From NCBI RefSeq assembly GCF_031458325.1, contig NZ_JAVDYG010000001.1:310001-374000 (forward strand): a stretch of 64,000 nt of DNA, in the 5' to 3' direction. The stretch is from Nocardioides marmoribigeumensis (GTDB lineage: Bacteria > Actinomycetota > Actinomycetes > Propionibacteriales > Nocardioidaceae). The notes under the pieces were generated by a model, which saw only the letters and a list, made by a program, of their open reading frames with translations, was not told the origin of the DNA and ran no database searches. Of the stretch, positions 1 through 64,000 are shown piece after piece; the stretch's first letter is position 1; the number at the start of each line of letters is the position of its first letter. Both the position numbers and the translations under genes were made by a program.

Positions 1-480
1 CTGGGCAAGACCCTGCTCAACCTCGACCAGGTCGCCGGCACCCTCGACCCCGACTTCCAGCCCCGCGACGCGCTGCAACGGCACATGGCCGACCTGATGC
101 GGTCGTCCATGCGCACGACACCGGCGTCGGTCATGGCCTCGATGCTGGAGGCCAAGGAGTTCGTCGAGGAGCTGCCCGGCCGGGTCAATCGGGCCTTCGA
201 CGCCGTGGGCAAGGGCAACTTCGAGCTGCGGATCAAGGCGTTCGACGAGGACGAGTTCCTGCACGGGCTCCACAAGCTCGCCAACGTCCTGTCGGCCGCG
301 GTGGTCCTGGCCGCGATGATCCTGGCCTCCGCGCTCCTCGCCAGACCGTCGAGCGACGGCTCGTCGGTCGAGAACCGCATCGCCCTGGTCGTCTTCGTCG
401 TCGCCGTCCTGGTCTCGCTCGGCATGCTGGCCCGCATCGCCCTCACCACCCGCAAGGTGCGCATCCAGCGACGGGGCTGA
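1..480 (+). CDS. AarF/UbiB (ABC1) family kinase-like protein, C-terminal part
   Basis: Only the last 159 residues are in the window; the reading frame is open from base 1. The visible part is the C-terminal tail of an ABC1/AarF/UbiB atypical kinase: an amphipathic helical stretch (MRSSMRTTPASVMASMLEA) followed by two hydrophobic segments at about residues 98-115 and 126-145, ending in basic residues. The family controls quinone or lipid metabolism at the membrane and keeps its kinase core upstream of this region. The catalytic motifs lie outside the window, so the assignment rests on the tail and its two membrane segments. The gene stops at 478-480 with no obvious terminator. A generic membrane protein cannot be excluded. 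Confidence 0.7.
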   Translation: MGKTLLNLDQVAGTLDPDFQPRDALQRHMADLMRSSMRTTPASVMASMLEAKEFVEELPGRVNRAFDAVGKGNFELRIKAFDEDEFLHGLHKLANVLSAAVVLAAMILASALLARPSSDGSSVENRIALVVFVVAVLVSLGMLARIALTTRKVRIQRRG

Positions 481-838
481 CCAGCGGGACGTCGGCCCCA
501 GCGAGGGTCGGCGCTGTCCCGTCGTGGCGACGCCTCACCTCGTCGCGGCCGCCCGCCCGAACCCGTGCCAGCCGTTGAGGACGACGACGGAGTTGCACGT
601 GTCGATCTCGGCGCTGTGTCCGACCCAGGGCGTACTTCTCGGTCGCCGCTGCGTCAGCAGCCAGCCCCCCAACCAGGTGTCCCACGGGGATGCGCAGCGC
701 GACGGCTCCACGGGCAGATGGTCCCTGCGCCGCTAGTCATTCGATGTCATGGTCATTGGACATTCGAGGGTCCAACTTGGCTGCATCGGATCGTCTCGGG
801 CCGTCGGGGGCCTTGATCCACTAACTCGGGGGGCCCAC
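481..838. other. Intergenic stretch, no firm gene
   Basis: This 358-base gap holds no convincing gene. One minus-strand frame across roughly 535-690 reads protein-like (it contains GHSAEIDTCNSVVVLNGWHG) but has no clear start, so it may be a remnant of a lost gene. Just before the next gene there is a G-rich ribosome-binding stretch at about 826-834. Around 738-775 short CATTCGA and ATGTC/GACAT repeats occur and could be regulatory, but the evidence is weak. Confidence 0.3.
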
Positions 839-2809
839 ATGGGAAACCGACTGCACCTGTTCGCCGCGAGCCTGACGGCCGCCATGGTCACCGTCGGCGC
901 ACCAGCACTCGCCGCCATCAACGTCACCAACACTGGTGGGTTCTCCGACGCCACGCCGGCGACCTCGGCCTCGTCCTCGCAGCTCGCCTACTGCGGCGGT
1001 GGATCCTCTCAGCCGGCGTGCCCGGGTGGCACCCCGCCCTACCAGGTCAAGTGGGGCCAACCGGCGGGCAGTGGCGGACAGAGCGCCCTCGGCTACACCC
1101 CTCACGTCGCCAACGACGTCGGCGCGGACCCGTTCGTGATCGGTACGCTCAAGCACACCAACCTGCCGATCTACGGCGGCACCGAGATCACCTCGGTCAA
1201 GCTCCGCATCGCCACGACGGTCGCCGACACCACCCGCACGGTGACCTTCAACGACGCGGTCACCTTCACCCTGAACGTCGACGAGGTGCCCAACGAGGTC
1301 TCGAACTGCCCAGGCAGCGCCAATCCGTGCCCGGACTTCATCCGGCTGCCCGCCGGTGGGGTTGCCTTCGACCCGGTCGACCTGGGCAACATGCGCTACC
1401 AGCTCACCCTGCTCGGGTTCCGGGCGCCCGGCAGCAGCGTCGTACAGACCACGATGACCAGCCAGGAGGGCGGCTCCAGCACCGTCGAGCTGGTCGGTCA
1501 GGTCACGAAGCAGTCGCTGTTGGACGCGGACGCCGGGCCCGACCAAGCGGTCGACGAGGGCGACGCGGTCACGCTCGACGGCACCGGCTCCCAGGTCAGC
1601 GGGCTCGACTACACCTGGACCCAGACGGCAGGCCCGACGGTCACGCTCAGCGACCCCCACGCCGCGCAAACGACCTTCACCGCTCCCGAGGTGGCCTCCG
1701 ACCAGACGGTGAGATTCCAGCTCACGGTGGCCGACCAGCTCGAGCCCACGTACACCGACACCGACGCAGTGGACGTGCTGATCCGGCAGGTCAACAAGGC
1801 TCCCGTGGTCTCGGCCGGCGGCCCCTACTCCGGCGCCGAGGGCAGCCCCGTCGCGCTCATCGGGACCGCCACCGATGGGGACCACGACCCGCTCACCCTG
1901 GCCTGGACCTACACCGCAGGGCCTGACGTGGACCCCGGCGCAACCTGCACCTTCAGCGACGCCTCAGCGGTGGACCCGATCCTCACCTGCACCGACGACG
2001 GCACGTTCCAGGTGAGGCTCTCCGCCGATGACGGCAACGGTGGCGTCACGTCCGACGCCCAGACAGTGATGCTGACGAACGCCGCACCCGTGCTCGGGAC
2101 CGTGTCCTCGTCCACGAGCGCCCCGCTCGGTATCGGGTCAGCCGTCACCGTGACGGCTCCCTTCACCGACGCCGGCACGCACGACACCCACACATGCGGG
2201 GTCGAGTGGGGTGACGGGAGCCCGGTGGCGAGCGATTCGGCGACCGGGCAGTGCACCGGGAGCCACACCTACGCAGAGGCCGGCATCTACACCGTGACCG
2301 TGACCGTCACCGACGACGACGGCGGCACCGACACGGGCGAGTCGAGCTACGTCGTGGTCTACGACCCGAGTGCGGGCTTCGTCACCGGTGGCGGCTGGAT
2401 CATGTCCCCGCGGGGCGCGTACACCGCCGCTCCGGACCTGACAGGCAAGGCGAACTTCGGCTTCGTCGCCAAGTACAAGAAGGGCGCATCCACGCCCGAC
2501 GGGGAGACGCAGTTCATGTTCCAGGCAGCGGGTCTGGACTTCCACTCCACCAGCTACCAGTGGCTGGTGGTCGCCGGGGCCAAGGCGCAGTACAAGGGCG
2601 ACGGGACGGTCAACGGACGGAGTGGCTACGGGTTCATGCTCACTGCCCGTGACGGCGACCGCGCTGCCACCCGGACCGCGGACACGCTGCGCCTGAAGAT
2701 CTGGGACAAGTCGACCGGCGCGGTCGTGTACGACAACGGGCTCGGCGCAGCCGACTCCGCTGACCCGTCAACGGCGTTGGCCAACGGAAGCATCGTGATC
2801 CACGGCTGA
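839..2809 (+). CDS. Secreted PKD-domain protein with choice-of-anchor and C-terminal beta module
   Basis: A 656-residue exported protein of unknown function. The ATG at 839 was chosen over the 90-base longer frame because it follows a G-rich Shine-Dalgarno stretch and starts a typical signal peptide (MGNRLHLFAAS, hydrophobic core, cleavage near ALAA). The first 230 mature residues resemble the choice-of-anchor K type domain of actinobacterial surface proteins. Immunoglobulin-like/PKD repeats follow at about 240-500, with phrases such as AGPDQAVDEGDAVTLDGTGS and a classic EWGDGSP PKD turn. The last 110 residues, beginning VTGGGWI, match a C-terminal module often found behind PKD repeats in secreted actinobacterial proteins. 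There is no LPXTG or membrane tail, so release to the medium is likely. PKD domains usually bind protein or carbohydrate; no enzyme motif is visible. Confidence 0.8.
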   Translation: MGNRLHLFAASLTAAMVTVGAPALAAINVTNTGGFSDATPATSASSSQLAYCGGGSSQPACPGGTPPYQVKWGQPAGSGGQSALGYTPHVANDVGADPFVIGTLKHTNLPIYGGTEITSVKLRIATTVADTTRTVTFNDAVTFTLNVDEVPNEVSNCPGSANPCPDFIRLPAGGVAFDPVDLGNMRYQLTLLGFRAPGSSVVQTTMTSQEGGSSTVELVGQVTKQSLLDADAGPDQAVDEGDAVTLDGTGSQVSGLDYTWTQTAGPTVTLSDPHAAQTTFTAPEVASDQTVRFQLTVADQLEPTYTDTDAVDVLIRQVNKAPVVSAGGPYSGAEGSPVALIGTATDGDHDPLTLAWTYTAGPDVDPGATCTFSDASAVDPILTCTDDGTFQVRLSADDGNGGVTSDAQTVMLTNAAPVLGTVSSSTSAPLGIGSAVTVTAPFTDAGTHDTHTCGVEWGDGSPVASDSATGQCTGSHTYAEAGIYTVTVTVTDDDGGTDTGESSYVVVYDPSAGFVTGGGWIMSPRGAYTAAPDLTGKANFGFVAKYKKGASTPDGETQFMFQAAGLDFHSTSYQWLVVAGAKAQYKGDGTVNGRSGYGFMLTARDGDRAATRTADTLRLKIWDKSTGAVVYDNGLGAADSADPSTALANGSIVIHG

Positions 2810-3190
2810 CCGTGGACCGAGGCTCAGGTAGCGTCGAGAACGACCCGGGGCCAGGTCCAGTCGCGATCAAGTAGCCGGCGAGCACGTCGTCGCCGCACGC
2901 GGACGCGACGAGGAACGTGTGGCCCAGCAGTTGACGGTGAGCAACGCTGGCACCTGCGCATCGCGTCGCGGGGTCCCGTCGTGCGCTACGACGCGGACGG
3001 GCTCGTCGGTGTCGGTGTCGAACGGCCCGGCGTAAAGGTCCTGGTGCACGCGACGGCTGGAAGCCTGGCCTGGGTGCTCAACACCCCGCTTGCGCACCGT
3101 CCTCACCAGTTCGCGCTGGCCAGCTCAGTGCCCATCGAGCTGACCGATCCCCCGGTCATCGCACAAACCGAGGTCAGAAGCCTATGAGCG
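2810..3190. other. Intergenic stretch with a protein-like remnant frame
   Basis: This 381-base gap lies between the PKD protein and the RNase P RNA. A plus-strand frame to 3187 (containing VRYDADGLVGVGVERPGVK) reads like protein, and it stays open upstream of the GTG at 2981 without a good start or ribosome-binding site. I do not recognise the family. It may be the end of a decayed gene. Nothing else stands out. Confidence 0.3.
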
Positions 3191-3603
3191 GATGAGCTGG
3201 CCTGTAGGCCGGGTTCTGTCCTCGCGCGCCTCACGGCCTCGCGATGGGCGACCATCCATCTGGGACGCCTGTTGCCAGGCGCCTCGTGCGATCCACCCGC
3301 GAGCTCGGGCGGGCCGCCCTCGAACGCTCGCGCAGGTCCGGCACGCCGGACCCTCTTGATCTTGCTCCAGGTGGGGTTTACCGAGCCGCGCCGGTCACCC
3401 GGCGCGCTGGTGGTCTCTTACACCACCGTTTCACCCTTACCTGGGTCGTGCCCGAAGGCTCGGCCCAGGCGGTCTGTTCTCTGTGGCACTGTCCCGCGGG
3501 TCACCCCGGGTGGGTGTTGCCCACCACCTTGCCCTGTGGAGCCCGGACCTTCCTCGACCCGCCGGTTGTACGACGGGCCGCGGTCGCCCGGCCAGCTCAT
3601 CCG
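3191..3603 (-). ncRNA. rnpB: RNase P RNA (M1 RNA, bacterial class A)
   Basis: Catalytic RNA of ribonuclease P, which removes 5' leaders from pre-tRNAs. Both hallmark ends are present on the minus strand. The 5' end begins GAUGAGCUGGCCGGGCGACC near 3602, and the 3' end contains ACAGAACCCGGCCUACAGG, then GCCAGCUCAUC near 3191, so the two ends pair into helix P1/P2. The conserved core GAGGAAGGUCCGGGCUCC lies at 3538-3555. The length of about 410 nt fits actinobacterial RNase P RNA. A TACACT hexamer (minus strand, 3611-3616) sits the right distance upstream to be the -10. The gene follows the RNB ribonuclease gene on the same strand. End positions are good to a few bases. Confidence 0.95.
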
Positions 3604-3631
3604 CGCGCCCAGTGTAGGGGCCGGCGCGACC

Positions 3632-5071
3632 TCAGGGCAGGGTGAACCGCACCCGACGTCGTGCCGGGTCGGCCTCGGTGAGCCGGACCGAGGCCTCCTG
3701 GCCCAGCGGGAGGGGCGCACCCGAGCCCGACTCGAGCTTCGCCTCGACGGCGGGCTCGGTCACCATCACCTCGCCCGAGGTGGGGGTGTCCGCCGAGACC
3801 GAGACGACCATCCCGGGGAACTCCTCGCCCACGCGGGGCCGGAGCACCACCGCCTCGACCAGGTCGAGCAGCTCGCGCTCGTAGGTGTTCGCCCGGCGCG
3901 CCGACTCCCGCATGGTCTCCGGCAGCCCGGGGAGCGCCTCGCGCACCCAGCCGGGCACCTCCTCGCCGGCGCACAGCGCGACGCTCGCCTCCCCGGCGTA
4001 CCGGTCGACCAGCCGGCGCAGCGGCGCGGTGGTGTGGGCGTACTCCGCGGCGATCGTCGAGTGCCGGCGCTCCTCGGGGAGGTCGCCGTCGAAGGTGACG
4101 TAGCCCGACCCGCGCAGCAGCGACGTGCTCGCGGTGAGCAGCGCGGCGTGGTCGGGTCGCGACGGGTCGAGGCTGCGGACGAGGTCGGGGTAGGTCATGT
4201 CGGCGGCCCACAGCACGTGCAGGGCGGCGGCGACCCGGCGGAGCCGCGCGATCCCGTCGGGGTCGGCAGGAGCCAGCGTGCGCAGCACACCGACCTTGCC
4301 GGTCACCATGATCCCGGCGGCGGCCATCCCGGTGAGCAGCGAGACCTGCGCGTTCCACAGCTCCACGGCGAGCGGCTCGCGGAACTCCAGGCGCCATCCT
4401 CCGTCGTCGCGCACGACCTCCTGGTCGGGCAGCGGCAGGCTCACGCCGCCTCGTGCCGCTTCCTGCTCGAGCCGCAGCCGCCCGACGTCGCCGAGCAGGG
4501 TGAAGACCTCGTCGCCCCTGCCGGCCTCGAGATCGGCCTGCACTCCGGCGTAGGACAGCTTGGCGCGGCTGCGCACCATCGCCCGCTCGACGCGTACGGC
4601 GGTCTGGGCGCCCTCGGCGTCGAGGTCGATCGTCCACAGCAGCGCCGGCCGGGGCCCGTCGGGCAGCAGGGACGCCGCCGCCTCGGACAGCTCCGGCGGG
4701 TGCAGCGGGATCTTGCTGCCGACGCCGTACAGCGTCTCGCCGCGGCGGTGCGCCTCCCGGTCGACGGCGCCGCCGGGCCGCACGAACGCGGCGACGTCGG
4801 CGATCGCGTAGAACACGCGGAAGCCCGTGCCGGACCGCTCGAGGTGCAGCGCCTGGTCGAGGTCGCGTGAGGACTCCGGGTCGATCGTGACGAACGGCAG
4901 GTCGGTGCGGTCGAGGTCCGGCAGCCGCGGGGCCCTCGCCGCGGCGGCGGCCTCCTCGAGCACCTCGGGCGGGAAGCCGTCGGGCAGCTCCAGATCCCGG
5001 TGCAGGTCGGCGACCCCCTGCTCGACCGCGGTGTCCGCCTGTGCGGCGACCCGCACCTCCCGTCTCGGCAT
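3632..5071 (-). CDS. RNB-domain ribonuclease (RNase II/R family)
   Basis: A 479-residue protein of the RNase II/RNase R superfamily, predicted to be a 3'-5' exoribonuclease. The catalytic RNB domain starts at about residue 50 with the acidic motif TIDPESSRDLDQALHLE, whose aspartates bind the metal ions. The phrases FYAIADVAAFV and GETLYGVGSKIPLHPPELSE are family signatures. A C-terminal S1-like beta region closes the protein. It is much shorter than E. coli RNase R because the N-terminal cold-shock domains are missing, as in the compact actinobacterial version. The ATG at 5071 follows a TAGGGT -10 by exactly six bases, so the message is probably leaderless. The rnpB gene lies 28 bases beyond its stop. 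Confidence 0.88.
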   Translation of the reverse strand: MPRREVRVAAQADTAVEQGVADLHRDLELPDGFPPEVLEEAAAAARAPRLPDLDRTDLPFVTIDPESSRDLDQALHLERSGTGFRVFYAIADVAAFVRPGGAVDREAHRRGETLYGVGSKIPLHPPELSEAAASLLPDGPRPALLWTIDLDAEGAQTAVRVERAMVRSRAKLSYAGVQADLEAGRGDEVFTLLGDVGRLRLEQEAARGGVSLPLPDQEVVRDDGGWRLEFREPLAVELWNAQVSLLTGMAAAGIMVTGKVGVLRTLAPADPDGIARLRRVAAALHVLWAADMTYPDLVRSLDPSRPDHAALLTASTSLLRGSGYVTFDGDLPEERRHSTIAAEYAHTTAPLRRLVDRYAGEASVALCAGEEVPGWVREALPGLPETMRESARRANTYERELLDLVEAVVLRPRVGEEFPGMVVSVSADTPTSGEVMVTEPAVEAKLESGSGAPLPLGQEASVRLTEADPARRRVRFTLP

Positions 5072-5077
5072 GGGCCC

Positions 5078-5109
5078 ACCCTAGGCGCGCCACCCAGCAG
5101 CCCTAGGGT
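5078..5109. promoter_or_regulatory. Divergent pair of leaderless-type -10 elements
   Basis: Two TAGGGT hexamers point away from each other. One on the minus strand (5078-5083) lies six bases before the ATG of the RNB gene at 5071; one on the plus strand (5104-5109) lies six bases before the GTG of yaaA at 5116. This spacing places transcription start at or next to the start codon. The identical geometry on both sides supports both gene starts. No clear -35 boxes are visible in the short gap. Confidence 0.6.
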
Positions 5110-5115
5110 TTGCGG

Positions 5116-5898
5116 GTGATCGTGCTGCTGCCTCCCTCGGAGGGGAAGGCGACCCCGCGGCGCGGGGCACCGCTCGACCTCCGGTCGCTGAGCTTCCCCG
5201 ACCTCACCCCCGCCCGGGAGCGAGTGCTCGACGCCCTGGTCGCGCTGTGCCGCGACGAGCCCGCGCGGGCCGCCGAGGTCCTCGGGCTCGGCCCGACGCA
5301 GGCCGAGGCGGTCACCCGCAACGCGACGCTGCGCGAGGCGCCCACGACGAGGGCCGACCGGCTCTACACCGGCGTGCTGTACGACGCCCTCGATCTCGCC
5401 ACGCTCGACGTGGCGGCGAGGCGTCGCGCGGCCCGGTGGCTGCTGGTGACCAGCGGGCTGTTCGGGTTCGTCCGCCCCGGCGACCGGGTCCCGGCCTACC
5501 GCCTGTCCGGCGACGTCACGCTGCCCGGCCTCGGCGGGGTGGCCCGGCACTGGTCGCAGCACCTCGGTGCCGCGGTCGAGGAGGCAGCGGGCCGAGGGCT
5601 GGTGGTCGACCTGCGCTCGTCGTCGTACGCCGCGTTCTGGCGGCCCGACCGCGAGTGGGCCCCGCGCGTGGCGACGGTCCGGGTGCTGCACGAGCACCAG
5701 GGCACCCGCAAGGTCGTGTCGCACTTCAACAAGGCCACCAAGGGGCGGCTGGTCCGCAGCCTCCTCGAGGAGGGCGCGACGCCGAGCAGCCCGGCGCGGC
5801 TGGCCGAGGTGCTGCGTGACCTCGGCTGGACGGTCGAGGTGCCGGAGACGGACGACCGTCGGCCCACCCAGCTCGACGTCGTGGTCAGCGAGGTCTGA
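5116..5898 (+). CDS. yaaA: YaaA family peroxide-stress protein
   Basis: A 260-residue member of the YaaA/DUF328 family. In E. coli YaaA lowers free intracellular iron during hydrogen peroxide stress and so limits DNA damage; the fold binds DNA. The protein opens with the family signature VLLPPSEGK and contains the usual YTGVLYDALD and SGLFGFVRPGDRVPAYR stretches, plus a C-terminal SHFNKATKGRLVR motif. The GTG at 5116 was preferred to the TTG at 5110 because it lies six bases after a TAGGGT -10 and matches the short N-terminus of the family. It is transcribed divergently from the RNB ribonuclease gene. Confidence 0.9.
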   Translation: MIVLLPPSEGKATPRRGAPLDLRSLSFPDLTPARERVLDALVALCRDEPARAAEVLGLGPTQAEAVTRNATLREAPTTRADRLYTGVLYDALDLATLDVAARRRAARWLLVTSGLFGFVRPGDRVPAYRLSGDVTLPGLGGVARHWSQHLGAAVEEAAGRGLVVDLRSSSYAAFWRPDREWAPRVATVRVLHEHQGTRKVVSHFNKATKGRLVRSLLEEGATPSSPARLAEVLRDLGWTVEVPETDDRRPTQLDVVVSEV

Positions 5899-5914
5899 GC
5901 CGTCCCACCCGGAC

Positions 5915-7141
5915 TCAGGCGAGACCGAGCCGCCCGGCCTCCTCCCAGAGCTGCTCCTTGACGTCCGGGTGGGCGGCATCGCGGATGATGTGCCGGGCCT
6001 GCGCCTTCTCGCTGTAGCCGGCCACCTCCGCCACGCCCTGCTCGGTCACCACCGCGGTCTGCTGGAACGAGGTGACCGGCTCGTCGAGCAGCGGCACGAT
6101 CGTCGAGACGTTGGCCTTGGGGTGCCACGAGCGCAGCGCGATGAACGCCTGCCCGCCCGGGGCGTGCATGGCCCCGACGATGAAGTCGGTCTGCCCGCCG
6201 AAACCGGAGTGGATGCGGCGGTTGATCCGCGAGGCGTTGGCCTGGCCGAACAGGTCGACCTCCAGCGCGGTGTTGACCGAGGTCATCAGCCGCTGTCGCG
6301 CGATCATCGCGGGGTCGTTGGTCCGCTCGGTGCGCAGCATCCGGACGCGCTCGTTGCCGTCGGCCCAGTCGTAGAGCTCCTGGCTGCCGAAGAGGAACGA
6401 CGTGGTGAGCGGGTGGGAGCGGTCGAGCACCCCGCGCTCCTCCAGCGCCAGGACCCCGTCGGAGAACATCTCGGTCCACACCCGCAGGTCACGCCGCTCG
6501 GTCAGCGCGGCCAGCGTCGCGTCGGGCACGGCCCCGATGCCGAGCTGCAGGGTCGCGCCGTCGGGCACCCGGGCGGCGACCAGGTCGCCGATCCTGCGGC
6601 TGTCCTCGCCCGGGGGCCCCGCCGTCACCGCCGGGATCGGGTCGGAGACCTCGACCGCGAGGGAGACCTGGTCGAGGTGGACCTGCGCGTCGCCGTACGT
6701 GTAGGGCATGCGGTCGTTGACCACCGCGACCACGAGACCGCCGCGGGAGAGGCAGCCCTCGATCGCCGCCGGCAGCACGTTGACCTCGACACCGAGGCTG
6801 AGCAGCCCGTCGCGCGGTGGCGCGCAGTGCAGCAGGACCACGTCGGCGGGGATCATCCGCTGCAGCAGCACCGGCACCAGCGAGAGCCGGCTCGGGACGT
6901 AGGACAGCCCCGGGTGGTGGCGCATCCCCGCCCCGACGAAGCAGGTCTCGGCGGTCACCCCCGGACGTTCCGGGAGGCCGGGCGGCGCGTTGAGGACGTG
7001 GAGGGTGTACTCCTCCAGCGCCTCGTCGACCGCACGCACACCCGCCCACGGGATCGCGGCGTTGCCGCTGGCGACCACCCGGGGCCGGCCGGGCAGCTGC
7101 GCGAGACGGCGGGTGAGCTCCTCGAGGCTGACGGTCCGCAT
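5915..7141 (-). CDS. Acetyl-CoA hydrolase/CoA-transferase family protein
   Basis: A 408-residue protein of the acetyl-CoA hydrolase/4-hydroxybutyrate CoA-transferase family, which moves CoA between short carboxylic acids or hydrolyses acyl-CoA. The first half carries a Rossmann-like CoA-transferase lobe (VVLLHCAPPRDG, LEVNVLPAAI region). The second half has LQLGIGAVPDATLAAL and WTEMFSDGVLALEERG, the family signature that contains the active-site glutamate. The C-terminus holds SGFGGQTDFIVGA and EQGVAEVAG, also typical. An in-frame ATG at 7150 would add three residues; the two cannot be separated. It sits only eight or so bases beyond the stop of the RNase H/phosphatase gene on the same strand, so cotranscription is likely. 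The real substrate is unknown. Confidence 0.85.
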   Translation of the reverse strand: MRTVSLEELTRRLAQLPGRPRVVASGNAAIPWAGVRAVDEALEEYTLHVLNAPPGLPERPGVTAETCFVGAGMRHHPGLSYVPSRLSLVPVLLQRMIPADVVLLHCAPPRDGLLSLGVEVNVLPAAIEGCLSRGGLVVAVVNDRMPYTYGDAQVHLDQVSLAVEVSDPIPAVTAGPPGEDSRRIGDLVAARVPDGATLQLGIGAVPDATLAALTERRDLRVWTEMFSDGVLALEERGVLDRSHPLTTSFLFGSQELYDWADGNERVRMLRTERTNDPAMIARQRLMTSVNTALEVDLFGQANASRINRRIHSGFGGQTDFIVGAMHAPGGQAFIALRSWHPKANVSTIVPLLDEPVTSFQQTAVVTEQGVAEVAGYSEKAQARHIIRDAAHPDVKEQLWEEAGRLGLA

Positions 7142-7158
7142 GGACAGCATTGTGCCGC

Positions 7159-8322
7159 TCAGCGGATGCGCGAGGCCCCCAGGTAGGACGCGGTGCCCGG
7201 GAGGCCGTTGAGCAGGCGTACGACGCCCCGGCCGTCGGGGTACCAGGTCAGCACCGTGACCGAGGCGGGCATCACCTCGGTGCGGAACAGGCCGTCCATC
7301 GGCAGCTCGAGCACCCCCTGCAGGAGCATCTTGATCGGGGTGAGGTGGGTGACCGCGAGGACCGTGCGGCCGACGTGCTCCTCGCGCAGGGTGTCCCGCA
7401 CGCGGTCCATCCGCTCGCGCATGCCGTGCATCGAGTCCCCGGTGCCGCCCGCGCGGAACGTCGGGTCGCCGAGCCAGGCGGTGAACCCCTCCGGGTCGCG
7501 CTCGACCGCCTCCTTGTAGGTCAGCCCCTCCCAGGCGCCGAAGCTCGCCTCGACCAGCCCCTCGTGGAGGTCGTACGACGCCCCGAGCCGCGCGGCGAGC
7601 AGGTCGGCGGTCTGGCGGGTGCGCTGCATCGGGGAGCTGAGCATCACCAGGTCGTGGTCGGCCAGCGGGGCCAGCCACTCGGCGGTCGCCTGCGCCTGCG
7701 CTCGGCCGTGGTTGTTGAGCGAGGGGTCGGAGCCGGTGCTGCCGCTGAAGGTGCGGGCGGCGGTGTGGTCGGTGTCGCCGTGGCGGACCAGCACGATCGT
7801 GGTCGGGTCGCCCTGCTCCCACGGCGGCCGCGGGGTGCGTGGCGGCGCGACCGGGGCGACCGGGGCGACCGGGGCGACCGGCTCGGTCACCTCGGGAGCC
7901 GCCCCGACCACCACGCCCTCGGGCCCGTCGAGGGCCTGGTTGGCCAGCCGGTCGGCGTGCTGGTTGCGGTCGCGCGGCACCCAGGTCCACCGGGTGCCGG
8001 CGGGGGCGAGTCGGCTCGCCCGCGCCGCCAGCTGCTTCATGTCGGGGTGCTTGATCTTCCAGTTGCCGGCCATCTGCTCGACGACCAGCTTGGAGTCCAT
8101 GCGGACCTCGAGCTCGGCGCCGTCGGCGTGCTCGCGGTAGAGCTCGAGCCCGGCGATGAGGCCGGAGTACTCCGCCACGTTGTTGGAGGCCACACCGATG
8201 CGCTCGCCGCGCTCGGCGATCACCTCGCCGGTCTCGGCGTCCTTGAGCACCGCGCCGTAGGCCGCGTCTCCGGGGTTGCCGCGGGACCCGCCGTCGGCCT
8301 CGACGAGCACGCGCCTGGTCAC
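7159..8322 (-). CDS. Bifunctional RNase H / histidine phosphatase (CobC-like)
   Basis: A 387-residue fusion. Residues 1-130 are a type I RNase H that cuts RNA in RNA:DNA hybrids, with the four acidic catalytic residues visible: Asp10 (EADGGSRGNPG), Glu51 (NNVAEY), Asp76 (RMDSK) and Asp124 (RNQHAD). Residues 131-172 are a proline/alanine linker with VAP repeats. Residues 175-387 form a phosphoglycerate-mutase-like phosphatase with the catalytic histidine in VLVRHGDTD (His181). The same fusion is known in mycobacteria (Rv2228c type), where the second half acts as an alpha-ribazole phosphatase of cobalamin synthesis. The GTG start overlaps the stop of the upstream zinc-ribbon gene in a GTGA, so the two are translationally coupled. 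Confidence 0.92.
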   Translation of the reverse strand: MTRRVLVEADGGSRGNPGDAAYGAVLKDAETGEVIAERGERIGVASNNVAEYSGLIAGLELYREHADGAELEVRMDSKLVVEQMAGNWKIKHPDMKQLAARASRLAPAGTRWTWVPRDRNQHADRLANQALDGPEGVVVGAAPEVTEPVAPVAPVAPVAPPRTPRPPWEQGDPTTIVLVRHGDTDHTAARTFSGSTGSDPSLNNHGRAQAQATAEWLAPLADHDLVMLSSPMQRTRQTADLLAARLGASYDLHEGLVEASFGAWEGLTYKEAVERDPEGFTAWLGDPTFRAGGTGDSMHGMRERMDRVRDTLREEHVGRTVLAVTHLTPIKMLLQGVLELPMDGLFRTEVMPASVTVLTWYPDGRGVVRLLNGLPGTASYLGASRIR

Positions 8323-9062
8323 AAGCCCGACTCGCCCGTCCGCACCAGGATCCGGCCGCACTCCTCGCACCGGACCACCTCGTTGGACGGCAGGGCCTTG
8401 ATCTGTCCGAGGTCCCGGTTGTCGAGCTGCAGGCTGCAGCCGCTGCAGCGGCGCTGGCGCAGCAGCGCGGCCCCGACGCCGTCCTTCTGCTCGCGCAGCT
8501 TGTCGTAGAGCGCGAGCAGGTCGGCCGGAAGGTCCGCGACGACCTGGGCGCGCTTCTCCTTGAGCTTCGCGGCCTGGGCCCGCAGGTCCGTCAGCCGCTC
8601 GGCGCGCGCCGCGTCGAGCTCGGCGGCGCGCTGCTCGACCCGCTCCAGCTCGGCGCGAGCGGCGTCGAGGTCGGCCTGGGCCTGCTCGAGGCGCTCCATC
8701 ACCTCGAGCTCGACGTCCTCGAGGTCCGAGACCCGCTTGTCGAGCGCGAGCAGCTCGTGCTGGAGGTGCTCGAGGTCCTTGGGGTTGGTGATCGTGCCGC
8801 CGTCGAGCCGCTGCTGGTCACGGACCCGCCGCGCCTTGACCTGCTCGACGTCGGCGTCGGCCTTCCGCTGCTCGCGGGTCAGGTCGTCGACGGCGAGCCG
8901 CAGGTCCTGCGCCCGGCCGTCGAGCTCGTCACGCTGCGCCTTGAGGGCGGCGAGCTCGGGCCCCTCCGGCGGGTTGCGGGCCTGGTGGCGTAGCGCGTCG
9001 TGGCCGGAGTCCAGCTCCTGCACGTCGAGCAGCTTGAGCTGGGCGAACGGGTCGGCCTTCAC
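8319..9062 (-). CDS. Coiled-coil protein with C4 zinc ribbon
   Basis: A 247-residue protein. Residues 20-185 are a long, charged antiparallel coiled coil rich in Glu, Arg, Ala and Leu. The C-terminus is a zinc ribbon with two CxxC pairs (CSGC and CEEC) about 20 residues apart. It belongs to the C4-type zinc-ribbon family found throughout Actinobacteria (Rv2229c type) beside the RNase H fusion and Nif3. The exact role is not settled; nucleic-acid or protein bridging has been proposed for such proteins. The stop overlaps the next gene by four bases. The Nif3-like gene lies 24 bases upstream, so these three form one operon. Confidence 0.88.
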   Translation of the reverse strand: MKADPFAQLKLLDVQELDSGHDALRHQARNPPEGPELAALKAQRDELDGRAQDLRLAVDDLTREQRKADADVEQVKARRVRDQQRLDGGTITNPKDLEHLQHELLALDKRVSDLEDVELEVMERLEQAQADLDAARAELERVEQRAAELDAARAERLTDLRAQAAKLKEKRAQVVADLPADLLALYDKLREQKDGVGAALLRQRRCSGCSLQLDNRDLGQIKALPSNEVVRCEECGRILVRTGESGL

Positions 9063-9086
9063 TGCAGGTGTCCTCCTCGGACAGGG

Positions 9087-10229
9087 TCAGACCCGGAACG
9101 TCCACGGGTCCGTGACGATCGTGCTCACGCGGGTGTCCACCGTATAGCCCCGCGCGGCCACCTCCCGGTCCACCTCGGCCCGCACGACCGGCAGCCAGGT
9201 CCACTCCGCCGCCCAGTGCGCCACGTCCACCAGCGCCGGCGCCCCCGGCTCCTCGAGGTGCTCGCCGGCCCGGTGGTGCTTGAGGTCGGAGGTCACGAAC
9301 ACGTCGACCCCGGCCCGCGAGGCGTCCTCGAGCAGCGACTCCCCCGATCCCGCCCCGACCGCCACCCGCTGCACGAGCCGGTCCGGGTCGCCCGCCACGC
9401 GCACCCCTTGGGCCGTGCGCGGGAAGCGCTGGTCGACGTACGCCGCGAAGTCGCGCAGGCTCATCGGCTCCGGCAGCGTGCCGACCCGCCCGTGGCCCCG
9501 GACCGACACCGGGCCCGTCTGGCCGGGGGCGAGCGCGAGCTCGTGGACGTCGTACGCCGGCTCCTCGTAGGGGTGCGCGGCCCGCATCGCGGCGACGACC
9601 TCAGCGCGGAGCCGGCGCGGCACGACGGCCTCGACGCGCACCTCGGCGGTGATCTCGGGGCAACCGACCTCGCCGACCGTGGGGTGGGCGCCCTCGAGCG
9701 GGCGGAAGCGCCCCTCGCCGACCACGGACCACGTGCACGAGTCGTAATCGCCGATGCGCCCCGCACCCGCGGTCGCGATCGCGGTCCGCACGGCCTCGGC
9801 GGCGTCGGTCGGGACGAGGACGACGAGCTTGTCCAGCCCTGCGTCGGTGGGCGACAGCACGCTCAGGTCCTGCAGGTCGAGCGTGTGCGCGATGGCCTCG
9901 TTGACGCCGTGGGCAGGCACGTCGGCGCTGGTGTGGGCGGTGTAGAGCGCGATGCCCTCGCGCACGAGCCGGTGCACCACGCGCCCCTTGGGGGTCGTGG
10001 CCGCGACCGAGCTCACCGGCGTGAGCAGCAGCGGGTGGTGCACGACCAGGGCGTCGACGCCGCGCTCGACGGCCTCGTCGACCACCGCCTGCACCGGGTC
10101 GACGGCGAAGAGCACGCTCGCGACCTCGGCGTCCGGGTCGCCGCACACGAGCCCGACCACGTCCCACGGCTCCGCCCACGACGGGTCGTAGCGCTCCTCG
10201 AGGATCTCGACCAGCTCACGCAGAAGCAC
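9087..10229 (-). CDS. Nif3-like dinuclear metal centre hexameric protein
   Basis: A 380-residue Nif3/YbgI-like protein with a DUF34-type metal-binding fold. The metal ligands are visible in VVHHPLLL and later in FVTSDLKHHRAGE and DVAHWAAE. The insertion between the halves (about residues 130-230, with PYEEPAYDVHEL) is the PII-like domain of the long family form. Function is not firmly known; a role as a metal-dependent phosphatase or GTP cyclohydrolase I-like chaperone has been suggested for relatives. The GTG start at 10229 gives an N-terminus matching the family, yet it lies one base beyond the 3' end of tRNA-Val, leaving no room for a Shine-Dalgarno site. Confidence 0.9.
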   Translation of the reverse strand: MLLRELVEILEERYDPSWAEPWDVVGLVCGDPDAEVASVLFAVDPVQAVVDEAVERGVDALVVHHPLLLTPVSSVAATTPKGRVVHRLVREGIALYTAHTSADVPAHGVNEAIAHTLDLQDLSVLSPTDAGLDKLVVLVPTDAAEAVRTAIATAGAGRIGDYDSCTWSVVGEGRFRPLEGAHPTVGEVGCPEITAEVRVEAVVPRRLRAEVVAAMRAAHPYEEPAYDVHELALAPGQTGPVSVRGHGRVGTLPEPMSLRDFAAYVDQRFPRTAQGVRVAGDPDRLVQRVAVGAGSGESLLEDASRAGVDVFVTSDLKHHRAGEHLEEPGAPALVDVAHWAAEWTWLPVVRAEVDREVAARGYTVDTRVSTIVTDPWTFRV

Positions 10230-10230
10230 G

Positions 10231-10302
10231 TGGGCGCAGCAGGGATCGAACCTGCGACCGCTGGTTTGTAAGACCAGAGCTCTACCGCTGAGCTATGCGC
10301 CC
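10231..10302 (-). tRNA. tRNA-Val (anticodon UAC)
   Basis: The 72 nt fold into a full cloverleaf: acceptor GGGCGCA pairs with TGCGCCC, the D arm is GCTC/GAGC, the anticodon stem CTGGT/ACCAG encloses CTTACAA with anticodon TAC, and the T arm is GCAGG-TTCGATC-CCTGC. The discriminator is A, with CCA not encoded. It immediately precedes the Nif3-like gene on the same strand. Confidence 0.96.
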
Positions 10303-10372
10303 GTACGACGCGCGGGGCGTCGCGGAGAGGCGAGCGTACCGGTCCCGCCGGACCGGGCGTGCCGCGCCCGGG

Positions 10373-10795
10373 TCAGCTGGGCTGGCAGTTCTCGAGCGCG
10401 GTGAGGTAGGCCTCGTCCCCGAGCAGCTTGGGGCCGTCGGTGATCGAGATCGGGCCGCCGGTCACGGCCCACTGGCGGCCACGGAAGTTGATCAGGCGCG
10501 AGCCGTCGGCGCACTCGTGGCCCCTGGCGGCGACCGGGATCTCGGCGGCGTTGTCGACGCAGCCGTCGTAGTGCTGGGGCAGGGTGCGACCGGGACGCCA
10601 CGTGGCGCGGCAGTCGGGCATGTTGGTGCGCGTGGCCGACAGCGTCGGCAGCTTGCTCGCCGCGGGCAGCGGCTGGGCGACCGACGTGGTGCCGGACAGG
10701 CTCGGCGCGCCCGCGGAGGAGTCGGCCTCCTGGCCGCAGCCGGCGAGCGCGCTCACCGCACAGAGAAGGAGCACCGCACCCGTCGATCGCAACAT
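10373..10795 (-). CDS. Small secreted lipoprotein
   Basis: A 140-residue predicted lipoprotein. The N-terminus MLRSTGAVLLLCAVSALAGC is a signal peptide ending in a lipobox (LAGC), so Cys20 should be lipidated and the protein tethered outside the membrane. A Ser/Thr/Pro/Ala-rich linker follows. The mature domain (about 60-140) has four cysteines, likely forming two disulphides, and ends ALENCQPS. I do not recognise a family; no catalytic motif is visible. A CATGAT hexamer lies six bases before the ATG, suggesting a leaderless message. It is a single gene between tRNA-Val and the acyl-CoA ligase. Confidence 0.8.
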   Translation of the reverse strand: MLRSTGAVLLLCAVSALAGCGQEADSSAGAPSLSGTTSVAQPLPAASKLPTLSATRTNMPDCRATWRPGRTLPQHYDGCVDNAAEIPVAARGHECADGSRLINFRGRQWAVTGGPISITDGPKLLGDEAYLTALENCQPS

Positions 10796-10859
10796 GGCTC
10801 CATCATGTCACTCGGCGACGCTCCTGGCAGCCGACCCGCGGCAACCTCGACGTGGCCGG

Positions 10860-10907
10860 AAAAAGCAAGTGCAGCCGCTGGCGTCTCGGGTCACCAGCGG
10901 CTGCACC
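10860..10907 (-). terminator. Intrinsic terminator of the acyl-CoA ligase gene
   Basis: A perfect 13-bp stem (GTGCAGCCGCTGG at 10870-10882 and its complement at 10895-10907) with a 12-base loop. Read on the minus strand it is followed by TTGCTTTTT, a classic U-tract. It lies about 80 bases beyond the stop of the ligase gene. Confidence 0.85.
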
Positions 10908-10986
10908 ACTATTGAACCACGCCTAGGGGTGTGGTGCACGGCGGCAACGCGTGGTTTGGACCACTCCCAGGCAAAGTTTTCCGGGC

Positions 10987-12684
10987 TCAGCCGGCGTCGC
11001 CGTCACCGTCCGTGGCGGCGCTGTCGGAGTCGTCGTCGCCGTCCCCCTCGAGCTTGCGCTTGAGCACCTTGCCGGTGGCGTTGCGCGGGAGTTCGTCGAG
11101 GAACTCGATCTCGCGGGGCACCTTGTAGCGGGCGAGGTTGGACTTCACGTGGCCCTTGAGGTCGTCCTCGCTGGCGTCCTTGCCGTCCTCGAGCACGACG
11201 AAGGCCTTGAGTCGCTTGCCGTAGTCCTCGTCGTCGACCCCGATGCAGGCCACCTCGTGGACCGCGTCGTGCTTGGCGAGGCAGTCCTCGACCTCCTTGG
11301 GGAAGACGTTCTCGCCGCCGGAGACGATCATCTCGTCGTCGCGGCCCTCGACGAAGAGGTGGCCCTGCTCGTCGAAGCGGCCCACGTCGCCCGAGCTCAT
11401 CAGCCCGTCGATCATGTCCTTGGTCTCCTCGCCGCCGGTGTAGCCCTCGAAGAGGATCCCGTTGCCGACGAAGATGCGCCCGGTCTTGCCCTGCTCGACC
11501 TCGTTGCCGTCCTCGTCGAAGATCTTGACGATCGTGGCGTGCGGCGGCTTGCCGGCGGTGCCGGGGGCCTCGCGCAGGTCCTGCGGGGTCGCGACGGTCG
11601 CGTAGGCGACCTCGGTCGAGCCGTAGATGTTGTAGAGGTTGTCGCCGAAGGTGTCCATCCACTTGGTGCCCAGGTCACCGGGCAGCGCGGAGCCGGAGGC
11701 GGCCACCACCTTGAGGTTGGGGAAGTCGAACCTCGCCAGCTTGTCGTCGCCCAGCTTGAAGATGCGCTGCATCATCACCGGGATCACGACGAGCGAGTCC
11801 ACGTCGTGCTCCTCCATCGTCTCCAAGCACTGCTCGGGGTCGAACTTGCGACGCAGCACGACCTTGGACTGCAGCAGCATCGCCAGGGCGAGGTGGGCGA
11901 ACCCCCAGGTGTGGAACAGCGGCGCGGCGATGTGGCAGGTCCAGCCGCGGCGCAGCGGCATCCGCGAGAGCAGGGACACCGCCGCGTCGACGCCGGCGTC
12001 GCTGCGGGGCGCGCCCTTCGGCGTACCGGTCGTGCCGGAGGTGAGGATGACGATGCGGCTCTGGGACTCAGGCGCCTCGAGGTCGGCGGTCGCGGAGCCC
12101 TTCTCGATCAGCGCCTCGATCGTGGTGGCGTCCTCCGAGGGGGCCTCCAGGTTGTCCTCGTCGTCCTCGACCCAGGCCACGACCCGCTTGATCTCGTCGG
12201 GGATCTCCTCGACCAGCTCGCTGAACTCCTCGTCGAAGACGATGACCTTGGGCCCCTCGCGCTCCATCACCTCGACCAGCTGCGGGCCGGAGAACGCGGT
12301 GTTGAGGAACAGGATGTCGCCGCCGAGCTTGCTGGCGGCGATGAGCGCGTCGATGAAGTAGCGGTGGTTGCGCGCCATGATCGCGACCCCGTGCTCGGAG
12401 TCGACGCCCATCTCGCGCAGGGAGTCGGCCAGGGCGGTGCCCCGCTCGTCGAGCTGCTTCCACGTGAGCTCGCCCAGCTCGTCGACCAGCCCCACCTCGT
12501 CGGGCGCCCGCACCGCGAGGGCGGCGAACCCGCCGGCCGGCCCCACGCCCCACTCCTTGAGGGTCAGCGCGAGCTTGGCGAGCTTGCGGGGGCCGTAGGG
12601 CTTGACGATGCCACTGGCCAGCAGCACCCGCGCCTTCGTCACCTGGTCTCCGACGAGGGCGGCTGCCTGCCGTGGCTTCTGCAT
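10987..12684 (-). CDS. Long-chain acyl-CoA ligase (AMP-binding, FadD family)
   Basis: A 565-residue ATP-dependent acyl-CoA synthetase that activates a fatty acid via acyl-AMP to acyl-CoA. The ATP-binding P-loop ILTSGTTGTPKGAPRS lies at about 200-215, the NIYGSTEVAYATVA motif at about 370, the hinge aspartate in SSGDVGRFDEQGHLFVEGR, and the catalytic lysine in PRNATGKVLKR near the end. The last 20 residues are an acidic Asp-rich tail beyond the usual end. The ATG at 12684 was chosen because AAGGAGA lies eight bases upstream; the longer frame adds 16 residues of poor sequence. It is a stand-alone gene with its own terminator at 10860-10907, and is likely to feed the lipid genes to the right. 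Confidence 0.9.
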   Translation of the reverse strand: MQKPRQAAALVGDQVTKARVLLASGIVKPYGPRKLAKLALTLKEWGVGPAGGFAALAVRAPDEVGLVDELGELTWKQLDERGTALADSLREMGVDSEHGVAIMARNHRYFIDALIAASKLGGDILFLNTAFSGPQLVEVMEREGPKVIVFDEEFSELVEEIPDEIKRVVAWVEDDEDNLEAPSEDATTIEALIEKGSATADLEAPESQSRIVILTSGTTGTPKGAPRSDAGVDAAVSLLSRMPLRRGWTCHIAAPLFHTWGFAHLALAMLLQSKVVLRRKFDPEQCLETMEEHDVDSLVVIPVMMQRIFKLGDDKLARFDFPNLKVVAASGSALPGDLGTKWMDTFGDNLYNIYGSTEVAYATVATPQDLREAPGTAGKPPHATIVKIFDEDGNEVEQGKTGRIFVGNGILFEGYTGGEETKDMIDGLMSSGDVGRFDEQGHLFVEGRDDEMIVSGGENVFPKEVEDCLAKHDAVHEVACIGVDDEDYGKRLKAFVVLEDGKDASEDDLKGHVKSNLARYKVPREIEFLDELPRNATGKVLKRKLEGDGDDDSDSAATDGDGDAG

Positions 12685-12817
12685 GGGTCTCCTTGAAGAT
12701 GTGTCCGAGCAACTACAAGAACGAACGAGCACGAGCGCCTGAGGGTACGGGCCGGTGAGGCGGGTCTCAGCGGGCCCGGGCAGGTCTCAGCGGGGTGCGA
12801 ACCGGTCAGGGAGGCTC

Positions 12818-13246
12818 TCAGCGAGGGTGGTTCTTGGGCGCCGCGAGACGGGTGGCGGTCCAGTCCGCGCAGATCGACATCGTCGTGGTCACCGCGAGCC
12901 CCGCGATGGGTGCCGCCTCGGTGATGTCGGCGGCCTCGACCTCGCCGGGCCGCCCCACCTTGGGAGTGAGCAGCCAGATGACCCCGCCGTCCGCGAGGTC
13001 GGTCAGGGCGTCGACCAACGCGTCGACCAAGTCACCGTCGTCCTCACGCCACCACAGCAGGACCGCGTCCACGACGTTGCCGTAGTCGCCGTCGACCAGG
13101 TCGCCGTCGACGGCGTTCTCGACCTGGACCCGCAGGTCGTCGTCGACGTCCTCGTCCCAGCCGAACTCCTGGACCACGTCGCCACGGGTGAGACCCAACC
13201 GTCCACCTGCGTCCTTGGTGTCGGCGCCCCCGGGGGTCGCACTCAC
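12818..13246 (-). CDS. DUF3052 family protein
   Basis: A 142-residue acidic cytoplasmic protein of the DUF3052 family, known only from Actinobacteria. The family core [37 protein letters not shown] and [15 protein letters not shown] are all present. Function is unknown. The GTG at 13246 has AGGAGGCAGGAC just upstream, a strong Shine-Dalgarno site. It is divergent from aceE, an arrangement also seen in mycobacteria, so the 212-base gap probably holds both promoters. Three short direct repeats of GTCTCAGCG occur just beyond the gene at 12763-12822, the last overlapping the stop codon. Confidence 0.88.
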
Positions 13247-13458
13247 GTCCTGCCTCCTCGTTTCCGGTGTGCTGGTGGCCGTCCTGGGGACGGTCCCGTC
13301 CGGCCAGTCCACCGGATGAGCGCCGACCGCGCAACGTTTTGCGCGACCTTCCCCCCTCAACGGGTGTCGAACCTACCCGCGCGCCTGGTCACCCCTGCGG
13401 GCGGCCGGGTGCTTCCGGCGTACTCGCGAGTACTGGAGGCCGGTGCAAAGATGGATTC

Positions 13459-16251
13459 GTGACCTCGGACGACAAGACGGACACCCCCACCCCCCGCGCC
13501 GGCCGCAGCGTGATCCACGAGGGACTTCCCACCCAGCTGCCGGACATCGACCCCGACGAGACCGGCGACTGGGTCGACTCGCTCGACGCGCTCATCGAGG
13601 AGCGCGGCCGCGACCGCGCCCGCTTCGTGATGCTCAAGCTGCTGGAGCGCGCGCGGGAGAAGCAGGTCGGCGTCCCTGCGCTGCGCAGCACCGACTACAT
13701 CAACACGATCCCCCCGGAGCGCGAGCCGTGGTTCCCCGGCGACGAGGAGGTCGAGCGCCGCATCCGCGCGTTCATCCGGTGGAACGCCGCGATCATGGTC
13801 TCCGGCGCCAACCGTCCCGGCCTCGAGGTCGGCGGCCACATCGCGACCTACCAGTCGTCCGCCTCGCTCTACGAGGTCGGCTTCAACCACTTCTTCAAGG
13901 GCCACGACCACCCCGGCGGCGGCGACCAGGTCTACATCCAGGGGCACGCCTCCCCCGGCATCTACGCCCGCGCCTTCCTCGAGGGCCGGCTCTCCGCCGG
14001 GCAGCTGACCAACTTCCGCCAGGAGGCGCAGCACGGCGTCGGCAAGGGCCTGCCGTCCTACCCCCACCCCCGGCTGATGCCGGACTTCTGGGAGTTCCCC
14101 ACGGTCTCGATGGGCCTCACTGCGATCAACTCGATCTACCAGGCGCGCTTCAACCGCTACCTGCACAACCGGGGCATCAAGGACACCGGCGACCAGCACG
14201 TGTGGGCGTTCCTCGGTGACGGCGAGATGGCCGAGCCCGAGTCCCTGGGCGCCATCCGCATCGCCGCTCGCGAGGAGCTGGACAACCTCACCTGGGTGAT
14301 CAACTGCAACCTGCAGCAGCTCGACGGCCCGGTCACCGGCAACGGCAAGATCATCCAGGAGCTCGAGGCCAACTTCCGTGGCGCCGGGTGGAACGTGATC
14401 AAGGTCGTCTGGGGCCGCGAGTGGGACGACCTGCTCGCCCGCGACGTCGACGGCGTCCTGGTCAACAAGATGAACACCACCCCCGACGGCATGTTCCAGA
14501 CCTACTCGGTGGAGTCCGGCGACTACATCCGCGACAGCTTCTTCGGCGGCGACTCGCGCCTGCGCAAGATGGTCGAGCACATGTCGGACGAGCAGATCCG
14601 CAAGCTCCCGCGCGGCGGTCACGACTACCGCAAGGTCTACGCGGCGTTCGACGCGGCCACCAAGCACGCCGGTCAGCCGACCGTGATCCTGGCCAAGACC
14701 ATCAAGGGCTGGACGATCCCGGCGCTCGAGGGCAAGAACGCCACCCACCAGATGAAGAAGCTCACGCTTCCCGACATCAAGAAGTACCGCGACCGGCTCT
14801 ATCTGCCGATGTCGGACCGCGACATCGACGAGCACTACGAGAAGCACGGCATGGCGCCGTTCTTCCACCCCGGCGAGGACTCCCCCGAGATCGAGTACAT
14901 GCTCGAGCGCCGCAAGGAGCTCGGCGGCTCGCTGCCCAAGCGCGTCGTGCGCGCCAAGCCCCTCGAGCTGCCCGCCGCCAAGGTGTACGACGAGCTCAAG
15001 GCCGGGTCCGGCAAGCAGGCCGTGGCCACGACGATGGCGCTGGTGCGGCTGATCAAGGACCTGGTCAAGGACAAGGGCATCGGTGCGCGCATCGTGCCGA
15101 TCGCGCCCGACGAGTACCGCACCTTCGGCATGGACTCGATGTTCTCGAGCCAGAAGATCTACAACCCGGCCGGCCAGCACTACGAGTCGGTCGACCGCAA
15201 GCTGCTCATGGCCTACAAGGAGTCCCCGCAAGGACAGCTCCTCCACGAGGGCATCTCCGAGGCCGGGGCGATGGCCTCCGCGACGGCCGCCGGGTCGGCG
15301 TACTCCACGCACGGGGAGTACATGATCCCGGTCTACCTCTTCTACTCGATGTTCGGCTTCCAGCGCACCGGCGACTCGATCTGGGCGATGGCCGACCAGA
15401 TGGCACGCGGGTTCCTCATCGGGGCGACCGCCGGGCGCACCACGCTGACCGGCGAGGGCCTGCAGCACGCCGACGGGCACTCCCCGCTCCTGGCGGCGAC
15501 CAACCCGGCGGTCGTGCACTACGACCCGGCGTTCGCCTACGAGGTCGGCCACATCGTGCGCAGCGGCATCGAGCGGATGTACGGCTCCACCGAGGAGCAC
15601 CCCGGCGGCGAGAACGTCATCTTCTACCTCACCGTCTACAACGAGCCCTACGTCCAGCCCAAGGAGCCGGAGGGCCTCGACGTCGAGGGCCTGCTCAAGG
15701 GGCTCTACCGCGTGAGCGAGGCCCCGGAGGGCGACGGCCCCGTCGTCCAGCTCGTCGGGTCGGGCGTCGGCTACCCCTGGGCGCGTGACGCGGCCGAGCT
15801 GCTGCTCGAGGACTGGGGTGTCCGGGCCGCGACCTGGTCGGCGACGTCGTGGAACGAGCTGGCCCGCGAGGCGATCGCCACCGAGGAGCACAACTTCCTC
15901 CACCCCGACCAGGAGGCCCGCACGCCCTACGTCACCGAGGTGCTCAGCGGTCACGACGGTCCGGTCGTCGCGGTCAGCGACTTCATGACCGCGGTGCCCA
16001 ACCAGATCGCCAAGTGGGTGCCGGAGGACTTCCACGTCCTCGGCGCCGACGGGTTCGGCTTCGCCGACACGCGTCCCGCCGCCCGACGGTTCTTCCACAT
16101 CGACGCCCAGTCCGTCGCCGTCGCCGCGCTCACCGCGCTGGCCCAGGCCGGCGAGATCGAGCAGAGCGTCGTGGTCAAGGCGTTCGAGAAGTACCGCATC
16201 GACGACCCCACCGCCGTCTCCGGGGTCAAGCAGGAGGGCGGCGACGCCTGA
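13459..16251 (+). CDS. aceE: Pyruvate dehydrogenase E1 component, homodimeric type
   Basis: A 930-residue thiamine-diphosphate enzyme that decarboxylates pyruvate and passes the acetyl group to the lipoyl E2, supplying acetyl-CoA. The ThDP-binding motif runs from [10 protein letters not shown] (about residue 253) to [11 protein letters not shown]. Other signatures are [20 protein letters not shown] and the C-terminal third [18 protein letters not shown]. The length matches actinobacterial AceE. The GTG at 13459 was chosen because an AAAGAT hexamer lies six bases upstream and the longer frame has no plausible start. The gene stands next to fasR and the fatty-acid operon, so acetyl-CoA supply and its largest consumer are physically linked. 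The E2 and E3 subunits are not in the window. Confidence 0.96.
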
Positions 16252-16320
16252 CCCGCCCCGCGGCCGCCGCCCGTCCCCCCAGCTGTCAATCGGAGGGGCG
16301 GTCGGTCGCGGCGGGGGCCG

Positions 16321-17277
16321 TCAGGCGATCGTGACGACCCGGCTGTCGGGGATCACGACGCCCGCGGGGGCGCCGTTCTTCAGCAGCGCCCGCCAGCGGC
16401 CGCGGTGGTGGGTCGCGGGCTGGGTGGTGCGGATGAACCGCTCGAGGGTGCTCACCACCAGCTCGGGGTCCTCCTTGTGCGGGAAGTGCCCGCAGCCGGG
16501 GGTGATCGTGACGCGCACCCCGGGCGCGACCGACCTGATCCGGGCCGCGTGGGTGGCGGGGATGACCTGGTCGTCCTGGCCCCAGATGAGGCACAGCGGC
16601 ATCTCCTGGGTCAGGTAGGCCCGGTCGACCATCGTGATGATCTGGCCACGCAGGTCGACGCACGCGCGGACCACGTGCGCGAGCGCCCGGCGGGAGCGGG
16701 GGTCCTTGAGGTGCTCGACGATGTCGGCGATCTCGCCGAGGTCGCGCAGCACGGGGTGGCCGGTGCGCTTGAGCCCGCGCAGCGAGCCGGTGACGGCGTG
16801 ACGGACGCCGGGCAGCGTCGCCAGCCCCATCGCGGTGTGGAAGCCGGGCAGGGTCACCGCCCGGATGATCGGGGTGACCTCGCGGCCGAGACCCCCGGGT
16901 GCGATCAGGGCGACGCGCTCGGTGCGCTCGGGGAACTGGTAGGCGAACTGCATCGCGACGCCACCGCCGAGGCTGTGACCGACGACCGTGACCCGGTCGA
17001 TGCCCAGGACGGTGAGCAGGTCGCGCATCCCGTTGGCGTAGCCCCCGACGCTGTAGTCCGCCCGCGGCTTGTCCGACCGGCCGTGCCCGAGGAGGTCGGG
17101 GGCGATCACGGTGTGGCGGCGCGCGAGGCGCCGGATGATCGGGTTCCACGTCGTGTGGTCGCACGCCATGCCGTGCAGCAGCAGGATCGCCGGGCCGCTG
17201 CCGGCCTTGACGAAAGCGCGGCGGTGGCCGTGGATCGTGACGTACTGGACCTCGAGCGGGTCCTCGGTTCCACGCAT
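16321..17277 (-). CDS. Alpha/beta-fold hydrolase
   Basis: A 318-residue cytoplasmic hydrolase with a complete catalytic triad: nucleophile Ser102 in VVGHSLGGG, acid in WGQDDQVIP and histidine in GCGHFPHKEDP. The oxyanion motif LLLHGMACDHTTW is typical. No signal peptide is seen. The substrate cannot be told; esterases, thioesterases and lactonases share this layout. It is convergent with aceE and divergent from fasR, so it interrupts an otherwise conserved aceE-fasR-fab order. A thioesterase role in lipid metabolism would fit the place but is only a guess. Confidence 0.85.
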   Translation of the reverse strand: MRGTEDPLEVQYVTIHGHRRAFVKAGSGPAILLLHGMACDHTTWNPIIRRLARRHTVIAPDLLGHGRSDKPRADYSVGGYANGMRDLLTVLGIDRVTVVGHSLGGGVAMQFAYQFPERTERVALIAPGGLGREVTPIIRAVTLPGFHTAMGLATLPGVRHAVTGSLRGLKRTGHPVLRDLGEIADIVEHLKDPRSRRALAHVVRACVDLRGQIITMVDRAYLTQEMPLCLIWGQDDQVIPATHAARIRSVAPGVRVTITPGCGHFPHKEDPELVVSTLERFIRTTQPATHHRGRWRALLKNGAPAGVVIPDSRVVTIA

Positions 17278-17354
17278 CCCAGCACAGTAAGGCTGCGTGA
17301 CGCGTCACGGGAACATGTTCCAGGTCACATGTCCGTCTCGCGGGCTCACCGCTC

Positions 17355-17360
17355 TAGGCT
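17355..17360 (+). promoter_or_regulatory. -10 element of fasR
   Basis: TAGGCT followed by seven bases and the GTG start of fasR at 17368. This is the leaderless-type arrangement repeated at several genes in the window. Confidence 0.5.
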
Positions 17361-17367
17361 GGTCCAC

Positions 17368-18570
17368 GTGAGCAGCAGCGGGCGCCCCCCGGCGCGCACG
17401 CGGGCGCGGGTCGTGCGCCGGATGCAGCGCGCCGTGCCGGCCCTCACCAAGACCACGATGGCCCGGATGCAGGCCGAGATGGACTGGTTCGAGGAGCTCG
17501 ACGCCGAGCAGCGGTCCTTCGTCTCGATGGTCCTGCAGGCGGGCTACAGCCAGTTCATCGAGTGGTACGACGACGCGCGCGACCGGGAGACCGCGCGCGC
17601 CACCCCGCCCCTGAGCGCCGCCGTGTTCGGCACGGCCCCCCAGTCCCTCACCGGCTCGATCACCCTGCAGCAGACCGTGCAGATGATCCGGCTGAGCATC
17701 GAGGTCGCCGAGTCCGAGCTCGCCGCGGTCGTCGACCCCGACCACGCGGCCGGCGTGCAGGCCGAGATCCTGCGCTACGGCCGCGAGCTGGCCTTCGCCA
17801 CCGCCGACGTCTACGCCCACGCCGCCGAGATGCGCGGGGCCTGGGACGCGCGGCTCGAGGCGCTGGTGGTCGACTCGATCATGCGCGGCGAGGCCGACGA
17901 GAACATCCGCACCCGCGCCTCCGCCCTGGGCTGGCACGGCACGGGTGACGTCGCGGTGATCGTCGGACCGGCCCCCTCCGACGGCAGCAGCCCCGAGGCC
18001 GTGGTCGACCAGGTGCGTCACGCGGCCCGGGCCGCGGGTCTCGAGGCGCTCGGCGCGGTCCAGGGTGACCGGCTGGCTGTCGTGGTCGGCGGGGTGTCGG
18101 ACCCCGACAAAGCGGGCGCGGTGCTGGCTCCGCACTTCGATCACGGCCCGGTCGTCGTCGGACCGCTGGTCGACGACCTGCTGCGAGCCCACCACTCCGC
18201 GGCCGAGGCCGTGGCCGGCCTGCACGCCGCCGCGGGCTGGCCGACGGTCGCCGACACGGTCACCAGCGACGACCTGCTCGCCGAACGCGCGCTGGACGGG
18301 GACCCCGCGGCCCGTCGTACGTTGGCGGAGACGGTGTGCGCGCCCCTGAACGCAGCGGGGCCCGACCTGATGCTCACGCTCACCTCCTACCTCGACCAGG
18401 GCGGCTCGATCGAGGCCACGGCGCGCGTGCTGTTCGTGCACCCCAACACGGTGCGCTATCGGCTCAAGCGGGTGATGGACGTCACCGGCCTCGCGCCGGC
18501 CGACGCGCGCCAGGCGTTCACGCTTCGCGTCGCGGTCGTCCTCGGCCGACTGGCGAGTAACCAGCGCTGA
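17368..18570 (+). CDS. fasR: PucR/CdaR-family transcriptional regulator of fatty-acid synthesis
   Basis: A 400-residue regulator. The C-terminus is a PucR-type helix-turn-helix: SYLDQGGSIEATARVLFVHP, then NTVRYRLKRVMDVTGL. The middle is a GGDEF-like/CdaR regulatory region. In Streptomyces the homologue FasR sits directly before fabD-fabH-acpP-fabF and activates that operon; the same order here makes the same role very likely. Mycobacteria have a related gene between aceE and fabD (Rv2242 type). The GTG at 17368 is supported by the TAGGCT element seven bases upstream. The fabD gene starts 95 bases after the stop, and the gap holds a clean inverted repeat that is a candidate operator. Confidence 0.88.
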   Translation: MSSSGRPPARTRARVVRRMQRAVPALTKTTMARMQAEMDWFEELDAEQRSFVSMVLQAGYSQFIEWYDDARDRETARATPPLSAAVFGTAPQSLTGSITLQQTVQMIRLSIEVAESELAAVVDPDHAAGVQAEILRYGRELAFATADVYAHAAEMRGAWDARLEALVVDSIMRGEADENIRTRASALGWHGTGDVAVIVGPAPSDGSSPEAVVDQVRHAARAAGLEALGAVQGDRLAVVVGGVSDPDKAGAVLAPHFDHGPVVVGPLVDDLLRAHHSAAEAVAGLHAAAGWPTVADTVTSDDLLAERALDGDPAARRTLAETVCAPLNAAGPDLMLTLTSYLDQGGSIEATARVLFVHPNTVRYRLKRVMDVTGLAPADARQAFTLRVAVVLGRLASNQR

Positions 18571-18596
18571 CCCGCCTGACTTGTCGGGTTCCCACA

Positions 18597-18615
18597 AAGA
18601 TGGACGTGCCATCTT
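18597..18615. promoter_or_regulatory. Candidate FasR operator upstream of fabD
   Basis: A perfect inverted repeat, AAGATGG-N5-CCATCTT, about 50 bases before the fabD start and just after fasR. Position and symmetry fit a binding site for the adjacent dimeric regulator. Binding is inferred; the sequence shows only the repeat. Confidence 0.5.
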
Positions 18616-18665
18616 CGTCGGCGTCGGAGTCGGATCCGGGGGGTCCTCCGGGGCAAGGTAGAAGC

Positions 18666-19850
18666 ATGCTCGTCATCGTCGCTCCCGGTCAGGGAGCCCA
18701 GAAGCCCGGCTTCCTCACGCCCTGGCTGGAGGACCCCGCGTTCGCCGCCCGCTTCGAGTGGCTCTCCGCCGTCGCCGACCTCGACCTCGCCCACTACGGC
18801 ACCAAGGCCGACGAGGACGCCATCCGTGACACCGCCGTCGCGCAGCCGCTCCTGGTCGCCACCGGCCTGGTCGCCGCGCTCAGCCTGTTCCCCCACCCCG
18901 CGGACGCCTTCGACAGGATCGGCGCGGTCGCCGGCCACAGCGTCGGCGAGCTGGCCGTCGCGGCGGGTGCCCGCGCGATCACCGCCGAGCAGGCGATGGT
19001 GCTGGTCCGCGAGCGTGGCAAGGCCATGGCCCGCGCCGCCGCCGCGACCCCGACCAGCATGACCGCGATCCTCGGTGGGCAGCGCGAGGAGGTCCTGGCC
19101 AAGCTCGAGCAGCACGGGCTCACCGCTGCCAACGACAACGGCCCCGGCCAGGTGGTCGCCGCCGGCACCGTCGAGCAGCTCGCCGCCCTCGCCGCGGACC
19201 CGCCGGCACGGGCGCGCCTCATGCCGCTGTCCGTGGCCGGCGCCTTCCACACCGAGCACATGGCCCCGGCCGTCGCCCACGTCCGCAGCCTCGCCCGCGC
19301 CGTGTCGACCCACGACCCCCGCACCCGCGTGATCTCCAACTACGACGGCCACGTCGTGCACGACGGCCGCGAGGTGCTCGAGCGCATCGTCCAGCAGATC
19401 GCCCGCCCCGTGCGCTGGGACCTGTGCCTGGAGACGATGCGCGACCTCGGCGTCACCGGCATCCTCGAGATGCCGCCCGCCGGCACGCTCACCGGCATCG
19501 CCAAGCGGGCCCTCAAGGGCGTGGAGACCTTCGCGCTCAACGGCCCGGAGCAGCTCGACGACGCCCGCGAGTTCGTCGAGAAGCACGGCACCCCGTCGCC
19601 GATGGACGCCTCCCCGACGTGGCGGATGCTCGTCTCCCCCACCAAGGGCACGTTCCGCCAGAGCCTCGACCTCGCCGAGGGCGCCTCGGTCCCGGCACAG
19701 GCCACGATCGGCGCGGTCGCCACCCTGCGCGCGGAGACCGCGGTCACCGCGCCGTACGGCGGCACGATCGTCGAGTGGCTGGTCAGCGACGGCGACCCGG
19801 TCTCCCCCGGCCAGCCCCTCATCCGCCTCCACCCCGTGCAGGCGTCCTGA
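18666..19850 (+). CDS. fabD: Malonyl-CoA:ACP transacylase with extra C-terminal biotinyl-like domain
   Basis: A 394-residue malonyl-CoA:acyl carrier protein transacylase, which loads malonyl groups onto AcpP for chain extension. The catalytic Ser92 lies in AGHSVGELA, the partner His195 in GAFHTEHM, and the N-terminal GQGAQKPGF is standard. Normal FabD ends near residue 305. Here about 75 further residues (320-390) read as a biotinyl/lipoyl-type swinging-domain fold: VSPTKGTFR in the first half and VTAPYGGTIVEWLVSDGDPV in the second. At the turn where carriers have MKM, this protein has TLRAE, so no lysine can be modified. The ATG at 18666 has AAGG upstream. The stop overlaps the fabH start in ATGA-like fashion (coupled). 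Confidence 0.93.
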   Translation: MLVIVAPGQGAQKPGFLTPWLEDPAFAARFEWLSAVADLDLAHYGTKADEDAIRDTAVAQPLLVATGLVAALSLFPHPADAFDRIGAVAGHSVGELAVAAGARAITAEQAMVLVRERGKAMARAAAATPTSMTAILGGQREEVLAKLEQHGLTAANDNGPGQVVAAGTVEQLAALAADPPARARLMPLSVAGAFHTEHMAPAVAHVRSLARAVSTHDPRTRVISNYDGHVVHDGREVLERIVQQIARPVRWDLCLETMRDLGVTGILEMPPAGTLTGIAKRALKGVETFALNGPEQLDDAREFVEKHGTPSPMDASPTWRMLVSPTKGTFRQSLDLAEGASVPAQATIGAVATLRAETAVTAPYGGTIVEWLVSDGDPVSPGQPLIRLHPVQAS

Positions 19851-20851
19851 TGAACGCTCCTGCCGAGGCGACGCTCCTCGGGCTCGGTGTCTACCGGCCC
19901 CGACGGGTCGTGCCCAACGCCGAGATCGTCGAGGCGATCGACTCCTCCGACGAGTGGATCCAGCAGCGCTCGGGCATCCGCTCGCGCCGGTGGGCCGGCG
20001 ACGACGAGTCCGTCCAGATGATGTCGGTCTCGGCGGCCCGTGACGCCATCACCGCGGCCGGCCTCGAGCCCGGCCAGGTCGACGCCGTCATCGTCGCCAC
20101 CGTCTCGCACCTCATGCAGACCCCCGCGGTCGCGCCCGCCGTCGCCCACGAGCTCGGGCTCGAGCGCCCGGCCGCCTTCGACATCAGCGCCGCGTGCGCG
20201 GGCTTCTGCTACGGACTCGGGCTCGCCCGCGACATGGTCCGCGGCGGGAGCGCCCGCCACGTGCTGGTCATCGGCGTCGAGCGGCTCTCCGACATCACCG
20301 ACCGCAGCGACCGCGGCACGGCGTTCATCTTCGCCGACGGCGCGGGCGCCGTCGTGGTCGGACCGGCCCCCGAGGGCACGGCCGGCGTCGGGCCCGTCGT
20401 CTGGGGCAGCGACGGTGAGCAGTTCGACCTGATCCGCCAGCGCGAGGACTGGCGCGACGTGGTCGCCTCCGACGACCCGGCGATGCCGCACCTGGTCATG
20501 CAGGGCAACGCGGTCTTCCGCTGGGCGGCCTTCGAGATGGGCAAGGTCGCCGCCGAGATCCTCGACCGCAGCGACCTGACCCTCGACGACATCGACGCCT
20601 TCGTGCCCCACCAGGCCAACCGGCGCATCACCGACGTGATGGCCCGCTCGCTGCACCTGCCCGAGCGCATCGCGGTCGCCCACGACATCGTCGACCAGGG
20701 CAACACCTCGGCAGCCTCCGTCCCGCTCGCGCTGCACCGCCTGGTCAGCGAGGGCGCGGTCCAGCCCGGGCAGCGGGCGCTGCTCGTCGCCTTCGGCGCC
20801 GGGCTCGCCTACGCCGGCCAGGTCGTCACGGTCCCACCCACCGTCCGCTGA
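19850..20851 (+). CDS. fabH: Beta-ketoacyl-ACP synthase III
   Basis: A 333-residue KAS III enzyme that starts fatty-acid synthesis by condensing an acyl-CoA primer with malonyl-ACP. The catalytic triad is complete: Cys116 in ISAACAGFC, His254 in FVPHQANRR and Asn285 in DQGNTSAAS. The fold signatures SSDEWIQQRSGIRSR and FADGAGAVVVG are present. The ATG at 19850 shares a base with the fabD stop, so translation is coupled. Actinobacterial FabH enzymes often accept branched primers, which would fit iso/anteiso lipids, but primer choice cannot be read from the sequence. An 82-base gap with its own AAAGG site separates it from acpP. Confidence 0.96.
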   Translation: MNAPAEATLLGLGVYRPRRVVPNAEIVEAIDSSDEWIQQRSGIRSRRWAGDDESVQMMSVSAARDAITAAGLEPGQVDAVIVATVSHLMQTPAVAPAVAHELGLERPAAFDISAACAGFCYGLGLARDMVRGGSARHVLVIGVERLSDITDRSDRGTAFIFADGAGAVVVGPAPEGTAGVGPVVWGSDGEQFDLIRQREDWRDVVASDDPAMPHLVMQGNAVFRWAAFEMGKVAAEILDRSDLTLDDIDAFVPHQANRRITDVMARSLHLPERIAVAHDIVDQGNTSAASVPLALHRLVSEGAVQPGQRALLVAFGAGLAYAGQVVTVPPTVR

Positions 20852-20933
20852 CCCCCCGATCTCCGCGCCACCGTCGTCGCGGCACCCCTGATCCGCACCC
20901 ACGAAGAAACCACCTCACGAAAGGTTCATCACC

Positions 20934-21182
20934 ATGACCACCGCCACTGACATCCGCGCCGAGCTCGCCGAGATCGTCGAGGAGATCGCCGGCGTCCCCG
21001 CCGACGACGTCCAGACCGACAAGGCCTTCGTCGCCGACCTCGACGTCGACTCCCTGTCGATGGTCGAGATCGTCGTCGCCGCCGAGGAGAAGTTCGGCGT
21101 GCGCATCCCCGACGACGAGGTGAAGAACCTCAAGACCGTCGGCGACGCGGTCAGCTTCATCGAGAAGGCGCAGGCTGCCTGA
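20934..21182 (+). CDS. acpP: Acyl carrier protein
   Basis: An 82-residue acidic acyl carrier protein, which holds growing acyl chains on a 4'-phosphopantetheine arm. The arm attaches to Ser40 in the DVDSLSMVE motif. Four helices and the usual high Asp/Glu content are apparent. The ATG at 20934 follows GAAAGG by about ten bases, a stronger site than those of its neighbours, as expected for an abundant protein. The fabF gene starts three bases beyond the stop codon. Confidence 0.97.
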   Translation: MTTATDIRAELAEIVEEIAGVPADDVQTDKAFVADLDVDSLSMVEIVVAAEEKFGVRIPDDEVKNLKTVGDAVSFIEKAQAA

Positions 21183-21185
21183 GCC

Positions 21186-22463
21186 ATGACTGACACCCGT
21201 ACTGGAACCGACCCGGGCACCCGCGTCCTCGTCACCGGCCTGGGCGCCACGTCCCCCGTCGGAGGAGACGTCACCGCGACCTGGTCCGCCCTCGTGTCGG
21301 GCCAGTCCGGGGTCGGCGTCCTCAAGCAGGACTGGGCCGCGGACCTCGGCGCGCAGATCGCCGCCGAGGTCGCGGTCGACCCCACCGACGTCCTCGAGCG
21401 GGTCAAGGCCCGCCGCCTGGACCGCTCCGGCCAGCTGGCGCTGGTCGCGGCGCTGGAGGCCTGGCGCGACGCGGGCTTCTCCCTCGCCTCGGACGAGGGG
21501 TCCGCGGACGGGCCCGACCCGCTCCGGGTCGCGGTCGCCTGCGCCTCCGGCATCGGCGGGGTGCAGACCCTGCTGAGCAACTACGACCAGCTGCTGGCCA
21601 GCGGCCCGCGTCGGGTCTCGCCCCTGGCGATCCCGATGCTCATGCCCAACGGTCCCGCGGCCAGCATCGGCCTGGCGATCGGCGCCCGAGCCGGGGTCCA
21701 CACCCCTGTCTCCGCGTGCGCGTCGGGCAACGAGGCCGTCGCCCTCGGCATCGACCTCATCCGGCTCGGCCGGGCCGACGTCGTCGTCGTCGGCGGCACC
21801 GAGGCCGCCGTACACGCCCTGCCGATGGCCGCCTTCGGCCAGATGCGGGCCCTGTCCACGCGCAACGACGAGCCCGAGCGCGCCTCGCGCCCGTGGGACA
21901 AGGGCCGGGACGGCTTCGTCCTCGGCGAGGGCGCGGCCGTGCTCGTGCTCGAGTCCGAGGCGCACGCCACCGCGCGCGGCGCCAAGGTGTACGCCGAGGC
22001 CGCGGGCGCCGGCATCACCGCCGACAGCCACGACATCGCGCAGCCCGACCCCTCGGGCGCCGGGGCGACCCGGGCGATGCAGCTGGCCCTGGCCAACGCG
22101 GGCCTGCAGGCCTCCGACATCGGCCACGTCAACGCCCACGCCACCTCGACCCCGCAGGGCGACGTGGCCGAGGCCGCGGCGATCCGGCAGGCCCTCGGCT
22201 CCGCCGCCGACCAGGTGGTGGTGACCTCGACCAAGTCGATGACCGGCCACCTCCTCGGTGCTGCCGGCGCCCTCGAGTCGGTCGCCTCGGTCCTGGCCCT
22301 GCGCGACGGGACCGTGCCGCCGACGATCAACCTCGAGGACCCCGAGGACATCGGCCTCGACATCGCCACCACGCGCCGGCCGATGCCCGCAGGCAAGGCC
22401 GTGCTCAACAACTCCTTCGGCTTCGGGGGACACAACGTGGCCGTCGCCTTCCTCCCCGTCTGA
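21186..22463 (+). CDS. fabF: Beta-ketoacyl-ACP synthase II
   Basis: A 425-residue elongating condensing enzyme (KAS I/II family). It adds two-carbon units from malonyl-ACP to acyl-ACP. Catalytic residues are Cys178 in VSACASGNEA, His318 in HATSTPQGD, Lys350 in TSTKSMTG and His355 in TGHLLGAAG. The glycine-rich NNSFGFGGHNV closes the fold. It begins three bases after acpP and precedes accD by about 40 bases, so it is in the middle of the fab operon. Mycobacteria have two tandem homologues (kasA, kasB) here; this genome has one, as in Streptomyces. Confidence 0.96.
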   Translation: MTDTRTGTDPGTRVLVTGLGATSPVGGDVTATWSALVSGQSGVGVLKQDWAADLGAQIAAEVAVDPTDVLERVKARRLDRSGQLALVAALEAWRDAGFSLASDEGSADGPDPLRVAVACASGIGGVQTLLSNYDQLLASGPRRVSPLAIPMLMPNGPAASIGLAIGARAGVHTPVSACASGNEAVALGIDLIRLGRADVVVVGGTEAAVHALPMAAFGQMRALSTRNDEPERASRPWDKGRDGFVLGEGAAVLVLESEAHATARGAKVYAEAAGAGITADSHDIAQPDPSGAGATRAMQLALANAGLQASDIGHVNAHATSTPQGDVAEAAAIRQALGSAADQVVVTSTKSMTGHLLGAAGALESVASVLALRDGTVPPTINLEDPEDIGLDIATTRRPMPAGKAVLNNSFGFGGHNVAVAFLPV

Positions 22464-22503
22464 CCGACGGGACCGCGCCCCACCACCGAGATCTGGAGAC
22501 CCC

Positions 22504-23958
22504 ATGACGCTCACCGCTCCCCCGACCGGCTCGGCGCCCCCGGCGCCGCGCGCGCCCAAGCCGCCCCGCGAGGAGGACCCCCGCAACCCGGTCCACCGCC
22601 TCCCCGCGCTCCTCGACGAGGGGTCGCTGACCTTCCTCGGACCGGACACGCTGTCCGGCATGCGTGCCGCCACCGGCACGATCGACGGCCAGCCGGTCGT
22701 CGCCTTCTGCTCCGACGTCACCGTGATGGGCGGCGCGATGGGCGTCGACGGCTGCCGCGTGGTCGTCGAGGCCTACGAGCGGGCCGTCGCGGACGGCGTC
22801 CCGATCATCGGCCTGTGGCACTCCGGCGGCGCGCGTCTGCCCGAGGGGGTCCGCTCGCTGCACGCCGTGGGCGAGATCTTCCACGCGATGACGCTCGCCT
22901 CGGGTCGCATCCCGCAGATCTCGGTGGTGCTCGGCCCGGCCGCCGGCGGCGCGGCGTACGGTCCCGCCCTCACCGACGTGGTGATCCTCGGCCCCGAGGG
23001 CCGCATCTTCGTCACCGGACCCGACGTCGTGCGCTCGGTCACCGGCGAGGACGTCGACATGGCGCGCCTCGGCGGACCTGAGCCGCACGGCCGCCGCTCG
23101 GGCGTCGTCCACCTGCTCGTCGACTCCGAGGAGGAGGCGCTGGCCCAGGCCCGCGACCTCGCCTCGCTCCTCGGCGACCAGGGCGAGATGGACCTGCAGG
23201 CCGTGGCCGACCGCGACCTGTCCCAGGCCCTGCCCGACAACCCCAAGCGCGCCTACGACGTCCACCCGCTGGTCGAGCAGGTGCTCGACGAGGGCACCGC
23301 ACGCGAGCTTCACGGTCGTTGGGCCCCCAACGTCGTCACCGCGCTGGGCCGCCTCGGTGGCCGCACCGTCGGCGTCGTGGCCAACAACCCCCTGCGCCTC
23401 GGCGGCTGCCTCGACAGCTTCTCGGCGGAGAAGGCAGCCCGCTTCGTGCGCATGTGCGACGCGTTCGGGGTGCCGCTCGTCGTGCTGGTCGACGTACCCG
23501 GCTACCTGCCCGGCGTCGGTCAGGAGTGGGACGGCGTCGTACGACGGGGCGCGAAGCTGCTGCACGCGTTCAGCGAGTGCACGGTGCCGCGGGTGACGCT
23601 GGTGACCCGCAAGGCCTACGGCGGTGCCTACATCGCGATGAACGCCCGCGCCCTGGGGGCGACCCGCGTCTACGCGTGGCCCGGCGCGCAGGTCGCCGTC
23701 ATGGGCTCGGTCGCCGCGATCCGCATCCTGCACCGGCGCCGGCTGGCGGAGGTCCCGCCGGACCTGCGCGAGCAGACCGAGCAGGAGCTGGCCGACGAGC
23801 ACGACAAGATCGCCGGGGGCGTCGAGGCCGCGATCGAGCTCGGCGTCGTCGACGAGATCGTCGACCCCGCGGTCACCCGCTCCTCGATCGCCGGTGCGAT
23901 CGTCGAGGCGCTCCGGGCCGGGCCCGTCCGCGGGCGCCACGGCAACATCCCGCTGTAG
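22504..23958 (+). CDS. accD: Acyl-CoA carboxylase carboxyltransferase subunit (AccD type)
   Basis: A 484-residue carboxyltransferase beta-type subunit. It moves CO2 from carboxybiotin to acetyl- or propionyl-CoA, producing malonyl-CoA for FabD. Both crotonase-like halves are present: the N-terminal lobe with GLWHSGGARLPEGV and GPAAGGAAYGPALTD, and the C-terminal lobe with VDVPGYLPGVGQEWDGVVRRG and TRKAYGGAYIAMN. The glycine pairs that form the two oxyanion holes are intact. The ATG at 22504 follows GGAGACCCC. By position it corresponds to accD6 of mycobacteria, the last gene of the FAS-II operon. Its biotin-carrying partner is not in the window. A strong hairpin with a T run follows at 23995-24037. 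Confidence 0.94.
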   Translation: MTLTAPPTGSAPPAPRAPKPPREEDPRNPVHRLPALLDEGSLTFLGPDTLSGMRAATGTIDGQPVVAFCSDVTVMGGAMGVDGCRVVVEAYERAVADGVPIIGLWHSGGARLPEGVRSLHAVGEIFHAMTLASGRIPQISVVLGPAAGGAAYGPALTDVVILGPEGRIFVTGPDVVRSVTGEDVDMARLGGPEPHGRRSGVVHLLVDSEEEALAQARDLASLLGDQGEMDLQAVADRDLSQALPDNPKRAYDVHPLVEQVLDEGTARELHGRWAPNVVTALGRLGGRTVGVVANNPLRLGGCLDSFSAEKAARFVRMCDAFGVPLVVLVDVPGYLPGVGQEWDGVVRRGAKLLHAFSECTVPRVTLVTRKAYGGAYIAMNARALGATRVYAWPGAQVAVMGSVAAIRILHRRRLAEVPPDLREQTEQELADEHDKIAGGVEAAIELGVVDEIVDPAVTRSSIAGAIVEALRAGPVRGRHGNIPL

Positions 23959-23959
23959 C

Positions 23960-24046
23960 CGCTGGGTGCGGTTTCACTAGGTACCTAGTGACCTTGGTGC
24001 TCCCCGAGCGAAACTTCGCTCGGGGAGCACCAGTTTTCCCGCAGGT
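23960..24046 (+). repeat. Left copy of the 87-bp inverted repeat bracketing the DUF559 gene
   Basis: Starts two bases after the accD stop. It holds, in order, a GGTGCGGTTTC box, the perfect 18-bp palindrome TCACTAGGTACCTAGTGA (23974-23991), and a 17-bp perfect hairpin stem (23995-24011 with 24016-24032) with a four-base AACT loop, followed by GTTTT. The right copy (25121-25207) is inverted and about 85% identical. The three stem positions that differ (GTG here, TCA there) are compensated on the other arm. On the plus strand it also reads as a good intrinsic terminator for accD. Confidence 0.9.
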
Positions 24047-24062
24047 ACGACGGGACGCCGGC

Positions 24063-25010
24063 TCAGGCCGCGGCGCGACGCATCGCGCGCCGGATCCGAG
24101 CGACGAGCTGGGCCGGGTCGGCCAGGTCGGCCCACGTCACCCGGATCACGATCCATCCGGTGGCCTCGCGGATCCGGTCCTCTCGCTTCTTCTCCCGGAC
24201 GACGGCGTCGGCGGCCGACTCGCCCGGCCGCAGGTGCTTCTCGTACTTCACCTTGCCGTCGAACTCCAGGATCACGCCCAGCTCGGGCCAGGCGAAGTCC
24301 ACGATGCCGAGGAGCACCCCGCCCTCCCACACCTCGTACTGCGGATCGGGCCGAGGGAGGTTGGCCCGCCAGAGCAGGTGAGCGGTGCGGTCCTCGCCCA
24401 CCGAGGCGTGCCGGGCGTCGGCGAGGCTCACGACGACCTGCAGGCCGAGGCTGTCCGGCCAGTGCTCGGTGGCGGCCCGTCGTTCTTCGACCTCCTCGAT
24501 CCCGCACAGGCCGAGCCGCAGGACCGAGTCGACGGTCACCAGTCCCTGCTCGACACTCAGCAGTGAGGCCGACTCCACCGCGGCGCGTGCCGGCCCGACG
24601 ACGGGCAGCCCGCGGATGACCTGGATCTCCGATGCCGGGAGCGCACCCTGGTGGTGGATCAGGTCGCCGGCGTGGCGGCCGTGCTTGCCGTCGGCACGCG
24701 TGAGGTGGACCTCACCGAGCCCGACCTTCCACAGGTCGAGCCCGTGCAGGACGGCAGCCGTGTGGTGGCTGAAGGCGATCCGCTCGCCGTGGGTGCGGTG
24801 GATCGCCCGGGCCGTGACCACGTGGCGCTCCCGCTGGTCCGCGGTCGCCCAGAGCTCGCCCGCGACGTACGCCCCGTGGCGCACCTTGACCAGCTCCCCG
24901 GACCGCACGGCCCGCTTCAGTGCCGCGTCGGACATCCCGGAGGCGATCGCCTCGCGCCGCAGGAAGATCGGGATCTCGTCGGTCTCGGGGTGGTCGAACG
25001 TCATCTTCAT
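24063..25010 (-). CDS. AbiEi-like winged-helix / DUF559 (PD-(D/E)XK-type nuclease) protein
   Basis: A 315-residue two-part protein. The N-terminus (about 12-75: IFLRREAIASGMSDAALKRA, then GELVKVRHGAYV) is the winged-helix domain found in AbiEi-type antitoxins and related regulators. The C-terminus (about 215-310) is a DUF559-like Vsr/PD-(D/E)XK nuclease fold: the motif residues appear in GIVDFAWPELGVILEFDGK, with Asp, Glu and Lys in metal-binding positions, then basic helices (REKKREDRIREATGW). Many actinobacterial genomes carry several such genes; function is not known. The ATG at 25010 was taken as start, and a second ATG lies two codons later. The gene is enclosed by the two inverted repeats and lies where related genomes have accD next to DUF3145. 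Confidence 0.8.
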   Translation of the reverse strand: MKMTFDHPETDEIPIFLRREAIASGMSDAALKRAVRSGELVKVRHGAYVAGELWATADQRERHVVTARAIHRTHGERIAFSHHTAAVLHGLDLWKVGLGEVHLTRADGKHGRHAGDLIHHQGALPASEIQVIRGLPVVGPARAAVESASLLSVEQGLVTVDSVLRLGLCGIEEVEERRAATEHWPDSLGLQVVVSLADARHASVGEDRTAHLLWRANLPRPDPQYEVWEGGVLLGIVDFAWPELGVILEFDGKVKYEKHLRPGESAADAVVREKKREDRIREATGWIVIRVTWADLADPAQLVARIRRAMRRAAA

Positions 25011-25120
25011 GGGCGGGAGCCTGCAGCGTTCCTGCCCCGCCGTCGTACGGCGCGGCGCCACCGGTGGAGCGAGAGGGAGTCTCCTGACCTGGGGACCGGA
25101 ACCGGCTCCGCCGCCCTCGG

Positions 25121-25207
25121 ACCGCGGCAGAACTGTCACTCCCCGAGCGAAGTTTCACTCGGGGAGTGACAACGTCACTAGGTACCTAGTGAAACTGCAC
25201 CCCAGCG
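25121..25207 (-). repeat. Right copy of the 87-bp inverted repeat bracketing the DUF559 gene
   Basis: Inverted relative to the left copy. It has the identical 18-bp palindrome at 25175-25192 and the hairpin at 25134-25171, with one mismatch in the stem. The outer edge is three bases from the stop of the DUF3145 gene. Relative to the left copy, stem changes occur in complementary pairs, so the hairpin shape rather than the exact sequence has been kept. No T run follows it on the minus strand. Confidence 0.9.
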
Positions 25208-25210
25208 CCG

Positions 25211-25720
25211 TCAGACGACCTGGTGGAGCCAGCGGACGGGGGCACCGTCACCGGCGTGACGGAACGTCTCCAGCTCGTCGTCCCACGGCTTGCCGAGGAG
25301 GCGGTCGACCTCGACCTCGAGGGTGGTCTCGCCCAGGGCCGACTTGACCATCGCCGCCTTGAGGCGGTCCTCGGGGATCATCAGGTCGCCGTGCATCCCC
25401 GTCACGGCGTGGAAGACCCCGAGCGCGGGGGTGGAGGAGAAGCGGGCACCCTCCGCGCCGGGTGAGGCGTCCTCGGTGACCTCGAAGCGCAGGTGGTTCC
25501 AGCCGCGCAGGGCGGAGGTCATGGCGGCGGCCGTGCCGGCGTCGCCGAGCCAGGAGTACTCCGCCCGGTAGGTGCCTGCCTGGGCGGGCTGGGGGGTCCA
25601 CTCCAGGCTGACGGCATGGTTGAGCACCCCGCCGAGCGCCCACTCGATGTGGGGGCACAGCGCGGACGGCGCCGAGTGGACGTAGATGACGCCCCTGGTC
25701 GCAGGACGTGAGCTCATCAT
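25211..25720 (-). CDS. DUF3145 family protein
   Basis: A 169-residue protein of the actinobacterial DUF3145 family. Family phrases include GVIYVHSAPSALCPHIEWAL, YSWLGDAGTAAAMTSALRGW, MHGDLMIPEDRL and ELETFRHAGDGAPVRWLHQVV at the C-terminus. Function is unknown. In Streptomyces it lies just beyond the fatty-acid operon, so its position near accD is conserved apart from the inserted DUF559 unit. The start is the first of two adjacent ATGs (25720); AGGGAGG lies about five bases upstream. An inverted repeat at 25842-25856 sits in its upstream region. Confidence 0.9.
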   Translation of the reverse strand: MMSSRPATRGVIYVHSAPSALCPHIEWALGGVLNHAVSLEWTPQPAQAGTYRAEYSWLGDAGTAAAMTSALRGWNHLRFEVTEDASPGAEGARFSSTPALGVFHAVTGMHGDLMIPEDRLKAAMVKSALGETTLEVEVDRLLGKPWDDELETFRHAGDGAPVRWLHQVV

Positions 25721-25841
25721 GGGCCTCCCTGTTGATCCGGCGTCGAGGTACGCCTTCCCCAGCGGTCTCGGTTCGGATCGGGGCGGGAGCCCCAGGTCGT
25801 GCTCACAGCAGATGGAGTTGTCTCACACCCATGTTACTCAC

Positions 25842-25856
25842 ATCCGTCACACGGAT
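25842..25856. promoter_or_regulatory. Short inverted repeat upstream of DUF3145
   Basis: ATCCGT-CAC-ACGGAT, a perfect 6-bp palindrome in a locally less GC-rich stretch, about 125 bases upstream of the DUF3145 start and just beyond the stop of the neighbouring hydrolase. It may be an operator; nothing shows which protein would bind. Confidence 0.3.
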
Positions 25857-25887
25857 CACCCGTACCACACGAAATGACCCATCCGGT

Positions 25888-26781
25888 TCAGAGGAGCCGC
25901 TCGAGGATGTCCTCGACCATGGCCATGCCGATCAGGTGGGACTCCCCCTCCAGGGTGAGCAGCTCGGCGTGCGGCAGCCGTGAGACGCAGTGCTCGCCGT
26001 GGCGCCACGGGACGATGTGGTCGGCGTCGCCGTGCCACCAGCGCACCGGCGCGGTCACGTCGCCGAGCTCGAAGCCCCAGTGGCGGGTGAACAGGAGCAG
26101 GTCGGCCAGCGGCGCGCTGATCTGCTTGCGGGACCCGTTGACCAGGTCGTCGAGGAACATCGCCTTGAACTCCGGCCGACCCAGCACCCGGCGGTCCCCC
26201 GCGGGCTGGGCGACGCGGTAGAGGTCGAGCCCGGCGCCGGCGAAGGGCCGCACCACCCGGATCGCGTTGGTCAGGGCGAAGCTGAGCGGCAGCCGGCCCA
26301 CCCCGACCAGCGGCGCCAGCGGCCGGGCCAGGCCCACCGCGCCACCGGACACCGCGTCGGGGCCGACGGTCGGGGCCACCCCGCCGAGCACCTCGATGCC
26401 GAGCACGCGGTCGGGCATCGCCGCGCTCGTCGACAGCGCGTAGGGGCCACCCCCGGACAGCCCGATCGCGTGGAACTGCCCCACTCCCAGGGTGTCGGCC
26501 ACGATCTCGAGGTCGCGGGTCCAGTCGAGGACGTCGTCGTAGACGTGGGCCGTCGACCACCCGATGCCCGGCCGGTCGATGCCGATGATGCGCAGGTCGT
26601 GCTCGTCGGCGAGCGCCCGCGCCTCGACCGGGATCTGCCGTCGGGCCCCCGGGGTGCCGTGGAACCAGAAGACCGGCCGCCCGTGCGGCGTACCGAACGA
26701 GGCGAAGCCGAGCCGGCGGTCCCCCCGGACGGTGATCTGGCCCTCCAGGCGTGGTCGGGCCACGGTCACTCTCTCGCGCAT
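25888..26781 (-). CDS. Alpha/beta-fold hydrolase
   Basis: A 297-residue hydrolase. The nucleophile elbow is GLSGGGPYAL, the acid lies in WWHGDADHIVPW and the histidine in EGESHLIGMAM. The oxyanion region FWFHGTPGARRQIP and IGIDRPGIGWS are typical of the family that includes proline iminopeptidase-like and epoxide hydrolase-like enzymes. The ATG at 26781 has GGGGAGGA upstream and gives a normal N-terminus; the longer frame adds 23 residues of low quality. It is divergent from the APC permease gene. The substrate is unknown. Confidence 0.83.
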   Translation of the reverse strand: MRERVTVARPRLEGQITVRGDRRLGFASFGTPHGRPVFWFHGTPGARRQIPVEARALADEHDLRIIGIDRPGIGWSTAHVYDDVLDWTRDLEIVADTLGVGQFHAIGLSGGGPYALSTSAAMPDRVLGIEVLGGVAPTVGPDAVSGGAVGLARPLAPLVGVGRLPLSFALTNAIRVVRPFAGAGLDLYRVAQPAGDRRVLGRPEFKAMFLDDLVNGSRKQISAPLADLLLFTRHWGFELGDVTAPVRWWHGDADHIVPWRHGEHCVSRLPHAELLTLEGESHLIGMAMVEDILERLL

Positions 26782-26885
26782 GGCGGCATCCTCCCCCACG
26801 CCCCACGGCGCACGCCGCCGTCCGGCGGCCCAGGGGTGCCGGACGGCCATGGCGCGGCCCGCATCCAGGGGGTTAGACCGGTGGT

Positions 26886-28328
26886 ATGGCGGACCTGACC
26901 ACCCCTGAGCAGCAGGCCGACGCCGTCGATGGCGGTGAGCTCAAGCGCGTCATGGGGCCACGGCTGCTCCTGCTGTTCATCGTCGGCGACATCCTCGGCG
27001 CCGGGGTGTACGCCGTCACCGGCGACATCGCGGGCAACGTCGGGGGGCTGGCATGGCTGCCCTTCGTCCTCGCCTTCGCGGTCGCGGCGGTGACGGCGAC
27101 GTCCTACATGGAACTGGTGACCAAGTACCCCCAGGCCGCCGGCGCCGCGCTCTACACGCACAAGGCCTTCGGGCTGCACTTCGTGACGTTCCTCGTCGCG
27201 TTCGCGGTGGTGTGCTCCGGGATCACCAGCGCCTCGACCTCCTCCCGGCTGCTCGCGGCCAACCTGCTCGCCGGGCTCGACGAGATCCTGCCCGTCGGCC
27301 TCCCGACCGGGGACGCCGCCGGCCTCGTCGTCGCACTGCTGTTCATGGTCGTGCTGGCGCTGGTCAACCTGCGCGGCGTCGGCGAGAGCGTGAAGTTCAA
27401 CGTCGTGCTGACCATGGTCGAGATGTCCGCGCTCGCCGTCGTCATCGGGATCGGGATGTACGCCGTGGCGCAGGGCAAGGCCGACGCCTCCCGCGTGCTC
27501 GACTTCGAGACGCCCGGGGGCACCGGGGCGTTCACGGCCATCGCCGTCGCGACCGCGGTGGCGTTCTTCGCGATGGTCGGGTTCGAGGACTCGGTCAACA
27601 TGGTCGAGGAGACCGAGGACCCGCAGCGCACCTTCCCGCGCGCGATGTTCACCGGGCTCGCGATCGCCGCCGCCATCTACGTGCTGGTGGCGGTCGCCGT
27701 CGTCGCGGTCCTCTCCCCCGCGCAGATCGCCCGCTCCTCCGAGGGCGAGACCGGCGTCCTGCTCACTGCGGTGAAGGCCGGCATGCCGTCCTTCCCGGTC
27801 GACTCGGTCTTCCCCTTCCTCACCGTCTTCGCCGTCGCGAACACCGCGCTGATCAACATGCTGATGGCCAGCAGGCTGGTCTACGGCATGGCCAAGCAGG
27901 GCGTGCTGCCCTCGGCGCTCGGCAGGGTGCTGCCCCACCGCCGGTCCCCCTGGGCGGGGATCGTGTTCACCACCGCCCTCGCGCTCGTGCTCGTCGTGGT
28001 CGTCTCCCAGCTCGCCGAGAGCACGGTCAGCTCGTTGGCCGGCACCACCGGGCTGCTGCTCCTGGTCGTCTTCGGCGTCGTCAACACGGCCGCGTTCGTG
28101 CTGCGCCAGGACCCGGGCGACGAGGCCTCCTTCCGCGCCCCGGTGTGGGCTCCGGTGGTGGGGGCCGTGGCCTGCCTCTTCCTCGCGGGGCCGTGGGCGC
28201 GGGACTCCGAGGACTGGGTGCAGTACCAGATCGCCGCAGGCATGGTCGGCCTCGGCGTGGTGCTCTGGCTGGCCACCTGGCTGACCCGCCGTGGCCGTTC
28301 GGCCCCCGCCCCGGCCCAGGGGCCCTAG
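26886..28328 (+). CDS. APC-family amino-acid permease
   Basis: A 480-residue inner-membrane transporter with about 12 hydrophobic helices. The first helix carries the APC signature FIVGDILGAGVYAVTGDIAG, whose unwound GAG segment binds substrate amino and carboxyl groups. FFAMVGFEDSVNMVEETEDP at helix 6 to loop 6-7 is another family mark. It most likely imports an amino acid or amine by proton symport. The hydrophilic N-terminus is short, and the C-terminus is basic, then Pro/Ala-rich. The divergent hydrolase could act on a related substrate, but there is no direct evidence. Confidence 0.88.
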   Translation: MADLTTPEQQADAVDGGELKRVMGPRLLLLFIVGDILGAGVYAVTGDIAGNVGGLAWLPFVLAFAVAAVTATSYMELVTKYPQAAGAALYTHKAFGLHFVTFLVAFAVVCSGITSASTSSRLLAANLLAGLDEILPVGLPTGDAAGLVVALLFMVVLALVNLRGVGESVKFNVVLTMVEMSALAVVIGIGMYAVAQGKADASRVLDFETPGGTGAFTAIAVATAVAFFAMVGFEDSVNMVEETEDPQRTFPRAMFTGLAIAAAIYVLVAVAVVAVLSPAQIARSSEGETGVLLTAVKAGMPSFPVDSVFPFLTVFAVANTALINMLMASRLVYGMAKQGVLPSALGRVLPHRRSPWAGIVFTTALALVLVVVVSQLAESTVSSLAGTTGLLLLVVFGVVNTAAFVLRQDPGDEASFRAPVWAPVVGAVACLFLAGPWARDSEDWVQYQIAAGMVGLGVVLWLATWLTRRGRSAPAPAQGP

Positions 28329-28379
28329 GCCGAACACGTGGAAGGTTCTCATTCGTCCCAAACGGGGTGTGCCCGCACC

Positions 28380-28385
28380 TAGGCT
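28380..28385 (+). promoter_or_regulatory. Likely -10 element of the hybrid kinase gene
   Basis: TAGGCT lies 15 bases before the ATG at 28401, giving a very short 5' leader of about eight bases. No clear -35 is visible. Confidence 0.35.
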
Positions 28386-28400
28386 GGCCCCTGAGACGAC

Positions 28401-31259
<2,859 letters not shown>

Positions 31260-31273
31260 CTCCGTCCGGACGT

Positions 31274-31316
31274 ACGACGAGGGCGCCGCTCCCCCCTGGT
31301 GCGGCGCCCTCGTCGT
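31274..31316. terminator. Bidirectional terminator-like hairpin
   Basis: A perfect 16-bp GC-rich stem (31274-31289 with 31301-31316) and an 11-base loop between two convergent genes, the hybrid kinase and the LPXTG protein. No T run follows on either strand, which is usual for actinobacterial terminators. Confidence 0.65.
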
Positions 31317-31329
31317 GGACGGTGAGACC

Positions 31330-32283
31330 TCAGGCCGTGGGCCGCCGGCGGACCAGCACCAGCCCCGCGCCGATGGCCACGAAACCGAGACCGGGCAGCC
31401 CGCTCCACACACCACCCGTGTTGGGCAGCGCGGCCACCGCAGGTGCCACCCGTGCGGCCGGGGCCACGTGCCGGGAGGCCTTCTCGTGCGCGGCCGGCGC
31501 CGCGACGGGACGCACGGTTCCGGTGAAGGCGTCGTGGACGACCTCCTCCTCACCCAGGACGATCGGCGTCGTGGCGGGCTCGTCGGTGGCGGGCTCGTCG
31601 GTGGCGGGCTCGTCGGTGGCGGGCTCGTCGGTGGCGGGCTCGTCGGTCGCGGGCTCCTCGGTGGCGGGCTCGTCGGTGGCGGGCTCGTCGGTGGCGGGCT
31701 CCTCGGTGGCCGGCTCGTCGGTCGCGGGCTCCTCGGTCGCGGGCTCCTCGGTCGCGGGGTCCTCGGTCGCGGGCTCCTCGGTCGCGGGCTCCTCGGTCGC
31801 GGGCTCCTCGGTCACGGGCTCCTCGGTCACGGGCTCCTCGGTCACGGGCTCCTCGGTCACGGGCTCCTCGGTCACGGGCTCCTCGGTCACGGGCTCCTCG
31901 GTCACGGGCTCCTCGACGGCCGGCTCCTCGGTGGCCGGCTCCTCGGTCGCCGGCTCCTCGCCGGGCGGGACCACGGGCGGCTCGACCACGGGCGGCTCGA
32001 CCACGGGCGGCTCGACCACGGGCGGCTGGACCACGGGCGGGTCGACCACCGGCGGGGCAGCGGGGTCGGAGCAGTGGCCCAACGCGTTGCCGTTGCCGTT
32101 CACGTTGCCGTTGCCCACCCCGTTCTCGGCACCCTGGCCGGCACCCTGGCCGACCCCGCACCCCTGCTCGCCGGCGCTGCCGTTGCCCGGGGTCGCGGAG
32201 GCGACCGCGCCGGAGCCGAGGACGAGGCCGATCGCGGCGAGGCCGAGGCCGACGGGCTCGAGGACGGTGCGCGTGGTGATCAT
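31330..32283 (-). CDS. Repeat-rich LPXTG cell-wall anchored surface protein
   Basis: A 317-residue surface protein. It starts with a signal peptide (about 1-30, ending VASATPG). A short Gly/Asn-rich domain with two cysteines follows, then PPVVE repeats, then about 26 pentapeptide repeats of the type [16 protein letters not shown] Val/Ala-rich stalk precedes the sorting signal: LPNTG, a hydrophobic helix, and a basic RRRPTA tail. A sortase should cut LPNTG and link the protein to peptidoglycan. The acidic Pro-rich repeat would form an extended stalk, with the N-terminal domain exposed. The ATG at 32283 has GGGAGGGA upstream. No sortase gene is in the window. Repeat number is likely to vary between strains. 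Confidence 0.88.
31568..31965 (-). repeat. Tandem 15-bp repeats coding pentapeptides
   Basis: About 26 in-frame 15-bp units within the LPXTG gene. They fall into homogenised blocks: seven consecutive near-identical EEPVT units in the centre, with EEPAT and DEPAT blocks on either side. Such blocks point to recent unequal recombination or slippage, and also make assembly of this spot error-prone. Confidence 0.92.
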
Positions 32284-32425
32284 GGTGTGTTCCCTCCCTG
32301 GGTGACCCGGTGCGGTCGAGGGGGACAACGAGAGGATCGACGCGAGGAAACGGGCAAACGGGATATATCCTCCGTTCGGACCATGTCCTGGCCGGATCGG
32401 GTCACCCTGCTGGCAGAGTCGGACC

Positions 32426-33220
32426 ATGACCGACCCCAGCACCGCCACCAGCACCGCCACCAAGGCCACCGAGCTCCTCCGGCTCCACCGGGACCCGACC
32501 CTGCTCACCGTCGTCAACGTCTGGGACGTGATCAGCGCGCGCGTCGTGGCGCAGGTGGAGGGCACCACCGCCCTGGCCACCGCGAGCCACTCGATCGCCG
32601 CGTCCTACGGCTACGACGACGGCGAGAACATCCCGCTCGACCTCATGCTCGAGGCGGTCCAGCGCATCGTCGCCGCCACCGACCTCCCGGTGACCGCCGA
32701 CCTCGAGGGCGGCTACGGCGACGCGGCCGAGACGGTGCGGCGCGCGATCGGCCTCGGCGTGGTCGGCGCCAACATCGAGGACCAGCTGAAGCCGCTGCCC
32801 GAGGCGGCCCGCCAGGTCGAGGCGATCATGAAGGCGGCCGAGCAGGAGGGCGTCGACTTCGTCCTCAACGCCCGCACCGACGCCTTCCACCTGCGCCGCG
32901 ACCGCGACAAGGCCGACAACCTCGCCGAGGCGGTCCAGCGCGGCAAGGCCTACCTCGACGCCGGGGCCCCGGTGGTGTTCGTCCCGGCGATCCTCGACGA
33001 GACCGACGTGCGCACGCTGGTCGACGCGCTCGGACCGCAGCGGCTGACGCTGATCGGCATCCCCGGCGTACCCCCGCTCGCCACGCTCGAGGCGCTCGGC
33101 GTGGCCCGCGTCTCCTACGGCCCGATGTCGCAGAACGTCGCCCTCACGGCGCTGCAGGAGCTCGTCGAGGACGTGCACCGCGGCGGCGGCGTGCCGAGCA
33201 CCATGCGCATCCTCAACTGA
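32426..33220 (+). CDS. Isocitrate lyase/PEP mutase family protein
   Basis: A 264-residue TIM-barrel enzyme of the isocitrate lyase/phosphoenolpyruvate mutase superfamily. The fold signatures are [13 protein letters not shown] near the start, [10 protein letters not shown] (metal-binding acidic residues) at about 92-101, and GANIEDQL and NARTDAFHL. Members cleave or rearrange C-C or C-P bonds in 2-hydroxy or phosphono acids. The loop that carries the catalytic Cys of isocitrate lyase is replaced here ([17 protein letters not shown]), so it is not isocitrate lyase. A methylisocitrate lyase-like or oxaloacetate-type activity is possible, and the substrate is unknown. The GGATATATCC palindrome in the gap upstream may be regulatory for this gene or the divergent LPXTG gene. 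Confidence 0.85.
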
Positions 33221-33227
33221 GCCAGTC

Positions 33228-33246
33228 GCCCCGGGTTGCCCGGGGC
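33228..33246. terminator. Short GC hairpin between the mutase and aldo/keto reductase genes
   Basis: GCCCCGGG-TTG-CCCGGGGC, a perfect 8-bp stem with a three-base loop. It ends 14 bases before the next ATG. It may weaken read-through or regulate translation of the reductase. Confidence 0.4.
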
Positions 33247-33260
33247 GGCAGGGTGGAGGC

Positions 33261-34232
33261 ATGCGCTACGCACGACTCGGCTCCAGCGGCCTCACCGTCT
33301 CCGCCATCACCCTCGGCTGCATGAGCTGGGGCGACGCCGACCGGGGCGGGCACCCCTGGGTGCTCGACGAGGAGGCGGCGCGCGGGATCATCCGCGACGC
33401 GCTCGAGGCCGGCATCACGACCTTCGACACCGCCAACGTCTACTCCGGCGGCAGCAGCGAGGAGTTCACCGGACGCGCCCTGAAGGACCTGGCCGCACGC
33501 GAGGACGTCGTCATCGCCACCAAGGTCCACGGCCGGATGCGTCCCGGACCCTACGGCGCGGGCCTGTCCCGCAAGGCGATCCTCCACGAGATCGACGCGT
33601 CGCTGCGCCGCCTGGGCACCGACTACGTCGACCTCTACCAGATCCACCGGTGGGACCCCGAGGTCCCGATCGAGGAGACGATGGAGGCGCTGCACGACGT
33701 CGTGCGCGCGGGCAAGGCGCGCTACCTCGGGGCGTCGTCGATGTACGCCTGGCAGTTCGCCAAGGCCCAGCAGGTCGCCGAGCGCCACGGCTGGACGCCG
33801 TTCGTCTCCATGCAGGACCACTACAACCTGCTCTACCGCGAGGAGGAGCGGGAGATGCTGCCGCTGTGCGCCGACCAGGGCGTCGGCGTACTGCCGTGGA
33901 GCCCCCTCGCGCGCGGTCGCCTCACCCGGGACTGGGACACCGGGACCGCCCGCACCGAGACCGACCAGTTCGGCGGCACGCTCTACCGCGACGAGGACCG
34001 CGCGATCGTCGACCAGGTCGCCGCAGTGGCCGAGCGGCGGGGCCTGCCGCGAGCCCAGGTCGCCCTGTCCTGGCTGCTCCACCAGCCGGTGGTCACCTCG
34101 CCGATCGTGGGCGTCACCAAGCCGCAGCACCTCGCCGACGCGGTCGCCGCCGTCGACGTGGAGCTGTCGCCCGACGAGCTCGAGGAGCTGGGGGCCGGCT
34201 ACCTCCCGCACGCCGTCGCCGGCCACCGCTAG
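33261..34232 (+). CDS. Aldo/keto reductase
   Basis: A 323-residue NADP(H)-dependent aldo/keto reductase with a TIM barrel. The catalytic tetrad is recognisable: Asp in [12 protein letters not shown], Tyr in the same stretch, Lys in ATKVHG and His in YQIHRWD. The C-terminal [20 protein letters not shown] binds the cofactor phosphate. It resembles the YghZ/Tas-like subgroup acting on aldehydes or methylglyoxal-type compounds. The ATG at 33261 follows GGTGGAGG. The gene is in line with the upstream PEP-mutase family gene (40-base gap), so they may be cotranscribed, although a GC hairpin lies between them. Confidence 0.9.
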
Positions 34233-34254
34233 CCCCCGGCTGCGGCGTGGGGAC

Positions 34255-34286
34255 TTGACGAGCCCCCCGGGGACCGGAGGTAGGCT
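34255..34286 (+). promoter_or_regulatory. Promoter of the tmsA-tmsB operon
   Basis: TTGACG (34255-34260) and TAGGCT (34281-34286) are good -35 and -10 matches, with a rather long 20-base spacer. The ATG of the first gene lies six bases after the -10, so the message should be leaderless. Confidence 0.55.
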
Positions 34287-34292
34287 CCGCTT

Positions 34293-35693
34293 ATGAGGTG
34301 GAGGAACACCCGCACGGCTGCGACCGAGGTGGGCTGGACCGGGCACGAGGCGGGCGTCGACCGCCTGCGCGCCTCCTACGCCGCGATCCCCGCCGGGGCC
34401 CCGGTCCGCCTGGCCAAGCCGACGTCCAACCTCTTCCGGTCGCGCGCCGGCACCGACGCCCCGGGCCTCGACGTCTCCGGCCTCGCCGGCGTGGTCGTGG
34501 TCGCCCCGGAGACGCGGACCGCCGACGTGCAGGGCATGTGCACCTACGAGACGCTCGTCGACGCGACCCTCCCCCACGGGCTGATCCCGCTGGTCGTCCC
34601 CCAGCTGAGGTCGATCACCCTCGGTGGCGCGGTCACCGGGCTGGGCATCGAGTCGACCTCGTTCCGCAACGGGCTCCCCCACGAGTCCGTGCTCGAGATG
34701 GACGTCCTCACCGGCGACGGCTCGATCACGACGGTCAAGCCGGGCGAGCCGCTGTTCGACGCCTTCCCCAACTCCTACGGCTCGCTGGGCTACGCCACCC
34801 GGCTGCGCATCGAGCTCGAGGAGGTCCAGCCCTACGTCGCCCTGCGCCACCTGCGGTTCGGCGACCTCGAGGAGCTGTCCGCCGTCATCGAGCAGGTCGC
34901 CGGCTCGCGCGAGTGGGACGGCGAGCGGGTCGACGGGCTCGACGGTGTCGCCTTCTCCCCCACCGAGGGCGTGCTCACGCTGGCTCGCTGGACCGACGAG
35001 CCGGGCCCCACCTCCGACTACACCGGCCAGGAGATCTACTACCGCTCGCTGCAGGAGCGCGACACCGACCGGCTGACCACCTACGACTACCTCTGGCGCT
35101 GGGACACCGACTGGTTCTGGTGCTCGGGCGCCTTCGGCCTGCACGACCCGCGCGTGCGGCGGGTGTGGCCGCGCCGCTGGCGACGCAGCGACGTCTACCA
35201 CCGGCTTGTCGGCCTCGACCAGCGCCTCGGCATCGTCGCGCGCCAGGACCGCCGCAAGGGCATCGCCCGCGAGCGCGTCATCCAGGACGTCGAGGTCCCG
35301 GTCGACCGCACGGGCGAGTTCGTGCGCTGGTTCGACGAGGCCGTCGGCATGCGCCCGGTGTGGCTGTGCCCGCTGCGGCTGCGCGAGCACCCGGAGACCG
35401 GGGCGCGCACCTGGCCGTGCTACCCGCTGACCCCCGGCACGACGTACGTCAACGCCGGCTTCTGGGGCACCGTCGAGGTCCCCCCCGGCACGCCCGACGG
35501 CACGCTCAACCGCGAGGTGGAGCGCATCGTCACCGAGCTCGGCGGTCACAAGTCGCTCTACTCCGACGCCTACTACGACGAGGCGACCTTCGCCTCCCTC
35601 TACAACACCCCCCACCTCGACGAGATCAGGCGCACGACCGATCCGGAAGGACGCCTGACTCCCCTGTACGACAAGGCGGTTCGACGACGTTGA
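34293..35693 (+). CDS. tmsA: FAD-binding oxidoreductase for 10-methyl branched fatty acids (TmsA/BfaA type)
   Basis: A 466-residue flavoprotein of the VAO/PCMH family. The FAD-binding region about 65-170 includes RAGTDAPGLDVSGLAGVVVV and PQLRSITLGGAVTGLGIEST, where PQLR-SITLGGA is the pyrophosphate-binding turn. In actinobacteria this protein is paired with a CFA-synthase-like methyltransferase. The methyltransferase adds a methylene group at C10 of oleoyl chains, and this flavoprotein reduces it to give 10-methylstearic (tuberculostearic) acid. The pair here overlaps by four bases, which supports the assignment strongly. The start ATG is six bases after a TAGGCT -10. An alternative is a sterol-reductase-like enzyme, but the partner gene argues against it. 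Confidence 0.85.
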   Translation: MRWRNTRTAATEVGWTGHEAGVDRLRASYAAIPAGAPVRLAKPTSNLFRSRAGTDAPGLDVSGLAGVVVVAPETRTADVQGMCTYETLVDATLPHGLIPLVVPQLRSITLGGAVTGLGIESTSFRNGLPHESVLEMDVLTGDGSITTVKPGEPLFDAFPNSYGSLGYATRLRIELEEVQPYVALRHLRFGDLEELSAVIEQVAGSREWDGERVDGLDGVAFSPTEGVLTLARWTDEPGPTSDYTGQEIYYRSLQERDTDRLTTYDYLWRWDTDWFWCSGAFGLHDPRVRRVWPRRWRRSDVYHRLVGLDQRLGIVARQDRRKGIARERVIQDVEVPVDRTGEFVRWFDEAVGMRPVWLCPLRLREHPETGARTWPCYPLTPGTTYVNAGFWGTVEVPPGTPDGTLNREVERIVTELGGHKSLYSDAYYDEATFASLYNTPHLDEIRRTTDPEGRLTPLYDKAVRRR

Positions 35694-36985
35694 CCATTCG
35701 CTCCACGCTCCTCGCCCCGACCGGCATCGCCGGCGCCCTGGCCGGTCTCTTCGAGCACGGCATGCCCTTCCGCCTCACCGCGTACGACGGCAGCGCGGCC
35801 GGCGACGTCGACTCCGCGATCCGCGTGCACCTGGTGCGCGAGCGCGGACTGGCCTACATCCTCACCGCGCCAGGCGACCTGGGGATGGCGCGTGCCTACG
35901 TGATGGGCGACCTCGAGCTGGAGGGCGTCCACCCGGGCGACCCCTACGACCTGCTCGTGCTGGCGATGAGCCGCTTCACGCTGCGCATGCCGAGCCCGGT
36001 GGAGCTCGTGCAGCTGCTGCGGGCGCTGGGCATCAGCCACCTGCTGCCGCCGCCGGTCCCCGCGCTCGAGCACGCGCCGCGCTGGCGCCGGCTGGTCGAC
36101 GGCGCCATGCACAGCAAGGCGCGCGACGCCGAGGCGATCCACCACCACTACGACGTCTCCAACCGGTTCTACGAGCTGGTGCTCGGCCCGTCGATGACCT
36201 ACACCTGCGCCTGCTACCCCACCGCGGACGCGACGCTGGAGGAGGCACAGGCGTTCAAGTACGACCTGGTCTGCCGCAAGCTCGGCCTCCGGCCCGGCAT
36301 GCGGCTGCTCGACGTCGGCTGCGGCTGGGGCGGCATGGTGCGCCACGCGGTGACCCACTACGGCGTCACCGCGATCGGCGTGACCCTCTCGCGCGAGCAG
36401 GCGACGTGGGGCCAGGAGGCGGTCAAGGCCGACGGGCTCGACGACCGCGCCGAGATCCGCCACCAGGACTACCGCGACGTGGCCGAGGGTGAGTTCGACG
36501 CGATCAGCTCCATCGGGCTGACCGAGCACATCGGCGTGCGCAACTACCCGTCGTACTTCGGGTTCCTGCGCGACAAGCTGGTCCCCGGCGGCCGCCTGCT
36601 CAACCACTGCATCACGCGACCCGACAACCGGCTCACGCGCACCGGCGCGTTCATCGACCGCTACGTCTTCCCCGACGGCGAGCTCACGGGCTCGGGCAAG
36701 ATCATCACCGAGATCCAGGACTGCGGCCTCGAGGTGCGCCACGAGGAGAACCTCCGCGAGCACTACGCGATGACCTGCCGTGCGTGGGCGCGCAACCTGG
36801 CGGCCCACTGGGACGAGTGCGTGGCGGAGGCCGGTGAGCAGACGGCCCGCGTGTGGGGCCTCTACCTCGCCGGCTGCAGCCGAGGCTTCGAGATCAACGA
36901 CATCCAGCTCCACCAGGTGCTGGCGGTCAAGCCGCGCGAGGACGGGTCGGTGGACTTCCCGCTGCGTCCGGACTGGCTCAGCTGA
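35690..36985 (+). CDS. tmsB: CFA-synthase-like fatty-acid methyltransferase (TmsB/BfaB type)
   Basis: A 431-residue S-adenosylmethionine-dependent methyltransferase of the cyclopropane fatty-acid synthase family. Motif I is LLDVGCGWGGMVRHAV at about 205-220. YDVSNRFYELVLGPSMTYTC and the bicarbonate/active-site region (SIGLTEHIGVRNYPSYF) are family marks. With the upstream flavoprotein it should make 10-methylene and then 10-methyl fatty acids on phospholipids. The N-terminal 110 residues form the extra domain of the long actinobacterial form. The only start consistent with the family N-terminus is TTG at 35690, which overlaps the tmsA stop as TTGA; translation is therefore coupled and the rare start is believable. 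No tmsC-like gene follows. Confidence 0.87.
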   Translation: MTIRSTLLAPTGIAGALAGLFEHGMPFRLTAYDGSAAGDVDSAIRVHLVRERGLAYILTAPGDLGMARAYVMGDLELEGVHPGDPYDLLVLAMSRFTLRMPSPVELVQLLRALGISHLLPPPVPALEHAPRWRRLVDGAMHSKARDAEAIHHHYDVSNRFYELVLGPSMTYTCACYPTADATLEEAQAFKYDLVCRKLGLRPGMRLLDVGCGWGGMVRHAVTHYGVTAIGVTLSREQATWGQEAVKADGLDDRAEIRHQDYRDVAEGEFDAISSIGLTEHIGVRNYPSYFGFLRDKLVPGGRLLNHCITRPDNRLTRTGAFIDRYVFPDGELTGSGKIITEIQDCGLEVRHEENLREHYAMTCRAWARNLAAHWDECVAEAGEQTARVWGLYLAGCSRGFEINDIQLHQVLAVKPREDGSVDFPLRPDWLS

Positions 36986-37011
36986 GGCGACCGAGTCGTC
37001 AGCCTCGGGAC

Positions 37012-37563
37012 GTGGAGCCACTGCCGACCTGGGACGAGCGCACCCGCCCGCCGCTGGTCACCTACGCCGACGCACCGCCGTACGCCGCCGGCGCCCGGTC
37101 GCACCTGCGTGCGATCCACGACCACTACCGCAACGGGTTGCGCCTGGTCGTCGAGACCGCCGAGGCCGCGGCAGCCGGCCAGGCCTCACCCGTTGACGTG
37201 CGCGAGGCCGTGCACGCGGCCGGGCTCACCGAGACCTACCAGCGGCTGGGCTCCTGGTGCGGCCAGCTGTGCCAGGCGCTGACGCAGCACCACACGATCG
37301 AGGACGTCGTGCTCTCCCCCCAGCTGCGTGCCGCCGACGACGACCTCGCCCCGACCCTCGACCGCCTCAGGCACGAGCACGAGGTCGTGCGCGAGGTGCT
37401 CGAGCGCGTGGACGCGGCGGTGGTGGCCTACGCCCGCGACCGCGCCCGGGTCGTCGACCTCCTGGCGGAGGTGCGTCACCTGCGCGACCTGCTGCTCTCG
37501 CACTTCGCCTACGAGGAGGAGGCCGTCGGCCTGGCCCTCGGCGTGCACGGCATCGGGGTCTAG
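37012..37563 (+). CDS. Hemerythrin HHE-domain protein
   Basis: A 183-residue four-helix protein of the hemerythrin/HHE family that binds a di-iron centre. Expected ligands are spread over the helices: HDHY at about 42, QHHTIEDVVL at about 88, RHEHEVV at about 120 and LSHFAYEEE at about 165. Such proteins sense or bind oxygen or nitric oxide, or buffer iron. The GTG at 37012 lies 26 bases after tmsB, so it may share the transcript. No other start matches better. It ends five bases before the convergent cadI gene stop. Confidence 0.8.
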   Translation: MEPLPTWDERTRPPLVTYADAPPYAAGARSHLRAIHDHYRNGLRLVVETAEAAAAGQASPVDVREAVHAAGLTETYQRLGSWCGQLCQALTQHHTIEDVVLSPQLRAADDDLAPTLDRLRHEHEVVREVLERVDAAVVAYARDRARVVDLLAEVRHLRDLLLSHFAYEEEAVGLALGVHGIGV

Positions 37564-37568
37564 GTCCC

Positions 37569-37973
37569 TCAGCAGCAGGCGGCCTCGGACGGCGCCCCGA
37601 AGGTGGGGCTGTCGGCCAGGACCGTGTAGACCTCCCAGCGCTCGCCGTCGGGGGCGCCCTGCACCCAGAACTTGTCCTGCGCGGCGTAGCAGCAGGTCGT
37701 CCCGCGCTCGTCGACCGACGCCAGGCCGGCCGCGGCGAGCCGGGTCTGCTCCGCGTCGACGGCGTCGACGTCGGCGACCTCGACGCCGAGGTGGTTGAGC
37801 GTCCCGCCCTGGCCGGGGTTCTCGAGCAGGACGAGCTTGAGCGGCGGCTCGGTGACGACGAAGTTGGCGTAGCCGGGCCGCCGCTTGGCCGGCTCGACCC
37901 CGAACAGGGTCGCGTAGAACCGGACGGCGACCTCCACGTCGTCGACGTTGAGGGCGAGCTGGACACGGGACAT
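37569..37973 (-). CDS. cadI: ArsI/CadI-family metalloenzyme (vicinal oxygen chelate fold)
   Basis: A 134-residue protein of the ArsI/CadI family with a glyoxalase-like VOC fold. Metal ligands are visible as His61 (NHLGVEV) and Glu114 (ERWEVYT). A vicinal pair Cys94-Cys95 in GTTCCYA is the site that binds trivalent organoarsenicals in ArsI C-As lyases. The protein ends in a second Cys pair. ArsI splits the carbon-arsenic bond of methylarsenite; CadI in mycobacteria is induced by cadmium. The gene is divergent from arsR across 74 bases filled with inverted repeats. The ATG at 37973 follows AGGAA. Confidence 0.88.
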   Translation of the reverse strand: MSRVQLALNVDDVEVAVRFYATLFGVEPAKRRPGYANFVVTEPPLKLVLLENPGQGGTLNHLGVEVADVDAVDAEQTRLAAAGLASVDERGTTCCYAAQDKFWVQGAPDGERWEVYTVLADSPTFGAPSEAACC

Positions 37974-37982
37974 GGGTTCCTC

Positions 37983-38010
37983 CTGGACATAGACGATTGT
38001 CGATGTCCAG
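37983..38010. promoter_or_regulatory. 28-bp palindromic operator next to cadI
   Basis: CTGGACAT at 37983-37990 and ATGTCCAG at 38003-38010 are perfect inverted arms; inside, GAC-GATT-GTC continues the symmetry. In total 12 of 14 positions match. It lies 10 bases upstream of the cadI ATG, so a repressor here would block cadI. ArsR is the obvious candidate. Confidence 0.6.
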
Positions 38011-38032
38011 GTTGCAGACCAACATCGATCTC

Positions 38033-38046
38033 TGTCAATATCGACA
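38033..38046. promoter_or_regulatory. ArsR-type operator next to arsR
   Basis: TGTCAATATCGACA is a 14-bp near-perfect palindrome ending one base before the arsR ATG. Its GAC/GTC arms resemble those of the neighbouring 28-bp palindrome, so one protein may bind both and autoregulate. Confidence 0.6.
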
Positions 38047-38047
38047 C

Positions 38048-38404
38048 ATGTCAAAGTCTGATCTGACGCTCACGCCGGTCCAGACCGTGGCGTGCTGCTC
38101 CCCCCTGGTGGCAGAGCCGCTCTCCGAGGAGCACGCGCGCCGCGTCGCTCCCCTGCTCAAGGCCCTCGCCGACCCCGTCCGGCTGCGGCTCCTGTCCCTG
38201 GTGGCCTCCCACACCGACGGCGAGGCCTGCGTGTGCGACCTCAACGACGCCTTTGAGCTGTCCCAGCCGACGATCAGCCACCACCTCAAGGTCCTCCACG
38301 AGGTCGGGCTGCTGGACCGCTCCAAGCGCGGGGTGTGGGTCTACTACGCCGTACGCCGTGACGCGCTGGCCGACCTCGGGGCCCTCATCGGCGGGGTGGC
38401 GTGA
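38048..38404 (+). CDS. arsR: ArsR/SmtB-family metalloregulator
   Basis: A 118-residue winged-helix repressor. The recognition helix is LSQPTISHHLKVLHEVGLL at about 71-89. The alpha-3 metal motif is present as ACVCDL (Cys61, Cys63), the classic arsenite/antimonite site, and an additional Cys16-Cys17 pair near the N-terminus could also bind metal. It should leave DNA when arsenite or a similar ion binds. The ATG at 38048 was chosen over the upstream frame at 37997 because it lies directly after the operator and gives the family N-terminus. It is divergent from cadI and is followed by the arsC remnant. Confidence 0.92.
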   Translation: MSKSDLTLTPVQTVACCSPLVAEPLSEEHARRVAPLLKALADPVRLRLLSLVASHTDGEACVCDLNDAFELSQPTISHHLKVLHEVGLLDRSKRGVWVYYAVRRDALADLGALIGGVA

Positions 38405-38480
38405 GCCCGCGGAGCGGCACGTCTTGTCCGGCCTTCGTTCTCGTGCTCCTGCTCGTCCCGCTCACCCTCGAGGAGACCTC

Positions 38481-38657
38481 ATGACCCGTCCGACCGTCCT
38501 GTTCGTGTGCGTCCACAACGCCGGCCGCTCGCAGATGGCCGCGGCCTCCCCCAAGGTGCTGGACGACCCCGCCGGCCAGGGCCTGGAGGCCGTGCGGCCG
38601 ATCCGGGACGAGATCCGGCGCCGCGTGGAGGACCTGGTCGCCTCCCTCGAGGGGTGA
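38481..38657 (+). pseudogene. arsC: Internally deleted arsenate reductase (arsC)
   Basis: A 58-residue frame that starts exactly like thioredoxin-dependent arsenate reductase (VLFVCVHNAGRSQMAA, the CX5R phosphatase loop) and after SPK continues directly with the usual C-terminal part (LDDPAGQGLEAVRPIRDEIR). About 75 residues in between are missing, including the redox cysteines that complete the catalytic relay. Start codon, GAGGAGACC ribosome site and frame are intact. The deletion is in frame, so a mini-protein may still be made, but arsenate reduction should be lost. It follows arsR by 76 bases and completes the arsenic cluster. Confidence 0.85.
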
Positions 38658-38697
38658 GCCCGGCCGGCCCCTTGCCCGGCACGACAGCATGGGGCGC

Positions 38698-39048
38698 ATG
38701 GACCAAGCACGCCGACGGCTCGAGTCCGAGCGTGAGCGCACGCTCGCGCACCTGGCGAGCCTGAGCAACGACTACGCGGGCGTCGTCGCCGCGTCCCGGG
38801 ACAGCAACGCCGACGACGAGCACGACCCGGAGGGCGCGACGATCGCCTTCGAGCGCTCGCAGATCGGCGCGCTGGTCCGCCAGGCGCAGCAGCGCCTCGA
38901 GGAGATCGTCGCCGCCGTCGACCGCGTCGAGGCCGGCACCTACGGCACCTGCGAGACGTGCGGCGGAGCGATCGGCGAGGCGAGGCTCGAGGTCCGGCCG
39001 ACCGCGGCGACCTGCATCCGGTGCGCCGAGGCCGCCACGCGGCGCTGA
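38698..39048 (+). CDS. DksA/TraR-type C4 zinc-finger protein
   Basis: A 116-residue protein with an N-terminal coiled coil (about 1-75, charged) and a C-terminal C4 zinc finger CETCGG-(18)-CIRC. In E. coli DksA such a protein inserts its coiled coil into the RNA polymerase secondary channel with ppGpp. The coiled-coil tip has DSNADDEHDPEGAT, acidic as in DksA relatives. The last 25 residues match the DksA/TraR signature (YGTCETCGGAIGEARLEVRP). An ATG at 38689 would add three residues; 38698 was taken because a CAGCAT hexamer lies seven bases before it. Its coding end merges into a tandem 10-bp repeat. Confidence 0.82.
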   Translation: MDQARRRLESERERTLAHLASLSNDYAGVVAASRDSNADDEHDPEGATIAFERSQIGALVRQAQQRLEEIVAAVDRVEAGTYGTCETCGGAIGEARLEVRPTAATCIRCAEAATRR

Positions 39049-39086
39049 CCCGCGCTGACCCGCGCCGACCCGCGCCGACCCGCGCC
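39042..39086. repeat. Tandem 10-bp repeat after the DksA-like gene
   Basis: About four and a half copies of GCGC(T/C)GACCC. The first copy contains the stop codon of the DksA-like gene. It lies between two convergent genes and is probably a slippage product. Confidence 0.85.
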
Positions 39087-39096
39087 AGGCTGGTGC

Positions 39097-39483
39097 TCAG
39101 GCCAGCGGTTCGAGCAACGGACCGAGCCGGCGCAGCTCCTCGACGTGGACCTCGGTGAGGTCGGTGAGGACGTCCTGGCCGTGCGCGGTCAGGGTCAGCT
39201 GCACGCGGCGTGCGTCCTCGGCGCTGCGCGTGCGCACGACCATCCCGAGCTGCTGGGTCCGGTCGACCAGCTCGGTCGCCGTGTGGTGGCGGACCAGGAG
39301 CGCCTCCGCCACCTCGCCGATCGTCGGCCCACCCTCGGTGCGGCTGCCGCGCACCGCGAGCAGGAGCTGGTGCTGGGCATGGGTGAGGCCGTGCTCCTCC
39401 GCGGCGCGACGGCTCCACTGGTCGAAGCGGCGCAACGCGACCCGGAAGGCGAGCAGTCGCTCGTACTGGGCGTCAGTGGGCAC
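39097..39483 (-). CDS. MarR-family transcriptional regulator
   Basis: A 128-residue winged-helix regulator. Helix-turn-helix: IGEVAEALLVRHHTATELVD at about 55-75, then the wing VRTRSAEDARRVQLTLTAHG. An N-terminal dimerisation helix and a C-terminal helix complete the MarR fold. Ligands are usually phenolic or organic stress compounds. The GTG at 39483 was preferred to the GTG at 39489 because it lies six bases after TAGGCT. It is divergent from the ClC channel gene, and a palindrome lies between them, so it very likely controls both. Confidence 0.85.
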   Translation of the reverse strand: MPTDAQYERLLAFRVALRRFDQWSRRAAEEHGLTHAQHQLLLAVRGSRTEGGPTIGEVAEALLVRHHTATELVDRTQQLGMVVRTRSAEDARRVQLTLTAHGQDVLTDLTEVHVEELRRLGPLLEPLA

Positions 39484-39496
39484 GGTCACAGCCTAA

Positions 39497-39515
39497 TATG
39501 TCGTGTCACGATATA
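39497..39515. promoter_or_regulatory. MarR-type operator
   Basis: TATGTCGTG-T-CACGATATA: 8 of 9 arm positions pair around a central base. It lies between the divergent MarR and ClC genes and overlaps the upstream side of the MarR -10. The size and spacing fit MarR-family sites. Confidence 0.65.
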
Positions 39516-39560
39516 TTTGGCGCCGCTCCTGCTCCCCCCGCTCCCCTCCGAAAGCGCACC

Positions 39561-41228
39561 GTGCCCGCCTCGTCCTCCACGCCCCCCGTCCGCGACGTCC
39601 GCCACCTCGGTGACTTCACCGTCACGCCCCGGATGATCCTCATCACCGCCCTCGCCCTGCCCATCGGTGCCGTCGCCGCGCTCGCGGCGTGGGCGCTGCT
39701 GCGGCTCATCGGGCTGATCACCAACGCCGTCTTCTACCAGCGCACGTCCTCCGAGCTGGTCGCGCCCGGCAACCACCACTCCCCCTGGCTCGTCCTGCTC
39801 GCCCCCGTCGCGGGCGGCCTCCTCATCGGCGTGATGGCCAGGTGGGGCTCGGAGAAGATCCGCGGCCACGGGATGCCGGAGGCGATCGAGGCGATCCTGC
39901 TGGGCGGCAGCAAGGTCCAGCCCCGCGTCGCCCTTCTCAAGCCCGTGTCGTCGGCGGTGGCCATCGGCACCGGCGGTCCGTTCGGGGCCGAGGGGCCGAT
40001 CATCATGACCGGAGGGGCGCTGGGGTCCCTCCTCGCCCAGCTGCTGCACCTCACCGCCGACGAGCGCAAGACCCTGCTCGTGGCGGGATCCGCGGCCGGC
40101 ATGGCCGCCACCTTCAACTCGCCCCTGGCGGCCCTGCTGCTCGCGGCCGAGCTGCTGCTCTTCGAGTGGCGGCCCCGCAGCCTCGTCCCGGTCTCCGCCG
40201 CTGTCGCGGTCGGCACCGTGATCCGCGGCCACCTCCTGGGCAGCGGTCCCGTCTTCCCCACGCACGGCGCCCTGCACCTGCACGACGTCGACTACCTGCT
40301 CTGCGTGGTCTCGGGCGTGGTGGCTGCCCTCCTCGCGGTGGTCGCCACCCTGCTGGTCTACGCCTCCGAGGACGCCTTCCACCGCCTGCCGATCCACTGG
40401 ATGTGGTGGCCGGCCCTGGGCGGCCTCGTCATCGGGCTCGGCGGCCTGGTCGTCCCCCAGGCCCTCGGCGTGGGCTACGACGTCATCGCCGCCGAGCTCA
40501 GCGGCGACATCGGGCTCGGTCTCGTGATCGGGATCCTGGTCGTCAAGACCCTGATCTGGTCGCTGTCGCTCGGGTCCGGCACCTCCGGCGGCGTGCTGGC
40601 GCCGATGTTCATGATCGGCGGCGCGCTCGGTGCGCTCGAGGCCCACGTCTTCCCCGACGTCGGCCCCGGCTTCTGGGCGCTGGTGGCCCTGGCCGGCGTG
40701 CTCGGCGGCGTCATGCGCTCGCCGGTGACCGGGGTCGTGTTCGCCCTGGAGCTGACCCACCGCTGGGACGCCCTGCTGCCGGTGATGATCGGCTCGCTCA
40801 CGGCGTACGGCGCCTCCACGCTCCTGCTCAAGCGCTCGGTCCTCACCGAGAAGATCGCGCGCCGCGGCTACCACCTGAGCCGGGAGTACGACGTGGACCC
40901 GCTGGAGATCCTGTTCGTCAGCGAGGTCATGTCCACCGACGAGGCCGAGGTCGCCGAGCACCTGGCGCTCGACGCCGTCCCCTCGGTGCACGAGGGCTCG
41001 CTGCACACCCACGGCGACCAGACGCTGCGCCAGGTCGCCGAGACCATGGCGGTGCACGAGGTCACCACGCTGCTGGTCACCGACCGCGACGACCCGAGCG
41101 TGGTCGTCGGTGTGGTCACGCTGCCCCAGCTGCTGGCAGCGCGTCGCCGCGACCAGCAGGAGGCACGCGAGCGGGAGCGCGTGCTCACGATCGTCGGGCC
41201 TAGGAGCCGAGGATCCGCCAAAGCGTGA
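39561..41228 (+). CDS. ClC-family chloride channel/transporter with CBS domain
   Basis: A 555-residue membrane protein of the ClC chloride channel/antiporter family with about 10 to 12 hydrophobic helices. The anion-binding motifs are GTGGPFGAEGPIIMTGG, whose Glu corresponds to the gating glutamate, and GSGTSGGVLAPMF. A CBS-type regulatory domain fills about 445-555 (EVMSTDEAEVAEHLALDAVP). It moves chloride, perhaps with protons, across the cell membrane. The GTG at 39561 was chosen because the only upstream ATG (39498) lies inside the MarR operator and lacks a ribosome site; the true start remains somewhat open. The last 29 bases overlap the end of a convergent small membrane-protein gene. 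Confidence 0.88.
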   Translation: MPASSSTPPVRDVRHLGDFTVTPRMILITALALPIGAVAALAAWALLRLIGLITNAVFYQRTSSELVAPGNHHSPWLVLLAPVAGGLLIGVMARWGSEKIRGHGMPEAIEAILLGGSKVQPRVALLKPVSSAVAIGTGGPFGAEGPIIMTGGALGSLLAQLLHLTADERKTLLVAGSAAGMAATFNSPLAALLLAAELLLFEWRPRSLVPVSAAVAVGTVIRGHLLGSGPVFPTHGALHLHDVDYLLCVVSGVVAALLAVVATLLVYASEDAFHRLPIHWMWWPALGGLVIGLGGLVVPQALGVGYDVIAAELSGDIGLGLVIGILVVKTLIWSLSLGSGTSGGVLAPMFMIGGALGALEAHVFPDVGPGFWALVALAGVLGGVMRSPVTGVVFALELTHRWDALLPVMIGSLTAYGASTLLLKRSVLTEKIARRGYHLSREYDVDPLEILFVSEVMSTDEAEVAEHLALDAVPSVHEGSLHTHGDQTLRQVAETMAVHEVTTLLVTDRDDPSVVVGVVTLPQLLAARRRDQQEARERERVLTIVGPRSRGSAKA

Positions 41229-41454
41229 GCACGACCGGCAGGAGCATCGCGGACAGCAGGACCCAGGCGGTCACGCGGTGCGCGCGCTTGGTGGGGTCGA
41301 GGGACGCGGCGAAGGTGATGAGGCCGGCGTCCCCGGTCCACCGGTCGATGCCCAGCCGGCGGTCCGCGAGCGGCATGCGGTTGGCGGGCAGGAAGTCCTC
41401 GGGCGTGAGGAGCTCGTAGGGTCCGTCGTCCGGCCCGTCCTGCAGGCGGTCCAT
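41200..41454 (-). CDS. Small membrane protein, unknown
   Basis: An 84-residue protein with a soluble N-terminus (LLTPEDFLPANRMPLADRRL) and one transmembrane helix near the C-terminus (VTAWVLLSAMLLPVVLTLW). I do not recognise a family. A TACCCT hexamer lies six bases before the ATG at 41454, the same leaderless layout seen elsewhere, which supports it as real. Its stop overlaps the ClC gene tail to tail by 29 bases. Confidence 0.6.
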   Translation of the reverse strand: MDRLQDGPDDGPYELLTPEDFLPANRMPLADRRLGIDRWTGDAGLITFAASLDPTKRAHRVTAWVLLSAMLLPVVLTLWRILGS

Positions 41455-41492
41455 GCGCCGAGGGTAACCCCGCAGCGGGCAGACTCTCGCGC

Positions 41493-41918
41493 ATGCCCAA
41501 CCTGTTCCTGCTGACCCTCAAGGTGCACCAGACGATCTACGAGCGCACCGGCGGCCTGCTCGGTCATCGGCTCCTCGGCAGGCCCACGCTCCTGCTGCAC
41601 ACGCGCGGCCGGCGGACCGGTCAGCCGCGCACCAGCGCGCTGCTCTACGCCAAGGACGGCGAGGACCTCCTCGTGGTCGCCTCCAACGGCGGGCACCACA
41701 AGCCCCCGGCCTGGCTGCTCAACCTCGAGGCCGACCCCGACGTGGTCGCCCAGATCGGCGTCCGGAGGCGCGAGGTCCGCGCCACTCCCCTACGGCCCGG
41801 ACACCCCGATTACGACCGGCTGTTCGCGATCTGCGACACCCTCAACAAGGGCACCTACGCGGCGTACCAGCGCAGGACCGACCGGCCCATCCCGGTCGTC
41901 GTGCTGTCCCCACGCTGA
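41493..41918 (+). CDS. F420-type deazaflavin-dependent nitroreductase family protein
   Basis: A 141-residue split-barrel protein of the Ddn/F420-dependent quinone reductase family. It carries the family features LLLHTRGRRTGQPRTSALLY and LLVVASNGGHHKPPAWLLNLEA, which bind the deazaflavin phosphate tail. Such enzymes use reduced F420 to reduce quinones, nitro compounds or other acceptors. F420 is common in Actinobacteria. The ATG at 41493 is divergent from the small membrane-protein gene by 38 bases. It ends before a short GC hairpin and the convergent acyl-CoA dehydrogenase. Confidence 0.88.
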   Translation: MPNLFLLTLKVHQTIYERTGGLLGHRLLGRPTLLLHTRGRRTGQPRTSALLYAKDGEDLLVVASNGGHHKPPAWLLNLEADPDVVAQIGVRRREVRATPLRPGHPDYDRLFAICDTLNKGTYAAYQRRTDRPIPVVVLSPR

Positions 41919-41941
41919 GCCGGCGCGGGAGCGCGGCTCCC

Positions 41942-41959
41942 CCGCCTCCGCCGAGGCGG
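41942..41959. terminator. GC hairpin between convergent genes
   Basis: CCGCCTC-CGCC-GAGGCGG, a perfect 7-bp stem 24 bases after the Ddn-like gene stop. No T run; probably a weak or bidirectional terminator. The rest of the 176-base gap shows no gene I can support. Confidence 0.4.
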
Positions 41960-42094
41960 TGGTGTACGACGCCCGCGCGGTCAGCGCGAGGTCGTCGGCT
42001 CGATGCAGGACGCGGACCACGTGCGCTTCATCCGGCACCACGTGATCCGGTCGTTGACGTTCCCCGGGTGACCGTCGGGCGACCGGCGCCCGGC

Positions 42095-43351
42095 TCAGTC
42101 CTTGTACTTCGAGAGCTCGAGCCGGGCGACCATCCCCAGGTGCACCTCGTCGGGACCGTCGGCCAGCCGCAGGGCGCGGGCCTGGGTCCACGCCCCGGCC
42201 AGGGGGAAGTCGTCGCTCAGCCCACCGCCGCCGTGCACCTGCATCGCGAAGTCGATGACCTCCTGGGCCATCCGGGGCACCGCGACCTTGATCTGGCTGA
42301 CCTGGCTCAGCGCGCCCCAGGGGCCCTGCGTGTCGAGCAGCCACGCGGCGTGCAGCACCAGGAGGCGCGCGGAGTCGATCGCGATGCGGGCCTGGGCGAC
42401 CCGCTCGCGGTTGCCGCCGAGGTTGATCAGCGGCTTGCCGAAGGCCGTACGGCGGGTGCCGCGCTCGCAGGCCAGCTCCAGCGCCCGCTCGGCCAGCCCG
42501 ATCAGCCGCATGCAGTGGTGGACGCGCCCCGGACCGAGCCGGCCCTGCGCGATCTCGAACGCCTGCCCCTCCCCGACCAGGACGTTGGCCCGCGGGACCC
42601 GGACGTCGGTGAACCGCAGCTCGCCGTGACCCAGCGGCTCGTCGTACCTCCCCATCGCCGGGAGGAGCCGGACGACCTCCACGCCGGGGGTGTCCCGCGG
42701 CACGAGCACCATCGTGTGCTGGTGGTGGCGGTCCGCGTCGGGGTCCTCCGAGCGGCCCATGAAGATGAAGACCTCGCAGTCGGGGTGTCCGGCGCCGGTG
42801 GTCCACCACTTGCGGCCGTTGACCACGACCTCGTCGCCGTCGACGACCGCGGTCGCCTGCATGTTGGTCGCGTCCGAGGAGGCCGCGTCGGGCTCGGTCA
42901 TCGCGAAGCCCGACCGGATCCGGCCGTCGAGCAGCGGGTCGAGCCAGCGGTCGCGCTGCTCCTGGGTGCCGTACTTCAGCAGCACCTCCATGTTGCCGGT
43001 GTCCGGGGCGTTGCAGTTGAACACCATCGGGGCGAGGAACGACCGGCCGGTCTGCTCGGCGACCGGGGCGTAGTCGGTGTTGCTCAGCCCGACGCCGCCG
43101 TCGGTGCCGTAGCGCTCGGCGTACTCCCCCTCGTGGCCGGCGGGCAGCCAGAGGTTCCACAGGCCCTGCTCGCGCGCCTTGGCCTGCAGCTCGCGCAGCA
43201 CCGGCGGGACCGCCCACGGGTCGCCGCCGGACTCCCGGGCCTCGGCGGCGAAGCGGTGCGCCTCCTCCTCGACGGGGGCGATCTCGGAGTCGATGAAGGT
43301 CCGGACGCGGTCGGCGAGGTCCTGGGCGCGGGGCGACGGGGCGAAGTCCAT
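42095..43351 (-). CDS. Acyl-CoA dehydrogenase
   Basis: A 418-residue FAD enzyme that introduces a trans-2 double bond into acyl-CoA, the first step of beta-oxidation. GFAMTEPDAASSDATNM (about 135-155) is the acyl-CoA dehydrogenase signature that contacts flavin. RRTAFGKPLINLGGN and VHGGGGLSDDFPLAGAW at about 375 are the C-terminal domain motifs. Length and N-terminus (MDFAPSPRAQDLADRVRTFI) match the ACAD10/11-like group common in Actinobacteria, which often act on branched or long acyl-CoA. The start is supported by TACGGT seven bases upstream. The LCP gene lies 25 bases beyond the start side and is unrelated. Confidence 0.9.
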   Translation of the reverse strand: MDFAPSPRAQDLADRVRTFIDSEIAPVEEEAHRFAAEARESGGDPWAVPPVLRELQAKAREQGLWNLWLPAGHEGEYAERYGTDGGVGLSNTDYAPVAEQTGRSFLAPMVFNCNAPDTGNMEVLLKYGTQEQRDRWLDPLLDGRIRSGFAMTEPDAASSDATNMQATAVVDGDEVVVNGRKWWTTGAGHPDCEVFIFMGRSEDPDADRHHQHTMVLVPRDTPGVEVVRLLPAMGRYDEPLGHGELRFTDVRVPRANVLVGEGQAFEIAQGRLGPGRVHHCMRLIGLAERALELACERGTRRTAFGKPLINLGGNRERVAQARIAIDSARLLVLHAAWLLDTQGPWGALSQVSQIKVAVPRMAQEVIDFAMQVHGGGGLSDDFPLAGAWTQARALRLADGPDEVHLGMVARLELSKYKD

Positions 43352-43376
43352 GCCTCGCACCGTAGTGGGGCACCGG

Positions 43377-44954
43377 TCAGTAGGGCTGGACGGCCGCCTC
43401 GGCGCGGGCAGGGTCGTACTGGCAGGAGTCGGCGACCCGGACCGCGGCGCCGTCCCCGTCACCGGGCTGGTCGGTCGGGGAGGGCTCGGTCGGGCTCGGC
43501 GACGTCGGGTCGGTCGGTGCGGGCGGCGGCTCGGTGGGTGCCGGACGGTCGGCCTTGGCGAGCGCCTTGCGGACCTTGTCGCGCATCCAGTCGAAGTCGG
43601 GGTCCCCGGAGAAGAACTCCTTGGAGCTGATGAACGCCACCGACCGGACGTCGGCGCCCTTGGCGCGCAGGGCGAGCTCGACGAACCCGGGCAGCAGGCG
43701 CGCGGGGATGTCGGTCTGCACGATCTCCTTGCCCGCCCTGGCCAGCGCCTGGTAGCGCCGCAGCAGCGTGACCGGGTCGGCCTCGTCGATCAGGTCCCCG
43801 ATCAGGCAGCGCTGGCGCAGCATGCGGGAGTAGTCGCTCGAGCCGTAGCGGCCGCGGGCGAACCACAGGGCGTGGTAGCCGTCGAGGTGCTGGTGGGGGC
43901 CGGGATGCAGCCACTCCTCGGGCGGGATGCCCGCGGACTGGTTGCCCTGCACGGCGACGTACTCGTTGATGTCGACGGTGACGCCGCCCATCGCCTCGAC
44001 CAGCTGCCGGAAGCCACCGAGGTTGACCAGCGCGTAGTAGTCGACCGGGATGCCCAGGCTGCCCTCGACCGCCTGCTTGATCGCGTCGGCGCCCTCGTTG
44101 GCCGAGCTGCCGAGCACGCCCGGGTGCAGCAGCGGGACCTGGCCGTAGATCGCGTTGAGCATCCAGTTGCCCTGGTCGCCCTCGCCGCGGAACCCGTCAG
44201 GGTAGAGGTCGTGCAGCGGGGAGTCCTCGGGGAACTGGGCGTTCATCAGGTTGCGCGGGAGGCTGAACATCGTGACGTTGCCGGTCGGGATGTCGGCGCG
44301 GACCAGCACCGCGGTGTCGGTGCGCACGCCCGTGCGGCCGGGGCCGTAGTCGCCACCCAGGAGCAGGACGCTGACGGTGTTGAGCCCGCCCCACGGGTCG
44401 GTGCGGGTGATCTCGTGCGGGAGCTCGGTGGTGGTGGCCGCCTTGTTGCCCTCGAACAGCGAGTGGACCAGGTCGGCCTGCACCGTCGCGTAGCGGATCG
44501 CCAGCGCGGGAGGGCCGGTGAGCGCGATGACCAGGACGAAGGCGACGAGGGCGCCGAAGAACGCGCGGACCCGCGTGCGCGGGTGGGGACGCACGGCGAG
44601 GTAGGTGAGCAGCAGGCTGACCGCCCAGACCAGCGTGACCCCCGCCCCGACGAGGGCGACCGTGGTGAGCGTGCCGGGGTCGAACGCCACGTCGAGCATC
44701 GGCCTCAGCCCGACCTGGACGTAGCCGTAGACCGCCAGGCCGATCGCAGCCAGGGTCGGGACCAGGAGCAGCAGACCGGACCAGCGACGCGCCCAGAGCA
44801 GGCCGGCGCCGGGGACGACCGCCCCCAGCAGGACCGGTCCGAGGGAGCGGGGCAGGCTGCGGGCGCGCTTCTTGCGATGGTCCGACGGGGGCGCGACGGG
44901 GATCGGTGTGCGGCCGTCCTCCGGCTGGGTCGGCCGCGCCTGCGTGGTGGTCAT
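43377..44954 (-). CDS. LytR-CpsA-Psr (LCP) family cell-wall glycopolymer transferase
   Basis: A 525-residue membrane protein. Residues 35-160 contain four hydrophobic segments. The extracellular LCP domain (about 195-435) has VSVLLLGGDYGPGRTGVRTD with the conserved Arg/Asp pairs, SLPRNLMNAQFP and WFARGRYGSSDYSRMLRQR, all of which bind polyprenyl-pyrophosphate substrates. LCP enzymes attach glycopolymers such as arabinogalactan or teichoic acid to peptidoglycan. The C-terminal 80 residues are a Pro/Thr/Ser-rich tail. The N-terminal four-helix form is unusual, since LCP proteins normally have one membrane segment. The ATG at 44954 follows GGGAGCACG. Confidence 0.9.
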   Translation of the reverse strand: MTTTQARPTQPEDGRTPIPVAPPSDHRKKRARSLPRSLGPVLLGAVVPGAGLLWARRWSGLLLLVPTLAAIGLAVYGYVQVGLRPMLDVAFDPGTLTTVALVGAGVTLVWAVSLLLTYLAVRPHPRTRVRAFFGALVAFVLVIALTGPPALAIRYATVQADLVHSLFEGNKAATTTELPHEITRTDPWGGLNTVSVLLLGGDYGPGRTGVRTDTAVLVRADIPTGNVTMFSLPRNLMNAQFPEDSPLHDLYPDGFRGEGDQGNWMLNAIYGQVPLLHPGVLGSSANEGADAIKQAVEGSLGIPVDYYALVNLGGFRQLVEAMGGVTVDINEYVAVQGNQSAGIPPEEWLHPGPHQHLDGYHALWFARGRYGSSDYSRMLRQRCLIGDLIDEADPVTLLRRYQALARAGKEIVQTDIPARLLPGFVELALRAKGADVRSVAFISSKEFFSGDPDFDWMRDKVRKALAKADRPAPTEPPPAPTDPTSPSPTEPSPTDQPGDGDGAAVRVADSCQYDPARAEAAVQPY

Positions 44955-45013
44955 CTCGTGCTCCCGTGGCCCCGGTGCCCTCCGCTCGTCGGGCCGCTCT
45001 CCACGCTACCGGT

Positions 45014-45832
45014 TCAGGTGCCCGAACCCGGCGTTTGACGGTCCCGGCGGGTGGTGGGCCGGACCAGCCCGGACTCGTACGCCGCCACCACGACCTGGGC
45101 GCGGTCGCGCAGCCCGAGCTTGCGCAGCACGCTCCCGACGTGGGTCTTGACCGTCCACTCGCTGATCACCAGCTCGGCGGCGATCTCGGCGTTGGAGCGA
45201 CCGCGCGCGATCTCGCGCACCACGTCGAGCTCGCGGGCGGTCAGCCCCGACAGGTGGCCGTGACCGCTCAGGTTGGCCGCCCTGCGGTGCTCGGCCTCCG
45301 CGAGGAGCGCGGCCGCCTCGTCGAGCCGGGCGGTCAGCTCGCGCACGTCGCCGGTGAGCGCGACGACCTCCTCGGTCCGTCGCCCCACCACGTGGCCGAC
45401 CACCCACGCCGCCCCGAACACGAGCAGCGCGAAGGCGAGGTCGGCCCCGTCCTCGCTGGTCACCGCGCTGCCGGCCACCACGGCCACGGCTCCCACGGCC
45501 GCCTGGGACGGCGTCGCGTGGGCACTGAGCGAGTAGGTCAGCACCAGCAGCGCCGCGAGCACGCTCAGCCCCTCGGTCGGCACGGTGAGCACGGCCTGCA
45601 GCGCCACCAGCGCGAAGGCCCCGACGGCCGCGGGCAGCGGCGCGGGCCGTCGTACGGCGAGCGCGAGCGTCACCGGCAGCGTGGTCAGCGCCAGGAGCAG
45701 GTGGGACCCGTCGCCCGATGCCGTGCCGGGCACGAGCCGGGGAGCCCAGATCTCCAGCTGAGCCGCGGTGCTCACGGCCACCGCGGCGACCAGGTCGACC
45801 GGGGTGGGCCGGAGACCGGTGAGCAGCCGCAT
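45014..45832 (-). CDS. Membrane-anchored LuxR-type transcriptional regulator
   Basis: A 272-residue protein. The N-terminal 155 residues form about five hydrophobic helices, resembling the membrane part of actinobacterial sensor kinases. A short coiled coil (about 160-195) leads directly to a LuxR/GerE helix-turn-helix: [45 protein letters not shown]. No kinase or receiver domain is present, so signal sensing and DNA binding are in one membrane protein. The start ATG lies six bases after TAGGGT. It is 59 bases beyond the LCP gene start on the same strand, and might regulate cell-envelope genes. The family is not named to my knowledge. Confidence 0.78.
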
Positions 45833-46008
45833 GGCCGCACCCTAGGGCCGATCCCGCTCCGGCGAGCCTCACTCCGCAGAGCGATCGCGCAGGACCACTC
45901 CACGGAGCAATGCGTCCGGACGGGCCCGGGCCCGAGGCTCGGGGTCGTCACCGCCCTGCTGGCCCTGTCCGGTTGGGGTGCCGTCGGGCCGGCTCGTCGC
46001 TTCCCGGG

Positions 46009-48345
46009 TCAGCCGGGCAGCGCCGAGAACGGCGCCGCCGAGCCGTAGAGCTTGTAGAGCGCGAACGGGCCCGCCTGGAAGGTGCTGCACCGGTCGTCGA
46101 GGACCATCGCCGCGCGGCCGTCGGACATCCCGGCACCGAAGCCGTACTTCCCGTCGCCGGGACCGCCGTTGATCCGCGCGGTCGCCATGTGGCGGATCCG
46201 CTGGATCATGCCGAGCTTGTGGTCGTCGTCGGCGCCGCGCCACCAGGTGCACGTGAACAGGCTCAGCCGGCCCGGCGTGTACTTCGGGTGGGCGAGGGCC
46301 AGCGGCGAGGCGGCGTCCTGCGCGGCGACGAGCACCGACGAGGCGGCCTCGGTCAGCAGGGAGCCGTAGCGGGAGCACAGGCGCGGGGAGAGGCCGACGT
46401 CGCAGATCGACGCGAGCTGGGTCTGCTGCGCCCCGGACCGAGCCGCCGGCACGCCCGGCGCACCGCTGCTGCCCGGCTTGGGCGGCGTCACGGTCCAGTC
46501 GCAGACCGTGTCGTTGCCGTCGGGGTAGCCGGCGACGGTGAACCCGGCGAAGCAGGCGACCAGCTCGCTCTCGTTGACCACGTCACCGGTGCCGATGCTG
46601 GTCTCGGGAGCCGTGCCGCCGGCGCAGTCGGGCAGGACCGCCGGGGAGGTCACCAGGCTCTTGCCCGGAGCCGCCTTGTTGTCGAAGAAGCAGTTGCCGG
46701 TGTTGCCCGGGAACGAGTCCCACCACATGTCGGTGCCGTTGGGGCGGACCCGTCCGGCACGGTCGACGCCGAAGGTGTTCTTGTTGAAGAAGTTGCCGAA
46801 CGACGTCGACACCTTGGCCGGGTCGCAGCCGGGCACCGGGGTGTTGGACCCCACCGGCTCGGGGCCGCAGACCGTCGCGTCGGGCACCGCGAACAGCATG
46901 GTCCCGCGACGGTAGTTGTCGTAGAAGTGGTTGCCGCGGACCCGGTTGTTGTTGCCACCGGCCAGCCACAGACCCGTGCCGACGGGCGCCGGGATGAACG
47001 GGTCCACGTCGCTGCCGGGCAGGTAGGGGTTGTAGTTGTTCCGGTAGAAGTTGTTGTCCAGCACCGTGTTGCCGTGCTGCGGGAACCCGGGGTGGCCCGG
47101 GGCGGTGAACACGTCCGTGGTGTAGCCCAGCGCGTTGTCGTAGAAGTTGTTCTGCGTGATCAGCGTGCCGTGGCTGTTCGTCCCGGAGAAGCCGCCGGTG
47201 TTGTGGTGGCTGTCGCAGTGGCGGATCGTCTGGCTGAAGCGCCACTTGGGGTAGAACTTCTTGTAGCGCTGGTCGGTCGAGTCCGCACCCGAGCCCGGGT
47301 AGAGGCCGGAGTCACCGTTGCCGGCCGCCTCACAGTCCTGCATCAGGCCGTGGTCGCCGACGAACGTCAGGACGCCGTACCCGCCGGCGTAGAAGGTCTT
47401 GAACCGCTCCATGCGGTAGCCCTCGGTCTCGAGCACGTAGATGTCGTGCTCGCGGGCGTGCCGGACGGTGAGGTTGCGCAGCACCAGGCCGTCGGCCCGG
47501 TCGGCGAAGATGCCGACGTCCTTCTTGTGCCCGACCGCGGACGGCCCACCGTTGCCGGCCTTGGGGTCGCCGGCCTCCACGACGACGTCGTCGGCGTTGA
47601 CGCCGGAGCCCTCGAGCTGGAGGTTGCAACGGATGCACGTGCCGACGTTGGGCACGCCGTGGCGGTCCTCGCGGGGCTCGCTCGGCGTCGGGGCGGTGTC
47701 GGGTCCCCGGCCGATGATCGCGACCAGGTTGGCGTCGTTGGGGCAGTGCAGCTGGTACTCGTGGCTGAGCGCGCCCGGGTCGCCGGAGTCGGCCGACATC
47801 TTGTACTTCTCGCACGAGGGGTCGTGGGTGGGCTTGGCCCGCGACGGGCCCTCGAGGTAGAGACCCGGCATCACGACGACGCGGTCGTTGTTGTGCGAGC
47901 GCGTCACCGCGGCCTGGATGTGGTGGAAGGCGCACTGGCGGAACAGCGCCCGGTTGACGCGCAGGAGCATGTCCGCGCGCTTCGCGGACAGGCGGGAGTG
48001 GACCGTCGGGCGGTCGCGGTAGCCGCTCTTCCGCGCCTTGGCGACCGACGCGCGCAGGCGCGACATCGAGTCGCTCTTGCAGACCACGCGGGTCCGGCCG
48101 GGGCGGCTGGTGTCGAGGGCCGACGGCAGGGAGCGGGCAGCCGGCACCTTGCCGCCAGCGCACGGGCTGACCGAGCAGTCGGGCCGCGGGTCCGGCCAGT
48201 ACGACGGCCGCTCGACGTGGGCCTGGGCCGCTGCGGGGAGCAGCAGGGGCACCAGGAGACCCGCGAGGAGCCCGGCGAGCACGATGCCGGCGAGGCGCCG
48301 GAGCAGGTGGGTGGTGGGGAGCCGGTCCTGGGCGAAGCGCGTCAT
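46009..48345 (-). CDS. Secreted right-handed beta-helix protein
   Basis: A 778-residue exported protein. The signal peptide (about 1-45) has a long hydrophobic core and ends AAAQA. Residues 130-600 contain parallel beta-helix repeats rich in Asn ladders (NNFYDNALGYTTD, DNNFYRNNYNPYLPG, GNHFYDNYRRGTMLF), the fold of pectate lyases and NosD-type proteins. Several cysteine pairs are present. Some repeats look like carbohydrate-active enzymes, but no catalytic triad can be recognised with certainty. The C-terminal 150 residues are a separate region ending APFSALPG. The ATG at 48345 follows GAAGGA. It is divergent from the sodium:solute symporter gene. Confidence 0.85.
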   Translation of the reverse strand: MTRFAQDRLPTTHLLRRLAGIVLAGLLAGLLVPLLLPAAAQAHVERPSYWPDPRPDCSVSPCAGGKVPAARSLPSALDTSRPGRTRVVCKSDSMSRLRASVAKARKSGYRDRPTVHSRLSAKRADMLLRVNRALFRQCAFHHIQAAVTRSHNNDRVVVMPGLYLEGPSRAKPTHDPSCEKYKMSADSGDPGALSHEYQLHCPNDANLVAIIGRGPDTAPTPSEPREDRHGVPNVGTCIRCNLQLEGSGVNADDVVVEAGDPKAGNGGPSAVGHKKDVGIFADRADGLVLRNLTVRHAREHDIYVLETEGYRMERFKTFYAGGYGVLTFVGDHGLMQDCEAAGNGDSGLYPGSGADSTDQRYKKFYPKWRFSQTIRHCDSHHNTGGFSGTNSHGTLITQNNFYDNALGYTTDVFTAPGHPGFPQHGNTVLDNNFYRNNYNPYLPGSDVDPFIPAPVGTGLWLAGGNNNRVRGNHFYDNYRRGTMLFAVPDATVCGPEPVGSNTPVPGCDPAKVSTSFGNFFNKNTFGVDRAGRVRPNGTDMWWDSFPGNTGNCFFDNKAAPGKSLVTSPAVLPDCAGGTAPETSIGTGDVVNESELVACFAGFTVAGYPDGNDTVCDWTVTPPKPGSSGAPGVPAARSGAQQTQLASICDVGLSPRLCSRYGSLLTEAASSVLVAAQDAASPLALAHPKYTPGRLSLFTCTWWRGADDDHKLGMIQRIRHMATARINGGPGDGKYGFGAGMSDGRAAMVLDDRCSTFQAGPFALYKLYGSAAPFSALPG

Positions 48346-48533
48346 CGCGGCACATCCTTCTGACGACATGAGGCCTGTTCAGGTTTCCCAACGACCAAAC
48401 GTGACCTCGGTTACGCCCCGGACTCACGATCGTCTCGGCGCCCTCCCGGACCTGACCAGGGTTCGCGATCCCCCCGATGGGGGAACGGTCAAGTCGGCTC
48501 CACCCCTGCGAGCACACCTGTCCGGGAGGTCTG

Positions 48534-50240
48534 ATGATCCACACAGCGGCCACGTCCCAGCTCAGACTCGACGCGTCCTGGGTCGACTACCTCATCGTGG
48601 CGATCTACTTCGCCTTCGTGATCGGCATCGGCATCATGGCCCGGCGGTCGGTCTCCAGCAGCATCGACTTCTTCCTGTCGGGCCGCTCGCTGCCCGCCTG
48701 GGTGACGGGCCTGGCGTTCATCTCGGCCAACCTCGGCGCGGTCGAGATCATGGGCATGTCCGCCAACGGCGCCCAGTTCGGCCTCCCGACCATGCACTAC
48801 TTCTGGATCGGCGCCGTCCCGGCCATGCTCTTCCTGGGCGTGGTGATGATGCCGTTCTACTACGGCGCCAAGGTGCGCTCGGTGCCCGAGTGGATGCGCA
48901 AGCGGTTCGGCAACGGCGCCCACCTGGTCACGGCGATCACCTTCGCCGTCGCGCAGCTGCTCATCGCGGGCATCAACCTCTACCTGCTCGCCAAGATCGT
49001 CAACATCCTGCTGGGCCTCGACCTCTACGTCTCGCTGGTGATCGCGGCGATCATCGTGCTGTCCTACATCACGCTCGGCGGACTGTCGGCGGCGATCTAC
49101 AACGAGGTGCTCCAGTTCTTCGTCATCGTGGCCGCGCTGCTGCCGCTGACCCTGGTCGGCCTCTACAAGGTCGGGGGGTACGCCGGACTGAAGGACAAGA
49201 TCGCGGGCACCGCCGACGGCGCGGCCCAGGTCTCGTCCTGGCCGGGCACCAACCTGACCGGCATCGACAACCCGGTGCTGTCGGTGCTCGGGATCGTCCT
49301 GGGCCTCGGGTTCGTGCTGTCCTTCGGCTACTGGACGACCAACTTCGTCGAGGTGCAGCGAGCCATGGCGTCGAGCTCGATCTCGGCCGCGCAGCGCTCC
49401 CCCATCATCGGCGCCTTCCCCAAGATGTTCGTGCCGTTCATCGTGGTGATCCCCGGCATGATCGCCGCGGTCCTCGCCTCCGAGGTGGCCAAGGCCAAGA
49501 AGTCCGGCGACCCGAACTTCGACTACAACAACTCGCTGCTCTACCTCTTCCGGGACCTGCTGCCCAACGGCATGCTCGGCATCGCCATCGCAGGTCTGCT
49601 CGCCGCGTTCATGGCCGGCATGGCCGCCAACGTCTCGGCGTTCAACACGGTGTTCTCGGGTGACATCTGGCAGGACTACGTGGTCAAGGACCGCGACGAC
49701 GACTACTACCTGCGCGTGGGCCGGATCGCCACGGTCGCGGCGACCGTCATCGCGATCGGCACGGCGCTGATCGCCCGCAACTTCGAGAACATCATGAACT
49801 ACCTGCAGACCCTCTTCGGGTTCTTCAACGCGCCGGTGTTCGCGACGTTCATCCTCGGCCTGCTGTGGAAGCGGATGACGCCCGCCGCGGGCTGGGTCGG
49901 TCTGGTCAGCGGCATCAGCGCCGCCGTCCTCGTCGGCGTGCTCAGCAAGGACGCGCTCGGCCCGATGTCCCTGGGGGTCCTCGACGGCCTGCAGGGCCAG
50001 GGCGCGAGCTTCGTGGCCGCGGGCGTGGCCTTCGCCGTCGACGTCCTGGTCAGCGTGCTGGTCTCGACCATGACGATCCCCCGCGAGGACGCCGACCTGC
50101 GCGGCCTCGTCTACTCGCTGACGCCGAGGTCGGACTTCCACGACGACACCGTCGGGGACCCGACGTGGTACCAGCGACCCACCGTCCTGGCCGGCATCGG
50201 CGGCGTCCTCGTCGTCGCCCTCAACGTGATCTTCTGGTAG
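48534..50240 (+). CDS. Sodium:solute symporter (SSS/SLC5 family)
   Basis: A 568-residue membrane transporter with about 13 helices. The SSS signatures are GRSLPAWVTGLAFISANLGAVE in helix 1, YWTTNFVEVQRAMASSS and AGLLAAFMAGMAANVSAFNTVFSGDIW; the latter carries residues of the second sodium site. It resembles the sugar/myo-inositol-type subgroup, with a large solute site, rather than proline transporters. Substrate cannot be told. The ATG at 48534 follows GGGAGGTCT. A 90-residue two-helix protein starts nine bases after the stop and is probably cotranslated. Confidence 0.9.
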   Translation: MIHTAATSQLRLDASWVDYLIVAIYFAFVIGIGIMARRSVSSSIDFFLSGRSLPAWVTGLAFISANLGAVEIMGMSANGAQFGLPTMHYFWIGAVPAMLFLGVVMMPFYYGAKVRSVPEWMRKRFGNGAHLVTAITFAVAQLLIAGINLYLLAKIVNILLGLDLYVSLVIAAIIVLSYITLGGLSAAIYNEVLQFFVIVAALLPLTLVGLYKVGGYAGLKDKIAGTADGAAQVSSWPGTNLTGIDNPVLSVLGIVLGLGFVLSFGYWTTNFVEVQRAMASSSISAAQRSPIIGAFPKMFVPFIVVIPGMIAAVLASEVAKAKKSGDPNFDYNNSLLYLFRDLLPNGMLGIAIAGLLAAFMAGMAANVSAFNTVFSGDIWQDYVVKDRDDDYYLRVGRIATVAATVIAIGTALIARNFENIMNYLQTLFGFFNAPVFATFILGLLWKRMTPAAGWVGLVSGISAAVLVGVLSKDALGPMSLGVLDGLQGQGASFVAAGVAFAVDVLVSVLVSTMTIPREDADLRGLVYSLTPRSDFHDDTVGDPTWYQRPTVLAGIGGVLVVALNVIFW

Positions 50241-50249
50241 GAGGCAGTC

Positions 50250-50522
50250 ATGGCAGCCCAGTCCTCGCAGGACACCGCCCACAAGGCCGGCCTGTTCGAC
50301 ATCCGCTCGATCATCGGCCTGCTGCTCGGGATCTACGGCGTGATCCTGGTGATCACCAGCTTCTTCACCAGCGACAAGCAGCTGGCCAAGGCCGACGGCG
50401 TCAACGTCAACCTGTGGGCCGGGCTGGGGCTCGTCGTCGCGGCCCTGGTCTTCCTCGCCTGGGTCCGGCTGCGCCCGATCGTCGTGCCGGACGACCCTGA
50501 GGACGGCGCCGACGGCGACTGA
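50250..50522 (+). CDS. Small two-helix membrane protein, partner of the symporter
   Basis: A 90-residue protein with two transmembrane helices (IIGLLLGIYGVILVITSFF and WAGLGLVVAALVFLAWVRL) and an acidic C-terminus PDDPEDGADGD. It starts nine bases after the symporter stop with GGAGG upstream, so the two are coexpressed. Such small proteins often accompany SSS transporters, by analogy with DUF485-type partners, but this is not that family. It may stabilise the transporter. Confidence 0.75.
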   Translation: MAAQSSQDTAHKAGLFDIRSIIGLLLGIYGVILVITSFFTSDKQLAKADGVNVNLWAGLGLVVAALVFLAWVRLRPIVVPDDPEDGADGD

Positions 50523-50551
50523 GGCGGCGACTGAGTCAGCGACTGGGGCGG

Positions 50552-50725
50552 TCAGCCCCGGGCGCCCCGGTGGCCGGGCGTGCGGTCACGCAGCGACGAG
50601 ACGAGCCGGCGGATCTCGGAGGGCTTGCAGCAACGGGCGACCGTGGCCAGGTGGGCACGTGCCGCCTCTCGGCGCAGGTCGCGCCGGTGCTCGGCAGTCG
50701 TCTCCGGGAGGATGAAGGAGTTCAT
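50552..50725 (-). CDS. Small basic protein, unknown
   Basis: A 57-residue protein. CCCGAGGAGGAAGC just before the ATG is one of the best ribosome sites in the window, which supports the call. It is strongly basic, with Arg-rich C-terminus (RLVSSLRDRTPG) and a CC pair at positions 32-33. I do not recognise a family. Confidence 0.6.
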   Translation of the reverse strand: MNSFILPETTAEHRRDLRREAARAHLATVARCCKPSEIRRLVSSLRDRTPGHRGARG

Positions 50726-50868
50726 GCTTCCTCCTCGGGACAAGGGGATCGAGGCGTTTCGGTCCCTGCTCCCAGCATCCTCCCGACGGCCACGGTCTGC
50801 CAGCCCGTCGGGCCGACGTACGACGTGAGGTCCGACACCGAGCAGCTCACCGCCGCGTGGTGGGCGCT

Positions 50869-51693
50869 CTAGGAGTCCTGAGCCCATCCGCCCGGCCGGG
50901 CCAGCAGCTCGCCGTGGAGGACCACGAACCACGCGTCGGGTTCGCTCCCCCACGCCCGCCAGGCCCCGGCGATCTCGGCCAGCCCGTCCTCGCCGACACC
51001 GAGCTCGGCCGCCTGCGCGGCGAAGACGGGGCCGGAGCACCTGGCGGCCTGGCTGGTGCCCCACCACTGCGCCGACGCCTGGTCGGCGTAGGTCCACACC
51101 GACGAGGTGATGCGCACGTCGGCGAGTCCCGCGGCGTTGGCCCACTCCCGCATGCGACGACCGGCGTCGGGCTCCGCGCCGTTGCCGTGGGCGACCGCGC
51201 GGTAGGTCTCGCGCCACAGGTCGAGGCCCGGCAGCCGGGGGTGCCATGCCATCGCGGCGTAGTCGGCGTCGCGTGCGGCGACCCACCCATCCGGCCGGCA
51301 CACCCGCGCCATCTCGCGCAGCGCGGTCACCGGGTCGGTCAGGTGCTGCAGCACCTGGTGGGCGTGGACGACGTCGAACGAGTCGTCGTCGTAGGGCAGC
51401 TCCAGGACGTCGGCGCGCTCGAAGCGGGTGGCGGAGTCCCCGCGGCGGACGGCCTCCTCGCGAGCGACCACGAGGGGTGCCTCGACGTTCTCGACGCCGA
51501 TCACCCGGCCCGGCGCGACCAGCTCGGCGAGGTCGAGCGTGATCGTGCCCGGGCCGCAGCCGACGTCGAGGACGTCGAGCCCGGGGCGCAGGTGCGGCAG
51601 GAGGTACGCCGCCGACGTCGCGGCGGTGCGGACGCCGTGGGAGGCGAGCGTGGCCGGCTCGTGGCCGTGGGTGTAGCGGGGTCCGTCGCTCAT
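50869..51693 (-). CDS. SAM-dependent methyltransferase
   Basis: A 274-residue class I methyltransferase. Motif I VLDVGCGPGTITLDLAE is at about 43-60. Acidic residue motif II follows (GVENVEAPLV), then motif III (FDVVHAHQVLQHL) and VCRPDGWVAARD. It resembles the UbiE/BioC-like methyltransferase group. Substrate unknown. The ATG at 51693 lies seven bases after TAGCGT, so the message is probably leaderless. It is divergent from the FUSC-like transporter by 52 bases. Confidence 0.86.
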   Translation of the reverse strand: MSDGPRYTHGHEPATLASHGVRTAATSAAYLLPHLRPGLDVLDVGCGPGTITLDLAELVAPGRVIGVENVEAPLVVAREEAVRRGDSATRFERADVLELPYDDDSFDVVHAHQVLQHLTDPVTALREMARVCRPDGWVAARDADYAAMAWHPRLPGLDLWRETYRAVAHGNGAEPDAGRRMREWANAAGLADVRITSSVWTYADQASAQWWGTSQAARCSGPVFAAQAAELGVGEDGLAEIAGAWRAWGSEPDAWFVVLHGELLARPGGWAQDS

Positions 51694-51745
51694 GGTCCGC
51701 ACGCTAGGCGTTTGCGCGACCCTCGCACCTGGGGAGGATCACCTG

Positions 51746-52879
51746 ATGAGCCATTCCCCCCGATGGCGCGACCGCACCGCTGCCGCGACCCGCTCGCGGG
51801 CCCGTGACCCGATCTTCTGGAACGACGTCCTCCAGCTGGTCAAGACCGTCGCCGCCGCCGTCCTCGCCTGGGTGGTCGCCGACGCCGTCCTCGACCTCCC
51901 CCAACCGTTCCTCGCCCCCTGGTCGGCCCTGCTCGTGGTGCACGCGACCGTCTTCCGCACCTTCTCCGAGGGAGCCCGTCAGGTGACCGCGACGACGGTC
52001 GGCGTGGTGCTGGCGTGGGTCGTGGGCGTCACCCTGGGCCTCGACACCTTGTCGGTCGCGCTGGCACTGCTCGTCGGCCTGACAGTCGGTGCGCTGGCGT
52101 GGTTCGAGGGCGAGGGGACGACGGTGGCCGCGACCGCGCTGGTCGTGCTCGCGACCGGCTTCTCGACCGATGACAGCATGCTGGTCTCCCGTCTGGCCGA
52201 CACCGCGATCGGCATCGTGGTCGGCCTGCTGGTCAACGCGGCCGTCTGGCCGCCGCTGCGCCGGCGTACGGCGACCGCGGCGATCGACCGCGTGGACGAC
52301 CGGGTCGGACGCCTGCTCTCCCGGGTCGCCGAGGAGCTGCGGGCCGGCGCGGGAGAGGACGAGGTGACCGGCTGGATCGAGGAGAGCCGCGACATCGACG
52401 GCGACATCGACACCGCGTGGTCGACGGTGCGCCAGGCCCAGGAGAGCGCGCGGATGAACCCGCGCCGCTCGGCCAGGCTCCTGCGCCAGCCCCAACGCTG
52501 GTTCGACCTGCTCCGCCGCATGGAGCAGGCGGTGGCCGAAGCCAGGAGCATGGCCCGCACGCTCGGCCGAGCCCTCGAGCGCGGGGACCGCTGGGACAGC
52601 GAGTTCGCCCACGACTGGTCCGGCCTCCTCGCCGAGACCGGGGCGGCGATCGAGGCCGCCGACCGCGACGGCCTGGTCGTGGTCCGCGAGCGGCTCGACG
52701 GGCTCGTCGGGCGCCTGGAGCGGCTCGACCCGATCCCCGAGCGCTGGCCGGAGTACGGCGCGCTCCTGCTCAACCTGCGCAACGTCGTCGACACGATGGA
52801 CGAGGTGGCGGCGGCCAACCCGCTCGACCAGCCCCCGCCGTCGATCCGAGTCCGCGCCAACGAACGGAGACACCCATGA
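51746..52879 (+). CDS. FUSC/aromatic acid exporter-family membrane protein
   Basis: A 377-residue membrane protein of the FUSC/ArAE type. Residues 28-175 contain about six hydrophobic helices, including APWSALLVVHATVFRTFSEG, the family core. The C-terminal half (about 185-370) is a cytoplasmic helical region with conserved WFDLLRRMEQAVAEARSMAR. Relatives export aromatic carboxylates or other organic acids. The ATG at 51746 follows GGGGAGGA. Its stop overlaps the start of a tiny downstream frame in ATGA. Confidence 0.8.
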   Translation: MSHSPRWRDRTAAATRSRARDPIFWNDVLQLVKTVAAAVLAWVVADAVLDLPQPFLAPWSALLVVHATVFRTFSEGARQVTATTVGVVLAWVVGVTLGLDTLSVALALLVGLTVGALAWFEGEGTTVAATALVVLATGFSTDDSMLVSRLADTAIGIVVGLLVNAAVWPPLRRRTATAAIDRVDDRVGRLLSRVAEELRAGAGEDEVTGWIEESRDIDGDIDTAWSTVRQAQESARMNPRRSARLLRQPQRWFDLLRRMEQAVAEARSMARTLGRALERGDRWDSEFAHDWSGLLAETGAAIEAADRDGLVVVRERLDGLVGRLERLDPIPERWPEYGALLLNLRNVVDTMDEVAAANPLDQPPPSIRVRANERRHP

Positions 52880-52989
52880 GCACCGTCCAGCCGATCCCGG
52901 CCGGGCCGGGCATTCTCCACATGATCGAACACGCGTTCGTTTGTCGTCGTCACGGGCTAGGGTGGGGGCATGTCCATCGACCTGCGTGA
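52876..52989 (+). CDS. Possible tiny gene coupled to the FUSC gene
   Basis: A 37-residue frame (MSTVQPIPAGPGILHMIEHA, then FVCRRHGLGW). Its ATG overlaps the FUSC stop as ATGA, and GGAGACACCC lies upstream, so it is well placed to be translated. It runs through the SOS box and into the start of the DUF222 gene. It could be the stump of a gene cut off when the 13E12-type unit arrived. It may equally be chance. Confidence 0.35.
   Translation: MSTVQPIPAGPGILHMIEHAFVCRRHGLGWGHVHRPA
52925..52940. promoter_or_regulatory. SOS (LexA) box of the DUF222 gene
   Basis: CGAACACGCGTTCG at 52926-52939 is a perfect match to the Gram-positive LexA box CGAAC-N4-GTTCG, with a flanking T extending the symmetry. 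It lies where the -35 region should be relative to the TAGGGT -10 at 52958, so LexA binding would block transcription. Mycobacterial 13E12 genes are known to have such boxes. Confidence 0.85.
52958..52963 (+). promoter_or_regulatory. -10 element of the DUF222 gene
   Basis: TAGGGT followed by GGGGGC and the ATG at 52970: the same leaderless spacing found at several other genes. The -35 position is covered by the SOS box. Confidence 0.6.
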
Positions 52990-54475
52990 GGCGACCCCGG
53001 CCGGCCTGCTGGCCCAGGCCCACGACGCCGCCCGCGCACGCCGGTTGGCGGAGGTCGCCGACCTGGAGGTCCCGGCGCAGTGGGCCGCGATCCACGACAC
53101 CGACCCCCTCGAGGGACTCTCCCCCCACGAGCAGGACCACGCCCGGCGGATCGGCAAGGTCCTGCGTCAGGTCGGCGGCCCCGGCACACCCGGGGTGCAG
53201 GACTTCTGCCTCGGCGAGATCGCCATCGCCCGCGGCGCGGGCCAGACCGCGACCCGCCACACGATGGCCGACGTGCTCGACCTGATCCACCGCCTGCCCC
53301 TGACCTGGGCGGTCCTGCAGACCGGGGACGCCGAACCCTGGGTCGCCTGCAAGATCGCCACCCTGTCCCGCCACCTGCCCGCCGACCGGGTCTGGGTCGT
53401 GGACCAGGCCGTGGCCCGGGCCATCGCCCACGAGTCGGTCTGGCGCACCCTGGACCTCGCCCGCGCCAAGATCGTCGAGGCCGACCCCGCCGCCCACGAG
53501 CAGACCCGCGAACAGGCCGAGCAGACCCGCTTCGCCACCGTCGGGCAGTCCGAGGACGACGGCACCCGGATGGTCGTGGCCAAGGTCAGCGCCGCCGACG
53601 GCGCCGGACTGGAGGCCATGATCGAGGCGATCGCCGCCCACGTCCTGACCACCCACCCCGACACCACCCTGGACGAGCGCCGCTCCATCGCCCTGGGCTA
53701 CTTCGGTCGCCTCGGCCAGCTCCTGCTGCTCCTGCTGACCGGCCTCGCCACCACCACCCCACCCACCGACCCCACCGACCCCGGCGACCCGACCGAGGAC
53801 CCGGGAGAGAACCCGGGCGAGGTCGCTCGGGCGTTCGCGATCCCGGCCGAGGTGCTGCAGCTGCTGCGTGACCCCGCGATCGCTTCTCGGATCGCCCCCC
53901 AGGCGGTCCTCTACGTCCACCTGCACGAGACCACGCTCCTGACCGGGGAGGGTGTCGCCAGGGTCGAGGGCTTCGGGGCGATGACGCTCTCCCAGCTGCA
54001 GGTCCTCCTCGCCGGCCACCGAGTGGTCGTCCAGCCGGTCATCGACCTGTCCGACCGGGTCCGCACCACCGCCTACGAGCACCCCGAGACCCTCAAGGAA
54101 CGGGTCCACCTGGTCACCGGCGGGGACTACTGGCCCTACGCCACCTCGACCGCCCGGACCGTGGACTACGACCACCCCACCCCCTACCGACCCGGCGCCC
54201 CACCCGACGACCCGCCCCAGACCGGCACCCACAACTCCGGCCCCCTGGGTCGACGACACCACCGGTGGAAGACCCACGCCGGCTACCTCGCACGCCAGTG
54301 CGGCGCCGGCCGCTACCTCTGGCAGACCCCCCACGGACTGACCTACCTCGTCGACCACCGCGGCACCCGTACGATCGACCCCGACCACGCCCGCCAGATG
54401 TTCCACGCCGGCGACGGCATCGAGCTCTCCTTCCCCGAACAACCCCTCACCGTCGAGATCGACCTCGACCCCTGA
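52970..54475 (+). CDS. DUF222/13E12-repeat family protein with degenerate HNH region
   Basis: A 501-residue member of the 13E12/DUF222 family, which is present in many copies in actinobacteria and often carries an HNH endonuclease domain. The DUF222 region (about 1-340) is recognisable by LRQVGGPGTPGVQDFCLGEI, MADVLDLIHRLPLTWAVLQT and VARAIAHESVWRTLDLARAK. A Pro/Thr/Asp linker lies at about 262-282. The C-terminal part has DHPTPYRPG, HNSGPLGRRHHRWKTHAGY and YLVDHRGTRTIDPDH, laid out as an HNH site: one His/Asn/His series is present but the CxxC metal site of typical members is absent. Function unknown; DNA repair or mobility has been suggested. It is under a perfect SOS box, so it should be induced by DNA damage. 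Confidence 0.86.
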   Translation: MSIDLREATPAGLLAQAHDAARARRLAEVADLEVPAQWAAIHDTDPLEGLSPHEQDHARRIGKVLRQVGGPGTPGVQDFCLGEIAIARGAGQTATRHTMADVLDLIHRLPLTWAVLQTGDAEPWVACKIATLSRHLPADRVWVVDQAVARAIAHESVWRTLDLARAKIVEADPAAHEQTREQAEQTRFATVGQSEDDGTRMVVAKVSAADGAGLEAMIEAIAAHVLTTHPDTTLDERRSIALGYFGRLGQLLLLLLTGLATTTPPTDPTDPGDPTEDPGENPGEVARAFAIPAEVLQLLRDPAIASRIAPQAVLYVHLHETTLLTGEGVARVEGFGAMTLSQLQVLLAGHRVVVQPVIDLSDRVRTTAYEHPETLKERVHLVTGGDYWPYATSTARTVDYDHPTPYRPGAPPDDPPQTGTHNSGPLGRRHHRWKTHAGYLARQCGAGRYLWQTPHGLTYLVDHRGTRTIDPDHARQMFHAGDGIELSFPEQPLTVEIDLDP

Positions 54476-54540
54476 CCGCGGCGGAGGACAACCACGGGGC
54501 GAGACTGTGCGCGCGGCCCGATGTCACCGATGATTCGGGC

Positions 54541-55077
54541 GTGACCTCACCTCCCGAAGATCCAGTCCTGGCACGGCTCCGGGGTCTCGCCCCGGCCAGG
54601 CGCCCGACCGTGGCCCTGCTGCTCGCTGAGGTGGTCCTGCCACTGGGCGATCTCGCTCCCCTGACACCAGCGCCGCTGTCTGCACTTGCTGACCGCATCC
54701 GAGGTGGTCGACGCAGCGACGTCGAGGAGGCCAGGCTGACGCTGAGCGCCATCCCGGCACTGCAGGAGGACGAGGAGCCGGACGGCCCGGCATTCTTCGC
54801 TCTCGGTGCGGTCGTGGCGTGGATCTACGCAGCAGACACGGTGCTGGACCCGGACGAGGACAAAGGGATCCGGCAGACCTGGGCGCGCGTCGACGACGTG
54901 CTCGACTTCGCGGAGGAGCAGCTCGGGATCGGTGGCCTCTGCGACCAGCTCCACGGTGCCGTCACGGACGCGGCTCGTGGGGACGACCGTGCCCTCAGCG
55001 TCCTTCGAGGCTCGGTCGACGGCCTCGTCGAAGCTCTCCGGCGATCAGCAGGGCAGCCGCAGCCTCCGGGTCCCTGA
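54541..55077 (+). CDS. Hypothetical protein
   Basis: A 178-residue soluble, acidic, mostly helical protein that I do not recognise. It has AEVVLPLGDLAPLTPAPLSA near the start and a central segment AVVAWIYAADTVLDPDEDKG with regular hydrophobics. The GTG at 54541 lies six bases after GATGAT, the common leaderless layout, which supports it. It has slightly lower GC in places than its neighbours. Its last 33 bases overlap the tail of the frameshifted hydrolase on the other strand. It could be an accessory gene brought in with the DUF222 unit. Confidence 0.55.
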   Translation: MTSPPEDPVLARLRGLAPARRPTVALLLAEVVLPLGDLAPLTPAPLSALADRIRGGRRSDVEEARLTLSAIPALQEDEEPDGPAFFALGAVVAWIYAADTVLDPDEDKGIRQTWARVDDVLDFAEEQLGIGGLCDQLHGAVTDAARGDDRALSVLRGSVDGLVEALRRSAGQPQPPGP

Positions 55078-57334
55078 CTCGAGCGCGTAGCGCCGGTCGC
55101 GCCCCGGGAGCCCGGTCAGCAGCAGCGTCGCCGGCCCGTCGGTGCGCACGACGACCCGTCCGCAGCGCAGGCCGGCACGGTCCATCGCGACGGCCACCCG
55201 GGAGACGTTGGTCAGGCGCATCGTGAGGCGCCGCTCCTGGGGCAGCCGGGCGCCGAGCTTCCACGCCAGCCGCGTGAGGACCGCCGGCAACGGTGAGGCG
55301 ACCGGCGTCGGTCCGGTCCGGACGACGTCGTGCGCGCGCGCCCGGACGGCGTACGACCGCGCCTGCAGGCGGGCCAACGAGCCGGCCACCGACGAGCGGG
55401 CCGCCAACCGGGAGGTCCACCACGCCGTGGTCGCGCCGATGCCCAGCCCGGGCCGGGTCAGGTGCGGGCGCCACGTGTAGTCGACCACGTGCGGGTTGCG
55501 CACGACCCGGGGCCGACCGAGGCCGGCGACGACCGAGTCGAAGCGGTCCTGCGTGGCGAACGCCAGGTGGTCCTCGGCGGGGTAGCGCGCGAAGAGGTGC
55601 CGCAGCCCGAGGGTGTCGAACCGTTGCACCTGCGCCTCGACGGAGGTGAACGGGACGAGCTGGTCGAGGGTGCCCTGCGCGATGCGGTACGGCGTCCAGC
55701 GCGCGTTGCGCACCAGCGGTGCGGTCGCGCCGTCGGAGGTGCACCGGCCACCGAAGGCGGGAGCGGTGACCTGGTCGCCGTCGAGGGACACCCCACAGCT
55801 GGGCGGGCCCGCGAGGGCCATCGCGCCGGCGTACAGGTCGGGGTGGGAGAGCCCGAGCTTGTAGGCCGCGTAGCCGCCCATCGAGTAGCCGGTCAGCTGG
55901 GTGTGCCGCGTCGAGAGGGCGTACGCCGCCCCGAGCGAGCGCCACACCGCCCAGAAGTCCTCCTCGGCCTCGTCGAAGTAACCACCCGTCGGGGCCGCGA
56001 CCGAGCGTCGTCGCGCAGATCGAGCCGCGGCGCTCGCACAGCTGCTGGAGCAGCCGCGGGTCGTAGGCGCCGTACTGGTTGTGGTTGACCGACAGCGAAT
56101 GCAGGACCCAGGTCAGCGGCACGTCGCGGCCGGGGCGGTAGGTGGTCGGGACGTAGACGCCGTAGGGCTGGACCCGGCTGAGGAAGTTGGGCCGCCCGTC
56201 GCCGGCGCCGTTGCCGCCGTCCCGGACGGCGCCCTGGCCGAGGTGGAGGCGGGAGACGTACCAGCGGTTGCTCCACCGTCGCACCAGTGGCTCACGGGTG
56301 TGCGCGCGCTCGCGCAGCCGCGACCAGTCCACGACCCGGGAGAACCTCGAGACGTCGCCGCCGGCGAGCGTGTCGGCCTGGTCGTCCTCCATCCAGAAGT
56401 TGCCGGTGACGAAGCGCGCCTGGCCGTCGGCACCGAGCTGGCTGAACGGCGGCGTGCTCGCCAGCTGCTTCTGTGCGGCGGCCTCGAGCGCGGCCGTCAT
56501 GGAGTCGGTGTGCACCGGCGGCTCCTGCCGCGCGGTGCGGAACGCCAGGTTGTAGACCCGCGGCAGACCCTGGGCCGGGAGCCCGCCCGCCACGGTGGGC
56601 ACCGCCATCGACCGACCGTCGGGCGAGGCGAGTCCCGCGGCCAGGCGGACGCGCCACCGGCCGGTCGCCGGGAGCACCGAGCGCGGGACCCGGACCACGA
56701 ACGACCTGGTGGACCGGTCGACGGTCAGCCGGCCGACGCGGGCGCTGGTCCCCCTGACCAGGTCGTGCAGCCACGCACCCCTGCTGGAGACGACCAGCGC
56801 CTTCTCGATGCCCGGCGAGGTCACCCCCGCGGCGGCGGGCCACGCCGCGCGGCCGGTGCCGGCCCGGGAGTCGGTGTCGAAGGTCCACACCGCGATCGGC
56901 ACGCGCGGGTCGGCGAGGGTGTTCCAGTCCACGCGCCAGTACGTCGCCCGGGCCGTCGCGCCCACCGCGGCGACGAAGAGGTCGGCGCCGTTGCGCCGGG
57001 CCGGGCCCTCGGGGTAGCCGTAGACCCCCTGCGTCGGGGCGAGGGCCGCGGCGTTGTCGGGGCTGAGCGCGCCGGGCACGGCCGCGCCGTGGTCGTCGTA
57101 GACGAAGTCCGACCAGTACGACGCCCCGTCGTGGAGCCGCCCGGTCCCGGACGTGCGCGACAGCCGCTGCTCGAACGGCCAGCCGGTGGGGACGCCCAGG
57201 CGGGCCTCCGGCCGGTGGGCCGCCGCCGGGGCTCCGGCCGGGACGTCGTCGGTGGCGTGGGCGGGGGTCGCGACCGAGGTGGCCACGAGGGCGAGCACGG
57301 TCGCAGCGATCGTGCGGGTGAGCAGGCGCGTCAC
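55045..57334 (-). pseudogene. Secreted alpha/beta-hydrolase interrupted by a frameshift
   Basis: A secreted hydrolase of about 762 residues, broken into two frames. The first frame begins at GTG 57334 (GGAGG upstream) with a signal peptide ending PAHA. An immunoglobulin-like carbohydrate-binding region follows, then GVYVPTTYRPGRDVPLTWVLHS, the start of an esterase fold. Near 55980 the frame changes. The continuation (to 55045) carries the nucleophile GYSMGGYAAYKLG and the catalytic histidine in YPAEDHLAF. Removing one T (plus-strand A at about 55980) restores RGPDGWYFDEAEEDFW, the expected family sequence. Either the gene is inactive or the base is a sequencing error. Esterase-type substrate is unknown. 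Confidence 0.8.
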
Positions 57335-57495
57335 GCGGCCTCCAGGGTCCGGGCGAGAGGGGACGGGCGCGCCCAGCATGCCCACCTCGGGCCTGTGCGC
57401 AGCATCACCCCACGGGAGGCCCTCAGGATTGGAACGTTAAAGCGATCCGCGTCAGACTGGAGGGGACCCATCCAGACCCCCCATGAGAGACCGAG

Positions 57496-57672
57496 ATGAC
57501 CCAGCAGGACCTCCTCATCACCCGCGCCCTCGAGGCGCTCCACGACAGCTACGTCGAGGCGGTCAACGACGCCGTCGGGCAGGACCGCATGGACCTGGTC
57601 GACCGGCTGGCCGCCGAGTTCGACCGCGAGGCCCGCGCCCTTATGGGCGAGCCCGCGCAGCGCGCCGCCTGA
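57496..57672 (+). CDS. Small acidic protein, unknown
   Basis: A 58-residue helical protein (DLLITRALEALHDSYVEAVN, then GQDRMDLVDRLAAEF). Start ATG 57496 and stop 57672 were found by reading the frame; it has high third-position GC and regular hydrophobic spacing typical of real coding sequence. I do not recognise a family. It ends seven bases before the stop of the convergent glycosidase-like gene. Confidence 0.6.
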   Translation: MTQQDLLITRALEALHDSYVEAVNDAVGQDRMDLVDRLAAEFDREARALMGEPAQRAA

Positions 57673-57679
57673 GCCCTGC

Positions 57680-60280
57680 TCAGCGGAGGACCACGACCAC
57701 CTCGGCGTGCCGCGCGCGGCCGGCCGACACCCGCACCTCACGCCCGCGCGGCGTGCGCACCACGACGTACGCCGACCGCTCGCCGTCGAGCCGGACCCGC
57801 TTCACTGCGCGTTCGGGGGGCAGCACGGCCCCGACCACCAGGCGCAGCCCGCGGGCGTGCGAGACCTCGGTGCGCAGCCGGTCGGTCCCGCGCGTGGTCT
57901 CGATGTCGACCCAGCCGCGCCCGAGCCGCAGGTGCGAGACCGACAGCGCGTGCTGGCCGTCCGGGATGTCGGGGACCACGCGCAGCCGGTGCCGGCCCAC
58001 GTCGGGGCTGACTCCGAGCTGGTAGTGCACGACCGGCCACAGCACGCCGTACGTCCCCCACGCCTGCAGCGCAGAGGACCGCTCGGTGAAGAGCTTGTCG
58101 ATGTTGGCGCCGAAGTCCGGTGAGGGCGCGATCTCGGGCATCGCGCCCGGGAGCTCCCACACCGACCGGTCGAGCTGCACCTGGGCGTTGTCAGTCGTCC
58201 AGCGCTGCACCTGACCGCGCCGCATCCGTCCAAGAGCGGCCTCGGCCACCGCGATGATCGAGGTGTTGAGCGTGAACACCGAGCGCTCCGCCGGACGCGT
58301 GGAGACGGCCGAGTCGCAGGTGGCGCCCTTGTTGCCCCCCGGGTCGGTCGTCGCGCCGGTGCCGGTGTGGAACAGGCCGTACTTCCCGGAGTAGCAGGAC
58401 TCCTGACGCTTCGCGACCAGCGCACGCGCGTGGTCGGTCGGCGCGACCGGGCGCAGCCGGCCGTTCGGCATCCGCAGCTCCGCCTCCGCCGGGGTGACCC
58501 CGATCCAGTGGCGTTGGAAGACCTTCTCGTTGCCCGGGTCGTCCAGGGAGTCGGCGTACTGCGCGGTGCCCCGGCCGTACCACCAGGCCTTGTCGAAGCG
58601 TCGCTGCATCGCGGCGGCCCGCCGGTTGGCCCAGCGCCGTGTGGAGGTGTCGCCCTTGCTGGCAGCGAGGTCGGCCAGGTCCCGCAGGCCGCGGATCGTG
58701 TAGACGGTGTTGTCGAGCTTCTCCTCCCCCATGCCCGGACGCTCGACGTTGCCGAGGCCCTCGGGCCACAGGTCGCCGTCCCGGTCGAGGACGCGGAAGA
58801 TGTAGCGCATCGCCCGCACCGACGCGGGATACATCGCGTCGCGGAACCCGTCGTCCCCCGTCCAGCGCCACACCAGCGCGACCGCGCTGGGGAACTTCGC
58901 GGTCTCGTCGGTGTTGCCCTCGTCGCCTTTGGCGCCGAAGTAGACCTGTCCGTCCGGAGTCACCTCGTGCACGATCTTGCCGCTGCGCCCGTTGGCCACG
59001 CGGCTCACGTCGCGCAGTGCCTTCAGGTGCCTCTCGATCGCGGCGAATTGCCCGGCGGCGACAGAGGCGAAGCCGGTGTACTCGCCGTCGGTGGCGAACA
59101 GCCACGGGTAGTCGGGCCAGCCGGCGCCGATCCAGTCGGCGCGCGCGACCGTGCCCTTGGGCGCGGGATAGACGGTGCCGGCGTGGGTCACCCGCACCTT
59201 CAGGTCACGAGCCTGCTGCACCGACTCGGCGAGGTTCTGCTTGCTCCAGGCGATGCTCCGCTCCAGCAGCCGGTCTCCCGGCACCGCGACGCGCGACCAG
59301 GCGTTGACCTGCCGACGCGCGGCGAGCACCGCGTCCAGCCGCCGGCCCGGGCGGTCGAGGGCGGCGTCGAAGGAGCGCCGCGCTGCGACCGCGCCGTTGT
59401 CGGAGCCGGCGACCGCGAACCACACCGTGCGGCCGCCCGCGGGGACGCGGACCCGGTAGTGCAGCGCCCCGCCGGTGCCCTTGCCGTACTCCGTGTCGTC
59501 GCAGTACGCCGGCTGGGTCGGCGCGTCCGGACCCGAGGCCGGGCAGATCACGGCCGGGTCCTGCGGGCCTCGGTGGTCCGGACCGAGGTCGGTGCTCGCG
59601 GGGGTCAGCGTCGAGCCGACGACCGCGGCGTAGTCGTGCCGCTCGGCGTTGGTCGCCGGAGGAGTGCCCTGCTCCTGGAACAGCAGCGCACCGCGCCGCA
59701 CCTTGCCGGTGTCGGCCAGGTTGTAGGTGCGCTGGTCGGTCGGCTTGGTCTCGCCCCACGGGTAGACCTTCATCAGCTCCGAGTGCGCGTCCACGGACAG
59801 GTCGAGCGTCGTCGCGGTGGGCGAGTCGAGCCGCAGCCTGACCAGTCCCGCACGCATCGAGCCGGGCACGAAGTCGGTCCGGGTGATCGCGACGCCGTCG
59901 TGGGTGCCGAGGTCCATCCGCTGGTAGCCCCAGCCGCTGGTGTAGCGCGACGACGTCAGCCAGGTGCTGCCCGCCTTGAACCACAGGCCGTCGAGCAGCT
60001 TGATCGGCGGCGTCCAGAAGCCGCCCATCTCCCCGCGGGTGTGGAACCCGGTCGCGGGGTAGCGGCCGTCCTCCGCCCCCATCTCGAAGAACCGCCGCCC
60101 GACGACGAGGCTGCGGCGCTCGGCGAGCTGAGTGGTCTCCGACAGCTCGCGTGGCACCGCGGCCCGCGCGGAGGGCGAGTCGCTCGCCTGCGTCGGAGGT
60201 ACGACGGCCAGCGCGGCGGCGGTGGCGGCTGCGGCGGTGAGGGCGGCCAGGACGGTGCGGGGGCGCACGGGGTGGGGCAT
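57680..60280 (-). CDS. Secreted six-hairpin glycosidase-like protein
   Basis: An 866-residue exported protein. The signal peptide (about 1-32) ends PPTQASDS. A beta-sandwich domain fills about 50-290, and an (alpha/alpha)6 barrel about 340-730 carries WIGAGWPDYPWLFATDGEYTG, MGEEKLDNTVYTIRGLRDLA and LNTSIIAVAEAALGRM, typical of glucoamylase and glycogen-debranching-like enzymes. Acidic residues at the ends of inner helices (DGEYTG and EIVHEVTPDG-like positions) could be catalytic. Probably degrades an oligosaccharide outside the cell; the substrate is unknown. The ATG at 60280 follows GGGAGGTCCCC. A nucleoside hydrolase gene lies upstream on the same strand. Confidence 0.83.
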   Translation of the reverse strand: MPHPVRPRTVLAALTAAAATAAALAVVPPTQASDSPSARAAVPRELSETTQLAERRSLVVGRRFFEMGAEDGRYPATGFHTRGEMGGFWTPPIKLLDGLWFKAGSTWLTSSRYTSGWGYQRMDLGTHDGVAITRTDFVPGSMRAGLVRLRLDSPTATTLDLSVDAHSELMKVYPWGETKPTDQRTYNLADTGKVRRGALLFQEQGTPPATNAERHDYAAVVGSTLTPASTDLGPDHRGPQDPAVICPASGPDAPTQPAYCDDTEYGKGTGGALHYRVRVPAGGRTVWFAVAGSDNGAVAARRSFDAALDRPGRRLDAVLAARRQVNAWSRVAVPGDRLLERSIAWSKQNLAESVQQARDLKVRVTHAGTVYPAPKGTVARADWIGAGWPDYPWLFATDGEYTGFASVAAGQFAAIERHLKALRDVSRVANGRSGKIVHEVTPDGQVYFGAKGDEGNTDETAKFPSAVALVWRWTGDDGFRDAMYPASVRAMRYIFRVLDRDGDLWPEGLGNVERPGMGEEKLDNTVYTIRGLRDLADLAASKGDTSTRRWANRRAAAMQRRFDKAWWYGRGTAQYADSLDDPGNEKVFQRHWIGVTPAEAELRMPNGRLRPVAPTDHARALVAKRQESCYSGKYGLFHTGTGATTDPGGNKGATCDSAVSTRPAERSVFTLNTSIIAVAEAALGRMRRGQVQRWTTDNAQVQLDRSVWELPGAMPEIAPSPDFGANIDKLFTERSSALQAWGTYGVLWPVVHYQLGVSPDVGRHRLRVVPDIPDGQHALSVSHLRLGRGWVDIETTRGTDRLRTEVSHARGLRLVVGAVLPPERAVKRVRLDGERSAYVVVRTPRGREVRVSAGRARHAEVVVVLR

Positions 60281-60342
60281 GGGGACCTCCCGAGGGTCCC
60301 GGCCAGTCCACACCCGGCGGCCCGGGATGTCCATGGGTGCGG

Positions 60343-61305
60343 TCAGGTGCGACCCTCCACGGTGTCGAGGAAGAGCTCGAGCACGGCTCGGGGGTCGACG
60401 TCGAGCGCGACGTCCACGAGCGGCCACGGCCCCCGCAGTCCGTGGACCAGGTCCTCACCGGCGGCGTCCCGCCGGTCGACCAGCGTCTGGCCACGGCCGA
60501 GCCCGGGCGCCAGGTCGACCTGCACGGGCCAGGTCTCGAAGGCGAACAGCTCGGGCGCCACCAGGGCCACGACCGCGCCGGCGTCGCCGATCTTGCGGTA
60601 GGGCTTGCGCTCCCCCGTCCTCGGGTCGACGAACTCGTGCGCGAGCAGCTCGCCCGCCGTGCGCGCGACGGCGTCGTCGGACGCCCTGAGCCGGGCGATG
60701 ACGTCGTCGTCGGCCACGACGCGGTCGAAGACGTCCAGCCCGTAGAGCGTCACGGGCACGCCGCTGGTGAGCACGACGTGCGCCGCCTCCGGGTCGTGCC
60801 AGACGTTGAACTCCGCGACCGCCGTGGCGTTGCCGCGCGACGCGGAGCCGCCCATCATCACGATGCGGCCGATCCGGTCGCGCACTTCCGGGTGCATCCG
60901 GAGCAGCAGCGCGACGTTGGTCAGGGGTGCGAGGGTGACCAGCGTGAGCGGCTCCTCGGCGGCCAGGAGCTCGCGTCGCAGCAGCTCGACGGCGTGCAGC
61001 TCGGAGACGGTGCGCGTGGGCTCGGGGAGCGTGAGGTCGCCCAGCCCGTTGGCGCCGTGGAACATCGAGGCGTCCCGCGGAGGCTCGACCAGGGGCGTCC
61101 GGGCCCCGGCGGCCACAGGGAGGTCCGACGGCGCGCCGACGAGGTCGAGGACGCGCAGCGTGTTGGCGACGACCTGCTCCAGCGAGGTGTTGCCCTCGAC
61201 GCAGGTGACCGCCCGCACCTCGAGGTCCGGGTGCCGCACGGCGAGCATCAGCGCCAGGGCGTCGTCCTTGCCGGTGTCCACGTCCAGGATGATGTGATGC
61301 TTCAT
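60343..61305 (-). CDS. Inosine/uridine-preferring nucleoside hydrolase
   Basis: A 320-residue nucleoside hydrolase, which splits nucleosides into ribose and base. The calcium-binding motif DVDTGKDDALAL is at residues 8-19; EFNVWHDPEAA (about 170) and MMGGSASRG are the other active-site signatures. Unlike the usual DTDPGxDD, the first motif has Gly-Lys (DVDTGKDD). The ATG at 61305 is supported by AGAGGTT. It faces ribokinase across 25 bases, so ribose freed here would be phosphorylated by its divergent partner. Confidence 0.92.
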   Translation of the reverse strand: MKHHIILDVDTGKDDALALMLAVRHPDLEVRAVTCVEGNTSLEQVVANTLRVLDLVGAPSDLPVAAGARTPLVEPPRDASMFHGANGLGDLTLPEPTRTVSELHAVELLRRELLAAEEPLTLVTLAPLTNVALLLRMHPEVRDRIGRIVMMGGSASRGNATAVAEFNVWHDPEAAHVVLTSGVPVTLYGLDVFDRVVADDDVIARLRASDDAVARTAGELLAHEFVDPRTGERKPYRKIGDAGAVVALVAPELFAFETWPVQVDLAPGLGRGQTLVDRRDAAGEDLVHGLRGPWPLVDVALDVDPRAVLELFLDTVEGRT

Positions 61306-61330
61306 GGAACCTCTCGCTGAGGAGCTTCGA

Positions 61331-62242
61331 GTGGATGAGCCGTCCTCCGCCGGTGCGGAGATCGTGGTCGTGGGGAGCGTCAACCTGGACCTCGTCGTGA
61401 GGGTCGAGACGCTGCCGCACGCAGGTGAGACCGTACTCGCGACCGGCTACCACGAGTTCGTCGGCGGCAAGGGCGGCAACCAGGCCGTCGCCGCCGCGAG
61501 GCTCGGCCGACGCGTGGCGTTCGTCGGTCACGTCGGCACGGACCAGGCGGCCTCGACCGTGCGCTCGGCGCTGGCCGACGAGGGGGTCGACGTCACGCTG
61601 CTCACCCCCGTGGACGGGCCCACCGGACGCGCCTTCGTCCAGGTCGACGACGAGGCCGAGAACCAGATCATCGTGGTCGGCGGGGCCAACGGTGCGCTGT
61701 CCGAGGCCGACGTCGCCGCCGCAGCTCCCCTCCTGACCGGGTCGCCGGTGGTCGTGGCCCAGCTGGAGGTGCCCCTCGAGGCCGTGGTGGCCGCCGGCCG
61801 CCGTACCTCCGGGGTGTTCGTGCTCAACCCGGCGCCCGCGCAGGAGCTGCCGCGCGAGCTGCTCGCCCTCGTCGACGTCCTCGTGGTCAACGAGGGCGAG
61901 TTCGAGGTCGTCACCGGCGCGCCGGTCTCGGAGGAGGCGCTGACCTCGTCGTCCCTGCCCGAGCGCGTGGTGGTCACCCTCGGCGGACGGGGCGCCCTGG
62001 TCCGCGACGGCGCGAGCGTGCTGTCGGTCGGCGCACCGCGGGTCGAGGTGGTCGACACGACCGGGGCGGGCGACACGTTCGTCGGCGCGCTCGCGGCCGC
62101 TCTCGCGCGGGATGTCCCGTACGCCGACGCCGTGCGTTGGGCGGTGGGCGCCGCGTCCCTGTCCACCCAGGCGCTGGGCGCGACGAGCGGCATGCCGTCC
62201 GCCGCCGAGGTCGACCGCCTGATGTCGACGTCGGGGTCCTAG
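61331..62242 (+). CDS. rbsK: Ribokinase
   Basis: A 303-residue PfkB-family sugar kinase that phosphorylates ribose to ribose-5-phosphate. The N-terminal motif VVGSVNLDLVVRV, the substrate motif GGKGGNQAVAAARLG and the C-terminal signature DTTGAGDTFVGALA, with the catalytic Asp in the GAGD loop, are all intact. The GTG at 61331 was preferred to an ATG at 61304 because TGAGGAGC lies seven bases upstream and the ATG would overlap the divergent gene's start. Its pairing with nucleoside hydrolase suggests nucleoside-derived ribose salvage. Confidence 0.93.
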   Translation: MDEPSSAGAEIVVVGSVNLDLVVRVETLPHAGETVLATGYHEFVGGKGGNQAVAAARLGRRVAFVGHVGTDQAASTVRSALADEGVDVTLLTPVDGPTGRAFVQVDDEAENQIIVVGGANGALSEADVAAAAPLLTGSPVVVAQLEVPLEAVVAAGRRTSGVFVLNPAPAQELPRELLALVDVLVVNEGEFEVVTGAPVSEEALTSSSLPERVVVTLGGRGALVRDGASVLSVGAPRVEVVDTTGAGDTFVGALAAALARDVPYADAVRWAVGAASLSTQALGATSGMPSAAEVDRLMSTSGS

Positions 62243-62302
62243 GCGCCTGGCTCGACCGCGGACTCGGTGCCAGGCTGGGTGCAGCATCCTCAGGGAGTCG
62301 CC

Positions 62303-62989
62303 ATGGACCTCATCCTCATCCCTGGTGCCGGCGGGCGCGGCTGGTACTGGCACCTCGTGACCGCGGCGCTGCGGGAGCGCGGACACCGAGCGGTGGCGGT
62401 GGAGCTGCCCGCCGACGACGACACCCAGGGCCTGACCGACTACGCCCGGGCCGTGCTCGACGCCGCCGCAGGACTCGGTACGCCGACCACGAGCGGCCCG
62501 CGACGCGTGGTGGTCGTCGCCGCGTCGCTGGGGGCGTTCACCGCCCCCTTGGTCCTCAGCCAGCTGCAGCCCGACGCGGTCGTGCTGGTCAACCCGATGA
62601 CCCCGCTCCCCGACGAGACCCCCGGCGCCTGGTGGGGCAGCACGGGCGCCGTCGAGGCACGCACCGCCCGCGCGGCCCGGGAGGGCTACCCGGTCGAGTT
62701 CGACCCCGGCACCTATCTCTTCCACGACGTGCCGGCGTCGGTGCTGGCGACCGTCCCGGGCAAGGGCGAGCAGTCGACCCGCCCCTTCGCCGACCCGTGC
62801 CGCTTCGAGTCCTGGCCGGCTGCCACCACCGTGGTCGCAGGGCGCGACGACCGCTTCTTCCCGCTCGAGTTCCAGCAACGGCTGGCACGGGAGCGCCTGG
62901 GCGTCGAGCCCGTGGTCGTCCCGGGCGGGCACCTGGTCGCCCTTTCCCGTCCGAGGGAGCTGACCGACGCCATCCTGAGCCTGTCGTAG
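62303..62989 (+). CDS. Small alpha/beta-fold hydrolase
   Basis: A 228-residue hydrolase. The nucleophile elbow is VVAASLGAFTAP, where Ser replaces the more common GxSxG pattern by AASLG. The acid lies in VVAGRDDRFFP and the histidine in PGGHLVALSRP. The oxyanion region is LIPGAGGRGWYWH. It resembles the EstC/AB-hydrolase 6 group found in many Actinobacteria. Substrate unknown. The ATG at 62303 follows CAGGGAG. It may be cotranscribed with ribokinase (60-base gap). Confidence 0.83.
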   Translation: MDLILIPGAGGRGWYWHLVTAALRERGHRAVAVELPADDDTQGLTDYARAVLDAAAGLGTPTTSGPRRVVVVAASLGAFTAPLVLSQLQPDAVVLVNPMTPLPDETPGAWWGSTGAVEARTARAAREGYPVEFDPGTYLFHDVPASVLATVPGKGEQSTRPFADPCRFESWPAATTVVAGRDDRFFPLEFQQRLARERLGVEPVVVPGGHLVALSRPRELTDAILSLS

Positions 62990-63016
62990 GGCCGACGCAG
63001 CGTGGACTCCCTCCGC

Positions 63017-63370
63017 TCACGCAGACAGGACCAGGAGCGCCGCGACGCACCCGGAGACCAGCACGATCACGACCACCTGGGCGAGGCCGGCAGTTCTGCC
63101 GGTGGCGAGGTCGGACATCACCTCCGGGTCCGCCGCGAGCCGGTGCATCAGGACCAGCAGCGGCAGCAGGAGCACCGCGTTGAGGACCTGGGTGAGCAGC
63201 AGGACCGGGACGAGCGGCAGTCCCGGCACGAGGACGACCGTGGCGGCGACGCCCATGACGACCAGGTAGGTCGCGTAGAAGTACGGCACACCGCGGAACC
63301 CGTCGTCCAGCGCGCCCTCCTTGCCCAGGTAGTGGCCGACCTGCACGCCGAGGTCACGGACCCGGCAGGG
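63017..63370 (-). pseudogene. C-terminal fragment of an NRAMP-type metal transporter
   Basis: The last 110 or so residues of a divalent metal (Mn/Fe) transporter: two to three transmembrane helices with ATYLVVMGVAATVVLV and the family phrase LLTQVLNAVLLLPLLVLMHR, then the C-terminal helix VVVIVLVSGCVAALLVL. The normal protein is about 400 residues, so most of the N-terminal part is absent. The frame loses homology just before the tRNA gene at 63410. The deletion endpoint near a tRNA suggests a past recombination event. Confidence 0.8.
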
Positions 63371-63409
63371 CCGAACAGCACCTTCGGTCAGCGGGACGCA
63401 CCGAGGTCG

Positions 63410-63483
63410 TAGGGCGGGTGGGGCTCGAACCCACGACCCAAGGATTATGAGTCCTCTGCTCTGACCGGCTGAGCTACCGCCCC
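63410..63483 (-). tRNA. tRNA with CAT anticodon (Met, or Ile2)
   Basis: The 74 nt fold as a cloverleaf: acceptor GGGGCGG against CCGCCCT (one G-U pair), D arm, anticodon stem AGGAC/ATCCT-like around CTCATAA with anticodon CAT, and T arm GTGGG-TTCGAGC-CCCAC. The discriminator is A. CAT may belong to elongator methionine or to isoleucine-2 with a lysidine; they cannot be told apart from this alone. Missing CCA is normal here. Confidence 0.9.
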
Positions 63484-63521
63484 TCGCCGGAGCACCCTAT
63501 CCAGGTCGGTCTGAGCCGCCC

Positions 63522-64000
63522 TTGGCAGTGATCTTCGCGGTCAGCACGATCAAGGACACGACCGGACGCATCCGGCTCTTCGTCGAGCGCAACCTCGCGG
63601 CCGGGGTGGACCACGTGCTCGTCTTCCTGACGTCGAGCACCCCGGGGCCGAGGCGTGGCTCGCGGAGCAGCCGTGCGCCACGCCCGTCGCGGCGTACGGC
63701 GACTACTGGTGCGGTCACCGGCCGGGCAACGTCAACATCCGCCAGACCCTCAACGCCAACCTCGCCCGGGTGCTGCTGGCGCCCTTCGACTGGGGCGAGT
63801 GGCTCTTCCACCTCGACGGCGACGAGTTCCTGGACGTCGACCTCGACCACCTCAGGTCCCTCGACCCCCAGGTGGCGGCGGTGCAGCTGCAGGTGCTGGA
63901 GGCAGGCGCTGTTCACCGGGCACGTCATCGGCAAGGCCGGGGTCCGGCCCTCGCTCGACCTCAAGCTCCACGTCCACCGCGTCAAGGACCTCGACGGCGA
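63522..64000 (+). pseudogene. Glycosyltransferase (GT92/DUF23-like) with two frame shifts, partial
   Basis: The region begins with FAVSTIKDTTGRIRLFVERN and AAGVDHVLVFL, then shifts frame at about 63629, where one missing G restores LDVEHPGAEAWLAEQP. It continues with NVNIRQTLNANLARVL and WGEWLFHLDGDEFLDVDLD, where the DGD carries the metal-binding motif. A second shift occurs near 63905 before LFTGHVIGKAGVRPSLDL. Sequence between shifts is also shorter than in intact homologues. The gene is cut by the window end. It starts 39 bases after the CAT tRNA and is most likely dead. Confidence 0.8.

Follow-up and report, generated by a model that had tools for sequence, protein, structure and literature searches.

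The window analysed here, 64,000 nucleotides of the Nocardioides marmoribigeumensis genome, contains a cassette of ~1.25 kb in which a gene for a 315-aa protein is enclosed by inverted repeats, each made of an outer 18-bp palindrome (P) and an inner hairpin (H). We consider it likely that a selfish repeat element similar to the REP/RAYT systems, but with an unrelated enzyme, is present here in its gene-bearing copy. On balance we also favour a wider reading, namely that a new class of mobile element exists in many actinobacteria: a homing-endonuclease-like enzyme with an antitoxin-type DNA-binding domain would replace the transposase, each lineage would have its own enzyme–palindrome pair, and gene-less P-H units would spread in trans and take the place of terminators. 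No description of such a nuclease–palindrome pairing was found in openly licensed PubMed Central papers. We infer that the protein binds P and cuts DNA, and that the element has spread and moved. An earlier note on this DNA had suggested a mobile or selfish cassette, and the dispersal of the repeat, the framing of related genes and a site that differs between congeners all support that suggestion.

Architecture of the cassette and its protein

The cassette has the order P-H, gene, H-P and, as the earlier note stated, it fills the gap between the stop codons of accD on the plus strand (23956-23958) and of the DUF3145 gene on the minus strand (25211-25213). An inverted-arm search delimited two terminal arms of 79 nt that are 86% complementary: a left terminal inverted repeat on the plus strand (23964..24042), comprising P, H and an inner segment, and a right one on the minus strand (25124..25202). 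In the left arm, P (TCACTAGGTACCTAGTGA; 23974..23991), the proposed binding site of the encoded protein, is followed by H on the plus strand (23995..24032), an 18-bp stem with a 2-nt loop in which all 18 pairs are formed (100% paired). The right arm holds a second copy of H on the minus strand (25134..25171; 94% paired) and a second P identical to the first (25175..25192), and P is present both upstream and downstream of the nuclease gene (24063..25010, minus strand; its start codon is one picked among several candidates). The inverted copies with an identical 18-bp palindrome and a long hairpin, as described earlier, are confirmed by these features. The accompanying claim that three stem pairs differ between the two hairpins and are all compensated needs amending: three are indeed compensated on both sides, but four pairs differ, and the fourth has changed on one side only to give a G-U.

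The encoded protein is predicted to join an AbiEi-type DNA-binding half to an EDxHD/Vsr-like nuclease domain. An AlphaFold2 model based on 96 homologues (pLDDT 93.5) resembles the AbiEi antitoxin 6y8q over residues 1-198 (Z 10.4, 178 residues, rmsd 6.5) and the catalytic domain of I-Bth0305I, 3r3p, over residues 199-315 (Z 10.0, 97 of 97 residues, rmsd 2.2), and the predicted nuclease half also aligns with Vsr (1vsr; Z 7.2, 104 residues, rmsd 3.9). A likeness to TnsA (1f1z; Z 4.1) was too weak to claim. Residues E206, D238, E249, D251 and K255 are conserved without exception among the 96 homologues; from the motifs of the family we take them to be active-site positions. The sole Pfam match of the window protein is AbiEi_4 (E 9e-10), a family matched in 76 of the 96 homologues, and PADLOC models of AbiEi match the N-terminal half. 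The earlier note had called the gene a DUF559 nuclease with an AbiEi-like winged helix. Of this, the AbiEi likeness stands and is joined by a Vsr-like predicted fold, but the DUF559 profile (PF04480) does not match the window protein and reaches E ≤0.01 in two of the 96 homologues. The five Pfam families matched by the 96 members include no transposase family, NCBIfam and PHROGs gave no recognised transposase family for the three proteins searched, and a search of solved structures by sequence returned one irrelevant match (E 0.32).

Six homologue pairs show purifying selection, with dN/dS of 0.11-0.21; the value for the window protein against its homologue in the congener G002, a more distant pair, is 0.46. 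The homologue alignment (A3; 96 rows) leaves out a locus with an in-frame stop (L162), duplicates, and truncated or frameshifted loci, and its rows are a different set from the 96 loci whose flanks are considered below.

Framing repeats, dispersed copies and site history

Homologues were detected at E ≤1e-30 in 144 of the 197 genomes of the family (Nocardioidaceae), and a protein profile, with no more than six candidates scored per genome, finds members at E ≤1e-25 in 209 of the 345 genomes of the class. Inverted repeats (score ≥20) frame 85 of the 96 unique homologue loci with full 700-bp flanks, which are what is left of 109 loci after removal of five duplicates and eight with incomplete flanks. 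By comparison, none of 1359 control intervals of equal size elsewhere in the loci is framed, these intervals being taken from the longer loci only, on an overlapping grid with 100-bp steps. Left and right flanks drawn from different loci reach score 20 in 35 of 2000 cases, which we attribute to the sharing of palindromes between relatives. A smaller first run at score 25, in which the interval grid missed the cassette in L107, gave 26 of 30 loci, 25 of 870 mismatched flanks and 0 of 603 intervals. Eleven of the 96 loci lack framing repeats within 700 bp, and two of these gain them with 1300-bp flanks. Among 24 further loci (30 minus six duplicates), 23 are framed, L277 being the only exception, and outside Nocardioidaceae 9 of 10 are; without the two truncated loci (L276 and L279, both framed) the counts for full flanks are 21 of 22 and 7 of 8, respectively. 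Framed cassettes usually measure 1.1-1.3 kb end to end, with outliers at 1.36, 1.50 and 1.76-1.83 kb.

The repeats themselves are diverse. A clear palindrome is missing from 21 of the 83 framed loci of alignment A3, and 73 of 170 repeat arms have no hairpin above threshold. A third segment repeating the right arm of H (8-of-9 match) was found in 24 of the 97 arms with a scored hairpin, against 5.5% (106/1940) of swapped controls; being enriched and not universal, it was dropped as a general feature.

The five palindromes tested are each dispersed in the genomes whose nuclease gene carries them and are rare or absent elsewhere. For four of them, taken from framing repeats and searched across whole genomes with two or three mismatches allowed, TCGCTACACGTGTAGCGA has 27 sites in G017, 24 in G070 and 0 in 20 others; AATCCCCGGTCGACCGGGGATT has 13 in G190 and 0-3 in 21 others; GACTCCCCGCTCGAGCGGGGAGTC has 28 in G140, 16 in G102, 11 in G192 and 0 in 13 others; and GAGTTTCTCCGCCCAGGCGGAGAAACTC has 24 in G178 and 0 in 15 others. 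The common variant in G070, and likewise that in G140, differs by two positions from the palindrome that was searched. A spacing of 61-62 bp within pairs is found for palindromes of unrelated sequence (six pairs in G017 and one in G190), and is also seen in the window's genome (G000; 4.44 Mb) and in G002. Palindrome half-site similarity correlates with protein identity (rho 0.49, permutation p 0.001) over 62 loci, that is, the 85 framed loci minus two absent from A3 and 21 without a clear palindrome, a correlation that co-inheritance alone could produce. At some sites the palindromes differ despite homologous genes on both sides (for example L141 versus L146, and L076 versus L093), from which we conclude that palindrome and protein changed together in place. 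The association of the repeat with this type of nuclease, on which the earlier cassette idea depended, is thus upheld both by the framing of homologue loci and by the lineage specificity of the repeats.

The repeat is not confined to the accD–DUF3145 site. At ≤3 mismatches P has 62 sites in G000, against one for a reversed control, and its 16-bp core at ≤1 mismatch has 60 sites in G000, 59 in G002 and none in the 56 other genomes searched. In the regions of G000 and G002 that were read, which contain P sites among the matches listed, we counted at least 21 intergenic P-H-P units (80 bp; 62 bp from P to P) in the former and at least nine in the latter, together with at least four and at least seven pairs of inverted half units, respectively, lying 193 to 1463 bp apart; the remaining copies in these regions are single half units or lone P. 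For site comparison, 30 G000 regions were set against 24 from G002. The question whether each repeat pair encloses a nuclease gene has a mixed answer, in that one inverted pair in G000 is known to enclose a gene of the window type but the others are gene-less or hold other genes, the latter arrangement occurring twice over G000 and G002. These two composites surround a class-I methyltransferase gene (L055:2000-3061) and a sigma-factor gene with a DUF6281-like gene (L034:2040-3503), which may be cargo.

Sorted by gap type, the copies are distributed 39:34:5 over convergent, tandem and divergent gaps (n=78), against 35:117:41 for control gaps (n=193), as counted in three genomes with a simple gene caller; five more copies fall inside roughly predicted genes. 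The edge of the unit is sharp in G002, where the terminal TG is 97-100% conserved and the next base outside 50%. By eye, no obvious target-site duplication was seen in the flanks of the G002 units, and no common tag of the GTAG/CGTC type in the flanks of G000 and G002 copies. When 68 copies (64 distinct) from the two genomes were aligned, H contained 73 cells with two-sided change, where shuffles gave 37.9 and none of 500 reached the observed figure; the number of H pairs with such change was not unusual (8 against 7.2 in shuffles, 188 of 500 as high). Across copies, compensatory changes have preserved the structure of H, in line with the earlier proposal that the fold has been selected. P is conserved in sequence across the same 68 copies, with zero two-sided changes. 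A conserved P alongside a covarying H is as expected if P is a protein site and H is kept as structure.

Comparison of congeners (G001-G004) gives some insight into how occupancy changes. The G002 homologue, 64% identical to the window protein, has the window's repeat around it but sits at another locus. At this locus G003 has a gene of its own with a different repeat, G000 has a gene-less P-H pair 301 bp apart, and G001 has an unaligned gap of 54 bp; one orthologous site is empty, gene-less or gene-bearing depending on the congener. Elsewhere, a P-H-P unit of G000 (C1:3957690-3957769) is absent in G001, G003 and G004, where 41-73 bp of other sequence lie between the aligned genes, in G003 forming a GC-rich hairpin. 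In the same place G002 has ~1.6 kb of different sequence in which neither P nor H occurs, so that G002 does not bear on the empty state. As to accD and DUF3145 as neighbours in relatives, an accD-like end, recognised by its C-terminal motif only, was found within the DNA fetched at 14 of 30 DUF3145 loci (the window's own included). Six of these 14 have gaps of 47-248 bp, too short for a cassette; the other eight have gaps of 689-1417 bp, among them the window's own 1252 bp.

Among homologue pairs with ≥75% identity, 22 of 23 have a flanking gene in common, which indicates that gene copies mostly descend in place and that movement is slow or rare; over longer times, the data support gain, loss or relocation. 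No exact empty/filled pair, and no clean insertion with a target duplication, could be aligned at the congener sites compared because the intergenic sequences are too diverged. An apparent insertion of the methyltransferase gene into a P-H-P site (L043 versus L055) was dropped, the similar gene on the left lying ~1.4 kb from P in L043 and adjoining P in L055. Carriage on plasmids (two weak matches among 72,556 records) and a phage origin (no PHROGs match for three proteins) were likewise set aside.

Possible mechanism, related systems and alternative explanations

How might such an element work? The AbiEi-type half probably binds P, and the Vsr/EDxHD-type nuclease half probably nicks or cuts there. 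A break at P, or at a cruciform formed by extrusion of H, would set off copying of the element. Homing-like repair of the break with another copy as template is the most likely route, transposition the other. Repair from another copy would spread P-H units, or the gene along with them, and gene-less units would spread in trans; the copies, most of which are found downstream of genes, may in addition have assumed the role of transcription terminators. Binding, cutting and repair of this kind would explain the conserved P, the structured H, the exchangeable interiors and the near-identical palindromes within each genome. Because both ends retain an intact P, as a classical homing site would not, self-cleavage would have to be limited.

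The enzymes linked to REP palindromes are the RAYT tyrosine transposases. Work on REP/BIME sequences with RAYT (TnpA-REP), including TIRtrons, describes short palindromes present in tens of copies, which often occur in pairs, lie for the most part downstream of genes and are often species-specific (PMC3733652). The P units share with the systems described there the dispersal of extragenic palindromes, often paired and downstream of genes, and the framing of one protein gene by the same repeats. The differences are that the enzyme here is predicted to be an AbiEi plus Vsr/EDxHD-type nuclease and not a tyrosine (HUH Y1) transposase, and that in the window the hairpin is separate from P and follows it, P itself being a perfect duplex palindrome. 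Lacking a tyrosine transposase, the element is not a member of the REP/RAYT group, and the best reading is that it works like one with a different enzyme. The predicted C-terminal fold is that of I-Bth0305I and Vsr. I-Bth0305I, an EDxHD enzyme, is described as dimerising on a target of nearly 60 bp (PMC3943268), a length comparable to the 61-62 bp between paired palindromes here. The window protein differs from these enzymes in its DNA-binding half, in an intergenic site and in the retention, on either side of the gene, of the palindromes that it is proposed to recognise. Should P be the site, the gene would not be a classical homing gene. The N-terminal 198 residues are predicted to share their fold with the AbiEi antitoxins of AbiE type IV toxin-antitoxin systems and with Rv2827c. 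Such antitoxins bind inverted repeats (PMC7319586). The window protein differs in being joined to a nuclease domain and in having dispersed repeats; moreover, its neighbours are accD and DUF3145 and no AbiEii-type (DUF1814) toxin gene adjoins it, so it is not one half of an AbiE toxin-antitoxin pair. The element resembles MITEs and insertion sequences in its terminal inverted repeats, in gene-less units sharing those ends and in the sharp edge in G002, but no known transposase family was matched and no target duplication was seen by eye.

One alternative, which we regard as unlikely, makes the protein a resident factor in regulation, chromosome organisation or defence. P would then be an operator for autoregulation, as in AbiE, the dispersed copies would be a regulon or domesticated sites, the nuclease domain would serve another purpose, and the element would be immobile now. 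The inverted repeats that AbiEi-type proteins bind lie in the promoters of their own genes (PMC7319586), and P does lie upstream of the nuclease gene; the purifying selection, the flanking gene common to nearly all close homologue pairs and the PADLOC match of the N-terminal half to AbiEi models would also suit a resident factor. However, P lies downstream of the gene too, the repeats include a covarying H that an operator does not need, and copies are found mostly downstream of genes, divergent gaps accounting for 5 of 78 copies but for 41 of 193 controls. Site occupancy that varies between congeners, and invariant putative nuclease residues, also argue against a regulator and for a selfish element.

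We think it distinctly unlikely that another transposase moves the cassette and the small units in trans, with the nuclease as cargo in the way that the methyltransferase and sigma-factor genes may be. DDE elements typically carry terminal inverted repeats such as those seen here, two composites do enclose other genes, and an unrelated hydrolase-like gene is flanked by two units of a second repeat family (see below). A foreign transposase would not by itself account for the different repeats that frame this nuclease family in many lineages, for the separate distant homologue that has its own repeat, or for palindrome similarity that tracks the nuclease. That the repeats are ordinary bidirectional terminators bordering the gene by chance, a rival the earlier note had raised in similar form, seems scarcely credible. 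The copies are mainly in convergent (39/78) or tandem (34/78) gaps, as terminators might be, and where G000 has one of its P-H-P units three congeners have 41-73 bp of different sequence, in G003 a GC-rich hairpin; yet a consensus scan found no T-tailed terminator, no Rfam family was matched (which also removes a known RNA family from consideration), the 18-bp P is conserved as sequence, frames are found at 85 of 96 nuclease loci but in none of the 1359 control intervals, and each lineage has palindromes of its own that go with its nuclease. On the framing statistics and the lineage specificity we rejected terminators as the sole explanation, which is strongly disfavoured.

With this nuclease family, a second, unrelated enzyme type is seen paired with REP-like repeats, in many lineages and with its own repeat in each. 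This also offers a role for solitary AbiEi-like genes without a toxin. If the protein acts on its own palindrome, these loci would provide dozens of natural enzyme-site pairs from which recognition rules might be read, would represent a new kind of selfish DNA, and would possibly explain lineage-specific palindromes behind genes in high-GC actinobacteria.

A second nuclease–repeat pair and atypical cassettes

A distant homologue of the window protein is encoded elsewhere in G000 (C1:1678370-1678972; L017:1501-2103), with 30% identity over residues 108-314. This second gene is framed by inverted repeats of its own (70 nt), and the framed unit measures 1191 bp from end to end. The repeat family has 38 matches in G000, which we counted as 19 places because most units match both strands, and it has no match in G001-G003. 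Two of its units lie 1.2 kb apart around the hydrolase-like gene mentioned above (L286; G000:C1:910600-913300). The possibility that this pair (G000:C1:911299-912595) encloses a further nuclease homologue was ruled out, the enclosed gene not being homologous. A second homologue in G017 is likewise framed by another repeat (score 80.5).

Some loci depart from the usual arrangement in the form of their repeats, their size or the state of the gene. At L152, L162, L168, L172, L175 and L187 the outer repeat is not a perfect palindrome and contains AAGGTATGCAG or close variants. Outside Nocardioidaceae, the framing repeats of L275, L276, L278, L280, L281, L283 and L285 share a TGATCA-containing motif, AATGATCACGT or close variants, and are not of the Nocardioidaceae types. 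Homologues with an in-frame stop, possibly decaying copies, were found at L162, G198:C9:5193-6089 and G203:C2:2254795-2255694. Finally, the cassettes at L169, L170 and L173 are larger (~1.8 kb), with ~570 bp between the gene and the downstream repeat.
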